Shown: positions 1 to 64,000 of the stretch, piece by piece
How the letters are laid out: the number at the start of each line of letters is the position of its first letter
Numbering within the stretch: the stretch's first letter is position 1
Notes under the pieces: generated by a model
The model's database searches: none
The model's input: only the letters and a program-made list of their open reading frames with translations
What the model was told of the DNA's origin: nothing
Translations under genes and position numbers: made by a program
Assembly: GCA_032622095.1 (NCBI GenBank)
Contig: CP136066.1
Span: forward strand, 57,130,609 to 57,194,608
Reading direction: 5' to 3'
Source of the DNA: Siphonodentalium dalli
Lineage: Eukaryota > Mollusca > Scaphopoda > Gadilida > Siphonodentaliidae
DNA length: 64,000 nucleotides

Positions 1-68
1 GGGGGGGTGCAGTTGGAAATTCCCAAGGTGGACACCCCCCAGCGGAGACCCTCTAGCCACATCCCTGA
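1..68 (+). repeat. Fragment of a dispersed repeat cut by the window edge
   Basis: The first 35 bases (a G-run, then GTGCAGTTGGAAAT...CCAAGGTGGAC) match 17035-17067 in the same orientation and, more loosely, 40423-40480 in reverse orientation. The next 30 bases (GGAGACC, then TCTAGCCACATCCCT) recur at 27453-27480. It is therefore a mosaic of two interspersed repeats. No coding potential was seen. Confidence 0.6.
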
Positions 69-232
69 GTACACTACCGGTATTCATTATTTGCTAATTC
101 GACAATTGCAATGGCTGGTAAGAACATGAAATATATTTAAAAGACGTTTGACGACTCTTACAATTTATTCGGTTAGGGTTGATATTTTCAATCAGTGACA
201 GCCTGTTCGAGTTCAAAATGTTTTGGCAACAT

Positions 233-783
233 CCTAAGTGCCTAATATACTCATAAACAATAATAAAGACTGATTGATCCAAGTTTGTTTTAAAATGGTA
301 TTTTTTATTAAAATTTAAGGATTTTTTTTATAATTTTGGCTCTTTTGGGAAAAAATTGCGCATAATAATGCATCCAAAATAATTATGGACTACACGTAAT
401 AAATTATAGATAAAATATAGGTGAATGTGATAAACAATGACCATGTTAACACTATCCGACCAATATTCATATATTTATTTCACTGAAATATGCACCGTCG
501 GAGAAATTTCTATAGCATAAGTGCCTAATATACTCATAAACAATAATTTGAAAATGATATTTTTATTTATTAAAATTTAGGGAGTTTTTGTTTATACAAT
601 TTCCGCTCTTTTTGGGAGAAATTGCGCGTAATAATGTTCCAAATTAATTATAGGCTACTCATAATAAATTATAGATCAAATATAGCTGAATATGATAAAG
701 AATGACCATGTTAACAGTATCAGATCAATATTCATATATTTATTTCACTGATATATGCACCCTCGGGGAAATTGCTATTGCAT
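233..783 (+). repeat. Two-copy diverged tandem duplication (unit about 270-285 bp)
   Basis: Copy one starts at 233 and copy two at 517, both with TAAGTGCCTAATATACTCAT. They share the following A/T-rich blocks and end with TTTCACTGAWATATGCACC plus a GGRGAAAT block (near 480-519 and 744-783). Copy one has about 25 extra bases near 264-290. The divergence is scattered substitutions and indels, so the duplication is not recent. No coding potential. Confidence 0.85.
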
Positions 784-986
784 ACAATGTTCACCTCAGA
801 TTCTTGGACACTGTTAGCATATGTTGTTCTAAACATACCCGCCTACATAATTCTAAAAACATCTCTTCTTTGATATTTTTCCCATAGTTTAACCTAATGT
901 TCCTGTACAGTTGTTTATTACAGGTTATGGGGATCTTGAATTAGATATCGGTGGTCAGCATGCCACCATTGAGCATATAGACTCAC

Positions 987-1286
987 CTGCTTTCTCATGA
1001 AAACTGAACCGGCATCCTCCTCGAGCTCACCAGCGGCTCCACACGAAAGAAAACAGTTTTGGTCAGTGTCAAGTCCCGCAAAGAATGTCGCTGTCCTGCA
1101 CCAGTTTTGTCGAAGGCATCTGGTCGCGCACGATGTCTCAGAAACGGCGCTCGCCCCAACGGCATGAGAGATGTTGAAACTCTTTTCCTTCCAACCGGGA
1201 ACAATTTTAAATGTACTGCTCCGTGATTTGGCAGCTATTTTCTCTATAAGAAGGGAACATGCAACCATAATAAGAAAAATGTTCAT
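987..1286 (-). CDS. First coding exon of a secreted PAN/apple-domain-like protein; gene continues beyond the left edge
   Basis: This is a 100-codon open exon on the minus strand. It starts at ATG (1284-1286) and ends exactly at a strong splice donor, CAG|GTGAGT, with GT at 985-986, leaving the frame in phase 0. Residues 1-20 (MNIFLIMVACSLLIEKIAAK) read as a signal peptide. Residues 22-100 carry the spacing of a PAN/apple fold: a Cys pair in SCATRC, WC about six residues later, NCFLSC near residue 78, and a Gly-Ser-x-Phe-Met-Arg-Lys end, the position where PAN domains have a final Lys-containing strand before the next exon. An in-frame ATG nine codons upstream is less likely because the signal peptide would no longer be N-terminal. 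Secreted invertebrate PAN proteins often go on into lectin, CUB or cysteine-rich modules, but none is visible in the remaining 980 bases. Function is unknown beyond likely extracellular carbohydrate or protein binding. Confidence 0.6.
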
Positions 1287-1579
1287 ATTGTCACGTCGAT
1301 GAATGCTAGGCACCGTGTGTTGGTGATAGCTTTATAATCTGGTTTAGTAGCTCTGCAGGGACGCGTCTTCCAGCTCTTGTGACGTCTTTCAAATGTCCGT
1401 ATGTGAATTAATCTTATACCAACGATCTGGCCAATTGTCTGATCATGACGCACATCCGGCCCTTTACAGTTTTATATTAAAGTCTTGCACCTCAGTGGGC
1501 GTTTCGATTTGAAAACCTTTTATAGGCACAATGACACGAATAGTTTGTCAGCGTCCAACATCCGGTTCTGGTACCCGAA

Positions 1580-2235
1580 GCGTGGTTTTGTCCGTGAAGT
1601 ACATTTGCTTAAAATCGGTGCACTTTATTTTATTTTAACTATATTTCTCAGGTTTTATCCAGACAATCGGTTAATCTTCACTTCTGAAATGTACGATTGG
1701 TATATACGTGAACAAACAGGAAACATTAGAGAAGAACAATGTTGATGACGAAATCTAATCAATATGGGATTCGTACGAAACGCGACAGAATACATAGACA
1801 TCACTGTTCATACGCCTATACTGGATCCTGCTAAAACGTTTTTAAAACCCAGTGGTTGTGTTAAAATGATATGAAACACCCCGATATGGTGATCAAATAG
1901 AAATTGAGAAAAATAGTTTTCAATGTTGTAATTTTTTTAATTTTTATATCCAAGTAGACAACACCGAAGGGTGGATTTATCCGTGAAGTACGTTTGCTTA
2001 CAATCTGTGTACTTTATTTTTTACACTATATTTCTCAGATGCTATCCAGATCATCGATCAGTAATGTATAATTGGTATATACGTGGACAAACAGGATACA
2101 TTAGAGAAGAACGATGTTGAGGACGAAATCTAAGCAATACGATTCGAACGAAAAGCGACATAATATATAGAACTCACTGTCATACGCCTACTGGATCCCG
2201 CTAAAACGTTTTTAAAAGCCAGTGGTTGTGTTAAC
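1580..2235 (+). repeat. Two-copy diverged duplication (about 270-285 bp each)
   Basis: Copy one spans about 1580-1863 and copy two about 1970-2235. Shared landmarks are TCCGTGAAGTAC, TATATTTCTCAG, TTGGTATATACGTG, ACATTAGAGAAGAACRATGTTGA, ACTGGATCC and AAACGTTTTTAAAA followed by CCAGTGGTTGTGTTAA. About 100 bp of unrelated AT-rich sequence separates them. Neither copy keeps a common reading frame, so I treat this as non-coding repeat DNA. Confidence 0.85.
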
Positions 2236-4190
2236 CATATATTCATCTACGATTTTCACATTTTTATATTGGAAAAATCGTTGAACAGATCTATTGCATG
2301 TTGGGTTTATTTTAAGTATAAAGGTCCGTACGTGGCTACATGTTTGAAATCTGAAATTGTGCTTTCATTTGTTGCATCCCGACCCGGTCTCGATATGTCT
2401 ATTCTGAGTTAGATCATTATATGAACTGTTGAATTTCAAAAGGAGACAATTGATACCTTAGAATTTAGGTGATAATATTTTAACATATGCACAGGGACGT
2501 TACTATGCGGTTCCAACTGGGGGTGAGACCAATGTCCAACTATATAGGATTTGGTCTAATATAATTTCCAACTACATAGGATTTGATTTTGAGTAATACA
2601 ACATTACAATATTGGCTTAATGGCTTAATAATTTGCGTTTCTATATGTTCTTTTTAAGAGTATGGACTGTGTAAATAAAGACACTAATAACAAGAATGAC
2701 ATAACATTGGTCCATGTTTTATGTTTTGAGTACACTGTACATGCAGTACATTATACATGATATTAATCAGAATATGGTTGAGGAACGAATACTAGTTACA
2801 TGTATTCAAATTCCGAGGGGTCACAAGCTATAACTTACACAAAAGTAACAAGTATGCATGCTGAATGATTGTTATGTTGTTAAAGCTGTCCTCAGAAAGA
2901 TATGGACGTTTGACATTACTGATAGACTAGTTACCATGAATCTATGGTTGGTAAAACATACCAGTCTGAACTTGAAGGAAATGCTTTGCTTTCAATTTCA
3001 TATATAAATGGTCAGGTAATGAGCATTACTGGAATTTATTTACTCAAATTACTGTGTAGTAACTTGTAATATTGACATTACATTTGTTACCTTGCAGGAA
3101 AAAATTTAATAAACTGATTAATATACTGCTATGAGAGGAACTAAATGTATAAGTATAAGTAGTACTATTGGAATTTGAGTCATGAAATTTCCAACTATAA
3201 TTGAACATTATGGTCCTCATTGGGGTGAGACACCCCTACACTCCCTGTCGCTATGTCGTCCTTGCATATGCATGGGAAAGATGTTTCTGAATACTAATTT
3301 AAATCAAACTACAGTTGTGTCCTTTATGGAAATCACAAGATATAGCTAGTATACACTCACTGTTTTATTACTTCAAATAGATTCACTTTGGTAGAGAACG
3401 TGGATATTCTTTTTTGTCATTTTTAACACAGGCTCTGATGAATAAAGTTGAAAAATTGGGCACAAACACATCGAATGAAATAAAAAACTTATGGGTAGCT
3501 TTGGAATGACTTGCTGAATACATGATCATTTACATGTTATGCCATCGCGTTTAAGTACACGTTCGCGACAAATTATTGCTCGAAAATATAGATTTTATAA
3601 CTAGGTCAAATGCCTCTGTGCGGACAGGGAGATTGACGACCCGATTTCTTCGGTGGATTTCGCTAGTTTGCGATAGGATATCTCGATTTCGATTCGTTCA
3701 ATTTCGCCGGGTTATATGTCATATGAAAGGGAATTTTATTGCCATCAAGACCCATCTGATGATATTTTGGCTGCAATTATCCCTTTTCTAGAATTTAGTA
3801 GGGTGTTTATAGTTGGTGTGGCTTTAGCCAAAATCGAGCATTGGAACCTTCTCATTGGTATAGCCTATATTGGTATTTTAGTAATTTTCCCCAGGGGCCT
3901 CTGATTTTGAAGTAAGTGTCCAAAATTCTCAATATTATCTTTTTCCACAAAATAAAACACAACTTGTACGTACTAGATAATGGCTATTAATGGCGTGTTC
4001 ACGTGCACCAGCATAAAATCAGAAAATGTTAGAGTGGCTGCCCCATGTGACTTGATCGACAAATGAAAAACTAACATTAGAAATTATTTCACCGGACGTT
4101 CACTGTATTAATATTTTATCACTGGTTCACCTTGATTAGTAGTAATCGATATCCGTTAAATAATCTCTCAGGGAATGCGCTCGTAACCAT
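2236..4190. other. Gene-free AT-rich stretch
   Basis: Only a short direct repeat was seen here (CCAACTATATAGGATTTGG near 2539 and a near copy near 2571). There are no long open frames, splice-bounded exons or transposon termini that I could support. Confidence 0.5.
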
Positions 4191-4195
4191 GCGCT

Positions 4196-4592
4196 CGCAA
4201 TGCGAGGATTCTCGAGGCAAACAATCTAAAGTCTGTATTGGAGTATTGAACCGATGTAATGTTATTCATGTTGGGACGTGGTTGGAGGGTGTATATGTCT
4301 CCATTAGAAGGGGCCCATCAGAGGGTATACATCAATGGTATCGTCAATTCTAACAATTCAAGTCGTAATTACTTTTCTGGTTGGGTTGTCAGAATCGCTG
4401 AAGTAAATGTTCATGTATGTCGATCGACACAGTGTGCTATTTAGTGTCGAATTTTTTTCTCCACTTTCGGGCAAATGCTTGGACTGAAACAAAAACAATT
4501 TCGGTTCCAACACGGGCACAATCCAACGGTGACCATCCAGCCATGTCAATACTTCGATACAGACTTTAGATTGTTTTCCTGGAGAAACCCTC
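4196..4592. repeat. Imperfect inverted repeat with about 45-bp arms
   Basis: The core GCAAACAATCTAAAGTCTGTAT at about 4217-4240 is matched in reverse complement at about 4553-4580, and the similarity extends a few tens of bases on either side. Both arms encode GKQSKVCI-like peptides on opposite strands, which is a by-product of the symmetry. It could be a decayed fold-back element. No clear termini or target duplication were found. Confidence 0.6.
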
Positions 4593-4989
4593 CTGGACGC
4601 TGCAGTGCGAATGTCTTTCTGAACAATCAAAAATCATCCACCTGTATAATCAGTCCACACGTACACGGGTATAATCTTTGCAGCAATAAAATATTCGGTT
4701 ACATTTGTATATATACCTGATATTTTCTGAGAGACATTTTATTGCTGGCGCATCTGAAAGCGCCATAGTTTTGCATAACTTTCTGATGAATCCATAAGTT
4801 TGACGATTTAGATTCTATTCTGACAGATAATTTTCTAAAAAATTTGCCATAAAAAAAATTGCCATCAATGTTGAAATTTCCACCTCTATGCCACATCAAT
4901 AGTTTCAAAGAAAACACTATTGGCAAGATCATCGGTATGACTTGGTTTAATACAATGGGACTTAAATTTTAGTTGCTTAGACCGTAATG

Positions 4990-4990
<1 letters not shown>

Positions 4991-5054
<64 letters not shown>
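4991..5054. repeat. (TA)n microsatellite, 32 units
   Basis: Uninterrupted TA dinucleotide tract of 64 bases. It is likely to be length-polymorphic and able to extrude a cruciform. Confidence 0.98.
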
Positions 5055-5056
<2 letters not shown>

Positions 5057-5253
5057 AATGGGTGTGGAAAGACCACACGGCAGTTAATTTTACTCCCATG
5101 TATAGGGAAATCACTCATCCCCACGTACACAGCGGACCAGGCTGTGGCAGAGGTAGGTACATATATACCCCTGGACGATCGCGAGGAGGGGAGAATTGTG
5201 AGCGGTATTTCGTGATAGGTATATTCTTGCATGGGGAAATATAGAAATGTGTT

Positions 5254-5422
5254 GGGGCATATGGGCGTGTCGTTAAAACGAGTAATAAATATAAATAACA
5301 AAATCTAAATTAAACGAGCGCGCCTCTTTAAAAAAAAGGCATCGCTATTGATATTAATTAATACGCTTAATTTAGATTTTTTATGTATGTTTTTTACTCG
5401 TTTTTTAACGACATGCGCCCCT
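5254..5422. mobile_element. Fold-back MITE with about 60-bp inverted arms
   Basis: The left arm (GGGGCATATGGGCGTGTCGT, then TAAAACGAGTAA and an A/T block ending AATCTAAATTAA) is matched by the reverse complement of 5362-5422 (GGGGCGCATGTCGTTAAAAAACGAGTAA...). The centre, near 5320-5345, is an A-run. No coding capacity. I could not fix a target-site duplication. Confidence 0.75.
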
Positions 5423-5654
5423 GTGTATTTAACTTTTATTTCTTTTATCTCAAAATTTTCCGAAGACTTTTTAATATAATTATACACCATGCAATCATAT
5501 AAATTTATATATTATGTCTGGAAATATTTGTCATTCATTTATAAATTCTATAGAACGTATTTTCTAACGTATAGGGTGTATTATATTCATGTACTATATA
5601 TAGGCCTACATTTTTTACGAAAAATGTCGATAAAAGTTATTTGTCATTATACCT

Positions 5655-5750
5655 TGCCAACGTCATTATCGACGTCATCATCATCGTCGTCGTAGTCGTC
5701 GTTGACGTCGTCGTGATCATCATCATTATGTCATCATCCTAATCATTAGT
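5655..5750. repeat. Imperfect ATC/GTC trinucleotide repeat
   Basis: A run of GTCATC, ATCATC and GTCGTC triplets with interruptions. Confidence 0.9.
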
Positions 5751-5759
5751 TGCAACCAC

Positions 5760-6900
5760 CACAGCGCCGCAGGGGCTGTGTTGCTTTTCAAGTTTAGGCG
5801 TGAATGACGTCATTAATTTTTACAATACCATGAAACAGAATATCGACGCGATGAAAATCCGGACAAGAAAAATGGGTTAAAAATCACGTGACTTCCGCCC
5901 CGCTTTTGCATAGCATCCTGGGAACAATAATATCAAATTGTGAAATCACGGAATCGGAAGTGGACCAAGTGGGATGGTTATGAAATTAGCAACTTCAGTT
6001 TTTCTGAACAATTCCTATGTTATGTAGGCTTATGAATTAGTTTCATTTTGACCATTTTCGTTGGTTAGCTGACCGAAAACCAGCGAAGACGTCATGACAT
6101 GATCCATGACGTCATTTACGTCAGTTGGTTTTGTGGGCCAGAATCCAGACACAAATGGTCTTTACCCGAAACACCGATTTCACATCGCTAGACTAAACGC
6201 AATTATATATACAAAATGGCCAAAGGACATTTTATATACAATATGCACACAATAAATATGGGATCCCTCCCTGCAAACGTGTTATTTGTTTGTTTGGTTT
6301 TCATTGTTTGTTTGTTCTTCTTTTAAAACTATTGAGTGCATATAAGATTATATTCTTCATCATGTTTTCAAATGTCATTTTGACTATCAGTGTGAATTTT
6401 TCACCATGCAATGAGCTAATTCAGCTACCTTCCACAATATATACACTTAAATGTAATTAAGAGACTTCTCTAAAGACCATGTTCTAGAACAATACAGACT
6501 GGATTCAAACGAGAGATGTTTTCTATTGACAAAAGCTAGCTAGCTAGCGCATGAAACTGTTCGCGCGAAAGATTTCCCAGTGATATATTGGGATATAGCG
6601 CCCATGTAAACATTTATATTTGTCATATATAAACGTGGGAAGTTGCTAGCTTTAGTTTGGCATGGATGTGTATGAGTTGTTTTAACGAGATACGTGGTGG
6701 CAGGGTGGTTGTACTGTAGTGTTCCGCGGAATCCGCCCCTCCAACTTTGGTGAAAGTATTCAACATTTTGAAATCCCATGACTGACACAGCAACAGTTGG
6801 AAACTACGTATATAGATGGAAATTGTTGAGATAGTTTGATGTATGTGTGTGGTTGCTCCACTACGTGTCACGTGCGATCATATTATCGCCAACATGAGCA
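5760..6900. other. Gene-free stretch with TGACGTCA palindromes
   Basis: It holds perfect TGACGTCA octamers near 5804 and 6108, a run of AGCT tetranucleotides at about 6534-6548, and otherwise unremarkable sequence. The short open frames on the minus strand between 6540 and 6871 have no splice borders or recognisable motif. Confidence 0.4.
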
Positions 6901-6904
6901 CCGC

Positions 6905-6992
6905 TTTAATTCATCATCATGCATCGTCATTATCATCATCATAGTTAGCGTCATCGTCATAGCTCTCGTCATACTAATCGTCATCAGTCAGT
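6905..6992. repeat. Imperfect ATC/GTC trinucleotide repeat
   Basis: Interrupted TCATCATC/TCGTCAT triplets, similar in composition to the tract at 5655-5750. Confidence 0.85.
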
Positions 6993-7252
6993 CAGGGACA
7001 TAATAAGGAAATAAAGTAACCTTTAATTGACATGTGATTCACCCCCCCCCAATCCCTCTTATTCCTAACATCGTGATGTCATGCATATTTCTTCAAATCG
7101 AGGGGGAATTATATCAAATAAGAATTTTGGTTTGGTTTAAACAGTATTTATTCCACGAATACAACAGCAATTACAATACATCAGAATATAACATCATGGA
7201 CCGGATTCGACAAGGGAAATTTATACGTTTCTCAGGATTCTTGAGACCTTAA

Positions 7253-7593
7253 AGGGGTAACGTATACTACATCCAGTACTTTTTGGGACCATCTCCTTTT
7301 ATACTCAACAGATTATGTGTAAGAAATGAATGAATTTGAGCCATGGATTAGTGCAAAATCCACTCATATACTCTATGAACGATGCAAATAACATGGTAAT
7401 TATAATGAATATGAATGTATGACTCATTTTAATTATAATTGCCATGATGTTTGCATTGTTATTAGAACACATGAGTGTATTTTGCGCTCATCCATGGCTC
7501 TAATTTATTCATTTGTTCCATAGATTATGTTGGGTATAAAAGGAGATGATCCTACAAAATGCCAGATTTAGGGTACATTGGTACAGTCCCCCT
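7253..7593. mobile_element. TTAA-flanked fold-back MITE, family A (copy 1)
   Basis: The element is a 341-bp imperfect palindrome with perfect TTAA on both sides (7249-7252 and 7594-7597). Its ends read AGGGG... and ...CCCCCT. The arms share ACCATCTCCTTTTATACTCAAC, GAGCCATGG, the CACTCATRTR block and GCAAAYAWCATGG. A second, shortened copy is at 20323-20559. The TTAA target duplication points to a piggyBac-type transposase acting in trans; the element itself has no coding capacity. Confidence 0.85.
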
Positions 7594-8089
7594 TTAAAAA
7601 AAAAGAAAAAACAGCTTGCCTAGACAAAGTCCAATACTAATTGCTACAAAGTATCCAAAATGTTTGCTGCCTTGCACCTAATACAACTGAGTTATTCCAG
7701 TAGTTCTCTGTGGTAATGTCAAAATGTGCTATTTTCCATGACTGCTCATAGTACTGGTGTATACAAATTATGTTTCACATAAATGTTAACACATTAAAAA
7801 AGACTGCATTATAAACATATTTAATATGTTGCTATAAGTTCTACATACTAATGACCTAACGATAGATATGTCGTAATTCGGTCTGGAGCCATGAATATAT
7901 CCTTGAAAATTCAGCACAAAGGCATATGAAATTAGGCATAACATTGTAGATGGTTCTAAAAGTTATTCCATTAAATATACGGATGGCCTTTGCGCTGTGT
8001 ATTGTGTTATAAATCTTTGGTTAAAATCGAAGCCAGATTATTTACAACATACCGATATAGCGCTCGCTAATCCTCGCCACTCAAGATAT

Positions 8090-8243
8090 TTCAATATTGA
8101 TTGGTCACAGTAAATCACTCTCCGAAAAAAATTGCCACTTTGTTCATTATTTTGCTTATCAAACACTAATTATGTCATGTATATAAACAAATGCTTAGTT
8201 AACACAAAGTGTGTTTTGTGGGTAACCAACCAACCAAGGCCAT
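8090..8243 (+). repeat. Interspersed repeat, family B (copy 1)
   Basis: It matches 21080-21240 in reverse orientation. Shared blocks are CTCAAGAT near the left, ATTTTGCTTATC in the middle, and TGTATATAAACAAA with ACACAAAGTGTGTTTTGTGG at the right. Termini were not resolved. Confidence 0.7.
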
Positions 8244-8504
8244 CAGTGCCGTTAAAATGTTAAATATATCAAATTTGTCTGTATATACAAGCTTGACTAC
8301 AGAAAGATAGTCAAGTAAATGATTATTGTAAACAAAAGATAATAGTCATGTTCGAATTAATAAAACATACTTGACACAATAATAATAATTGTGTCTTGAA
8401 TTTACTATAGCGACGCACATGGTTCAGTGGCTGAAGGATTAGCCAATATGTGTCGACTGTAGTATCAAGATGACACTCTTCAAGCTAATTGAACTATCAT
8501 TAGA

Positions 8505-8762
8505 TCAGTTGACTACACAAGTAAATAACACTCCTGCATTGGCAAAATAGTCTCTAAGTTCAGACATAATAAATGGCCAAGAGCCATCGAACAGCTTCAA
8601 ATGGTGAAATGGGTCATTACTATGCAACCAAATCCGAACATCGTCGCCTGCAACAACTGCTCCCTCCATCTCTCCGCTGTCCTCCGAAAGAAAGAGCACC
8701 AATTTGGGGGCTGTCTGACGATTTGTTTTCGTTTCTTTATCCAAGTCTTCAGACATCACACC
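8505..8762 (-). CDS. Exon of an unidentified protein, possibly the last coding exon (86 codons including stop)
   Basis: Minus-strand exon bounded at its 5' side by a good acceptor (TGTCTTCCTTTCTAG|GGTGTG, AG at 8763-8764) and open to TGA at 8505-8507. It begins in phase 0, matching the phase-0 end of the exon at 10492-10599, so the two join in frame. The peptide is acidic at first (MSEDLDKETKTNRQ), then has a hydrophobic strand-like segment (KLVLFLSED), an Asp-Asp-Val-Arg-Ile-Trp stretch and an aromatic-rich end (FDGSWPFIMSELRDYF). I do not recognise the family. The frame could be cut shorter by a donor inside it, but no strong GTRAGT is present near the end. No polyadenylation signal was found just downstream. 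Confidence 0.5.
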   Translation of the reverse strand, partial: GVMSEDLDKETKTNRQTAPKLVLFLSEDSGEMEGAVVAGDDVRIWLHSNDPFHHLKLFDGSWPFIMSELRDYFANAGVLFTCVVN

Positions 8763-8982
8763 CTAGAAAGGAAGACACATTCTAATTAATATTTGTGGAT
8801 TTTAAGGACTGAATTTACTAAAACATGATCAAAGCGTATTGATTTGTTCACTCCAGAATGAAGCAAATAATAAACACAATGGCACGCCTCAAAATCAAAT
8901 AAAAAAACAAACAAATGAACCAAAGCAATATTTGTCCACTTTGCATACATAACGAGTCATAGGCAACCATAGCAGGGCTTAA

Positions 8983-9357
8983 CGGTACGGGAGGCCTTGC
9001 TGTGAAAATATTTCCATCGGTCAAAAACCGCCACAAACAGAAAGAATATTAAAATGTAGACAGACTTTGTCCGTATAGATACAAATAAGAAATATCGCAT
9101 AAACAGTATGTTATTGTCATATGTTTGACCATTGTTATGTAAACAAAAGCTTAAAAAGTTACTTTCCTGGTGTTTGTTTATCTTATGATGGTAAACATAA
9201 AGAGCGTTCTTTGTTGCTGAATTCCTGATATGGAACTAATAAAGAGCGTTTATATCATTTGTGTGTGATTAGCCAGTAACACTGTGCTGGCTTCTGTAAC
9301 ACAATCAGGCTCTTGCTTAGGTAAAATATAGTAGGTCTTTATGATAGCATGCTGTTT
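8983..9357 (+). mobile_element. TTAA-associated MITE, family C, truncated copy
   Basis: It starts right after TTAA (8979-8982) with CGGTACGGGAGGCCTT and follows the full-length copy at 22179-22671 closely through GCATGCTGTTTA at 9346-9357. Beyond that the sequence diverges, so the right third and right terminus are missing. It carries two of the AAAGAGCGTT motifs (9197, 9240). Its position, between two exons of a minus-strand gene, suggests an intronic insertion. Confidence 0.85.
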
Positions 9358-9599
9358 AAAAAAAACTAATTTTAGTGGGAAAATATTAGCAGTAGTTCGG
9401 CTGAAACGACGATAGCTGTCAGTTGAAGGAAGTCCTGTTGAATGTTGATTGCGAAAAACATTTTCGACTTTTCGTTGCCTGAAACGGAAGTGCAGTTTGG
9501 AAATCCATGCATTACCCGCTTCAAAACCCACCCCCGCTCGTGGCTGCGACCCTCGTAATCTGATTTTGGAACATCATGCTGATATTTAGATTCCTCACT

Positions 9600-10306
9600 A
9601 TCAAAAGATCAGAATGAATTTAGATTCTCCTCACTTTCAATGGATTTTGAGCCCTGCATAGGCAATGGTAGAGACCTAATTGGTGATATAGTAAAATCCA
9701 ATAAATGTGCCTTCTGCAGAATCATCAAGACTGACTTTTCGAAGGAAATATATCTCTCATTAGAAAACCAAACAGTAGTAACGCGTCTGATTAAATTTCG
9801 TACAAGAAATCATAACTTACCGATCGAATCCGGATCGTGGGCAAAAAAAAACTACTCCGATCGAAAATGCACGCTGCGCAACGTTGAACTTGGTGATGAA
9901 TACCATATCATACTCAAATGTGAAAAACTATGCGATTTGAGACGAAAATATATTAAATCATACTACTACACGCGTCCAAATGCCCACAAACTAAATACCC
10001 TCTTCACGTGCACAAATAAAAGAACCCTCACCAATCTTAGTATGTTCATCCGAGACGCCCTTCGCCTAATGGAGCCCCCTGTGGCATAACCACGCGAACC
10101 TTGAAGCACCCACCCCCAACTAAATCACCTCACGTACGCCCATATCCCACCCTTCCCGAACATGCACATGATTATTGAACTATATATATTGCTTTCAACC
10201 GCATTACCATCTTTTTGTATATATTGACGTGTATTCATAACTACACTCTGTTATACCGGACACGTCCGGCGATTTGAGATTAAAAATTCTGATTCTGATT
10301 CTGATT
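9600..10306 (+). mobile_element. 3' end of a CR1/L2-like non-LTR retrotransposon with (ATTCTG)3 tail
   Basis: An open frame at 9640-10089 encodes the C-terminal region that follows reverse transcriptase in many LINE ORF2 proteins: a C-x2-C near the start (CAFC), the motif LIKFRTRNHNLPIESGSW, the zinc-knuckle-like CTLRNVELGDEYHIILKC, the segment RRKYIKSYYYTRPNAHKL, and NKRTLTNLSMFI. The frame ends at TAA (10087-10089). A 3' UTR of about 200 bp follows, ending in three ATTCTG repeats (10286-10306), typical of LINEs that end in short tandem repeats. Reverse transcriptase and endonuclease are absent, so this is a 5'-truncated, dead copy. Related 3' ends occur at 24814-25195 and 35330-36110. Confidence 0.85.
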
Positions 10307-10491
10307 GGTAAACAGAAAAGTGCCAAAAATAATAATATACATGCATTTTATATTTCTAATACATAATATGTCTGCTAAGTCACATGTGTTAGCTCAATTG
10401 ATGGCAGGATTAGGCACTAAATTTATCATTTTGGAAACTCAAGAATTTACATAAAGTCATCTCAAATAGGGAAAAGAGTTTTGGACCTTAC

Positions 10492-10599
10492 CTTTTTGAC
10501 ATCAATGACCGTCTTTGTCTTTTGCCCTTTCCCTTTAAAAAAGCCTGTCTGCTTCTCCAACCATTTCCATGTTTTGATGAAGGTCTCGGTTCCTGTTTC
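10492..10599 (-). CDS. Internal exon of an unidentified protein (36 codons)
   Basis: The exon is bounded by a strong acceptor (CTTGATTCTTTTTCTTCAG|GAAAC, AG at 10600-10601) and a donor AAAAAG|GTAAGG (GT at 10490-10491). It is exactly 36 codons in phase 0-0 and joins in frame to the exon at 8505-8762. The peptide (ETGTETFIKTWKWLEKQTGF, then a basic FKGKGQKTKT stretch) looks coding but is not a family I recognise. The same frame stays open upstream through the acceptor to about 10809, so part of that upstream sequence could also be coding. See the damaged zinc-finger frame just upstream on the same strand. Confidence 0.5.
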
Positions 10600-10632
10600 C
10601 TGAAGAAAAAGAATCAAGGTTTTACCACTCAC

Positions 10633-11032
10633 AGAAATATACTGGGCCGAATCCTCAAAATCGCACATAATTATTTTGCCGATCGCTTCGTATAATGTTT
10701 GAAAGCACTGATATGATGAGACAGATATCTGGTGTGGTTGAAATGACACTTTGTATTGCTTCCTGTGAAAGTCTGTGTTTGGTTTCCAAAGATAAGAGAT
10801 AGGCAGCACTGTATGAAATTAAACAGTTTGGTTGAAGCAAGTTATTTGGCATATGCATGTCACTAGGAAGATTGTCATTATATTCCTCTACCTCGTCGAA
10901 CATAACTCAATCACTTGTGCTTGTCAGAGTATCATTCACAGAAGAGTGCCTCCGTTTCATATACATTTTAAAAGCTGGCCAACGTTTCGTAGTGTAAGCA
11001 CACGATTCAACTGTACAATTAAAAATGAACAT
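10633..11032 (-). pseudogene. Broken zinc-finger reading frame of a transposon-related uncharacterized-protein family
   Basis: The minus-strand frame starts at ATG 11030-11032 and encodes a C2H2-like finger (FNCTVESC...KMYMKRRH). The first His of the usual H-x4-H pair is replaced (Tyr in MYMKRRH). An in-frame TGA at 10907-10909 follows. The same frame then reopens at 10903 into an acidic linker and SAAYLLSLETKHRLSQEAIQ. That arrangement (finger, linker, then an A-x-x-LL-x-L-K...L-S-Q-x-AI helix) is the start of a large family of 'uncharacterized' C2H2 proteins multiplied in fish and invertebrate genomes. After ...VISTTPDI the best continuation lies in another frame, so a frameshift is likely. 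Stop codon, shift and lost ligand together favour a decayed copy, unless short introns remove the faults. Confidence 0.4.
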
Positions 11033-11156
11033 CTTATCAAATTTATGAAAGCGAACAACATGATAACAAAATTGTCTATAATTATGCGATCTATTGTTGA
11101 ACTTGAAATTATTTAAATTATTGATAAGATTCAATGAGATTTAACTCAATATTTAA

Positions 11157-11677
11157 AGATATGGGCGGCGTTGGCGGTGGGTATGCTGTTAAAATATTCA
11201 CCTCCACCAAAAACCGCCTTAAAAAGAAAGAATAATAAAATATAGACATACCTTGTTCTTATACCAATCAGAAATAAGGCATAAACAGTATGTTATTGTC
11301 AACTGTTTTTCCTTTGTTATGTAAACAAAATCATAAAACGTTACAGAACCTGGCTTTTGTTTAGATCCGGATATGGTCAACATAAAGAGCGTTATTTGTT
11401 ACTGTATTCCTGATATTGAAATAATAAAGAGCGTTTATATTATTTGTGTGTGAATAACCAATAAAATTTCGCTGTGTATGTAAATAGAAGCAAAACGTCT
11501 GCATAACAAGATCAGGCTCTTGTTTACGTACACCATCGTACGCCTTGACGACAATATACTATTTACGCGCTGATTATATTTGGCATATGAACAAAGCTAT
11601 GTATATTTTAATATTCCTTCTGCTGATGGCGATTTGAACATATATGAATAATTCTGCAACGAACGCCGCCCGTGCCT
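11157..11677 (+). mobile_element. TTAA-flanked MITE, family C, full-length copy
   Basis: The 521-bp element lies between perfect TTAA duplications (11153-11156 and 11678-11681). Its terminal inverted repeats read AGATATGGGCGGCGTT and AACGCCGCCCGTGCCT. The interior matches 22179-22671 (GGCGGTGGGTATGCTGT, CAGTATGTTATTGTCA, two AAAGAGCGTT motifs, ATCAGGCTCTTG). It lies between the zinc-finger frame and the candidate upstream exon. Confidence 0.9.
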
Positions 11678-11689
11678 TTAATTATTTGG

Positions 11690-12425
11690 TTCAAATTTCA
11701 CAAAATATAAAAGATTACTACCATCTATTCTATGTAAAACTAGGGACAGCACAATTTTTTGTCTTGAAATTAAGTTAATGCAATGATGGTTTGAAATTAA
11801 AATTTAATGTGGTTCAAATCAAAGCCCAAAATTATATATTTATAATATAATTATATACCACACATTACCAGAATTTTCCCACAGAGTTTTAGTTTACATG
11901 TTATTGTTCAGTGTTGTTACGTCAGTGTTGGTGTTAAATTAATGTCAATATGAATTTTCAAAAATATGGATTAAAAACTTGAAAAAGTAACACAATAAAC
12001 ATGCCATACATGTACCATGATTATAGCCTACTAGTATATCGGTAAAGTTAAGTACATGTGCAATAGTAGTATTAGTACATGTAATAATCATGTAGCGAGG
12101 CTACATGTATATACTAAACTGAAACATTAAATAAAAGTTAAAAATCATATGAATACAAACTTTTTAAAAGATTTATTTGGGAAAATTGGGTAAATTCTCT
12201 AAATTAGTCCTTACATGTACTGTATGATATACATTTCTAGTTTTAATAATCAAATTGTTAGATGAATCTGTCACTTCACCCACCACTCGCAGACGAGTCG
12301 CAGTCGCAGAGTAGTAATGGCCGTCAGCCACTTTCAGTTTGACTGTGAGTGACTTGTCAGCAGATTTGACTTGTTTTCGATAGGTTTTAAAAGTAGATCA
12401 ACCGCAGTTGCAAAGAAAATGTACT
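11690..12425. other. Gene-free AT-rich stretch
   Basis: It contains ACATGT/CATGTA-rich sequence (12050-12120). No element termini were seen. If the minus-strand gene extends to 12.5 kb, this is its first intron. Confidence 0.4.
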
Positions 12426-12428
12426 TAC

Positions 12429-12555
12429 TAAATTCAGAAAGTATCCACGAATTGAAATATTGCTGTTGTTATCTTGTTGTGGAAATAAACAAACCGACAC
12501 AAACTCTGATCAACGACTCAATGCCGACATCTTTGTTCGTCTTCATCTTTGAATA
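12429..12555 (-). other. Candidate 5' exon (probably untranslated) of the minus-strand gene
   Basis: The minus strand has a consensus donor, TTTA|GTAAGTAC (GT at 12427-12428), preceded by about 125 bases of higher complexity. ATGs inside it lead to stops within 25 codons, so if it is an exon it is mostly 5' UTR. The GCGCATGCGC palindrome just upstream fits a promoter. This is inference from a splice motif and context only. Confidence 0.25.
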
Positions 12556-12570
12556 ACGTGCTGCCAACAC

Positions 12571-12580
12571 GCGCATGCGC
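12571..12580. promoter_or_regulatory. GCGCATGCGC palindrome, possible NRF-1-type promoter site
   Basis: A perfect 10-bp GCGCATGCGC core lies about 15 bp upstream of the candidate minus-strand 5' exon. NRF-1 sites with this core are common in animal CpG-type promoters. The flanks are not the full consensus, and no TATA box was seen. Confidence 0.3.
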
Positions 12581-12599
12581 CGGAATCAAAATCTGTGGG

Positions 12600-13730
12600 T
12601 CGGTGCTGTGAAATCGCGGAATCGAATTACACCCTAAACGCCAATACATCTGTCAATGGGTCTGTCTCGTTAAACACATCGTTTAGCTTGATGTCGTATA
12701 ACAATTAAAGAAGAATGTGACCGAACAAGGCCATCGTTGTTATCGACATACAATAATGCTGATACACGCAGGGAATCTTGGGACTCCTATGTCCCGCAGG
12801 CTCTATTTGTTGCATATGAAGCGGGAGGGGTAATAAAATGAATAAACATTCGCGGTAATCAACACCCAGATCCTGGTGTTTTTTTCCCGATTTTGTGCAA
12901 TAATGACATTAATTTGAACACAATCAGCGGGTTCAATTTATGTCTAGACTGAGCATTGAGAATTTCTTCAATCCATGTAGCCAATACATTATATGTGTTG
13001 TATAGACTGTATGCTAAATGCCCTATATGCTATTGCAACAAGTTAAACACTTTGTCGCTATACACCTACACATAAACACATATAGGTATAATCCATCAAA
13101 ATATGAAACATTAGGTTCCAAACATTTTATAAACAGCTAAATGCCTATTAAACGCATATAACGTCAATTAGTATTTACAGTGTACGAAAGGTGCGGTGGG
13201 GTTTCGAGTGCCCCTATATAATGCGCAGTGGAACAGTGGAGGTGCAACATAATCATGATGTGGTTTGAATAGACAGAACACAACGCGCATCTTAATCGAG
13301 AATATTTTATCGGATACCATGCAAGGATATAATTCACAAAAGCGGAGCTTGAGCGAACTATGACTATGCGCCGCCAGCAACAAGTTAAATAAAAAGATTC
13401 TAGATTATGATTGCAAGTGATGTGTTCTATAACTTCTGTATTTATTCCACATCCTTGTGTCTGATCAGTTTAATCCATGAGTGTGACTAACATTGATACT
13501 ATAACTACTTTTATTGTGATTTAAGTCTGATGAAATACGAGTAGTGTTCAGTGCATAACCGAAGCGGATTATTGACGTTATATACGACAACGCTCTTTCG
13601 TAACTATACGTCAACCGAAGTAGTTCCGGTTTGTATTCCTCTTGTCTTGTGGTATTCAACACTATGTGTGCAATGGTTGGTATTCCATTGAATGCATACA
13701 TCTCACGCCAACATGTGTGGAATAACGATG
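12600..13730. other. Gene-free stretch
   Basis: No exon or element termini could be supported. A 71-codon minus-strand frame (13168-13383) has no motif or splice context. Confidence 0.4.
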
Positions 13731-13735
13731 CCAAC

Positions 13736-13850
13736 AGTGGCTCCGTTCGAGTTAGGGTGGGGAGGGGAGGTAGGGGCTCCAAAAGTTATATCAAATAATT
13801 TAGTACCGATTCCCACCAAATTGATACATATTCTTCTCGAGGAATCCAAC
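13736..13850 (+). repeat. Interspersed repeat, one of a pair with 14945-15060
   Basis: Both copies share GTGGCTCCGTTCGAGT/GGCGTCGCTCGAGT, a GGGGAGG-rich block, TTTAGYRCCG and CCAAATTGATACATATTC in the same order. The other copy lies immediately left of the assembly gap. Confidence 0.65.
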
Positions 13851-14289
13851 CCTGTTATTTTAAGATGCCAAATTGGTGCTGTTTGTGTCAGAGATGTGTC
13901 TATATATCTATTGTTTATATAATTCTATATCTCAATATCCTTATGTTATACATGTATTTACTTGGATGAGAGAATAAAGCATTACCAAAGGTGGTGTAGC
14001 GGCCAAACACCAACAGGGGTCGTGTATCCGTACACATGCTAGATCAAGTTGAAACCGAATTTGTATGAATGAGAAATATATATTCAATTTGTTTAATCTT
14101 TTCGACCATATTACATAGGTATTAAGATATTGTTCATGAAAAAGATAGCGAACAATAACGGAATCAATGGTGGCTATTAGTGAGGGCCCACGTGTAGTTT
14201 CGTGCTACTTGTATGCCAAAATTGATTATTTTTTTGTGCGTTTCTTGTTATTCCGGGGGTCAGGCTTTCCAAAAAAGTTGGTCTACAAT

Positions 14290-14556
14290 TTTTTCCATGG
14301 ATATTACCTTAATTGGGCGCTTTTGAAATTTAAAGAGCGTTTTGTGATTTAAAAAATTGATATTATGCTTTATTTCACTTGATATAGGTATCGTGATATT
14401 TTTTTTCTAGTTTTCTCTGTTTTTTTATTCCTTTATGATTCAGACAATCCAAACAGGTTTGTTCTTGACTTATGGGGGGTTAGATATCTCTATTTAGAGA
14501 GCGTTTAGTGATTAAAAATAAAAAATTTGCATTATTTCATTGGATATATTGTCAAA
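14290..14556 (+). repeat. Two diverged tandem units carrying the AAAGAGCGTT motif
   Basis: At 14327-14390 the sequence TTTAAAGAGCGTTTTGTGATT leads into an A-run and TTATTTCACTTGATATA. At 14494-14556 TTTAGAGAGCGTTTAGTGATT leads into TTATTTCATTGGATATA. The spacing is about 167 bp. The same block occurs once at about 46836 and once at about 60985. Confidence 0.6.
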
Positions 14557-14944
14557 TCGACGATGAACGATAACCACCAGTGACTTTTTTCCAGAAATTA
14601 ACGATTTTTTTTCAGGCTAGCTCTGTGGCAAAGTCCTAACTTATTTCCTAAATTTCCACATCATACAATATCTCTACTTGATAGGCAAAACGTGTTGGTT
14701 AATTGGAATTTTGAACAACATATATTTCTTCTTCAAAATAGGTTGGTTTCAAGTTTCAACTTGTTCTACCGTAGGTTTGTGTACATGCATCTCGTAAACT
14801 AGAGGTAATTTTCTATTTGATAGCTGCACTGGCGGCACTAACTTTGATAAGAATGTGTTTAGTCACTGATATCCACCACTAATCCATCTACTAATCTCAA
14901 TAATATGAGGACTCTACTTGTGTGGTTTAAAGATATTAATACTG

Positions 14945-15060
14945 GCGTCGCTCGAGTCAGGGATGGAGGAGAAGATGGGACCAAAATGGATAACTAATAT
15001 TTTAGCGCCGTTTCCCGCCAAATTGATACATATTCATCCACGTGATACACAGCATCTAGT
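14945..15060 (+). repeat. Interspersed repeat, partner of 13736-13850
   Basis: Same block order as the partner copy, diverged. It ends about 50 bases before the run of Ns. Confidence 0.65.
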
Positions 15061-15113
15061 CGTGTGGTTTAAAGACACATAATTGGTTCCATTTGGATAA
15101 GTTTTGGGGACTC

Positions 15114-15213
15114 NNNNNNNNNNNNNNNNNNNNNNNNNNNNNNNNNNNNNNNNNNNNNNNNNNNNNNNNNNNNNNNNNNNNNNNNNNNNNNNNNNNNNNN
15201 NNNNNNNNNNNNN
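15114..15213. other. Assembly gap (100 N)
   Basis: Exactly 100 N, the usual size for a gap of unknown length. G/C homopolymers and duplicated phrases nearby (ACCCCGGCATACGTGCC at about 15234 and again at about 16005) suggest the gap is caused by repeats. Confidence 0.98.
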
Positions 15214-15259
15214 GGTCCCATCAAGTTCATCCACCCCGGCATACGTGCCCGGAAATCCC

Positions 15260-16170
15260 CCCCTGATATGACGGCCAATATTTTTAAAGAAGTCAATCCG
15301 CAGTATAAGTGGTATATACTGGTATGTGTGATATTTGACATGCAGAAGTACTAGTTTGTGCTGCTATCTTCTAGTATACATAATTATGCTTGTATATTAT
15401 ACAGTATAATTTGTTCAATTCCCCAATGATTATGTATAATTGTGTTTACTAGTATATGCATGGAAATAGAGTATTTGTGAACTCACCTATTCAAGTAAAG
15501 ATGATAAAATCAAATGTTGTATTGACACATTGCCCCCCCCCCCCCTCGGGCATGTATGGCATTTTTTCCCTTTCGATCATTTTTTGTACCCACCCACCCA
15601 AATTTTTTTCCGTTTTCGGCAGTTTTTTCCGACCATTTTGTTTACACCCACCCCCCTTTTAACACTAAAACAAAGATTTGCGGGGGGAAATTCAGCTGTA
15701 TATGAATTTCTGTGCATACTATTTATCATGGATGTTAACATGGACATGTAAATAGGAATGAGTCATTTTGAGGTCATTCGGCCAAAAAAACATGGCTGCC
15801 AGTGGCCATCTTGGATTTCAAGATTTGCAACAAAATACAACACGATAACTGCCTGCAGTCAGTTTACCAGTTATAATTACATTATTTCTCTCATTCAAAG
15901 TGGTTTTGAAGCCCAACTCATTGCCAAAACACTAAAAAAACAAGCAGGAAATTTTTGTTTTAGTTGCTGAAAAAATTGCTTGTTGGTGGCTTTGACCACC
16001 CACGCACCCCGGCATACGTGCCGGAATTTTTTTTTCACCCCCCCCCCCCCCAAGCTGTTTAACATGCCTTAAAACATTTACAAATATATGATATTTACAA
16101 GACCAATATAATATCATACCGGTACCTATATACATGTATCTGGAATGTTTTTGGGAATATTTGGTGCAGG
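15260..16170. other. Gene-free stretch with C-rich and T-rich homopolymer tracts
   Basis: It includes a C-run at about 15534-15546, runs of CCACCC, and at about 15788-15815 the phrase CATGGCTGCCAGTGGCCATC, close to one in the 53-54 kb duplication. No coding sequence recognised. Confidence 0.4.
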
Positions 16171-16180
16171 TACCGGTGTA

Positions 16181-17130
16181 CAGAGGCGGACTGGCCGATC
16201 AGGAGACCGGGAAAATTCTGATTCCACGTGATTTTCTATCAAGCGAGAATCCGAGGGTTTTTTTTACGGTTTGGGGGGGGGGGGGTATATGTGGTTGGGC
16301 CGCCCAACCACCACTTGGGCCGCAAATGAAACCGACGTGGGGCCGCCACATGTGTTGTTTAACAGCCGTGTATCCAATAAGATGGTACTCTTCTCACATA
16401 AATTCATGAGGGCAGAAGCGGACTGCATGGCCGATCGGAAGACCGGGAAAATTCCGGACGTGGGCCGCCACATGTGTTGTTTAACCAGCCGAATTGGCTA
16501 ATCGTAATTTTGACATTAAATGAACTTGTCGGCATCATATAACACCACGTAAACACCCCATTAATCTCGAGATTTTAACGGTAACTCCCAGCTGTAAATC
16601 CAAAAAAATTCTTACGCACCCCTCCCCCAATTGAAATTTACAAGAAAATAGGAACGCTTCAGTTGATGCCAGTCTAGTTTATCGGATTCGAGATTTTCTT
16701 GTATAGTTTTCAAAATGTTCTCACCCCGGGCCGAACAACCATGAACAGCCTGGTGTGTCCTGGTCTCTTGTCCGTAGCCGTGTGCATTTGTCTGGAGTTA
16801 GACCGCTAGATGTTAGATTTTATGCAATTTTTCAGGTAAAAATATCTGAATGGTCTCATACCGGGAATATATAGAACCATGGTTTATGAATATATATGAT
16901 ATTAGACCAGAGGTGCAAATGGAATTAATTATGCAAAAACATGTATTTGGTCTGCATCTGATTCAAGGGGGGGGGGGGGGCGGTGCAAATGGAATTATGC
17001 AAAAATATGTATTTGGTCTGATTCTGATTCAAGGGGGGAGGGTGCAGTTGGAATTTTCCAAGGTGGACCAAACAGATGGCCGGTATTATATTAATTTCCC
17101 GGGCCGGTTTCTTGGCCCAGTCCGCCTCTG
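16181..17130. mobile_element. Non-autonomous hAT-type DNA transposon with perfect 8-bp target duplication
   Basis: The 950-bp element has terminal inverted repeats CAGAGGCGGACTGG...CCAGTCCGCCTCTG, a terminus seen in known hAT families. It is flanked by identical 8-bp copies of CCGGTGTA (16173-16180 and 17131-17138). The left end is partly duplicated inside: GCGGACT...GGCCGATC...GACCGGGAAAATTC recurs at about 16418-16452, and GACGTGGGSCCGCCACATGT occurs at about 16335 and 16458. It also contains a G-run and a two-unit repeat at 16911-17043. No transposase frame, so it needs one supplied in trans. Confidence 0.9.
16911..17070 (+). repeat. Two tandem copies of a GGTGCAAATGG-initiated repeat plus a partial third
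   Basis: GGTGCAAATGGAATTA...ATGTATTTGGTCTG...CTGATTCAAGGGGGG occurs at about 16911-16982 and about 16983-17035, followed by GGTGCAGTTGGAATTTTCC. The partial unit resembles the first 35 bases of the window and 40423-40480 (reverse). Confidence 0.8.
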
Positions 17131-17649
17131 CCGGTGTAACACGTCACCCCCTCCTGTCTGGATATCTTCCTCCATGGGGGAGTGTATTTGCGAATGTCCT
17201 CAGATATCTCACTCGCACACCCTGGGCATTTTCCCCCATGTATGACTAAAAGAAAATTCACTCATTTAAATTGATTTAATATCGTTTGACCCTGAAATGG
17301 CCAGAAAGAAATGTTTTATGAGATTTAAGTTTGTTTTTTTATTTTTTATTTTTGTTTGTTCAAGTGACATTTATCAAATGAGTGAAATTTTAATTTAGTC
17401 ATTCATGGGGGGTGGTATCCAGAGTGGGGGATATATCCAGGGGGAGATATCTGTTACACCGGTATATGATACCGGTACATGTATTTGTAGCTGTTTCTGA
17501 CCATCATGCAGCATTTGAATGGATATAATTTACTGTTATAACTCGGCCCCCGGGTGATTAATTTGGATGATGTATCTTAATAATATGTATATGATCAGTC
17601 ATTCCTCTTTTCTGATGTCATTACAAGCATTAAAATCTGTTTTTTTCAG

Positions 17650-17716
17650 ACAGGAGGAGCTGCTTGACTGGATTGAGACATCAAAATTTCATTCAAGGCC
17701 TGATATGATTATCTGA
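17650..17716 (+). CDS. Candidate terminal coding exon of an unidentified plus-strand gene
   Basis: A strong acceptor, AATCTGTTTTTTTCAG (AG at 17648-17649), is followed by one base and 21 in-frame codons reading QEELLDWIETSKFHSRPDMI plus Ile, then TGA at 17714-17716. Composition is coding-like against AT-rich surroundings. No upstream partner exon was found, since the preceding 3 kb is transposon and gap. A possible AATAAA lies about 1 kb downstream (near 18709). It may be a real last exon of a gene beginning left of the gap, or chance. Confidence 0.3.
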
Positions 17717-17719
17717 TAA

Positions 17720-18600
17720 CCAATCATAGAATCATGTTTCCTGTCAGAGTGCTTCTTGCAGACACTGCATGGTGACCCTTAATACCAATATTATTAATTC
17801 TGTCCAAGACTGGATGAGGAAGGATTTCAAATGTTATTCGGTGTACATGTACTGGATACATGTACTGTAGATGTTATCGGTATTCGTTCATGCATGACAA
17901 TGATGATGACATGTGTGTTGTTGCTGTGTGACAGTGAGTCCTGAGTCTCCTGGCTATACACATGTACCATATGTATACCTACGGTCGGTATGCACTGAAT
18001 CCAGTACCATGCTTACCTGGTAACTAGTGCACACTGCAGCGAAGGGGAGGCTTTAATTTATAACCAAATGACGATCAATGTGTTCATCAAAGGCAAAAAT
18101 GACACATATATGTATGCATTCCTTCCTTGATGGAGACCGATCAGTGACCTCTACATTTTATCAGACTTATGTGGTGAAAATCTTGGCAAGTGAAGTTAGT
18201 GAATTCAATTCTACAACAGACGTGTACTTGTATGCTTCATCGAGTCTCAGAAAATGTGCACTATGGCATCCAGCGTATGCATAATTGTTTTTATATTTCA
18301 TAATACATTGACCAGAATTTGGAGGTTTACCAGTTTCAAATCTCCACACAAAGCACAACAGTACCCATGGAACAGTCTCAAGCCTTGTTTCTGAGCTTAT
18401 CTGAAGGATATGAACTTTTAAGTGACATATTATTGCAGTATGTCAATATAATCAGATTCATGTACACATACAGGCCTTAAAATCCATAACAGAATCAAAA
18501 TATTCTAATGTTCCTTTATCTTTGTCAACCTGCTGTATCACCAAGTAATCTGTACAATGAGCTTAAAGTGGCTTATACATGTACCATACATGCACATTTA
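17720..18600. other. Gene-free stretch, possibly 3' UTR of the preceding exon
   Basis: ACATGT-rich non-coding sequence. The 60-70 codon frames here have no motif. Confidence 0.3.
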
Positions 18601-18602
18601 AA

Positions 18603-18745
18603 GATAGATAATCCGAGTTCACGCTCCTCAATTACTATTTCTTTGGCTTCGGGGGTAAAAATAATTGATTCGAGTCGAGGAACACACCCTTTAAAGTTCT
18701 GAGTTACAAAATAAAAAAATTTGAAATCTGTTATTTTTCACCGCC
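18603..18745 (+). mobile_element. MITE family D, solo left arm
   Basis: It matches the left arm of the complete element at 38826-39188: CGCTCCTMAATTACTATTTC, TTTGGCTTCGG, GATTCGAGTCGAGGAACMCA, then TTCTGAGT. The opposite arm is absent, so this is a deleted copy. Confidence 0.75.
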
Positions 18746-19219
18746 TTGAATATTTCCCGGCCTAGCAAATATTCAACGAGCCGACTGAGTCGACTGACGT
18801 AATCTTGATACCAAGTTGCGATGAACAAAATGTTGATATATAACATGTTTTGGAAAATGTTACACTAGAGTTGACAGTACTTAGTTAGCATTATGTTTTG
18901 GTATTTAATCGATTAAGAAATGTTGTTCTTGGAATCTGATGGTATGGAGACCATCAATTCAGATTGTTTACCTTTAATTGTCCATGCTGACTTTAAAGCA
19001 TAACATATGTTATCTTTATTTTTTGTATCCCTTTATAAAATGGGGTGATAAATTTATATTATACTCACATCTGGTCTTTCGATATTCTGTGAGTTAATTA
19101 ATTTATATGAAAGAATGTCATTGCATGCTAGCAATTCTGATAAACATCACTGTTACAGTGACATTACCATCCAATGTTGAATAAGTCCAATAAGATGCCA
19201 AAGTTTAATAAAAACTTAA

Positions 19220-19473
19220 CCCTTCCATGACTGGAGATTCTTGAAATGTTGCTAAAACCCTGCGCCAATGCATTCTCTTATATTTGCGAGTCTCCAAAAT
19301 GGAGCCTCACATATATAAGAGAATACATGGCCTAACAATATTTACCTTGACCTTGTAATCCAGTGCATTCTCTTATACATATGAGGCTTCCTATGTGAGA
19401 CTTGCATATATACAAGAATTCACTGGTACATGATCTTTAATGCTGTACCAGCGCAGCTCCCATCATGAAAGGG
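19220..19473. mobile_element. TTAA-flanked MITE, family E (copy 1) containing two hairpins
   Basis: It lies between TTAA at 19216-19219 and 19474-19477, with ends CCCTTCCATGAC and ATCATGAAAGGG. Inside are two hairpins built on GCATTCTCTTATAT...ATATAAGAGAATRC (about 19268-19333 and 19362-19427). The same hairpin phrase occurs at 25225-25655 and, modified, in the family E copy at 32865-33017. Confidence 0.8.
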
Positions 19474-20322
19474 TTAAACATTGCATGGCCAAAGCATTGA
19501 AAAATATTCTGAAAATAATATTTTAATAGACTAAAATATGTTTAACCTTCTACGCGATTACTAGTAGCAATGTTTGTTGACAAATCACTGTAACAGTTTT
19601 GTTTACATAGCAATGGTTCCAACAGGAGAAATTTCGTTATTGGAAAACTTTCAATAATTAATATAGGAATCAGGAATTCATGTTTTTCTGAGTGGTGATG
19701 TTTTTACGAACTGTTGTATGTTATATGTTTGGCATATTTACTCACTATGAGTGCCTTGGGTCCCTTTAAAATGATTTGAAACACTCAATGAAATATCTGC
19801 ACACCAGTAGATTATTTTGTAGGGATTTTAGTGTGATGAGAGTCAGAATCATGATTCTTCGTTTGAGTCTGGTAAAAAGCAGCTGATTTGATGTAGAAAT
19901 GCTATAGTTTGATTCTTGCAAAATTTTAAGGCCTGTATACATTCGCTTTTATCCATCAAAGGTGCTCCAGACACTTCATACCGCTATAATCATAGTATGT
20001 ACATGTACCTTGTTTTACAAATTTTTATGTTATTTTGCATGACCGCACTTCAAAGAACTCTAAAGACGCTCATGCACTTAATGCATCAATTTAAAATTCT
20101 GCAACTTAATGCATCAATTTAGAATTCTGCACTTTTATCCGCATTTTTATCACAAAAAGTCTGGAAATACTAGTGAGTACTAGTGCTATACTATTAAACA
20201 TGTAGACTATATACTGTGAAAAGACTTGATAAAGTCTTAATAAATTTAACAGTTGTTTCCAGTAGAAGATAGAGAAAAGCTCTTTAAGTTCCATATTTGC
20301 AGTGTTTTACACTGAGCATTAA

Positions 20323-20559
20323 GAGCATCTCCTTTTATTCTCAGCAGAATATATGCAAACAACATGGTATAAATTATAATGAAAATGAATTTATGACCCC
20401 AGCCAATAATTCATTATCATTATAAATACCATGTTTGCATTGTTCATAGAGCACACAGGTGTTGCAATTATCCATGGGCAAAATTCATTCATTTGTTGCA
20501 TATATTCTGTTGAGTATACAAGGAGATGGTCTCATAAATGGCCGGATTTAGTGTACTCT
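20323..20559. mobile_element. TTAA-flanked MITE, family A (copy 2, shortened left arm)
   Basis: TTAA lies at 20319-20322 and 20560-20563. It shares CATCTCCTTTTAT, AACATGGTATAAATTATAAT, CCATGGGCAAAATTCATTCA and AGGAGATGGTCTC with the copy at 7253-7593. About 30 bp of the left terminus is missing. Confidence 0.8.
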
Positions 20560-21079
20560 TTAATGCTTGTAATACATGCATGTACTAGTACCTGTTTAGA
20601 CCAAGTTTTCCCTGTCCACAACTTGTGGTATCGGTTGGGTTGATGCTGTTTTGGACCGAGTCCCATCCCGATACTCTTCTATAATGGACTTTACGCCCAG
20701 AATTGTGGGTTGAAGTTATCTTGATTGTAGCACTACCAGTATTTCGTCAGATTGGGTCAAAGTGACGCTTTTTTATAAGAACATTTCCCAAGCGTGATGA
20801 TTTCAAACCTGCATATACTTAAAGTAATTGACCATCTCTAACGTGGTGTTACCCAGGTAATGCTGTGGTATTACACTGCAGTAATTTCCAACACCATGGT
20901 AAGGTTGTCACTTGAACACAAATCAGCACCACGATGGATGCGGTATGCAATTAAAATGCAGTGATTCTCATTATATCTTTGGAACTTAAAGGAATGGATG
21001 GCCTTCGTTATAGGTTATAATTTATAAATAACATTTACAAAAAGTTTCCCAAGAATATACTAATAGTATAGGATAATGT

Positions 21080-21240
21080 TCATATGAATGCGTTATTATC
21101 CACAAAACACACTTTGTGTGAGTCAATCGTTTGTTTATATACAGCAGTAAATAGTGAGCGATAAGCAAAACACTCAACACCGTTGCGATTGTTTAATTGA
21201 GCGATTCATGGTGACCCATTCAACACTTCAAAATCTTGAG
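21080..21240 (-). repeat. Interspersed repeat, family B (copy 2)
   Basis: Reverse-complement match to 8090-8243, including CCACAAAACACACTTTGTGT and GATAAGCAAAA. Confidence 0.7.
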
Positions 21241-21291
21241 AGGTTATAGAAGAGTAGCCGGACAGGACTCGATCCAAAACAGTTTCAACTG

Positions 21292-21504
21292 CAGTAATGC
21301 TCTAAGTAATCAACTCCTTAACCACAGCAGAATTATGGGTAACTTTTCAGGATTTAGTCGGAAATATGGCTTGTTGCCATTCATCGGAAAGCTCTCAGAG
21401 AGCTTTCCGATGAATGGCAACAAGCCATATATCCGACTAAATCCTGAAAAGTTACCCATAATTCTACTGTGTTTAAGGAGTCGATTATACTCGGGGCATT
21501 ACTG
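21292..21504. mobile_element. Near-perfect palindromic MITE, family F (copy 1)
   Basis: A 213-bp inverted repeat whose ends read CAGTAATGC and GCATTACTG, with about 100-bp arms meeting at CGGAAAGCTCTCAGAGAGCT. The arms share GGGTAACTTTTCAGGATTTA and GCTTGTTGCCATTCATCGG. Copy 2 is at 26798-27010 with the same length. No target duplication was identified. Confidence 0.9.
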
Positions 21505-22178
21505 TATTCGATATCTCAAGCTGTTGCATACCGAAAAGACTTGGGCTAGTACCTGAACAGTAAACCTGCAATCTGCATGATTCATGAAACAGCTATTGAA
21601 ACCATGCTGTATATACTCAGAATTACACAATTTTGTTTATGGGTTTGTTGATATGACACGAGTGCTAGCGCACAATGACGGAATGAACAACACACCCTAG
21701 AGTTCTATCTTTCCTCAATGGCACAAGTGCCGTATCAACAAATCCATTAATACAAGTGTCTTTCTGTGTTTATTACACATCACCCGTCCTAGAATATGTG
21801 CATTTAAAAATACAGGGTTACGATGTTTATTAAGGCACATACAGTGCTTGTTTTGTCATGTGTGATGATTTTTTTTCCTATCGTTTGAACTGGATACTCA
21901 AATAACAGAAATTGTTATATATTTTTTTTTCAACCGACAGATTTGAGGTAACTCTTTCTATAAATATATTGAAAATCATGTGTCGGGATGTAATTATTAG
22001 CAATCAATATATTTTTTGTTGCGTATATAGGTTTATACAATTTTAAGAGGCAGAACAAGATACAGGTACTTTGTATAGTTTCATTTCGCGAATGTACACA
22101 GTATCTTGTTTGGCCACTTGCAATTTTAGAAACCCATAACTTTAACGAGAAATTGTTGATTGTATATTTAAAGTTTAA

Positions 22179-22671
22179 AGGTACGGGAGGCCTTGGCGGT
22201 GGGTATGCTGTGAAAATATTTCCACCGGTCAAAAACCGCCACAAACAGAAAGAATATTAAAATGCAGACAGACTTTGTCCGTATACAAATAAGAAATATC
22301 GCATAAAAAGTATGTTATTGTCATATGTTTGACCATTCTTATGTAAACAAAAGCATAAAAAGGTACTTTCCTGGTGTTTGTTTATATTATGATGGTAAAC
22401 ATAAAGAGCGTTCATTGTTGCTGAATTTTGATATGGAACGAATAAAGAGCATTTATATCATTTGTGTGTGATTAGCCAGTAACACTGTGCTGCCTTCTGT
22501 AACACAATCAGGCTCCTGCTTAGGTAAAATATAGTAGGTCTTTATGATAGCATGCTGTTTACGCGATGGTCATGGTATATATGAACAAAACTGTATGCGT
22601 TTTAATGTTTTTCTGTTTACGGTGATTGAAACAAATATGAATATTTTCGACAACTAAGGCCTCCCGTGCCT
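22179..22671 (+). mobile_element. TTAA-flanked MITE, family C, best-preserved copy
   Basis: The 493-bp element lies between TTAA at 22175-22178 and 22672-22675. Ends are AGGTACGGGAGGCCTT and AAGGCCTCCCGTGCCT, a 15-of-16 terminal inverted repeat. It shares its interior with 11157-11677 and 8983-9357. No coding capacity. Confidence 0.92.
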
Positions 22672-22734
22672 TTAAGCCCCCTTATTGTCTCTATTATAGA
22701 AGTTTTTATATTCAGAATAAATGTCAATTGTATA

Positions 22735-23312
22735 TTTTAAAACACAATTGAAATTATATATTAATTTAAAATTAAATGTTTTTCTTAATTAAGAATTGTT
22801 TTCTAATATATCTTTCCTAATTGGGAAAAATATTCCTAGTTAAGAAAACTTGTTTTCCTTACTTAGATTTATTTTCCTGCTTGAGAAAATCTCATTCTAG
22901 AAAAAATTGGCTCACTTAAGAAAAAATATCTTGACGATATTTCTAACTATAGAAAATATAATTTCTTGTTCTAGATTAATTGTATAGCTTTCTTAAATTT
23001 CTAGCTATTCTCCCAAGATAATCGCAGTATCTTAAACTTATCTTATTTCAAGAAAAATAAACTTATGTGAGAAAAACAATCTTTCCTACATTAAGAAAAA
23101 AAATCTATACTAAGATTTGTTTACTAGGATTTTCTTACTAAGATTACTGTGTTTTCTTAAAGAAATTTTCTCAGACAAGAAATTTTCCCACCCTTTCATT
23201 TCTTGACCTAGAAAATATGTTTTTTCTTATTTTTCTAGCTATTCTCCCAAGATAATATCTCATTTCAAGATTGATTTTTTTCCTGAATTGAGAAAATATT
23301 TTTGGCAGTGCA
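22735..23312. repeat. AT-rich field of degenerate TTTTCTTA/TAAGAAAA motifs
   Basis: Dozens of short, mutually complementary motifs (AAGAAAA, TTTTCTT, TTCTCCCAAGATAAT twice, at about 23009 and 23233) fill about 580 bp. It ends with TTTTTGGCAGTGC, which resembles a DNA-transposon terminus, but no matching left end was seen. It would fold into many alternative hairpins. Confidence 0.65.
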
Positions 23313-23600
23313 GTATTTGCTGTAATTAATTAGGTCGGGTGCTGCCCACGACAAAGTGCTGACAACTGAGTTATATGCATGACCTTAACTGGTATTAGAT
23401 GTTATTTTCATCCGATCCGCATGCATAATGCGACGAGAAACATTGACATGAGGTGAATTTTGATATAATTATCGTTTTGGGCCCGAATGAAAGATGCATA
23501 TGGCCAAACGAGTGTTGCGAACGAAAGAGAAGTCCCAAAAACGATGGGAGTGAATGCGCAGCGTTGTCGAAGCTCCATATACAAGGCATATTGTAGAGTT

Positions 23601-23874
23601 GTGTGGTACGGATGCTACAACAGCTTGGTATGGAAGCCACTATGAGTCGAATGTGGTTCGCATCGCATGTGGTACGGATGTTGGGCAACAACTTGGTACC
23701 AGCGCAATTATCGTGTTACATACGCCGATCGAGACACTGACTATAGTAATAAACATATTGCAGAGGAGCGGATTGGAATGAACCTGCATCTTGGTACATG
23801 TATCCGTCACGTGGTTCGGATGATACAAGGTCTTGGTACGGAGCCAAGCATGGGTCGAACGTGGTTCGCATAAC
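23601..23874 (+). repeat. Diverged tandem repeat with GTGGTWCGGATG blocks
   Basis: Blocks at about 23601-23662 and 23806-23870 align end to end (GTGGTACGGATGCTACAA, CTTGGTAYGGA, GAATGTGGTTCGCAT). A shorter third block is at about 23664-23704. Unit phasing is irregular. Confidence 0.6.
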
Positions 23875-23879
23875 AAGGG

Positions 23880-24810
23880 CCCCATGTATGAAGCTGTAAC
23901 CAGAGTAACCATTGGCATGATATTGCCAATCATTCGAAAAACATATTTAAGCTTCGAACTGAAATAAGAACGTGTGAGAGCTCTACCATACTCGTCGACA
24001 AAAAGTGGGAAATTTGAAACATCTATGGACGGTCGATTATGTGACTATATACAGAGATCGATGAATGTTGCGTATCGGACATATGATGCCCATGTTTCGA
24101 AACAAGGACAATTATGCCTATCTGAACGGATCAGTTTGATATGACTTTAATAGTAATGTACATGTATACCGAACGCGCGAATCTGAAAACGAAATGTCTC
24201 CCCCATGAGGAATGCGAAGAAGGCTCTGGCGAATGTCGCATATAGCATTGTATCAATAACTCTTGTGTGAAAATACCACCATAAATATATCTCTGACACC
24301 ACGCTGAAACCGACCTCATAATTGTTTTAGAATATCACAAGTAATCAGGAGGCGAGATTGTTGGAAAAGTTCAGACTGTGAGCGGTTAATGCCTCGCAAA
24401 AAATCTTTCAATCGAACCATATGTGACATGTCAGCGCTGATGAATGATGTATTGTACGTATTGTCTTGTAGATAGAAGACCGTAATATCAGCCAAATGTA
24501 CTTATATGGAGTGTGAAAAGATCCAACCAAGGGACACCTCGGGCTACCCCCTCACACCCCACATTAAAGCTCGCCGTCCTTACCCCATATACTTTGCCAC
24601 GGTCAGACATGACCATTTTCTGTGTTCAGTTATCCTCAAAATAACCAATCGTGGGGTGAAGAAGAAGATCACTCGATATGTTTGACCATCCCGCGAGTTT
24701 CGAGCCCAACCACTCTCCTCTCGTTGGAAGCCATGGCAAAAAGCTGACACTAACATGAGTGTGCCTGTTGTAACCACAGGCAGACGATACACCTGACAGC
24801 TACATTTCGA
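23880..24810. other. Gene-free stretch
   Basis: No supported features. A 70-codon minus-strand frame (24580-24792) has coding-like composition but no splice borders or recognisable domain. Confidence 0.35.
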
Positions 24811-24813
24811 TAC

Positions 24814-25195
24814 AATTTCAATTCAATTCAATTTATTGGTATATACTCGTCATCGTTTTGACATATATATAGAGAGGAACATATACAGTGTTAAATTTCA
24901 AAATATTTATGAATTGTGCATGCGTGCAGTGAATAAATATACGACAATATAATATGGGATATGTGGTCAGTAATCAGTGGGTCAGTAATAAGTGAGTTTG
25001 GGTCGGTTTTAGTAGTTGTTTTGGTGTGCATCAGGAGAACCTCGATCGTTATTGATTGGGCTTTCTTAATAAATAGAGCAAGATTAGTAAGCGTTCGTTT
25101 GTTACCGCTATTAAATAGGTCGGTTAGCTTCAATGTATTGGGTCTTTTATAGTAATATTTCTTTATATATCTACAACTGGTAGAACGCAATGATG
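24814..25195 (-). mobile_element. 3' end of a non-LTR retrotransposon (minus strand) with (AATTG)n-type tail
   Basis: Read on the minus strand, it encodes RYIKKYYYKRPNTLKLTDLF and NKRTLTNLALFIKKA, closely matching the LINE at 35330-36110. It ends in AATAAATTGAATTGAATTG (about 24818-24836), a polyadenylation-like signal plus short tandem tail. It is 5'-truncated to fewer than 100 codons, next to the MITE at 25225. Confidence 0.85.
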
Positions 25196-25224
25196 GATAA
25201 GTATGCTTAGCCATACGTACAATT

Positions 25225-25655
25225 GTGACCCGCCATATCAAATCCAGTCGTAATTCGGGATTTCTTTACCCTGTGCCAATGCATTCTCTTATATATGCGA
25301 GTCGACCATAGGTTGCCTCGCATATATAAGAGAATGCATTGGCCTAACAATGTTTTATAATTTTTTTTAAATAAATGTTTCTTACAATTTTTAAGACATA
25401 AAATAAAAAACGTCCATTACCCTGCAGGGATCCCCACACATATATAGAAGCATATATAAGAGTGTCGTCTGCTCATGTATGGGGGCTCTGTATTGGTGAA
25501 ATTATAAAATTGTTAAAGAATACAAGAAAAAAGTATTAAAATGCATTCTCTTATATATGCGAGGCGACCTATGGTCGACTCGCATATATAAGAGAATGCA
25601 TCGGCACAGGGTAAACAAATCCCGATTTACGACTGGATTTGATATGGCGGGTCAC
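25225..25655. mobile_element. Long-terminal-inverted-repeat element with a hairpin in each arm
   Basis: The arms (about 120 bp) start GTGACCCGCCATATCAAATC and match in reverse complement almost base for base. Each arm itself contains a nearly perfect hairpin, CATTCTCTTATATATGCGAG...CTCGCATATATAAGAGAATG, so the element can fold either as one long stem or as two separate hairpins. It abuts the truncated LINE on its left. No clear target duplication. Confidence 0.85.
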
Positions 25656-25659
25656 CATT

Positions 25660-26795
25660 CTAGTTAATGAATTACCAGGGCTGATATACCTGTGGTGGTA
25701 GCTCGTCTGGGTTACAATCAACTAATTATTTCACATAGGCGAGAGTGTTAGGGTTAAGCCATGCCCACATGCACGATTCATTATACGGTACTGAGTCAAA
25801 CTTTAAATATGTTGGCGTTCAGAACTCCACGTCGGACATAAGTTGTCAAAAAAGAAATGGTGACTTACCATACTTATTCCTGGAAATAAATTGGCATTTC
25901 CACAACTACCCCCTTTTGTACACAAAATTTCAGTATGGAAAAATACCCCCACCCCTACCAATTTTGGCGCCAAACGTAGACGATTGACGAACAATCCCAC
26001 ACAAATGGCCGAGGAATTAACATAGCCTATGAATTTCTTTTTTCTTTCATTAAACAACCGAAGATATTATACACCATTCACAGATTCAGCTGCCGGTATT
26101 GTTTTTATGCTGACTCGAGTTTCCCTACACAAATGGCAAGGGGCATAATTTAAATTATTTAGTTGCTTATAACCTCTGCGTCTGGAACCAAGGGATGAAA
26201 CACCGGAAATCGAGAAAGTCGGTGGGCAATAATATTGGAGACGCCGTGTAGGTGTTCATCGCCAGAAATAAAGTTAGGTGTAGCGACACACCAAGCAATC
26301 GACTCATACGTTGTACATTTAAAGTCTGTTTGTTTGCATATAGAACAATGTTAAGCATGTCCACATTAGCTGTATCGTCACAGTGGAAAATAATCCATTT
26401 TCGCGTACACAGGTAGTCCATAGTACCTCGGCTCGATCGAAGTACACGGGTAGGCCATGATTACGACAGATTAGTTTTCTCAATCGATAAATAACATTGG
26501 TATTAATTCACGCGCGTCGGAAATCGGATAACAGTTTCCCAGAGGTGTACGGGAATAGAAAATGAATGCCTGTCTTTGAATAAATGGCATGAATCCGTAA
26601 TGATAATCGTATATAAAACAGTATTAACATCAACATAGCGCTGAATATATACAATATTTTATTTGAGGACCGGGTAGTTTGCATATTACTGGAAATATCT
26701 ACCAAAGGAAGCCGAGGGTTATCGGATCTATTTCAGTCCTGAACATCACAGGTAAGATGTGTGATATCGTGCTTGTCGTTCGTTTTATCAGACTC
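25660..26795. other. Gene-free stretch
   Basis: Open frames up to 84 codons on the minus strand (25803-26057, 26167-26421) show no recognised motif or paired splice sites. Confidence 0.35.
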
Positions 26796-26797
26796 CA

Positions 26798-27010
26798 CAG
26801 TAACGCCCTAAGTATTCGACTCCTTGAACACAGCATAATTATTGGTAACTTTTCAGGATTTAGTCGGAAATATGGATTGTTGCCATTCATCGGAAAGCTC
26901 TCGGGGAGAGCTTTCCGATGAATGGCAACAAGCCATATTTCCGACTAAATCCTGAAAAGTTATCCATAATTATGCTGTGTTCAAGGAGTCGAATACTTAG
27001 GGCGTTACTG
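26798..27010. mobile_element. Near-perfect palindromic MITE, family F (copy 2)
   Basis: 213 bp with ends CAGTAACGCCCTAAGTATTC and its complement. The arms meet at AGCTCTCGGGGAGAGCT. Compared with copy 1 at 21292-21504 the core is almost unchanged while the ends differ. Confidence 0.9.
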
Positions 27011-27450
27011 TATGTGTTAAGAAATTATGCATGCATGATTGCCAATAGAACACAAACAAATTGTCGATATAATTGAATATTGATGTATACTTGTACGACA
27101 AAATACCACACCTTGTTTTCAAACTGACAAAAATTGTATGCGTGATAAAACATCAGTTCGCGATTTCAGACCACACATATACTGAAATTGAGTTGAGAGT
27201 TTTGTTTTCCAGCAGTATATTTTAAGACAAAAAGTCAAATATCTTCCTGGTTTCGGTCGGAGTTTTAGACTGGAGCGGCCTTCAATTTCAATATTCCAAC
27301 CATATCTAGGGAGGCTAAGGGAGTAAAATTTCAACAGCTGCAAAGCTGTAAAATTACAATTCGAGGGGAGCTCCAAATGTAATTTCAGACTTTGCGACTT
27401 CATTTCGATCTAGATCAACCGGTGTGATGCGTTTAGAAATATTGGATACC

Positions 27451-27486
27451 TGTAGTGGAGACCATCTAGCCACATCCCTTTGATTC
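27451..27486 (+). repeat. Short dispersed repeat shared with the window start
   Basis: GTGGAGACCATCTAGCCACA followed by TCCCT matches bases 42-67 with two or three differences. Confidence 0.5.
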
Positions 27487-27535
27487 GATATAAATGCAGA
27501 GCAAGAACTACAACCCCGACCTGTCACGTGATCAA

Positions 27536-27618
27536 CCAATAATATCCCACAAACCAACCCATAATATTCCACAAACCAACCCATAATATTCCACACACCA
27601 ACCCATAATATTCCACCT
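27536..27618 (+). repeat. 22-bp minisatellite, about 3.7 copies
   Basis: The unit is CATAATATTCCACAAACCAA plus CC, nearly identical across copies. Confidence 0.92.
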
Positions 27619-27889
27619 CGGCGGTCAGAAAATTCCGCTGCTTCAAAAATTAGAATATTTGCATTTCTTATGTGGTTATTTTGTTCATGTATTATAACAC
27701 TTATTAAAGTTAATATTGCCTATATATACACTTTTACAATTACATGTTTACTGCTGGCATTGGGTCGGTCCGTTTTAGGGTACGTACATGTAATACACTG
27801 GCAAGTTTTCACTGTATGTATGGCTTGCGGGTATTTCGTCGTAGAAAACGATATGGTGCCAGAATGAATTAACGGAAACATGCATATAA

Positions 27890-27957
27890 AATACATATAA
27901 ATATATATATACACAGACAGACAGACAGACATTCGCAAATATAGATATAGATATACC
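27890..27957. repeat. Compound microsatellite: (TA)n, (CAGA)n, (TATAGA)n
   Basis: TATATATA at about 27902-27911, five CAGA-type units at about 27913-27932, and an ATAGAT run at about 27941-27953. Confidence 0.9.
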
Positions 27958-29690
27958 TCCGTTAACTACGTGCGACGTAAAATCACCTGTAGTGGTGATA
28001 CCTTAATTTGCCTGTAAATAGCATGCAATTATCTCACAAGAATACCGGCATTTGAAGGCAAATGCCAGTAAAACAGTTACAAACGGAACTACAAGAATTA
28101 TAATTCTTAAATCGTTCGCTTTGGTAAAGATGCATGTTACAAGCACGTTTCAATTCATATTATGTGCATGTGGTTTTCTATTGCGAAACACCTGCAAAAG
28201 ACACCGTGTAAACTTGTCTGCGCATGAACGTACCCTCCTTATCTGCTCTCTATATAAGGATTATAACCTGTATGCCGAATGTAAACATACATTGACACGT
28301 TTGATTCGCTTTTATGGAATACCGTTTCAATGCATTTAATTAAGCGGCAACACACATGCGATACAGTATATGAATAGATACAATACCTGTCAGCCAATAA
28401 ATACAATATGTCATGCAATAATAGAAAAGGTGTAGTTATCCATGAAGTACGAATTTTACATGCTTGAGAGTATATACGCCTGGGGGACCTAAATATTGGA
28501 CCTTCAAGTTAACACCGATGTATTTTGTTTAACAATGACGCGGTTTGGGTTGAGAAAGAGTGGTTAGTTTGCAAGCTTCAGATATCTTATAATATTACGG
28601 ATTTATATATTTTCGAGTCTGTTGTGAGTATGTTAGCTATATATAATCACATGTGAAATTACAGAGAATGTATTGATTGCGTAGTAAACAGCGGGCTACG
28701 TGCAATTATGTCGTTTCATTGCACGAACTACGTATATAAATATAAACATTTACCCGTTACTACGGACCTAAATAATAACATATAACATAATGGTGTTTCC
28801 CGTGTAGGCTGTACTCTGTTTCATAAATGTTTTTTTCGTGACTCCAGATACTATCAAAGTCTGACTGTCAAGTAAACATCCTGTAATTAGGATAGGAACA
28901 CATGAAGAAATCTTAATTGAAGATAGTGCATTGTGTCCCCCAAAGGCATGTTGATCATGTTTGCCATTCAATCAAAAGTTAATTCAATGGTTTGTGGTGT
29001 TATATATTCCTATTTAACAATTAGTAAAATGCTCGTTGACAATCGGATCACTTGCGTCAGCATTAGTTATCAGCAATGATAAACCATTTTGTCTCCGAAT
29101 TTGAAAACGTGTTTATGCTGTTAAAATGTTTCTGAATAAAACAGATTCTTCCTTGTGATAATAAATTGTTTCGGCTGTTAAGGTTATTTTTCGTCTTGTT
29201 GTCATAATGGAATTATCGTTAAGAACACAGGAGGCAATATTCCGGTAGTGTTCGGACTCCGATGTGAAACTATTTCACACTGCATGAAGTTTGTGTGATG
29301 AACTATCACTGGCATTCATGACAAAAGACTTAACCAAACTGCATATATTGCCTACATTTTCGGCGTACATGCATGTATATGTGAACAGTTTGTGGAATGT
29401 TCTCAATGGTATCATTGCGTGATTATTGTGGATTAAACATTCCAAACAGGTTTGGATTTCGTTCAGTTCACTTCCAATCACCACGCCCGTCCCGACAAAC
29501 CAAAGAATATTCAATCGAAAGTGTTGGGCCCCCATCCATGCAGTCCACTCCCTCTATCACTCCCTCTATTACCTTACCATCTCTATACATATACATGCGA
29601 CGACGGCAAATGGTTACAATGACTTTATTAAATTTCAATTGTTATACTTACTATTTTATTTGTTTACACCACAGTGCTATCTATTATATT
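27958..29690. other. Gene-free stretch
   Basis: It contains a small hairpin (GGCATTTGAAGGCAAATGCC near 28047). About 29455-29690 may be the 3' UTR of a retrotransposon whose tail reappears at 31841-31893 beyond the inserted element. Confidence 0.35.
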
Positions 29691-29710
29691 TGATTTGTTC
29701 GGGAACATGT

Positions 29711-29820
29711 CTCTATTCCGAAGGTTCGCTATTCCGAAGGTTCGCTATTCCGAAGGTTCACTACTCCGAAGGTTCGCTATTCCGACGGTTCTCTATTCCG
29801 AAGGTTCGCTATTCCGAATA
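29711..29820 (+). repeat. 16-bp minisatellite forming the left terminal repeat
   Basis: Nearly seven tandem copies of TTCGCTATTCCGAAGG with minor variants (TTCACTACTCCGAAGG, TTCGCTATTCCGACGG). Confidence 0.95.
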
Positions 29821-30287
29821 TTTTTTTTTTTTAAAGGTTAATTCTATATTCAAGTATTGAGAGGGTTCTTTATCAAGAAGACTCTTTTTATGAAGGAAAT
29901 AACTTAAAACATTGAAACAATAAATGTTATTTTTTTTATTTTTTTGCGGGTTTCCTTGAGATTTAATGTCATTACGTATGACGTTATTTTCCAATACATA
30001 TTCACGTCTGGCATGCAGCCCACACAATTGCTCTTTCCATGCGATTTAATGTCATCGCGTATGGCATTATATCTCAATAATCGTACAGGCAACAATACTT
30101 CAGCTGAAGGCGGGATTAAAACAGCGGGACTATAACTCTTAATGAATACTGCGAAGCAGAATGTCGTCGAATAGACGGGTATGAGTTGAACCTAACTGCA
30201 ATTGTGAATTGGTATTGAATTATATTTACATACACCTGATATCTCTTCCGATTTCCCCATAGCGTTACGGTAGACACACCCCTTATT

Positions 30288-30359
30288 CAATGCGTTCATA
30301 AACCTATGAACGTAACGTGACGTCACTTCCAGTGTCGTTCATAGGTTTATGAACACATT
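30288..30359. repeat. Perfect-arm hairpin containing TGACGTCA in the loop region
   Basis: Arms of 24 bp (AATGCGTTCATAAACCTATG...) pair with 30336-30359 with one mismatch. Each arm contains its own GTTCATAAACCTATGAAC palindrome. Confidence 0.85.
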
Positions 30360-30896
30360 GGTCCCGGAAATCACCGGGGATTGTCGGAAATTACCGACTG
30401 CTTGAGTATCTAGTAGGTCCGGATTTGGCAAGAAATTTGTTTCGGTCTACAATCAGTGTTGTTGCTCGGTGTTACTGAGCGTTGATGTTAAAAAAAAACG
30501 CGCTACTCAATAGAGTTTTATCATTATCCTTGCCGCTACAAATATTCCCCCGAACCTCACAAATATATTATTATGGTAGAACGGCGTATTGTCGATTTCT
30601 TATCTGCAGCCGAAACTTAATTGTTAGTTTCAGATATTAATCATTCTTGAAAATCAACACGTCTACATTAGTTACAAGCTAAACAAGACATTTTGTCATA
30701 TGTGTATACTTTACTGTGAAATTGCGTTTCTTCCGTTCTCCATGAACGGATTCTCAAAATGTTTGGTTTTCCAAAAAACAAGGATTCGAACTGTCTGAAC
30801 TGAACTCCATGCGTTCGTTTAAATAGATGAATAAATAGTGGGAAAGACATAAAATCCTAGTTCTTAATGAATTTAAGTATATAAATATAAATAATA

Positions 30897-31035
30897 AACG
30901 GCGGATTCAACGTGGTCATGGGTTTTGACCGCGTTAAAAAAATCAGCAAACTCCGCATGAACCCCTTCGGGGTTCATGCAGTTTGCTGATTTTTTCTCGC
31001 GGTCAAAACCCCATGACCGCATTGAAACCGCCGTT
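30897..31035. mobile_element. Fold-back MITE, family G, near-perfect 67-bp arms
   Basis: The arms run AACGGCGG...GGTCATGGG...TTGACCGCG...AATCAGCAAACT...GCATGAACCCC and are mirrored on the other side of a TTCG loop. It is nested inside the 29702-31830 element. Confidence 0.9.
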
Positions 31036-31699
31036 CATTTCTTATGTAAGGCCCACTTAATTTTCGAGTCATCGGCTATTTTTCATAGTGCCTTGATATC
31101 AGGTTTTAAACACAATCTGTGCAATAAATATGATTAAAACACTATATATAGTTCATCACCATTCCAAACGTCTGTATCAGAAGATGCCCCTGGAGAAATA
31201 GAAAACATCTTAAATCATAAAAAAGATTCCCCCGTTTATATATGTCATGTCTCTCCGAATGCAACATAATTCAACCTAATGTATTTTCAATTGAAGGAGA
31301 ACATTATCTTTAAAATATAGAGTTACCCCCACCCCCCCTCCATTGAAAATAATACACTTTACTTTGCGCAACAAAACCAAATGAACCTTAAGCACAAAAA
31401 CAAGTCGTTAACCCTGTGGGCCTTGAATGTTGATGTTTTTTTTTTCAAATACAGATTGCCAGTTCGGAAAACTACATCTCTTAGTTGATTTCAGTCATCG
31501 TGTTTTTAACTTTCCATAATGAACGATAAACTGATACTCTTTTCTTGCTATTAATAACCGATATCTAGGACAATTTGGGAATTATAAGTGGATGTATAAA
31601 TGTACTATATATGAATACTAGCGTAATCGTATTTTTCATTCCTCGTGTGGTTTTTGTGGTGGGGTGCAAATTTTGATTCATTTCTGGTTAAATACGGCC

Positions 31700-31824
31700 A
31701 GAATAGAAAACCGTCGGAATAGCGAACCTTCGGAATAATGAACCTTCGGAATAGGGAACCTTCGGAATAATGAACCTTCGGAATAGCGAACCTTCGGAAT
31801 AATGAACCTTCGGAATAGAGAACC
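31700..31824 (-). repeat. 16-bp minisatellite forming the right terminal repeat
   Basis: About eight copies of CCTTCGGAATAGCGAA and variants (AATAATGAA, AATAGGGAA), the inverse of the array at 29711-29820. Variants alternate, unlike the more uniform left array. Confidence 0.95.
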
Positions 31825-31840
31825 CTACCCGATTTGTTCG

Positions 31841-31893
31841 TGTGTTACACATGTAATTAGAACAACAATAAAGAATCTTGAATCTTGAATCTT
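31841..31893 (+). mobile_element. Retrotransposon-like 3' tail: AATAAA plus (AATCTTG)3
   Basis: AACAATAAAGAATCTTGAAT continues with two more AATCTTG units (to 31893), typical of a LINE 3' terminus ending in short tandem repeats. The 2.1-kb element lies just upstream, so it probably inserted into this 3' UTR. Confidence 0.6.
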
Positions 31894-32234
31894 GCTAATA
31901 ATGGTGCGATCCGTGGTTTGACTTCCCGAGTGACTGGCGCTATCATTATCATGGCGTATTGTTAGAATTTCACACCTTCCGCTCCGACCTCCTTCCAGCT
32001 TACTATTCAATTAATGTCAATTTATATGTGATATATAGCTCAATTCTATATCTCGGTCCGTCGAAATACAGATTCATACAAGAAATATTGTTCATGAATC
32101 GGAGCAATTTGATTAAGACCGGCAAAACAAGCTTCAAATGAACAGTAACGTTCGTGTCTCGATTTGTATAGGTTTAAATCGACAACGGTCGCTATATACA
32201 TGTATCACGGTGGTTTCGAGGTAGGTGAGTACCA

Positions 32235-32560
32235 CGCATCCGAAATATACAATACATGAGGAACTGACATAAAACATAGCATGTTGACTGTTACGAGCAT
32301 GTGATTATTTATTTTTAAAACAAGTTGATACCTTATTTGTTCGAAAATACTCAGTGGTTTTCTATAACATTCTGACCAAAGTTGCCAGTCGGAGGTTCGT
32401 GGAATACACAAGTCCATACATCTAGGAGTATCCTTCGACTGACAACTGTGGTTAGAATGTTAGAGCAAACAACTGTGAGTTTGGACACACATGAGGTATC
32501 AACTTGTTTGAAAAATAGTATATCATATGCTCGTAGCTGCCAAAATACTATGTAATATAT
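32235..32560. mobile_element. Fold-back element, family H (copy 1)
   Basis: Imperfect 130-150-bp arms centred near 32415 share ACGAGCATRTGAT, AACAAGTTGATACC, AACATTCTRACCA and CAGTCG. A one-armed copy is at 34893-35062 on the other strand. Confidence 0.7.
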
Positions 32561-32864
32561 CATTATCCTAGTTTTAAAACCTTTTTCTTCGTTTTTTGTC
32601 GTGTTTGCGAACGCCTCCGCCAGTTTGAATGTGTGGTACTCATCAACTCGAAAGCACGTGATTCCACACCGCGTGTATAGTTATGTCGACATAATTATGT
32701 GGATACCAATAGACCAATAAATACACAGTAAATGCTTATAATTATACCAACTATAAAATATCACTTATATGTATTTACATGGTAAACTTGAAGATGCACA
32801 TAAGTGACTGAAATTCATCAGAAATTTTCCGAAATTCCACACATTCATGTTATACTCATGTTAA

Positions 32865-33017
32865 CCCTTACTCGTTGGAGCTTCCTTGCATTTTGCGAAA
32901 ACCGTGTAAGCCAGTCCATTATCTTGTATATATGCGATGGGAAACTCGCTTATATAAGATAATGCACTGGCACATTGTATTTAATGCTGCACAAGCGCAA
33001 CCCCCGTCAAGAAAGGG
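32865..33017. mobile_element. TTAA-flanked MITE, family E (copy 2)
   Basis: TTAA lies at 32861-32864 and 33018-33021, with ends CCCTTACTCG and CAAGAAAGGG. It contains one hairpin (CCATTATCTTGTATATATGC...GCTTATATAAGATAATGCA) in place of the two in copy 1. Confidence 0.75.
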
Positions 33018-33024
33018 TTAATCA

Positions 33025-33211
33025 GCATAACCAACGTCCAATATCGGTATAGCCCAATATAAGGCAATACATTTTGCACTAATGTGTAAGCCTACGTTCT
33101 TTGAAAATGCGTGGGCGCTTCGCCAAACGGATCAATGACAATGAAGAGCGTTTTTGATATTATTCAACATAGCCAACGTCCAAGATGGGTTCAGTCCAAT
33201 ACAACGCATAC
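33025..33211 (+). repeat. Pair of 45-bp direct repeats
   Basis: CATAACCAACGTCCAATATC...CAATAC at 33026-33070 and CATAGCCAACGTCCAAGATG...ACGCATAC at 33167-33211, diverged. Confidence 0.6.
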
Positions 33212-33214
33212 AGG

Positions 33215-34060
33215 GTATTCTTACTTGTTGATTTGGCCGCATCATGATTGGTGTTCGACGCATGCATATATAGTCTTTTTTGCTGTCAGTATTTGTTGGT
33301 GCAACACTAAGAGTTATCTATACAGATTAAATAGCGTGTTGTCATATATATTGCTGATATTATTCGTAACAATCGACGTTCATTGCGGGTGTGTCATATT
33401 GTATGGACGCGATTTGGTCTCGTTTGTATTTAATTAGTGGTATTTGTTGCATTTAAAGTAAAATATTATAGCACACTGTCCCACACTGTACGCGTGTACA
33501 CCTCTGTTGTATCTTAACCTGAGATAATCTCTTGCATATTAAATTACTATTTGACGCACGTGAGGTCGTACTTTAATCTGGATTATTAACACGTTCTGGT
33601 CGTCGATCTGGATAGTATAGCTTATAAATATGTCATTTCCGACGTGTCATGCCCAACACTTACCTTCGCTATTACACAGGATCTCATCTCAACCCATTGG
33701 CTTGGACTATTCCTGACTGTTATTCCACAAAAGTGGAAGTAATCTTCACCGAAGTTGGACTATTCCTGACCATACCTCATGAATTCCGCTGAACGCATGT
33801 GCCTATCTCACCTTCTGCCGAATTGCCATCACGAACATACAAATAATTGTATGTGTACCTATTATATTGTATATAATTTGCACCTGTATATATCAAACAC
33901 ACTGTCATGATATGCATGTAAACTCTCTCACACGAGGAGGCAATACAGATATATACAGTCCCAAACCAAACCTAGTGCGTGTACGAACCTGTTGTGTCTT
34001 ATCCTGGGAAGCAACATTGCCAAACAGAAAACTGGAGAAAACTTTATTGCATGTTCAATT
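33215..34060. other. Gene-free stretch
   Basis: Contains a short direct repeat, TTGGACTATTCCTGAC (about 33701 and 33754). No supported coding. Confidence 0.35.
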
Positions 34061-34464
34061 AAATGTATGTGTAAAATGCGATGTGTGTTTTGCGTCAATA
34101 ATTTATTTCACTTCAAAAACATCCCAGAGTCATGTCAAATCCACAGGGGCCTGTAACGCGCTCCGCTGTCCGCCCCCTTTTGCACTGCCCATATACACCG
34201 CTACTATATACGCGCCTGATTCACGTTAATTGTAGGATAATAGGACTATTATCCTACCATTAACGTGAAGCAGGCGCGTATATAGAGCGGCGTATATGGG
34301 CAGCGCAAAGGGGGGGGGGGCGGAGCGCGTTACATGCCCCTGTGGTCAAATCTGTATAAAATTATCTGTAATGTATGTGTAAAATGCCATGTGTGTTTTG
34401 CGTCAATAATTTATTTCACTTCAATAAATCCTCCCAGAGCCATGTCAAATCTGTATAAAATTAT
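34061..34464 (+). repeat. Tandem duplication (about 110 bp unit) whose first copy carries a MITE
   Basis: Both copies read ATGTATGTGTAAAATGC, GATGTGTGTTTTGCGTCAAT, TTTATTTCACTTCAA, CCCAGAGYCATGTCAAATC and TGTATAAAATTAT. The first is split at GTCAAATC by the element at 34142-34344. The intact second copy shows the uninterrupted sequence. Confidence 0.9.
34142..34344. mobile_element. hAT-type fold-back MITE with perfect 8-bp target duplication
   Basis: 203 bp, ends CACAGGGGCCTGTAACGCGC and its complement (one base different), flanked by GTCAAATC at 34134-34141 and 34345-34352. The arms are about 95 bp, meeting at TAGGATAATAGGACTATTAT. GC-rich ends contrast with the AT-rich centre. The empty site is visible in the neighbouring tandem copy. 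Confidence 0.9.
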
Positions 34465-34542
34465 ACTTTCTTTATCCAATTACTTAAATTCTCATATCAT
34501 AATATCACGAGACATGTCTGCACTGAAGATGTGGAATTATAG

Positions 34543-34851
34543 TTAGGGCAAATTAATGCGTTACGAAAAAGTACAGTTTTTTTAAAGTTGTAATTTTCGC
34601 GGTGTTGAGCTAATCTGAGGGAATTGAGCAAGGTCATGCAGTGTCTGTATGACATATTCAAGAACATTTATATTCTTGAAAACAGATAGAAATGGTTGCG
34701 CTGGTGGTTGAAAAACGACGTGATATTATTAAATTATTTCGTAATATATATTATGCCTTTGAATGTTTTATATGCATAATGGTGTTTTCCCGAATACCGC
34801 ACAAATGACAACAATACGGTAGCATTTCTTAACAGCACCATTTTGCCCTAA
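34543..34851. mobile_element. Inverted-repeat element, family I (copy 1)
   Basis: Ends TTAGGGCAAATTAATGCGTT and the complement of TTAGGGCAAAATGGTGCTGT, with matching subterminal blocks (AAAGTACAGTTTT; GTTGTMATTTKYGCGGT). Copy 2 is the inner part of 48699-49213. Confidence 0.75.
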
Positions 34852-34892
34852 CAACATCATATTATTATCCAACAACATAAAAAACATTAGCA

Positions 34893-35062
34893 GGACTTGT
34901 GTATTCCACGAAACTCCGACTGGTAAATTTGGTCAGAATGTTATAAAAAAAACTACTGAGTATTTCCGAACAGATATGGTATCAACTTGTTTTTAAAATA
35001 AACTACCACGCGTTCGTAACAGTCACGGTGCTATGGTTTGTATCAGTTCCTCATTTCGCCCT
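34893..35062 (-). mobile_element. Family H, one-armed copy
   Basis: Reverse complement of 32235-32420: TTCCACGAAMCTCCGACTGG, TTGGTCAGAATGTTATA, GGTATCAACTTGTTTT and CAGTTCCTCAT. Confidence 0.75.
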
Positions 35063-35329
35063 CCGGGTGTATAATAATGTATGGGCCCTGGGGGGTTTAT
35101 TTATAGAAATAGATTTCGTTGGGACGCACTAATAGTTGAAGTGCTACACCGAGTCCGGTAAAAGATGTAGTTGTTAAGTCAATAATGTTGTTACGATCTA
35201 TTGGTGTTTACTGTTTCGGATCGTTGATCTGGCCGATGGGGATATATGGCAGGACAACACGTTTCAGGTTTCACGCGATGCGAATTATTTTAGGAAATTT
35301 GTAGTAATTGAGCTTTCGATTTTCTCAGC

Positions 35330-36110
35330 GGCTGTGAAACAAAAGCTGACGGATTTATATGCACAACAATGGGATGGATCTATGACTAGCTCAAATCATT
35401 ATACTTTTTATAGGTCTATTAGAGAAGAGTTTACCCGTCCTAAATTCCTCGGTATTGACAACAACAATATTGCTATATCGCCTCGGACCGCCTGTTTCGG
35501 CGCAGGCGCGTTCGCGAAACCAACATTCCGGCGTCTGACCGACCGTATCCCGGGGCGAACCAGCTCTCGTCGGTTGCCGGCGCCGGGGCAGTCACTCGCC
35601 CGCGTGGGAGGTTCGCATCAACGTAGGCGCGCGACCGTTTTCTCCGTGTCGTTCGTCGTCAGCACCGGTGGCAGCGTGACATCTAATGAAACGAGGCGAT
35701 CCGAACATGGGTCGCCTCGGTGGGTGAGAATGGCGATTCGGTTCGCCGTCTCGGCCTCTCGCGACGGCCCTACGGCGGGCGAAATCGTTGGATCGATTAG
35801 GCGCCCCGCGTGGATGCGGCCATAGTGAAGTTCGGGTCCAGAAACCACCGGTTGCCGGTGGAGTCTGGTTCCTGGACAAACACACCATATAACGAGAGAT
35901 TATGCTCGTTATGCGGAGAGGGAATCGGAGAATTTCATTTTATATAAGTATGCCCAAACATGAAAGAGCTGAGATCAAGATATATAAAGAAATATTGCTA
36001 TAAAAGACCCACTATATTGAAGCTAACCGACCTATTTAATAGCGGTAACAAACGAACGCTTACTAATCTTGCTCTATTTATTAAGAAAGCAATAACGAGG
36101 ATCTCCTGAT
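35330..36110 (+). mobile_element. 3' portion of a non-LTR retrotransposon, interrupted by a GC-rich block
   Basis: Upstream of the block the frame reads LTDLYAQQWDGSMTSSNHYT and then FTRPKFLGID, the stretch between reverse transcriptase and the terminal knuckle. Downstream (from about 35817) it reads VKFGSRNHRLPVESGSW, CSLCGEGIGEFHFI, a stop, then RYIKKYCYKRPTILKL and NKRTLTNLALFIKKA. The stop in the knuckle and the insertion make it dead. It is the closest relative in the window of the minus-strand copy at 24814-25195. Confidence 0.8.
35480..35820. other. GC-rich, CpG-rich block of about 340 bp inside the LINE
   Basis: It differs sharply in base composition from everything around it, with dense CpG and small hairpins (GAGGCGA...TCGCCTC at about 35693-35718, GGCGATTCGGTTCGCC at about 35732-35747). 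Both strands stay open for 75-160 codons, as expected by chance at high GC. I do not recognise rRNA, tRNA or a known protein. It may be an inserted mobile sequence, or a fragment of a gene or of rDNA spacer; the exact junctions are uncertain by several bases. Confidence 0.6.
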
Positions 36111-36119
36111 GCACACCAA

Positions 36120-37080
36120 AAAAACTATTAGTTTCGACTACTCAGGCCAAACCATTGACCGCAATACAATGTATTCTCAGCCACTCCCTTTTGTAGGAAT
36201 TTCCAAATTGCGACTCTAACAAGTGGATATTTTCAGGTATTCCCATTATAAATCCAAATGCGGACTATATTCTATTAGGAAAGTCAAAATATAAAAAAAA
36301 TTCTACTAAAGTCTGATGATTCTCACTGAAGGGTCGCCATGCCCAGGTTTGGCTGTGTATACATAAAGCGATCTTCTTGTAAAACTTGATTTTGTTATCA
36401 TACATTTATGTTATTAATATTTATTTTAACTGTGACATATATTGCATGCATATCTTTACATCTTGCTAAGTGGTCATCAGTCTTGATGATCTACGGAATC
36501 ACACAACCATGCATCGGATGTAAGAGCTTATTTCGCTCTATATACGTATCGAGTTGACACTACTGTCATGCATATCCGGCTCCACATTCCAACATCTTCA
36601 CGTACTTTATAATATACCACTGTGAAAATAAATTGAACGGAACTCTTCTTGTATTGAATTCAGTGCATTCGGTGGATGCTACACACAGCACATTTGTTCG
36701 GTCGCATCAGTAGCAGGTATTGTTAAGTGGCCCCTGAATGAGACCACATTTCGAAAATCAATTGGTTACTATTAACAATAATAACCTCTTAATTGTAGAG
36801 TTATCCATCTTACACCCGCAATTTGACTGTTTAGTGTAAACATATTTTATTCCAATCAAAATAATAACATATTTAAACATTTGACAAACATTTTACAGTA
36901 AGACAGAATAATATAAATAATCGATTGATTGGAAAGGGGATTAAACAACAAGCCCAAGGGCTTTTATTAAGTTTTCCCCCCTTTTGTTTCGCGCCCGCTC
37001 TTCATTAAGTGTAGAGGGGGGGGTCGGATGGGAAGGAACGCAAATATCATAGTTATAGTAATGTTGATGTCGTGAGAAGC
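36120..37080. other. Gene-free stretch, partly LINE 3' UTR
   Basis: AAAATAAATTGAACGGAACT at about 36625 resembles the AATAAATTGAATTG end of the 24.8-kb LINE and may mark the true 3' end of the 35.3-kb element. Confidence 0.4.
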
Positions 37081-37084
37081 AGGG

Positions 37085-37240
37085 AGACAGATTGTGAAGG
37101 AGAAAGATATATAGAGGACGAGAGAGAGAGGGAGAGAGAGAGGGAAAGATAAAGGAGATGAGATGCTGGGAGAGGGGGTATAGTAGTGAGGAGTGTTCAA
37201 TAATTGAGTTGAGTTGTTGCGTAATAATAATAATAATGAT
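37085..37240. repeat. GA-rich low-complexity tract and short (AAT)n
   Basis: AGAGAGAGAGGGAGAGAGAG-type purine tract at about 37117-37147, with related purine-rich flanks, then AATAATAATAATAATGATG at about 37221-37239. Confidence 0.85.
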
Positions 37241-37384
37241 GCTCGTCTATACTATTCTTCGTGCGTCAGGCGCCATGGGAGGGGGTCAAGCGCAGTTAGT
37301 AATATGTTGCATTGGTCAATAAGTAATTAGACATGTATAGTGGGGGGTATTGTCTGTTTGAGCACGAGGTTCTGACCCACATCT

Positions 37385-37447
37385 CCAAAAATTAACAAAC
37401 TTCAAAAATCGATATCTGATTACTCTGAGCTTTGATGTGTGGGTTTG
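37385..37447 (-). mobile_element. MITE family D, solo fragment
   Basis: AACTTCAAAAATCGATATCT, ACTCTGAGCTTTGATG and a GGGTTTG end match the right arm of 38826-39188. Confidence 0.65.
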
Positions 37448-37449
37448 TT

Positions 37450-38820
37450 CAAATTTCTTCAGTGGGCACTGTACAACTGGAGTACGCTATCGCATAATGC
37501 ACACTATTCGTTTTCTGTATCTACTTGTTTGAAAATATCTTGCCAACACCACCATGTACTTGTACTAAATATCAGGTGACCAACATTCAAAGTTGTCATT
37601 TCTGCATTGGCCATCCACCCAATGTTGCTTTATATATATATATGGTTTTGTGTGCAGCAAACATGTGTAACATTATGGAGAAGGCGTAAACACGGTGATG
37701 CGATTGCAGAAATCGTAGTACCTTTCTGGTATATGTGGCCTTGGTGAATGAAACCACATACTATTTCCAGGTATAATCTCTCTCTGTATTTGTCGATATT
37801 GGGTACCCCAGAATATGCTCGATTATGAAACGTCGCGTGCAGATCTCGTGGAGGATTTTTGATATATTGATTGGAAATGTGTACTGATTCGAAACACGAT
37901 AAAACCAATTCTGTACAAATTGTTTTTAGATCAAACCATATGTTGACTTGACTATATCATCTGCTATCGTACCATGTTGTGTTACACATTGTTACACGTC
38001 GTGTTAATCAACCGAGAATCGCAAACATGGTGAATTAAATAACACACGTTAAGCCTACTGTGTTCTATTATGACAATATGTTCTGAAAATGACACAATTA
38101 ATTGTTTTCACGCCATCTGTGTTTAATGATGTCGATAAAGGGATGCCGACACGCAATGAGAATTATTTATAGGAGAACATAGGACTAGCTGCGAAACAGA
38201 ATGTAGCCGATTTACACAAATCGCATTACAGCTGTCATGGTGTAAAATTGGTTTCAAAATAAAAGCTGGTGACTTCCTTGACTCGGAAATTGGCTTGGTA
38301 AAATGAATAAAACCGGAATATTTTCTATCGTTAGATTGACCCGAACATATTTGTTCTTGGTAAGTTGCGTGAGGAATATTTATGCAGATTGTTCAAATAT
38401 TCTAACACGTGGCCGCGTTAAATTGCTCGATATAACGTTTTTTGGGGTCCAGAAATATATAGATAGTTGCTGGACGAGAACATTGACATTTTGAACAAAT
38501 ATATCAGGTTTTGAATTTGGGATTCGATGTTTTCAAACTTGTTTTGCTTTATCTATTTTATAGTTGTTACTGATAAATACTGATGCCCGAGAAGGGGTAT
38601 ATTGCTGTCAACATATATGATATTTTGGCAAAATAGTGTTTTGTGAAGCCATATCCCCAGACCTTTCTTGCAATTTAGGACAGGCTTAGGAAAAGCTTAG
38701 ACGGCATCTCTTTCTGTCCGGATTTTTTCCCCAGACTGCTGGTCCGATTTCAACCAAATTTGGTGTGTTGAATCGAGGTTATAACGGCGTTAGTTTTTTT
38801 TAGTTTTTTATTTATACAAA
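37450..38820. other. Gene-free stretch
   Basis: Holds a short (TA)n at about 37631-37642 and the phrase TCCGATTTCAACCAAATTTG near 38742. No supported coding. Confidence 0.35.
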
Positions 38821-38825
38821 TTTAA

Positions 38826-39188
38826 AGGTACTCAATCCGATCAGACGCTCCTAAATTACTATTTCTTTGGCTTCGGTGGTAAAAAGTATTTGATTCGAGT
38901 CGAGGAACCCACCCATCAAAGCTCAGAGTGATCAGGTATTGTTTTTTGAAGATTGTTATTTCTCGAGATGTGTACTAATAATTGGCCCAGAAATACGTGG
39001 TCAAACGAGATCATTCTTTTGACGGCGTATATTTGTGGGCCACAAAAAATAGAAATAACAAACTTCAAAAATCGATATCTGATCACTCTGAACGTTGATG
39101 GGTAGGTTCCTCGACTCGAATCAAATAATTTTTACCCCCGAAGCCACATAAATAGTAATTTAGGAGCGTCTGATCGGATTGAGTACCT
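38826..39188. mobile_element. TTAA-flanked fold-back MITE, family D, complete copy
   Basis: TTAA lies at 38822-38825 and 39189-39192. Ends are AGGTACTCAATCCGATCAGA and its exact complement. The arms are about 150 bp with few mismatches and share TTGGCTTCG/CGAAGCCA, GATTCGAGTCGAGGAAC and TTGAAG. Solo arms occur at 18603 and 37385. Confidence 0.93.
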
Positions 39189-39192
39189 TTAA

Positions 39193-40420
39193 CTAAATAA
39201 ATGAACAAACAAATATGCTCATTATGGGCCTATTTCAGCAACAAAAATACGCTTATATATATGTGCTTTCACTGAGCCCGCGCCATCCAACAGAATAACT
39301 GGTATAAGTCCACTATGGGATTACTCCATATGTATAATCAAATTATTTAGGTCCAATATGAACTTATTTGCACGCGGATATATTGAAGTAGCATACTAAA
39401 TAGTTATATATAAGAGTAGGAATTGTTTGTCATGTACGCGAAGTGCACACAGGGGCGGCAGGCCCATTTGTGCGAGGTATTATATTCAGCTAGTATTATA
39501 ATAAAAATAAAAAAAAAGTTCCCCGACCCATGTGATCTAAACCACCAGTAATCCAACGATAGAATTATTGCATCAGAAATCAAAACAGGTCCCATTTTCT
39601 ATCTCGTAGTGTTTGCCAAACTCCATGCAGCGCACTCTCCGTTATCACTGCGATAGATCACTGCCGGAAGGATGGTACTTTGCGGACAGATACATCTATT
39701 TTTACGTATCGTCGGAACTATATTTATTCTTCTATTATCTTATTTTGACCACCAAAAGTTTTCAGTAATAGTAATAATTTGGTAGTGATAAGAACAATAT
39801 GAACTGAGCCAGATATATACAATTTTAATCCTAAAACATAAAAACTAAGATCATACCAGAAGTCTTTACTAAATGTCTTTGTGTCAGTGTTATCTCATCG
39901 GAGCGATGGGAGATAACTCTGCCTGGAGTTTGAATGTTTGCATCGCCATGACTGTTAATGTAACATATCATCATGTTGGTGGATTGTGTGCGACGGTGAC
40001 ACCATCATGGCCGTGGTAAGATGTTGATATCATGTATCTTTGCTCTGTGCATGGCTACCAACATAAACATATCAATATAATCAAGGCGAAGTTTCACTGT
40101 TTTATGAACCCCGTACTGAAGACATCATATATATATACTCCATCAGTTCAAAATATGGCTAATATTTTGTTCTGACAGGCATTTTAATAACATTGAAAAA
40201 AATAGAGAACCTGATATATTTCTCAGTTAGTACATGTTCCTTATTAATGTACTTCAAAGTAGGCGAAGGTACCAGTTCGATATTGCATCAGTTATTATAG
40301 GTGACTTCGTTTATCCGATTTTGATTTAATTGAATCAAATCAATAAAACATAAAACAGTTCCCAGATTTTGAACTGGACAGTATAGATATTCATGACACG
40401 GTATAGGGCTCCGTTGAGTG
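39193..40420. other. Gene-free stretch
   Basis: Nothing supported beyond A-runs and a CACAGGGGCGGCAGG phrase near 39451 (see rejected items). Confidence 0.35.
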
Positions 40421-40422
40421 GT

Positions 40423-40500
40423 GGGGGGGAGGTCCACCTTGGAATTTCATACTATTCCCCCTTGAACCAGGCCAAAATCTCAAGTTCACATAATTCCATT
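40423..40500 (-). repeat. Copy of the dispersed repeat seen at 1-35 and 16911-17070
   Basis: On the minus strand: TTCAAGGGGGAATAGTATGA, then AATTCCAAGGTGGACC and a C-run. Confidence 0.55.
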
Positions 40501-40985
40501 TACAGCCTACACCCCCTCCCGGGATGGATTGTTTTTGGAACTGGTACTTCGCACGCTCGATTTTTTTTTTTTTTAATTTAATAGTAGTCATCTAGACATC
40601 TAACTGCATGCTAATTCTGTCCTATATATTTGTTTATTAATGGATAAACACTGAGTTTTTGACTGGCCACTGCGGAGGAACAAGGAGGCATTGGGCCGAC
40701 TTAGGTGGGAAAATTTAGTTTTTTACTCTGAACCTATAAACAGCAAAACACATAACAACTAACAGCCTGGATTTGTTTTAATTGAATGGATGTTTTTTGA
40801 CTGACTATACATGATAACTTCAAAATCCGAGCATGCAGGGGTCCAACTCCAGGAACATTCATGCCTCGATCATTTTTTTTAATTGATTAGTACATTTTTC
40901 TGGCACCACGGGGAGGGACGAGAACGCTTCGGACGGTGGGAGAAAAGTTTGAATTATGAACCTGAAAATGCACAATCCTAGCATC
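40500..40985 (+). repeat. Diverged direct duplication (about 300 bp spacing)
   Basis: Shared order of blocks: CCTGG/AACTGG, CGATTTTTTTT...TTAATT, a GG(G)AGGRACRAGRA block and a GTGGGA(G)AAAA block followed by TGAACCT (about 40660-40735 versus 40905-40965). Confidence 0.45.
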
Positions 40986-41630
40986 TTGGCTTGCCGAGAT
41001 CTCACCATGTATTGGTAATTTCTAACTTGACACTTCCTAAGGTTGGAAATTGAACTGATGACTATGCATTTCAGTCCAAAGTAGCGAAATATGCCATTCT
41101 TAATCTAAAACAACAAATTCCCGATAGCACTAATTACTGGTTGGAAAAGCAAACTACGAGAACAATTTCAAGCTATTGTTAGCGTAAAATATCCAACTGT
41201 TGGCGAGGTGGGGGTCAGACAGGCCACAAACCCCTTGTCGCAACGCCCCTGTTTTAATAACCAGATATATATAGACCAAAACTCATTTCTTTAGAAATCA
41301 TAACACGTTTTTTAACTATGTATACAATGAAGTCAGCTGAAGTGTGAATTTTACTTATTGTGTCTTATCGTTACAGATCCGGGATCCATTCGAGCCATGC
41401 ATACGTAAACAGATTTTTAACGCATACTACATCACATGAGCGATACCATCTTTACACGCCAAGGCTAGACAGCGGACCGTAGGAACAAGTAAAGGATTTA
41501 TACGCCGAACGAAGTGACTGGATTTTTTTTTTTAAATGTTCAAATATATACTAACAGGCTACGTGGATTTTCTGGAAATGTTTTTATTTTCAAACAAAGG
41601 TCAAACAAGTGCGACGCTGATTTAAAGAAC

Positions 41631-43067
41631 ATGGCTGTTGCTATGGTGATAGGTGTGTTTTCTAGATTATGCCGCTGCGTTAAAGGAAAGCTTCTGTTCA
41701 ACAGGAGATTACTTGTGATTACTCTCATATGCGTGCTTCTGATATATCTCAATCAGATGTTTAAAGCCGATTTTTTTGCAAGAACTATCACGACAAAGCA
41801 TCCATCAAAACAAGGGCAAGCCATGCGTGGGGAAAGTCAGCTGAATTCCAATTTAAACAGACTGGGGAAATATCGTCGGAGTAATAGATCTAACAGTCAG
41901 TACGCTTGTGACAATCAGGACTGGGTGAAGTCCTTCAACAGTGTTTGTTCTGGGAACTTCGTGGGCTTCAGTGGGCAGTTCGCGCTTCTTCGGAACTTTG
42001 TTATTCACCCGGAAAAAATAAAAGACTTGTCTGGAGGCTTGAATATGAGTTCCATCATGAATCAGGCAGAAAACAAAGAGTATCTGGAAGCAACAAATAG
42101 CTGTTTCGAAATATCGTGCAATGTGCACGATTTTAAATACAGCTTTCAATTAGGTGATAAAAACCACCTCAACAAATGGATTCAGGTTACTCAGCCCCTC
42201 GCTGGGAAACTCAATTTCAGTAGATTCGACGTTAATAACGATTTCATTATATTGGTGATGAGATACGAGTACGTTAACTTGTACCACACGATGACAGATA
42301 TCTACAGCGCATACAAAGTGATGTCATTCTTAGGAAAATCTCCAGATGAGACGACTATTATGTTTTTTGACGCGCACCCGGCAGGCGGACTGGATAAAAC
42401 TTGGAGTACTCTTTTCAAGAAATTCATCAGAGTGAAGTCGTTGAAAAAGGCAACTGCCTTCACGAATCTTGCATGGAACACAATGGGCTACAACAGCCAA
42501 CTAAACCAGCATGGTTTACCGGCATTACCATGCGTCGAAGAGTTCTCTAATTTCTACCCCCAACGACACGGAGTACCTGTACAGAACACACCCCCGGAAT
42601 GCCAAAAATTACGCCTCTTGTTCATATGGCGACGAGATTACATCGCTCACCCGAGAAACCCTTCCGGGCACGTTTCCCGCAAAATAAAAAACGAGGACCA
42701 ATTGATAAATGTAACAAAAAATGCTTTCCCGGGATATTCAATAAGTGCAATTGATGCAGAGAAATTGGACATGCATCACCAGTTGCTATGGATACGAAAA
42801 ACAGACATCCTTATTGGGATGCACGGAGCTGGTCTGTCCCACGTGCTGTTTCTTCCAAAATCGTCAGCTGTTATTGAAATTTATCCTACATATTATTCAT
42901 CTTCAAACATTCATTTTAAGACGTTTGCCAAGTGGAGAGGGCTTAACTATTTCTCTTGGCAAAATCAGGACGAAGCCAATGAGTTTGCTAACCAGTACAC
43001 GTACATTCCACCCAATGTCCTGGTGGACTATATAAAAATAGCCAAGCAGAAAATATGTACAACTTAG
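41631..43067 (+). CDS. Intronless family 61 glycosyltransferase (EOGT/POMGNT2 superfamily), type II membrane protein
   Basis: The 478-residue frame starts at an ATG with a good Kozak context (AACATGG) and ends at TAG (43065-43067). The frame is also open from an ATG at 41514, but those 39 codons are T-rich and poorly coding, and a TACTAAC...AG intron-end pattern lies at about 41550. Residues 27-43 (LLVITLICVLLIYLNQM), preceded by basic residues, form a signal anchor, so the enzyme should face the Golgi or ER lumen. The DUF563/GT61 fold is clear: RYEYVNLYHTMTDIYSAYKV (about residues 211-230), FIWRRDYIAHPRNPSG, and the hallmark GMHGAGLSHVLFLPKSS at 396-412 followed by EIYP. Family members move GlcNAc or xylose from UDP-sugars onto O-linked or N-linked glycoproteins; the acceptor here is unknown. 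Unlike EOGT it has no C-terminal KDEL-like signal (ends KICTT). A single exon suggests a retrocopied or lineage-expanded gene. Confidence 0.88.
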   Translation: MAVAMVIGVFSRLCRCVKGKLLFNRRLLVITLICVLLIYLNQMFKADFFARTITTKHPSKQGQAMRGESQLNSNLNRLGKYRRSNRSNSQYACDNQDWVKSFNSVCSGNFVGFSGQFALLRNFVIHPEKIKDLSGGLNMSSIMNQAENKEYLEATNSCFEISCNVHDFKYSFQLGDKNHLNKWIQVTQPLAGKLNFSRFDVNNDFIILVMRYEYVNLYHTMTDIYSAYKVMSFLGKSPDETTIMFFDAHPAGGLDKTWSTLFKKFIRVKSLKKATAFTNLAWNTMGYNSQLNQHGLPALPCVEEFSNFYPQRHGVPVQNTPPECQKLRLLFIWRRDYIAHPRNPSGHVSRKIKNEDQLINVTKNAFPGYSISAIDAEKLDMHHQLLWIRKTDILIGMHGAGLSHVLFLPKSSAVIEIYPTYYSSSNIHFKTFAKWRGLNYFSWQNQDEANEFANQYTYIPPNVLVDYIKIAKQKICTT

Positions 43068-43588
43068 AATCCACACATGCAGTCAGGTTATAACTGAAGA
43101 TTATATATTTTATACATCATTGTTTCAATTTAATTATACGGGTCTAAGGGATATATATAATCAATGACTTTATTCGGGGAGGATCATACACATTTCCTGG
43201 TCATATCAATATATTGACCATTTACCACATTCGCAAGGCAATTCACAAGTAGTCGCACACATCTACCATTCGATGAGCCGCCTCTCTGGCTGGCAAGACC
43301 GCTCTCTGGCACACAGGTCCGCCTATATGGCCAGAACGTTGTCTCGTTTCGGGAGGCTGCGGTCGTTTAAATCATAACACAATGATATGTACATGTATGT
43401 ATCAACTTATACATTGAGTCTGTGGGCATAGCCGGAAATTTGTGCGACCATCGTTTTCTTATGGGCAACAATGGGAAACAATGAAAAAACATCTTTGAAA
43501 ATTTATGGAGCAAATGTTGGCAAGTGTCGTCCATCAACTCCATTCAAATATAGCATATGTTTGTCGTTATACTAGTCAAATGTCTGAC
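43068..43588. other. 3' flank of the glycosyltransferase gene
   Basis: No canonical AATAAA was seen in the first few hundred bases. Contains an imperfect direct repeat of CCGCCTCTCTGGC/ACCGCTCTCTGGCAC near 43278-43303. Confidence 0.4.
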
Positions 43589-43589
43589 A

Positions 43590-43664
43590 TGTCCAAAACC
43601 GGCGGTGCAAACATTATCGTATATGTTGGCGAACGCTCATTGGTGCACCGCCGGTTTGGGACAC
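43590..43664. repeat. Hairpin with about 21-bp GC-rich arms
   Basis: TGTCCAAAACCGGCGGTGCA (43590-43609) pairs with TGCACCGCCGGTTTGGGACA (43643-43662) around a 33-base loop. Confidence 0.85.
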
Positions 43665-43730
43665 GCCTATTGGTGCTCGACTGGTGGTGATCTGCGCGTG
43701 GTCATTTGAAAAGACTCTTTGTCAAACCAC

Positions 43731-43935
43731 CGCCTGTTTGTACTGATCCCATATACACACTGCGCGTAATTAATACTTTAATTTTATTGACGCCCCTTTG
43801 TGTTACTCAATGCCCTAAGCAGCGTAACGCCTGTTTGTACTTATCCCCTATACACACTGCGCGTAATTAATCTCTATTCATTGATCGACGCCCCTTTGTG
43901 TTACTCATTGCACTAAGTAGCGTAACGCGTGTTTG
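43731..43935 (+). repeat. 97-bp tandem repeat, 2.1 copies
   Basis: CGCCTGTTTGTACTKATCCC, ACACACTGCGCGTAATTAAT, CGCCCCTTTGTGTTACTC and AAGYAGCGTAA occur in each copy at 43731, 43828 and the start of a third at 43926. Confidence 0.93.
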
Positions 43936-44560
43936 AGCCACTTTGGAATAATTACATATATGAATATCTGCTGCACAATACGAGTGCTGACTTCCACAGT
44001 AGTATAAAAAGAATGGAACCAACAGTGCCAAATAACATAATACATATACACTAATTATGTTATTTATTCAATTCCCAATAACTAACCTATGTGTACCCGC
44101 GTTACTAGTGCATTTGGATACGCAAACATAAGCCGTACATAGCGCTAACGTCAATTGTTTACCAGGGTAGTTGATTACTACGTTCAGTTGAGTGATGTTC
44201 CAGTGGAATACCCGACGACAATAATGCTCTAAGATAATTCAGAACGCCCCACACCGAACTAACAAAATTGTTTCGCTTTATTTCGACAGGGTCGCGTCAC
44301 GGTAAGCAATTCTTTGGCGTTTAGATGATTTCCCAATTCTAACAATTGGTATAACATTACACGGTTACAGGTTCGTTGAAAATAATCATATAGAACCGTC
44401 TCCTTCCATGCTACTGTGGATCCTGGATTGATTAAAGATTATTTAGAAAGTACCTTGAGAATACCCCCGGCCGGTGTGAATAATTACTGCCCGGGCAAGC
44501 CCGGACACGTCATGGCAAGCCCGGGCAATTTCATGTTTGTTCATATTTCGAAATGTTATC
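43936..44560. other. Gene-free stretch left of the satellite
   Basis: Towards its right end it includes GCCCGGGCAAGCCCGGACAC and GGCAAGCCCGGGCAA, phrases typical of the satellite unit, so decayed satellite may begin near 44485. Confidence 0.4.
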
Positions 44561-44561
44561 C

Positions 44562-45655
44562 CACTGGGCACGATCCCATGGACAGTGTAATATGGTGTCT
44601 TATGGTAAAATAGGATACATACAAAGCATATGTTGTGAAAAATACCTTGCTGTGTCATCCGCCGGCGGGTTTATTAACCCCTTAAATGCCGATATTGACT
44701 AAAAGAATAAGGGGGAGCCCGGGCAAGCCCAGAGACCCGATCACACTATATATCGATGACTAACTGTATCCATACACATATTAAACGTAAACGTCGAAGA
44801 TTGACTCGTCGCCTCGTTCACGGCCATGTTAACTAACCCTTAAATGACGATATGGGCCAGAAGAGCACATTGTCTGCGAGCCAGTGTAAGTCCGGGCAGG
44901 CCCGGGCGGCCCAAATAGACCCGCGGACACTATACTATGATGCCTCATGGTAGTACGATACACGCAAAGCATAGGTTGTAAACGATTACTTGCTGTGTCA
45001 TCCACCGCCGGTTTTATTAACCATTTAAATGCCGATATTTGCTAATGAATCCGAGAGAGCCCGGGAAGACCCAGAAACTCGATAACACTATATATTGAAT
45101 AATAATTGTAGCCAGATACCTATTAAACGTACACGATGAAGATTGACACACCCTCTCGTTCAAGACCGGGTTCATTAACCACTTAAATGACGAAATGGGC
45201 CAAAAGAGAGTACTGGAGAGTTCGTGCGGCTCAAATGACCCACATACCGTATATTATGATGCCTTATGGTAGTAGGATGCACACTAAGAATATGTTGTGA
45301 AAATTGACTTGCTGTGTCATCCAGCTGCGGTTTTATTAATCTTATGAATGCCGAAATCCACTAAAAGAATCAGGTAGAGCCCGGTCACACCAGAGACCAG
45401 ATCAAACTATATATCGATGCTAATGGTAACGAGACACTTACTAAACGTAAACTGAAGATTGACTCATCATCTCGTTTGTTTACGACGGGGTTAATTTGCC
45501 CATTAAATGACGACAAGGGCCCGAAAAGAGAGCCTGGGTAACCCGGGCGGACCCATGCGGACTGTATAATACGAAGCCTTGTGGTAGTAAAATGCATATG
45601 TTGTGAACAATTACTTGCTGTGTCATCTAACGCCTGTGTTATTGACCCAACTATA
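44562..45655 (+). repeat. Satellite-like tandem array, unit about 306-343 bp, about 3.3 copies
   Basis: The landmark ACTTGCTGTGTCATC (first copy CCTTGCTGTGTCATC) sits at 44645, 44988, 45307 and 45613. Each unit has TTATTAAYC...TTAAATGCCGA, GAGCCCGG, CACTATATATYGA, TTAAACGTA, GAAGATTGACWC, a second TTAAATGACGA block and ATGGTAGTA. Units are 70-85% alike by eye. Inverted copies lie at 46275-46705 and 48250-48545. Confidence 0.9.
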
Positions 45656-45659
45656 TTTA

Positions 45660-46270
45660 TTATTTGATGTAGATTTTCAAGTCCGTGCTAAAATCTGTTT
45701 CAGATTGTTGACCAATTTACGATATTGACAGATCGAGGGCTTCATTAAACAGCAATGAGTGTAGTCCTATTTTCCCTCTGGATATATAGGCCAGGCAAAT
45801 ATGGACATAGGTGTCGCCTCGAGAAGGAATTTATGAGACCTACATTTTTGGTTAGCGTAAATATTAATAATTCGGAATGTCAACAAACATATCAAAACCG
45901 AGCCTAACTCATTAAGATCAGCGTCATGAATCGGAACTAGCTTCAACCTTCATGAGTTGTGACATTCGGGTCTTTGATAATTCAGCGAATATTCGCTTGC
46001 ATGCAGTTGAGGCAAGAGGTATTCCAAAGTACCCCACTGACGTTCTATCAAATATGGCGAAAGGTATTAGCTAGATCCGTAGATCACCAATAGCCTAATT
46101 CATTAATAACACTTATTGGATATATTTTTAACACCCCATTACTATCGTCATTATGCTAGAGATCAAAACACTTTCCACTATAGGTATACATGTATAAATC
46201 CCGAAGCATTCCCCAATAGAATGTGATCTAACTACATTATAGTTTGGAATAATACGATACGAAACAATTA
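45660..46270. other. Gene-free spacer between satellite blocks
   Basis: Unrelated to the satellite. No features supported. Confidence 0.4.
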
Positions 46271-46274
46271 TTCC

Positions 46275-46705
46275 GTGCTCTCCTGATCCGCATTGTCATT
46301 TAAGGGGTTAATGAACCCGGTCGTAAATGAAATGGCGAGTCAGTATTCGCAGCTATGGTTCTTTTAGCCAATATCGGCATTAAAGGGGTTAATAAAACCG
46401 GTGATGGGTGGCACGGCAAATAGATTTTCACAGCGTATGCATCCTATACTACCATAATGCATCATGTTATACTGTCCACGGGTCCATGTGGACACCCGCG
46501 CTTGCCCGAGATATTTCGTGATCTTCTAACCTATACCGCCATGTAAGGGGTTAACGAACCCGCCCATGGACGAGATGGCGAGTCAATCTTCACCGTTTAA
46601 ATGTTGCAAGTGCATCACTACCGTTAGTCATCAACATAGTGGTCTGCTCTCTGGGTCCGCCCAGGCTCTCCCCGAGTCCCCGGGTTCTTTTAGTGGAGTA
46701 GATTG
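46275..46705 (-). repeat. Inverted block of the 44.5-kb satellite, about 1.3 units
   Basis: On the plus strand: GTCATTTAAGGGGTTAATGA, GGCGAGTCARTMTTC, TTCTTTTAGCCAATATCGGC, CATCCTATACTACCATAATG, then a second GGGGTTAACGAACCCG block, all reverse complements of array landmarks. Confidence 0.88.
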
Positions 46706-46971
46706 AGTTCAGTTTTCAAGGTAATTGTTCAAATTGTGAATAAAGCATGAAAGTATGCCCATATATACACATTGACTAACTTATTGATATTAGATATGGA
46801 GCTACTCTGAAATTTCACTTTAATTTTCAGAATGTAAAGAGCGTTTCGCGATTATATAATTTATTAAATGTTGCAATTAATCTTACCATGAAAATTGCGA
46901 TTTAAAATTAGACATATACAGAGTAACTGTGACTCTGCTAGATATAATGCCACATGTTTATGGTAAAATTT

Positions 46972-48240
46972 GAAATCCCCGTCCAAGATGGCTGTCAAAA
47001 TGGCAGCTGAAAAAGGACAATTTTGCGTTTTTTCACCAATATCTTCTAGATCAGTTTCTGCTGTATGTAACTGGTTCGGAAATATTTTGTATTTTTCATG
47101 TCAACTGGTCAATGAAGCAATGAAATATGCTATTCGTGTGATCCCAGTCCCTTCCGATCCCTCAATAATTCGATTTTTACAGAACTTGGTATGAAATTTC
47201 ACGAAGAATCACCGTTAGGATTCTAGTCATGTTTTAAGAAGAAATGGACAGAGCTGTGCACAGTAAGTGAGGCACACACTTGCTTATGAATAGTTAAACT
47301 CATTGGAATGTTTTTTTCACATGTTATGGAGCCATAGAAGGCATATAATTATGCCCCTCTCAGTTCATTTTCAGATTTCTGCTCATTTCCGTTCAAAACA
47401 TGGCCAGAATCCGATAAGAAGATTTATGTAAAATTACATTCTGCATAATTTAAAATGGAATTGTCATGCCCACAAGGTACAGGGACAACGAGAATAGAAA
47501 ATTTAGTTGCCAGTAAACTGTTGATTAAGTAGCATGTTAATAACAAAGTAAATCACAATTTGCTTCCTTTACAGAAGAGTATAGAGAATAATATTCGGGA
47601 TATATGTGAAAATATCAACTTTTATATCAAATGTTGTGGACATTTTGCAAGGCATCCTGAGAATTTTTTTCTAAAACACCTGAATGTGATGCATTTAAGA
47701 CGGATTAAATCAATAAATACCAAAGATAGTTCCAAATAGTCCAAGTCTGATAAGTTAGAAATTTGACAGAAAATTCCAATATTTAGGTAATGTAATCGTA
47801 ACACTTAACCAAGATGCATCATAAATGTTAGTATTCAATGTATTTACGACATAATATCCAATTTTATACATCAACCACAACTTTTTACAAGCGAATGTAT
47901 GTCACACTGGGACCATATTTACCATTTTCCATTTTTGGCCGCCTTTTTGACAGCCATTTTTAGCCAAAGTGACAGTTTTGATTCCTTTGTGCAGTTCTGT
48001 TCATTTCTTGTTGAAATGTGAATAGGATAAAATTTATGATTTTTGGTGAAATTTTATACTGAATTCTGTAAAAATCGAATGTTTAAGGATTTCAAGGGGA
48101 TGTAACCCCATAATTGACATATTGCATTGCTACAGTGATCAGTTAACATGAACATCACAAAATAAAGTCAAATTCTCAACCAGTTCCAAACAAATGAATC
48201 TGATATAGAATATATTGGTGAAAAAATGTCAATTTTTCCA
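46972..48240. repeat. Long imperfect inverted repeat (arms about 46972-47250 and 47930-48240)
   Basis: Left-arm blocks TTTTTTCACCAATAT, TGGTTCGGAAAT, CATGTYAACTG and TCGATTTTTACAGAA are mirrored in the right arm. Both arms carry an ATGGCTGTCAAAA(A/T)GGC phrase. It lies exactly between two same-orientation satellite blocks. Confidence 0.7.
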
Positions 48241-48249
48241 CTTACGGGG

Positions 48250-48545
48250 GGGGGGGTTCCAATTTTGGCATCATATTATGTTGTCCATGGGCCCATTGGG
48301 ACTGCCCGAGCTTGCCCGGACTCTCCTGTGTCCTTCTGGTGCATATCGTCATTTAAGGGGTTAATGAAGCCGGCCGTGAACAAGATGGCGAGTCAATCTT
48401 CACAGTATACCTTTAGTAAGTGTCTCGCTACCATTAGTGATCAATATATAATCTGATCGGGTACCTGTGTGCCCGGACTCTCCCGGGTTCTTTTAGTAAA
48501 TATCGGCATTTAAAGGGTTAATAAACCCGCCGGTGGATGCACGGA
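48250..48545 (-). repeat. Inverted satellite block, about 0.9 unit
   Basis: Same landmarks as 46275-46705: TCGTCATTTAAGGGGTTAAT, ATGGCGAGTCAATCTTCACA, TATCGGCATTTAAAGGGTTA and CCGCCGGTGGATG. Confidence 0.88.
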
Positions 48546-48698
48546 ACATTTAGAACGTGCCTTCCTAATTTGTGACTTTCTAATCTCAAGTAGCTTACGA
48601 CTGTTTATTCGCAATGTCTCTTTAGACAACCGTACAGCCTACAGTTTCCACACAAACATAGAAATCCATTGATGCTTCAGTTTGATCTCATTTGGTTA

Positions 48699-49213
48699 CA
48701 CCCCTGGTCAAGTGGTTCTGCTAATGTGCTATGATGCGGTTGGGTCCTGCTGAATTGCTATGCTGTTGTTAGGGCAAAGTGATGCTGTTAACAAATAGTA
48801 CCGTTATATTTTTTAATTTGTCTTTTTCGTGATGTTCCGATAATCTGAACATATCAAGGAAAAGCCATTATGCGTATCAAACACTCACAAACATATTTAT
48901 CGCGAAATAGTTGTAATACTGGTTGTATTAGTTGTTGAAAATCGACTGCAATCAAGATGGTTATTCACGTTGTTTTAGAAACATCAGCGAAGGCATTATT
49001 ACATTTTTCAAAAATATATATGTTCTTGAATGTTGCATACACACACTGGTTTTTCTCAAATCGCTCGGATAAGCCAAACACCGCTAAAATGACAACTTTA
49101 GAAAAAATAACGGTACTTGTTCGTAACGGCATCAGTTTTCCCTAACCGCATCATATCAATTCAGCAGGACCACCAGCATCATAGCATATTAGAAGGACCA
49201 CTTGACCAGGGGT
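48699..49213. mobile_element. Long-inverted-repeat element, family I (copy 2, with outer arms)
   Basis: The outer arms begin CACCCCTGGTCAAGTGGTYC, continue through TGCTATGATGC and TCCTGCTGAATTG, and lead into the family I arms TTAGGGCAAA (48769) and TTTTCCCTAA (ending 49145). The total is about 515 bp with arms of about 125 bp. The copy at 34543-34851 shows mainly the inner part, so the true family ends may be the outer ones. Confidence 0.8.
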
Positions 49214-49264
49214 GGGTTATACTCTATGTGAGTTCATTTACTAGCTTTGCAGGGACGCAGACTA

Positions 49265-49358
49265 GTGTCAAACATGACATATCAGATCAATCTGCATGCA
49301 CCCGAAATCCGTGGGACATAGCATAATCAATACACACATCCTACACGTACATTAGCAT
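49265..49358 (+). repeat. Left copy of a duplicated segment carrying a TTAA insertion
   Basis: Matches 50110-50225: GACAWRTCAGA, GCATGCA, AAATCCRTGGGAC, CACACGTACATTAGCAT-type end (TACACGTACATTAGCAT). It is interrupted at its TTAA by the element at 49363-49878. Confidence 0.75.
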
Positions 49359-49362
49359 TTAA

Positions 49363-49878
49363 GGTGGATTATCGTTTTGTAAACATGTATTGTATAGTTA
49401 CCGGTGTGTAAATTATATCCGAATCGAAGACACCTGTCCGGAAATGCTTCTATCGATTAATATTAATTTTATTTCGAAATTTTTCTGGTCTAAAAAGGTG
49501 TGTTTGTTTAGCTAAGGAACAATAGTGGTTACTGTTAATAGAGACCAGAAATTTTATTGTGTAATTTTGTCACAAATATAAGTTAATTATACTCATTATC
49601 GCTTATAATTATGGAATAAAACAATACAACCAATCAATCTGGGACATTTGACGTTCGGTACGTAGCCATATGAACAGCCTAATACTCTGTATCGCTATAT
49701 GGTATCACCCGAATGGTATGTTCTAAAAATAGACAAATAAACGGTCCCAATAAAATATTCGAAATAAAATCAATATTAATTGATAGAACCCTTTCCGGAC
49801 AGGAGTCTTCAGTTCATATTTATAATTTTTTACCCACGCAACTATTTCAAATTTTGTATCTAAAAAGATAATCCATCT
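49363..49878. mobile_element. TTAA-flanked long-inverted-repeat element, family Q
   Basis: 516 bp between TTAA at 49359-49362 and 49879-49882. Ends GGTGGATTATCGTTTTG and the complement of AGATGGATTATCTTTTT. The arms continue with CCTGTCCGGAAA, ATCRATTAATATTRATTTTA and TTTCGAA. The segment at 50110-50225 is a paralogous copy of the target without the element. Confidence 0.85.
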
Positions 49879-50109
49879 TTAAAGCTAGTTATCACGTTCA
49901 ATTGATGGATGAATTAAAAAACTTATCTACCTTGGACAATCGGCATAATCTAGAATAATGTCGTTGCGAGGTCACAAACTATTATTCACCGATGTTATTA
50001 TTTAATATAATGCACATTTCAACACACGAAATGTCACCATTATTGACCTATTTTATGAATAATGGTCATTTGGTAACCATCAAATTCAACAGTGTCTGTA
50101 GCACAATAT

Positions 50110-50225
50110 TGATATTATTTTCACATGCTGCGATGACAAGTCAGACCAATGAGTATGCATTCAAAATCCATGGGACGTATCACAATCTAAACACACCTTA
50201 CACGTACATTAGCATTTTAAGCTAG
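50110..50225 (+). repeat. Duplicated segment with an intact (empty) TTAA site
   Basis: It ends ACACGTACATTAGCATTTTA, then AGCTAGC. The interrupted copy reads ACATTAGCATTTAA before the element and TTAAAGCTAG after it. Confidence 0.75.
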
Positions 50226-50229
50226 CATT

Positions 50230-50975
50230 ATTACGTACAAATGAGTGATGTATTTGAGCAATTATTTGCCTGTTAACGAACTCGAAGTTGCTTCCACACA
50301 GCATGGTTGGAGTGGGCACGAAATCAAATGACGTCATTTCACACAACCAACGCCATGCATAAAGTTACAGAGATTGAATGCATATAATGAGTTCAAATAT
50401 ACAAGTACTGTGATAGCATCGTGAATTTTGGCAGTCGACAGACAACATGGAAATCAGGGATATGTCAACCCCGAGCAATATACAACATATCCCTCCTTAT
50501 TTCACCCAATTTGGGTGTTTATATGGGAGTGGATTTCCAACTGACGTGTGTGTCGAAATAAATGAGGTGGAGGATTTGTGTAAATGTTAGCCCAAACTAC
50601 ATTTCCAAGTAACGATGATTTTGTTGTTTATTTTGAGGAATCATACCACATCAGATGAATTCAGCCCAAATATATTAACAGTTGTCATGTAAAACATTTG
50701 CAGTAGGTTAGCGTTATTTGGTATTTGCGGATGTCGTTTAACATGGGGAGAATAGACTATTACGATTGAACGGTCGTGTGCATTTGTCGTTTTTGAGTGT
50801 ATAGCAACATGATAATCAATAACAGAGGCCTTCTCTGTCAAATACAGTCGCTCTATTTACGCTATTAATTGGGGAACTTTCCAAATTAAACTACGCAGTT
50901 GTTATGGATACCTGCTGCAAATTAAGGAAGTTTGCTCACGATTATGGCGCCACCTATAGAAGGTGCCATTATGGG
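50230..50975. other. Gene-free stretch
   Basis: Includes one AATGACGTCATTTC palindrome (about 50329) and the small hairpin GGCGCCACCTATAGAAGGTG near 50946. Confidence 0.35.
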
Positions 50976-50976
50976 G

Positions 50977-51440
50977 ACACACTATAAATTGTAGTATGCC
51001 AAGGCCGGCTCGAAATAAAAGGTGTATACGGGGTGTTATATGGCGTTTGGTCCGTTGTTTCGCAATGGATATTATTGAAAGTTGGTGTATATGTCCGGGC
51101 TGGGACATGGAATACAATAACGTTTGAATTGTTTTTAAATTCACAATTTTTTTTATTTTATTTAACTTTTTCGTTCTGAAACACACTATAAAGTGTACAT
51201 GTATGCGGCCGGCTCCAAAATAAAAGGTGTAAGCGGTCTTGATGTCCCATTATCCTCTTTGTTTATAAATGGATATGACTGAAATTTAGTACATATGTCC
51301 GGGTAATGACATGGAAAAGATTAACGTTTGAATTATTTTTAAATTAACAAATTTGTTGATTTTATTCAACTTTTATTCAACTTTGCGTTCTTTCGTTCTA
51401 TAAAGTGTAAGCGGCCGGCTCCAATTAAAAGGTGTATGCG
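50977..51440 (+). repeat. 204-212-bp tandem repeat, 2.2 copies
   Basis: Each unit starts ACACACTATAAA, has CGGCTCSAAATAAAAGGTG, TATGTCCGGG, GACATGGAA, TTAACGTTTGAATT/ATAACGTTTGAATT and an AT-rich end. Starts are at 50977 and 51181, with a partial unit from about 51392. Confidence 0.92.
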
Positions 51441-51444
51441 GCTT

Positions 51445-51890
51445 ATGTGCTTAGTGTTATAGGTAATCGGATTAACTAATTGGTGACTCTAGACTATTGT
51501 GTTTTTGGGGTATTTGAGGCTTTTTTGCGAAATAATAATTTAGAAAGTGAATACATTTATTTTAAATGATGACTTTAGTTAATCATAATAAACACATACA
51601 ATATAATAACAAACATGAGACATACTTGATTTATAAACTGTTAACAAAAGATATCAAACTCAATACATGACAAAGATGACTCAATGAAATTTATAAAGTG
51701 CACATAAAAATATTAAGGTAAGAATCTTTTCAAGGAAGCCGATAAAATTAAATTAAATTTAAAAGTGGGAATGATTAATTTACTGTTTTAAATATAAAAA
51801 TATTATTGACATTATTATGTCAATTTTGTTAATTAATTATTAATTTACTTTTTTTAAATATAAACTTTATTATTGATATATATTGTTTTC
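51445..51890. other. Very AT-rich gene-free stretch
   Basis: TTAATTAATTATTAATTTAC-type sequence dominates 51760-51890. No features beyond that. Confidence 0.4.
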
Positions 51891-51895
51891 ATCGA

Positions 51896-52244
51896 TTTAG
51901 GTTGTCTTTTGTCTATAAAATAAAATATTCTGTCGATATATAGTTTCATCATTGTGCGGTCGAAACATCCACAGCAGTCTTACAAAAATCAACTTTTCTG
52001 GTTTTGCATTTTTTTATGTATAGGATGCAGCAAAAAACGGAGATAACTGGCGAAATGTCATTAAAACATCGAGAAATCTGGTGTATAGATCGAAATTGAG
52101 TACAAATTTCGGGATTGAAAAAAGACCACACAATGATGAAACTACATATCGATCGAATATACATGTCTCAAAGTTATCGGGCGGAAATGCCCTTAACAAC
52201 ATTTTTTTCAATCCCATCATTTCATAGACAAAAGACAACCTAAA
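51896..52244. mobile_element. MITE, family K, 26-bp terminal inverted repeats
   Basis: Ends TTTAGGTTGTCTTTTGTCTA plus TAAAAT, and the complement with one change. 349 bp. The rest of the interior is not strongly self-complementary. No target duplication was recognised and no other copy is in the window. Confidence 0.75.
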
Positions 52245-52249
52245 TTGGT

Positions 52250-52720
52250 TGAACAAGGAGAGGTGTTAACAATTAAAGCGCAAGATAACTAGTTGTGACT
52301 GGTATGCAAAAATTAGGCATTTCGATTACACCCTTTTACGGTCGGGTAGCATCATATCGCACGTTCCTAACTTGATTTTCACGTGCCACAAATGTACATT
52401 TTTATATTTCCATAGCCAATATTGCTACTTGTGCTAACAAATATTTATTAAAATGGTCAAATGTCACAGTCAATATATGAGCTGCATTAGATCATCCTAC
52501 AAATAGTCCTTGAATGTCCAAATGTTTGACATTTCCCCTTGTTTGTTATCTTAACTTGCACTTTAACTATCATAAGTAACCATGAACGCCCCCCCCCCCC
52601 CCCACACACACACTCTTCTGTCAATGGTAGTCTTTTATATTTTTAAACTATAGATCAACTATAGTTTACAATGTGCTAGAATTTATCCAAAATACGACAA
52701 ATTGTATCTTGTTTTAGTGG
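52250..52720. other. Gene-free stretch with a poly-C/(CA)n tract
   Basis: A C-run of about 17 followed by (CA)5 at 52587-52612. Otherwise unremarkable. Confidence 0.6.
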
Positions 52721-52728
52721 AAATAAGT

Positions 52729-54535
52729 CACATGATAGCATGTTCCAGAAAATAACACAATATAACACAGTATAAACAGTATACACCTTATACACGAGCA
52801 TACACCTCTACCAGCCTGAGAACAAAAATCAGAATATCGGAATTGTCCGGTATAAGAGAAGAATCGAACGCATTCTGAGAGGTGCCACCCAGCACCGAAC
52901 ATGAAACTGTATGAATTCGGTAGGCCATATTACCTCGACTGGCGGATTTCAGCGTCGACTTGTTTAATAATCGAGTCGATGTCGATTAGTCAAATAATTA
53001 TTTCAACATTAGTTAGCAACCATATAATATTATGCCTTGTGTAACAACAGTGAACTACTTTGAAAAAGATCCATTGAACTTGAGAAGGATTGGTTTTGCA
53101 ACAAATAGGTACCGACAGTATCATTATTAGTATGCCACATATAGTTGTCAGCAGCTTTTGTAGGTCACTGCGGATGGTCAGTTGAGCTCTTGATCTGCAT
53201 GGCAGATGTTACACATGTGGTAATCAAAGAGTAATTACATGGAGTAATAACTGAATCTCTTTATAATCTTATATAGCCATCAACGTTTTCCGAGTTTTGA
53301 TAAAAAACATGGCCGCCAATGACCATCTTCGATTTTATTCTTTCCATGACTCAATAATTTGGTATACCCTACTTGTCCAATCGTTAATAAACTTCATATG
53401 GATCTTCGGGATACTAAACCCTTTAGCACAGCATACAGTCCACTTCACTCATCCGATCATTACCAAACTTCATATGTATTTGATATTGATATATTAGATG
53501 AGAGCTATCAAATATTTTTTTAATTTCATAGGAAAAAATGGTCGCCAGCGGCCATATTGCATTTACGTTATATGTTATCGCTTCATGTCGATATCTAGTA
53601 TTACTTAGAAATTTCAGCTTTCAGCTTTCCAGATTCACATGATAGCATGTTCCAGAAAATAACACAATATAACACAGTACAAACAGTATACACATTATAC
53701 ACGATCATACACCTCTACCAGCCTGAGAACAAAAATCAGAATATCGGAATTGTCCGGTATAAGAGAAGAATCGAACGCATTCTGAGAGGTGCCACCCAGC
53801 ACCGAACATGAAACTGTATGAATTCGGTAGACCATATTACCTCGACTGGCGGATTTCAGCGTCGACTTGTTTAATAATCGAGTCGACGTCGATTAGTCAA
53901 ATAATTGTTTCAACATTAGTTAGCAACCATATAATATTATGCCTTGTGTAACAACATGGAACTACTTTGAAAAAGATCCATTGAACTTGAGAAGGATTGG
54001 TTTTGCAACAAATAGGTACCGACAGTATCATTATTAGTATGCCACATATAGTTGTCAGCAGCTTTTGTAGGTCACTGCGGATGGTCAGTTGAGCTCTTGA
54101 TCTGCATGGCAGATGTTACACATGTGGTAATCAAAGAGTAATTACATGGAGTAATAACTGAATCTCTTTATAATCTTATATAGCCATCAACGTTTTCCGA
54201 GTTTTGATGAAAAACATGGCCGCCAATGACCATCTTCGATTTTATTCTTTCCATGACTCAATAATTTGGTATACCCTACTTGTCCAATCGTTAATAAACT
54301 TCATATGGATCTTCGGGATACTAAACCCGTTAGCACAGCATACAGTCCACTTCACTCATCCGATCATTACCAAACTTCATATTTATTTGATATTGATATA
54401 TTAGATGAGAGCTATCAACTATTTTTTGAATTTCATAGGAAAAAATGGTCGCCAGCGGCCATATTGCATTTACGTTATATGTTATCGCTTCATGTCGATA
54501 TCTAGTATTACTTAGAAATTTCAGCTTTCCAGATT
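52729..54535 (+). repeat. Recent tandem duplication, two copies of about 0.9 kb
   Basis: Copy one is 52729-53635 (907 bp) and copy two 53636-54535 (about 900 bp). By eye they differ at about 15 positions plus a 7-base TCAGCTT-type indel, roughly 98% identical. They include two ATGGCCGCC/ATGGTCGCC phrases followed by CCAT. The 66-codon frames in each copy (53297, 54204) are duplicated by the event and have no other support as genes. Confidence 0.95.
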
Positions 54536-54904
54536 CACATCGCTCCATTCACTGTAACAGATGAAATTACCCCCCTCTTCGGATAGAGTGTCACTGAAAT
54601 TTTATTTTGTCAGACTGCCTGTAGTCACTGATTATATGTGGAAATAATCTGTAATAAGATGTAGCATTCCGCATTCTTGTCATCATTTGAAATATAAAAA
54701 ATTACCTGATACATGTAGTCCAATGAAAATTAACAAGCGTCCATAAATTAAATGTACCTATGATCCTATTATTCCTCCCAATCACATGCACCATTCAAAA
54801 TTTTGTTTCGTCGTATCTATTTTTAATGATCCCTATGGCAATATTGATATAGATACATTTGTCAAATATTTCTTTGTACAATATACAGGTATATAGTTTG
54901 TAAC

Positions 54905-55320
54905 TAAATCTAGAAATATATAATACTAGCTGATGTACTCGACTTCGTTCGGGCTATTTAGGGATTTCTTTGTGATCGCCTCCATTTGGGCAGTACCCGG
55001 TATATACAGCGTCTGGACAAACTATTGTTCAATTGGTCCAGAAACATGCCTATATCAGCACGGTCGAGGACATGGTCCCACGTGAAATCGGACCCGTCCA
55101 TATTGTTCCCGGGATCAAAGTAGTCCTGCACACAAAATTTTAGTAGGATCGGTCAAGGTCCAGAAACATGCCTATGAGCGAGGTCAAGTTGACACGTTAA
55201 ATACCAAATCTGAGTCGGATCGGTCGAGCTGTGTTCGACTCTATAACACACATACATACATACATTCATACACACATACATACAGACAGATATTCCAAAA
55301 TGTATAATAGATAGCTACAA
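54905..55320 (+). mobile_element. Probable retrotransposon or SINE 3' region ending in a (CATA)n tract
   Basis: It starts TAGCTGATGTACTCGACTTC, has two internal GGTCCAGAAACATGCCTAT phrases (about 55038 and 55158), then a CATACATACATACATTCATA tract (about 55248-55288) and CAGACAGATATTCC...TAATAGATAG. A terminal tetranucleotide run plus short A/T end resembles RTE-type LINE or SINE 3' ends. There is no protein, so the class is uncertain. Confidence 0.4.
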
Positions 55321-55353
55321 GAATTCTATGATAATAGTTCATGGGTGACCTGA

Positions 55354-55588
55354 TGCATGCATCTTAGTTTTCTAGTTTATACTGACGTGTATATAGATTT
55401 TCTATACCGGAGATGTACGATTGTAATGCATGCATCTTAGTTTTCTTGTTTATACTGACGTGTATATAGATTTTCTGCACCGGAGATGTACGATTGTGAA
55501 TCCAGACACTCATGCGGTTCTATTTTTATTACATATCTCCGTATCATAGTAAGTTGACTCACAATCGTACATCTCCGGTACAGAAAAT
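55354..55588. repeat. 73-bp tandem pair with a third inverted partial copy
   Basis: TGCATGCATCTTAGTTTTCT starts at 55354 and 55427, and both units run to CCGGAGATGTACGATTGT. At 55557-55588 the reverse complement CACAATCGTACATCTCCGGT recurs, giving a possible stem. Confidence 0.9.
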
Positions 55589-55589
55589 G

Positions 55590-56435
55590 TGAATTTAATT
55601 GAGTTTTAACGGCATTTTAGGGTTAATGCAACAATCAGACAGGGAGCCCGTCTATCCGCGAGTGACTTTGAACCACCTTTAATGATGCGTTTGAAATTAA
55701 ATTCTGTGCTTCGACAAACATATTCTTGAAATGAAACTACTTGAATGAATCATCTCATAGATCGATCGCTTATTGTTTCTTTATTGTCGTGATTGAAAAA
55801 GTAAAAATAGTAACGGCGAGAACCAGTCTAACAACACTGAATGAAATAGTTCCGTCGACAGATTGCACTAGTGCGATCCTGAGAATTATCACACGCCTGG
55901 ATACTCGTGCGATCATGCGAATTACGTTGATAGATATGTAATAAATCCAAATGACTATCAGTGACTGCCACTGCTCACGAAGATACTAAATTATAGAATA
56001 ATGATGATATGAATGTGATATCATTCACAAAACATGCTTGGTGTCAGAGAAAATGCAGGTCAAGTGTTGTTTACTTTTTCGCAAAAAGCGCAGTGAATAC
56101 TTTATAAGCAGAGTCACGATATTGCATCATTTCCTTATATTTATATTCGCGTGCATTATATGTCGGTTGTGAAACCCCTAATTTGGTGCGTCTACAACTT
56201 ACAACTCACAATACTATCATAGTAAATTCCTTATTTGGTACTAACTACCATATGTTGGTTAGGAGAAAATACTAACTGGATTGAAAAATATTCAACTCTT
56301 TGCAAGAAATGCATGGATTGTGCAATAAACCTTCAATGGTGGAATTTATGTAGCAAAGATTAATATACGACTTCGGGCATCAATATGGTACGTGATATAT
56401 AAATATTTCGCGATTTAATTATCACTGGTCAGTTT
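55590..56435. other. Gene-free stretch
   Basis: No supported features. Weak similarity to family B near 56020-56060 (CACAAAACATGCTTGGTGT). Confidence 0.3.
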
Positions 56436-56436
56436 C

Positions 56437-56790
56437 CCGTCGGCAGCCGACCATATGTTGACCTCCAGTTCTGGTGAAATCTAGTTAACGTCGGGTGACG
56501 ACCTATCGCCGACCATCTCTATCACACAACGACATTGTGCCGACGTCGCCCCGACAGACATACCGACGGTTGGTATTGAGACATTGAGTGACATTGCCAT
56601 CACTATTATTATTTGCAGCATAAATCACTATCCATCACTATTATTAGCCCATCGCGATTATTGGCATTGAGATATTGAGTGAAATTGCCATTTGTTTTCA
56701 TACATTGGTGGGTAAAACGTCGGTGGACGACGGATTGCCGACCGAAAACGTCATTGTCGCTAATATGACGTCGTTGTACGTCTCATCTGC
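56437..56790. repeat. GCCGAC/GTCGGC-rich interspersed repeat, family L
   Basis: Short self-complementary phrases such as CCGTCGGCAGCCGACC, TGCCGACGTCGCCCCGAC and GTCGGTGGACGACGG dominate. Related blocks are at 57170-57235, 59419-59855 and 62840-62862. The unit and ends are unclear. Confidence 0.55.
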
Positions 56791-57169
56791 TGCGTCAATT
56801 TGAAAGCTTCGGTCACATTATTTTCTACTTTAAATTCGTTGCTGATAGGAGCCTAACATCATTATTTATTCTCTGATGTGAAAGATTAATCACAATCGGT
56901 GTTAATGATTACGCAGGGGACCATGCGTGCATGTATACATTTTCAGGGCGGAATAATATAGGTAAGTTAATATATTTCCAAAATATATTGCACACTCATG
57001 GCAATCATCTGAAGTTCCGGGTTCGATTGGTACTCCTAAATAAAACAGCTTAATAATTGCCACATTTGTCTCTATTATATAGAGTTTCTCATTGTATCTG
57101 AAAACAGATTGTTACGTTTTAGACTTTTAGTATGTTAACACCCCAACATTTATTCAATTTTTGTCTATT

Positions 57170-57235
57170 ATTAGCGCAGCGGGCAACCAGACGTCGGCCC
57201 GACGTTGGCAATCGATGGTGTCGTATTTATTAATT
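57170..57235. repeat. Family L fragment
   Basis: AGACGTCGGCCCGACGTTGG followed by CAATCGATGG. Confidence 0.5.
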
Positions 57236-57239
57236 ATTA

Positions 57240-58850
57240 TCTATTGTCAGCTACATACATATGTGATGTCTAAAAGGTACTTGAATGTCAATTGAAGGTC
57301 CAAATTATGTTCTATTTTGTTACATCGCGCCCTGTTCTGGAGGGATCAACAAATTAGGAATACACATATGCTTAACATTAGCGTTATATTCGGCCTCTTT
57401 ATGCCACAGCAAGATTCATTTTAGTGATATAATTGAGAACGTTTGGGTCCAGAACTTTCTTCGGCATTGATCAATAAAGAGTTTCTTCAACGTCCTTGTT
57501 ATGATCTAGTCATCACATGGTACATGTATAAATAAAGGACATGCATATATACATGCATATGCATGTCACACATGCGCGAAAATTCAATATATATTGAACC
57601 TAGTTCTGACATTAGCAGGATTGTTCATTGCATATGCAGTAACTATTTATATCGCGTGTGAATCAACATAATATCACCTTCTTCCAAATCACGTCAACAA
57701 ATGTTAGAAGTTCTAATGAGCCATGTCCATTTAAATTATTGTAATATATTCTATTATATAACAGTTACATGTATATTCCTGGATTTGATATTAAGGCAAC
57801 AGTCTTTTTTGTTAATAAAAATGCATGTTAAAATTTAAAATATGCATGATGAAACATGAATACAATTGTTTCTATTGACATGCCACATCGGTCCTCCCGC
57901 CCATCTGTCCTAGTAGATAACTCTGCCATATATTAATATTATAGGTCATCAGATATTTTTATGTTGGCCAGGATTGGAGTCGATCGGGTGCTATCAAGTG
58001 TGCAAGTGGGTTTAGTATTTCCCTCTATATTTTTACAGCACCAATGTTGGATATTGTAATAACAGCACATAGTAGTAACGCCCGTGAATGGAGATGTTGG
58101 TGTGTGCATGGGACATAGATGATAATGGTTGTGACTTGTCTCAAGGGAGCAATGTCGGTCATCTTAAAACCTGCTGCATGATGGTGACGAATTAATTTGG
58201 TGTTAGAAGCAGGATACATGTATCAGAGAATTAAATGGAGACACGGACTCAGTGTATATGAGTGTTAATGATTGCGTCAAATGCGCTTACTTCAGTAAGC
58301 GTGAACAAATTATCATTTCTTATCAAAATGGCTGTGTATCGATCGGAATGGCACATTGAGATGTCCCTCAACTCGGATCGATCAACCATTCGCAAATATG
58401 TCGGGGTTCAAATCGTGATAACCTAATCTAGCCCAGATTGCGATGATCTAGGAATCGTTCACGATACATGTGGGAGATTTCCGTGTACTGCACGGTGTTT
58501 GTCATTCTGTACGTTGCTTCCCGAAGAGGAGTATAGCAAATTATGTATACGTATGTGATATGAGGTGTGAATCCAGAGTCCCTACATGCATGTGAAAAAG
58601 CCAACCATGCATGCAGACTGAACTCTCGGTCGAACTATATGCGTAGATATATATGATGTGAACTGGAAAGTTAATCGGAATTTCGGAGTATTGGAGCTTC
58701 GTGGTACAGAGTTTTGGACTTTCAGGCAATCGAACCCATGAAGATTAGGCCGGAAAAATCTTAGTATAGGAAACTCTGGGATACAAAATTTCAAATTCAA
58801 AATTCCAGACATTATGTCTAAATCAAGTCTGACGAATTTCATATTTTTCA
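57240..58850. other. Gene-free stretch
   Basis: ATGCATATATACATGCATAT near 57541 is a small palindromic low-complexity block. No coding recognised. Confidence 0.35.
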
Positions 58851-58851
58851 T

Positions 58852-58909
58852 AATGGGGTCGTTGTCGTAATGTTGTACATGTATAAAACATTACGACAAC
58901 GACCCCATT
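58852..58909. repeat. Perfect 23-bp-arm hairpin with 12-base loop
   Basis: AATGGGGTCGTTGTCGTAAT plus GTT at 58852-58874 pairs exactly with 58887-58909. Complementarity stops at both outer ends, so this is the whole element. Confidence 0.95.
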
Positions 58910-59418
58910 AGCAGTACTGTTCGATCCACTTTAATAATATACATAATAAATACAGTTTATACGTGTATTTGAGTGGATTTTTAACATTAAAAATTGTTGG
59001 TAGCTATTTGCGGTCTGGATCGTATATACGAAATCCTATAATATTCCATTTGAATTATCCCTATCAATATCAGTAGCGTTGTTTGGTTTGTAATGTATAA
59101 TTATATCAACACGATTAAACATTGATAATTAGCCATTTTTCTTATGGCATTTATAACCATTTCAATATTTGTTTTGTGACTTCTTGGTTAACCGGAAATT
59201 CACAGAGAATTGCAATCGTTTTAGTCCTGTTAGTTTCGTTTCCAATTATAGTCTATAGAGGCATTAGATCTCAGTAGTTCACATGACCACGAACTGGATC
59301 ACACCACAATTATTTACTCCATATCTATGCCCGTGCTGTAGCTATTGAGTAGATATTCATGCATGGTATAATCAAGACCACGAACAGACCTTTGTCGGAA
59401 AAGTTTTGGCTATCGAAG
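58910..59418. other. Gene-free AT-rich stretch
   Basis: No features supported. Confidence 0.4.
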
Positions 59419-59855
59419 ACATGCACCGATGTCGGATGGCTAACTGGGATATCTCTATTTTGCTGAGGCCCAGTCGAAAGGGTGGTTATAGGAATAACGT
59501 TTGGTCCTGAATTTTTGTTCTATGTTATTTCAGCTTCGTCGGCGAATGAGATGAAGTCGATTTGCAATTTTTGGATACTGACTATTTGTCGACAACCTAT
59601 ATAGCAAACGGCCACACCGACATAAATTAGGCCGATCGATGTCGGCAGGTATGCCTTCGTGCCGACTCAGCATGGCGTCGGTTGCCAACCAGTTGCCAAC
59701 GTCGTCTGCCGACGTCATAGCAGACGGCCACCCCGAAGACGGCAAATGACAGCGAACCGACATGATCGGCATGACGTCGACTGCCAACCATATGCCGACA
59801 TCATATCCGACCATCGGGCCGACGTCGGGTGGCTATCTGGGTAGGTACATGAGAG
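59419..59855. repeat. Family L repeat, larger block
   Basis: It is delimited by direct phrases CGATGTCGGATGGCTAACTG and CGACGTCGGGTGGCTATCTG. Between them are many GCCGAC, GTCGGC and GCCAACC motifs (GGCGTCGGTTGCCAACC, CTGCCGACGTCATAGCAG). Open frames on both strands here are composition artefacts. Confidence 0.6.
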
Positions 59856-60092
59856 TAGTTCATGACATCATATCCGAAAATATTAAGGAAGGTAATCCAT
59901 CCCAAAGATGGAGGCATGCACTTATTGGAGTCTTGGTGGTAAAAGCGTTTTGATGTGAAGTTGCAAGGAACTGAACAAAGTGTCTGAACCTGGGGCAAGA
60001 CTAGCACAGATGTACATGTAGCACCTATTAAATTCCACACATATAACGGTATTCATTGAGAAACGAAAGAAAGAACAAAACGTTGGCATAAT

Positions 60093-60249
60093 AAATTTCC
60101 ACAGTTGTTGGAAATTTGTGTCAAAACCCCCGAAAACAGATATCACCACCCTACTTATTATATTATTGACGTCAATAGAATAATAAGTAGGGGTGGTGAT
60201 ATCTGTTTTCGGAGTTTTTGACACAAATTGCCAACAACTGTGGAAATTT
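60093..60249. mobile_element. Fold-back MITE, family M, 68-bp arms
   Basis: The arms read AAATTTCCACAGTTGTTGG, TTTGTGTCAAAA, CCGAAAACAGATATCACCAC and CCTACTTATTA and are mirrored with few changes around TATTGACGTCAATA. Its right end abuts the unknown exon's reading frame. Confidence 0.9.
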
Positions 60250-60308
60250 CATGCGTAAACCGGCATAATTTCATGCGTAAACCAATCAGGTTTGTTACAA
60301 TAAATCAC

Positions 60309-60644
60309 CTGTACAAACCAGAACACATTATTTGCACCGCCATCAGGATATGGAGGTCCATTGCCAGCTGATGAAATTATCTCCCTGCTTTCATCAGAAT
60401 CAGTGTTTTTAAAATCAAAATGATCAGAAAATAAATCAGATAAATTGCTAACATCAATAAAATTAGAAAAAATCCACAAATCATCACCGAAATGCTGAAA
60501 CGTTTCATTCTTTGTCGATTGCACATGAAACCTGGTCTGCTGTGGCGTATTATGAAGAAATGTATTAGCAATATTGCATAAGATTGACTGTTCGGACTCA
60601 GATGATGTTTCTTCTACCGACGGAGGCGATGATCGCAGAGCGTC
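60309..60644 (-). CDS. Exon of an unidentified protein (112 codons)
   Basis: The minus-strand frame is open for exactly 112 codons between an acceptor (ATCTCACGTTAG|GAC, AG at 60645-60646) and a donor (GTACAG|GTGATT, GT at 60307-60308), phase 0-0. If it is not spliced, it runs on to a stop at 60249-60251 across the edge of the 60093-60249 palindrome. The peptide begins Ser/Glu-rich (SSPPSVEETSSESEQS), then is rich in Phe, Asp and Asn (HFGDDLWIFSNFIDVSNLSD, DLFSDHFDF-like), then GNGPPYPDGGANNVFWF. Composition is clearly protein-like in an AT-rich setting. No family is recognised. It may belong to a host gene or an unrecorded transposon protein. Confidence 0.45.
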
Positions 60645-61220
60645 CTAACGTGAGATAACACCATTGATTTCGTAACCGGGTACGAAAAGTAATACAGGAC
60701 GAAAGCATGTGCTCGGGCATACTTACGACCGAGTATAAAAAAATAAGATGAAACAAATTTTAATAAAGTTTAATAAAAGCATAGTAATTAATAATTATAT
60801 GAACATAATATAGACTTCCACTTCATTATATGTGTTATTTAGTAATTCCACAATATTTATTATATTCAAGTTTTAACACCCATACTACAATGTTCAAAAT
60901 AAGTCATCTGACGGGAGAGTGTACATAACCCTTTAAATTTAAATTTCTTGTTTGATGACTTTTATTACCGCGAAATGATTAAATTTAAAGAGCGTTCTGT
61001 CGATTCTGTTGGCTGTTGGGGATTGAAGAAGGTAGAGCCCAAAAGATATTTTGATGGGATTTATACGAAAATTTATATCGCCATATAGCGCACTGCACTG
61101 TGCGTATCGCACTTCATGGTTTGTCACAGTTATTCATGGTCGTATATAGTGAGGTTTTGATAACACTGTCACCACCATGTTGATTCCCTTATATAAAAAA
61201 CCAGACTATGGTAAATACAT
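60645..61220. other. Gene-free stretch upstream of the 60.3-kb exon
   Basis: Carries one AAATTTAAAGAGCGTTCTGT block (about 60982). No further minus-strand exon was found here. Confidence 0.35.
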
Positions 61221-61222
61221 AT

Positions 61223-61368
61223 TATCACAACATTGTGTTGATCCGTGTCGTTGTATCACATCGAGTTGAGGCGGGCAGAGTTGCTGCAGGCAGAGAGTTT
61301 GATCCGGCAATCTGCCCGCCTCAACTAGACGTGATGCGATGTCACGGATCAAATCAATGCTGTGATAA
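61223..61368. mobile_element. Fold-back element, family O, about 57-bp arms
   Basis: TTATCACAACATTGTGTTGATCC...GAGTTGAGGCGGGCAGA is mirrored by TCTGCCCGCCTCAACTAGAC...GGATCAAATCAATGCTGTGATAA, with several mismatches. Confidence 0.8.
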
Positions 61369-61369
61369 A

Positions 61370-61900
61370 AGGTTTATTATATGACGCCCAGTTGTAACCA
61401 TAATAACCATTTAATCTGATTTAATTACCGATTGTTTTTACTTCAGCAGTTTAATTTTCTTATTGGCAACGGATAAATAATCCGTCATCGTTAATCGGCA
61501 CATCTTGACAATTTCGTATGATCTGATTTGATCGGGGAAATCTCACTCAGTGTGATCCGATTATTTGGATTAGATCGTCAAACAATAGTGGTAATTAGGG
61601 AAGAATATCCATAGTCATATAATAAAAGCCCGGTAAACCATGGTATATCAGATAGGCTCTATTCTAGTAAAATATGGTAAAGTCCGGTAAACAATGATGA
61701 TATACCGTACTCTGGTAACAGCCATGTAAGGTCCATGTAAATTCCCTGTAAATTCCAATTAAAGGCATGTCAATTTGGTGTAACCAACTTTGCGGTCGTA
61801 AAATGCTGGTGAAACAGGACATACATGGTTAAAACCCACGTGAACCCATGTAAATCAGAACATATGCCTACACTATAGTAAATTCTTGTTGGAGTCTTGG
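61370..61900. repeat. Degenerate GGTAAA/CATGTAAA-rich stretch
   Basis: Phrases such as CCGGTAAACCATGG, CCGGTAAACAATG, CCATGTAAATTCCCTGTAAA and CTGGTAACAGCCATG recur irregularly at 61630-61860 and resume at 62752-62800 beyond the element at 61904. Confidence 0.5.
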
Positions 61901-61903
61901 TGT

Positions 61904-62729
61904 TACACTCTCAAATAAAGCAATTGATTTAGGTCCCCCATAGAACCAAAAGCCGCGATAGTGCCAAACAGTTTGGTACTATAAGCCTTTAGAGCCTGTT
62001 TAGCGCTATAGAACCCAGATGAGTTGGTACTCCACAGAGGGCCAATCGTTGGCTCCAAGCTGATTGGGTGAGACCGTGGGTGTGTCAATATCGAGTGCCG
62101 TGTGCAAATGATCAAATTAAAGTGAAAAGATGGCCGCTCGTTGACTCGCTGTCATAGATCTATCGGATTATTTCATTTAGCACTATGCAAGGGAGTCCAT
62201 ATGGTTTTGTACTTAATTCGATGTTTAAACGCGGCAGCATCATTTGGAATCTAACATGCCACATTGTTAAATTTGCCGTCGGCCATGTTTCGTAATTTCG
62301 AGTGCTTGGTATCTGGGCTGTTTTGTTCTCTGGAGTACCAAATTGCTGGAACTATGCGTAGTACCTAAATACTTCAGAGTACCTGTCTTGATGTCTTGAT
62401 ATTTCAGATAATATAATGGGCGTGTCAAGAAAGCATCTATTTCTTGGCACTTCATATCATTTGCGTCATGGCTTCGGTGACATAAATGCGGGGTGGCTAT
62501 TATATGCATAAAGCCAGGATACATATAGGTCCTCCACATAACCTAAATATAGGTAATCCAGAGAACCTAAATATATAGGTACTCAAGAGAACCAAAATAT
62601 ATAGGTACTCCAGAGAACCTAAATATTTATTAGGTACTCTAGAGTACCAACAAATTGGTACTCCCCCTGGGACAAAGCTTAGTACATACGTAGGTACTAT
62701 AGAGTACCTATTGTTTTAAGAGTGTATAA
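61904..62729. mobile_element. Candidate DNA transposon, family N, with ACACTCTYAAA-type ends and internal 26-bp repeats
   Basis: The left end TTACACTCTCAAATAAAGCA is answered at the right by TGTTTTAAGAGTGTATAA. GGTACTMYAKAGTACC palindromes are frequent near the right. At 62525-62650, three to four copies of a 26-bp unit (AGAGAACCTAAATATATAGG plus TACTCC) occur. The surrounding GGTAAA-rich sequence resumes after it, consistent with insertion. No transposase. Confidence 0.5.
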
Positions 62730-63079
62730 CAGATTATAGTCTGCCAACACCCTGGTAAACAATGAAATACTCTGGTAAAAAGTCACGTAAAGCCCACGTC
62801 TTCTTATCTTATATTGTAAATACCTCCTATATGTCAGGAGAACCGCCGATGGGCCGACGTTGGCATACACACCCACACAGTTGTGTAGACTTTCTGTTAG
62901 TATTGTTATTCTAGGGAGGGGTATTTCAGTGTTTTTTTGGTAGGACTTGTTGGTACTTTTACATATATACATGTACATACCTGGGAGAGTATTTTACCAC
63001 GCTTGCGAACCATACTGGGACTCAACTCGACAGGCCTGAAATGTGTTATGTCTATACCCTGTTAGGCAGCTAACTCTAT

Positions 63080-63470
63080 CTACATATCTACAAAGTACCA
63101 GAAGCTTACGCCCCGAAGGAAGGAATTTAGACAGGAATTTTGCCATTAGCTTGTGGATCGTTGCACAAAGTAGGGTTCTTTAACATGCACACATGTCGTG
63201 GTTGTACACTTGGGACAGACATTAACGTCTCCACCGATGGGACGGCGTGATCAAACCACAGTGGCATCACTGTACATGACACCGGGCTGGAGAGGATTAC
63301 CGCTTAACGACACCCCAGCGAGGCTTACACGTTACGTTATACAGGCCAGCTCAGAGCTCCCGACTGTTGTTGTCGACGATCGAAGTGAATCGATCCGGGG
63401 TCCAAAACGAAGCCTCTGGCCAGAAGTCGAACACGCCAACCATTCTGCCAGCACACTTCCAGACCACAGA
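63080..63470 (-). mobile_element. tRNA-headed SINE (minus strand)
   Basis: On the minus strand a perfect RNA polymerase III A box (TGGCAGAATGG, 63440-63450) is followed about 43 bases later by a B box with two mismatches (GGATCGATTCA, 63386-63396). The body continues leftward with GGGGTGTCGTTAAGCGGTAA, CATCGGTGGAGACGTTAATG and GTGTGCATGTTAAAGAACCC, phrases I associate with widespread SINE-like repeats of marine invertebrates. The left boundary is approximate. A 172-codon plus-strand frame crossing it (63198-63716) is not a gene. Confidence 0.65.
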
Positions 63471-63915
63471 CTAACAGTAACTGAAAACGCGAATGAGATT
63501 ATCTTAATTGCACAGCTGATCACAAATTTGGGTTTATCTGGATCAAACCAACATTGCCATCGCCGAACGGTTTATGTTGGCATAGTGCGCTATGCACCTT
63601 ACCGAAATGAGCCAATGGGTACCTACCATGTCAGGCGTGCAATAAACAAAGAACCGCACATGTGTTACTGGTGGCCGACAACTTGTTACTCTGATTTAAG
63701 AAGCAGTCTTTTATAAAGATTTAGTGTAATTTGGCCACATCATGGCGGACCGTGGTTCACTCCTTGTCAAGGCTTTGATGTAGTACCAGGTTTTGTCTAC
63801 TTGGTAGATAGAATGAATGTTGGGTCGGACCACGTACCGGTACGCTGTTCTGGATTCTTTATATACATAATTATATGAAAAACATAATTAACAGGAAAGG
63901 AAAACTGCTCAAATA

Positions 63916-63990
63916 ACATAGTTTGTTTGATTGAAGAGGTGTAACTCTAAACATAGTTTGTTTGATTCAGGAGGAGCAACACAAAACCAA
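63916..63990 (+). repeat. 37-bp tandem repeat, two copies
   Basis: AACATAGTTTGTTTGATT is followed by GAAGAGGTGTAACTC in copy one and CAGGAGGAGCAACAC in copy two. Confidence 0.85.
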
Positions 63991-64000
63991 GTCTGTCATA

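Follow-up and report, generated by a model that had tools for sequence, protein, structure and literature searches.

The 2130-bp segment at 29701..31830 (no strand assigned) is, judged from its structure, probably a non-autonomous Foldback-type Mutator-like element (MULE), a reading to which we assign a probability of about 0.8. Its ends are formed by inverted arrays of a 16-mer that pair in register, and an identical short sequence is found at both outer edges. It most likely represents a new family within the already described animal Mutator/Foldback class, in a comparison based on open-licence PMC literature. The core of its repeat unit hardly varies while the spacer is free, as expected of a row of protein-binding sites. 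The element would be a clear example of a Foldback-type MULE with such arrays, and the transposon reading accounts for a pattern that repeat annotators would otherwise log as two minisatellites.

Element boundaries and target-site duplication

By aligning the two ends as an inverted repeat, base 29701 is paired with base 31830 (86% identity over 131 nt, terminal caps included). Read inwards, both ends start with GGG, and the element runs GGG...CCC. The left terminal cap, GGGAACAT (29701..29708, + strand), shares just bases 1-3 and 5 with the right end; the right terminal cap is CCTACCC (31824..31830, + strand). The sequence GATTTGTTCG occurs at 29692-29701 and 31831-31840, immediately outside both element ends, and these flanking copies are the only two exact ones among the seven matches with at most one mismatch in the window (the whole 64-kb stretch of DNA analysed). 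Since the ends pair at 29701 and 31830, the natural parse is a 9-bp duplication, GATTTGTTC, located at 29692..29700 and 31831..31839 (both + strand), with an element of 2130 bp between the copies; the tenth base of the flanking identity, 29701 on the left, is the first G of the element under this parse. The original prediction had reported a perfect 10-bp target duplication: the 10-bp identity is present, but the end pairing favours a duplication of 9 bp, with 8 or 10 bp also possible.

The probability of a 9-bp identity, estimated from base composition, is about 6e-6 at two fixed places and about 8e-4 if each boundary is left free over 11 positions. Among 3,000,000 random pairs of places in the window, 9-bp matches were found at a rate of 9.3e-6. 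At the spacing of 2139 bases, 61,851 window positions yielded two nine-base matches and one ten-base match, and since a ten-base match holds two nine-base ones, the matches at this spacing consist of the flanking pair alone. The claim that this segment is a DNA transposon is therefore borne out by the combination of inverted, in-register arrays and a flanking duplication.

Neither the unit scan nor a similarity search detected a second copy of the element within the 64-kb window. When the flanks were joined and compared with the window, they matched only themselves and the right-flank repeats, and nothing was found across the junction. The right flank (31841-31895), a stretch without a further copy in the window (E up to 0.01), holds AATAAAGAATCTTGAATCTTGAATCTTG, which resembles the 3' tail of a non-LTR retrotransposon; an older repeat may thus have been the insertion site of the element. 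Other repeats observed in the window are a tandem duplication of about 907 bp at 52728-54540 (97.8% identity), a palindromic MITE-like repeat in two copies at 21292-21507 and 26797-27013 (about 90% on both strands), and a dispersed repeat in three copies at 8979-9358, 11152-11681 and 22175-22675 (73-92% identity).

Terminal arrays and their repeat unit

The inverted arrays, built from the 16-mer TTCGCTATTCCGAAGG, bound a 2.13-kb segment. The left array (29709..29818, + strand) comprises seven 16-bp units, of which the last is truncated. The right array (31701..31822, - strand) repeats the same 16-mer in inverted orientation, with seven complete units plus part of an eighth, and is partly organised as a 32-bp dimer. 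When the whole window was scanned for TTCGCTATTCCGAAGG with up to three mismatches, 15 matches were obtained versus 0.31 expected by chance, namely seven at 29709-29820 (+), seven at 31711-31822 (-) and a weak stray at 33665. TRF reported period 16 in both arrays, plus period 32 in the right array, and the arms align inverted and in register (29710-29817 with 31821-31714) over 108 bp at 92.6% identity. The unit scan, TRF and the arm alignment thus all confirm the predicted inverted 16-bp arrays as the ends of the element.

The 13 complete units (six left and seven right, with the cut-short left seventh and the partial right eighth dropped) were compared column by column. Column 4 is nearly free (0.17 bits), column 5 is semi-free (1.22 bits), and the remaining columns range from 1.38 to 2.0 bits. 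Seven distinct unit changes were counted by hand, and four of these fall within two of the 16 columns (4-5), with p 0.006 on the assumption of equal column rates. As the differences between units are concentrated in columns 4-5, the unit is best described as a core of some 14 bp, TATTCCGAAGGTTC, that is nearly constant, plus a variable 2-bp spacer.

The original prediction further held that the left array is nearly uniform, that the right array alternates between two variants, and that the two ends have been homogenised independently. The first of these points did not hold, with mean pairwise differences between units of 1.73 in the left array and 1.67 in the right. The alternation with a 32-bp period is real in the right array but modest: the observed contrast is reached by 168 of the 5040 possible orders of its units, and by 364 of 720 orders on the left. 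Likeness within arrays, set against likeness between arrays, reaches its observed value in 552 of 1716 relabellings of the units (p 0.32). Independent homogenisation is consequently unsupported, because units are no more alike within arrays than between them and the left array is no more uniform than the right.

GAAnnTTC, a motif that makes up two-thirds of a heat-shock element, is part of the array unit: the arrays (248 bp) hold 11 copies of it, as against 27 for the remainder of the window. A heat-shock-element reading was considered and dropped, since the arrays hold no three-unit element. Scans of viral and prokaryotic contig collections, whose misses are uninformative on animals, gave no match to a two-unit pattern of the array in either collection. 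When the pattern was shortened to 19 fixed bases, the viral contigs again yielded none, and two bacterial loci were found; both show the same single site, carry no array and were taken as chance. In the literature, the repeat letters were found in one unrelated paper, which holds only one of two 12-base strings, and among open-licence PMC texts no paper combined GGGTAGGG with transposon terms. Among the papers listed from the same open-licence PMC texts, none describes the present family.

Class assignment, interior and alternative readings

The inverted terminal repeats (TIRs) and the target-site duplication at the ends are those of DNA transposons of the TIR order. The TIRs are composed of short tandem repeats, as in Foldback elements, and the number of units differs slightly between the ends (seven versus seven and a partial eighth). 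Published duplications of MULEs span 8-11 bp, a range that includes the 9-bp best parse. The earlier assignment to MULEs had been drawn from duplication length; it now rests on more than that, because the end anatomy also matches published Mutator/Foldback elements. On the other hand, with no transposase domain in the scanned open reading frames (ORFs) and no second copy in the window, membership is proposed from structure alone. The lack of a MULE-domain transposase in the scanned ORFs is as expected for a non-autonomous copy.

The interior has a G+C content of 36%, versus 37% for the window, and the ORFs scanned reveal no recognisable coding sequence. Once ORFs that cross most of an array or extend into the flanks had been set aside, the 10 longest of the 34 stop-to-stop ORFs (minimum 35 aa) that overlap the element region showed no transposase domain; a single domain match among them, below threshold (E 0.14), was taken as chance. 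Capture of a host gene, as in a Pack-MULE, was likewise rejected, with no domain in the scanned interior ORFs. Across the window, 13 of the 15 ORFs of at least 115 aa (three of them in start-trimmed form only, and those at 29423 and 35592 left out) contained no transposase domain at E up to 0.1. A PAN domain was found among the scanned window ORFs, and an uninterrupted 517-aa ORF at 41514-43067 carries a glycosyltransferase-61 domain (E 3.5e-14), with nearest solved relatives named EOGT and POMGNT2. From these two domains the host appears to be an animal; it may be a mollusc.

Three further structures lie inside the element. A direct repeat at 29951..30079 (+ strand) consists of two 46-nt copies, 83 bp apart and 80% alike. 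A hairpin with 36-nt arms occupies 30288..30360 (no strand assigned; fold z -7.5), and the longest direct repeat near its ends is 5 bp. A near-perfect long hairpin of about 150 bp occupies 30887..31045 (no strand assigned; -68.3 kcal/mol, z -16), with a loop of 3 nt in the predicted DNA fold. This long hairpin is possibly a nested MITE or a source of small RNA; a search around it for a flanking duplication gave nothing convincing, only a 6-bp match away from its ends. The nested-MITE reading was set aside for both hairpins, as neither has a convincing flanking duplication. Searches with Rfam at gathering thresholds and for tRNAs gave nothing in the window.

If the MULE reading is correct, the transposase would be encoded elsewhere in the genome, and would probably combine a FLYWCH zinc finger with a MULE catalytic domain (Phantom/Muta type). 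Such a transposase may recognise the repeated core of about 14 bp, so that each end would present a row of seven to eight binding sites, and may assemble as a multimer on the arrays. The DNA would then be cut at its two short caps (GGGAACA... on the left, ...CCTACCC on the right) and inserted via a staggered cut of about 9 bp. We infer this mechanism, a row of binding sites with a staggered cut at the caps, by analogy with described elements.

The main alternative places the element, still as Foldback-like, in another superfamily, that of Galileo (P) or hAT; its arrays would work in the same manner, with a transposase that carries a THAP or BED finger. Duplications are 7 bp in Galileo and the P superfamily and 8 bp in hAT elements. 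A 7-bp parse (ATTTGTT) gives the ends CGGG...CCCG, which are also in register (29699 pairs with 31832), and Foldback-like ends also arose outside MULEs, as in Galileo of the P superfamily. However, this parse requires three chance matches beside the duplication (simple counting gives about 1 in 64) and an 8-bp parse requires two, and both the repeat length and the caps fit MULE families, so we regard another superfamily as unlikely. A Rehavkus-type element, which is MULE-related, is a much poorer candidate: Rehavkus is described with a 9-bp duplication, 26-400-bp TIRs and a minisatellite that precedes the 3' TIR, but the minisatellite of the present element makes up both of its ends instead of standing before the 3' TIR only. 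Finally, although the window is rich in tandem arrays (22 TRF rows, with some overlap), two unrelated minisatellite loci inverted by coincidence are barely credible, and the corresponding refutation named in the original prediction is strongly disfavoured, given that the arrays have the same unit, pair in register at 92.6%, lie beside an identical 9-10-bp flanking repeat, and that each of the four other arrays tested lacks an inverted partner within the window, with up to 22% mismatches allowed.

Comparison with known Foldback-type elements

The preferred reading, a Foldback-type MULE, can be set against elements with similar ends. In the TU elements of sea urchins, short tandem repeats of about 15 bp make up the inverted repeats, and the duplication is 8 bp. 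Galileo likewise has Foldback-like tandem-repeat TIRs and, unlike MULEs, a P-type transposase. Transposase-binding sites have been identified in the tandem repeats of its TIRs, and for a rebuilt Galileo element the authors report no detected transposition (PMC3688188). The suggestion that the present arrays may act as multiple transposase-binding sites is thus retained by analogy with Galileo only, an element of a different superfamily. Tetris of Drosophila virilis is also a non-autonomous Foldback element with tandem-repeat TIRs and 8-10-bp duplications, and is described as having been assigned to Mutator from its structure alone, as is done here; its repeats measure about 220 bp, versus 16 bp in the present element (PMC4079207).

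Closer in scale are the MULEs of Aedes aegypti. According to the published description (PMC5225508), the 145-bp TIR of Muta1 consists of a 10-bp terminal motif and nine copies of a 12-bp repeat, the subterminal repeats being separated by 3-4-bp spacers; Muta1 has 8-9-bp duplications, is mobile in yeast, and has over 300 putative non-autonomous derivatives. The same source describes subterminal tandem repeats of 9-15 bp in 10 of 12 Aedes MULE families with long TIRs, and no movement in the same yeast assay for Muta5, which has nine 15-bp repeats. As in these Aedes elements, whose duplications are 8-9 bp, a short terminal motif is followed by many short repeats at both ends of the present element, and the 12-bp core and 3-4-bp spacers of Muta1 add up to about its 16-bp period. 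The Aedes MULEs are also described as including many non-autonomous copies with unrelated interiors, and no transposase was found in the ORFs scanned here. Muta1, unlike this copy, encodes a transposase, and the likeness lies in the described architecture.

A further comparison is provided by Tm1 of Meloidogyne, as reported in PMC3169594. Of 53 Tm1 elements that carry both caps, 45 have duplications of 8-10 bp, mostly 9, and its TIRs carry asymmetric 7-bp caps and 13-15-bp repeats in one to nine units, the number differing between ends. Its one longer, autonomous type contains a MULE-domain transposase, and most members have none. In 24 of 39 elements from M. incognita and in 20 of 22 from M. 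hapla, one end is capped by A1 and the other by A2. The present element has in common with Tm1, as described there, the 9-bp duplication, asymmetric caps outside inverted arrays and a difference in unit number from end to end. However, its left cap, GGGAACA or CGGGAAC, does not match the reported A1 (CGGTTAA/CGGATAA), motif B (GGA) is by eye absent next to the caps, the core by eye differs from the repeat consensus of motif C, and no GA-rich motif D was seen at the array edges. Judged by the letters of its left cap, by the lack of GGA and by its repeat consensus, the element is not a Tm1 member.

The point of most interest lies in the right cap, whose seven bases, the last of the element, are the letters of Tm1 motif A2, with strand agreement deduced from a table legend. 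In that legend the elements are oriented with the right TIR ending in A2 (PMC3169594), which suggests that CCTACCC and A2 stand on the same strand; the GGA motif is described in the same report as internal to both caps, and the printed strand of A2 is thus not beyond doubt. CCTACCC or its complement occurs four times in the window, the right cap included (about 3e-5 per site and strand), and a hand calculation allowing for two ends, both orientations and a one-base slide gives a value on the order of 4e-4 for a chance match that was noticed post hoc. It is conceivable, though rather improbable, that CCTACCC, the cap shared with the nematode family Tm1 and confined to one end, is a signal for cleavage that has been conserved across a widespread Foldback MULE lineage; we keep the odds low because the printed strand of the Tm1 motif is only deduced. 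If this were true, the two ends would be functionally unequal, with one fixed and one free cap, and the arrays, free to change sequence between families, would only load the transposase. The letters common to this element and Tm1 could be tested cheaply across animal genomes.
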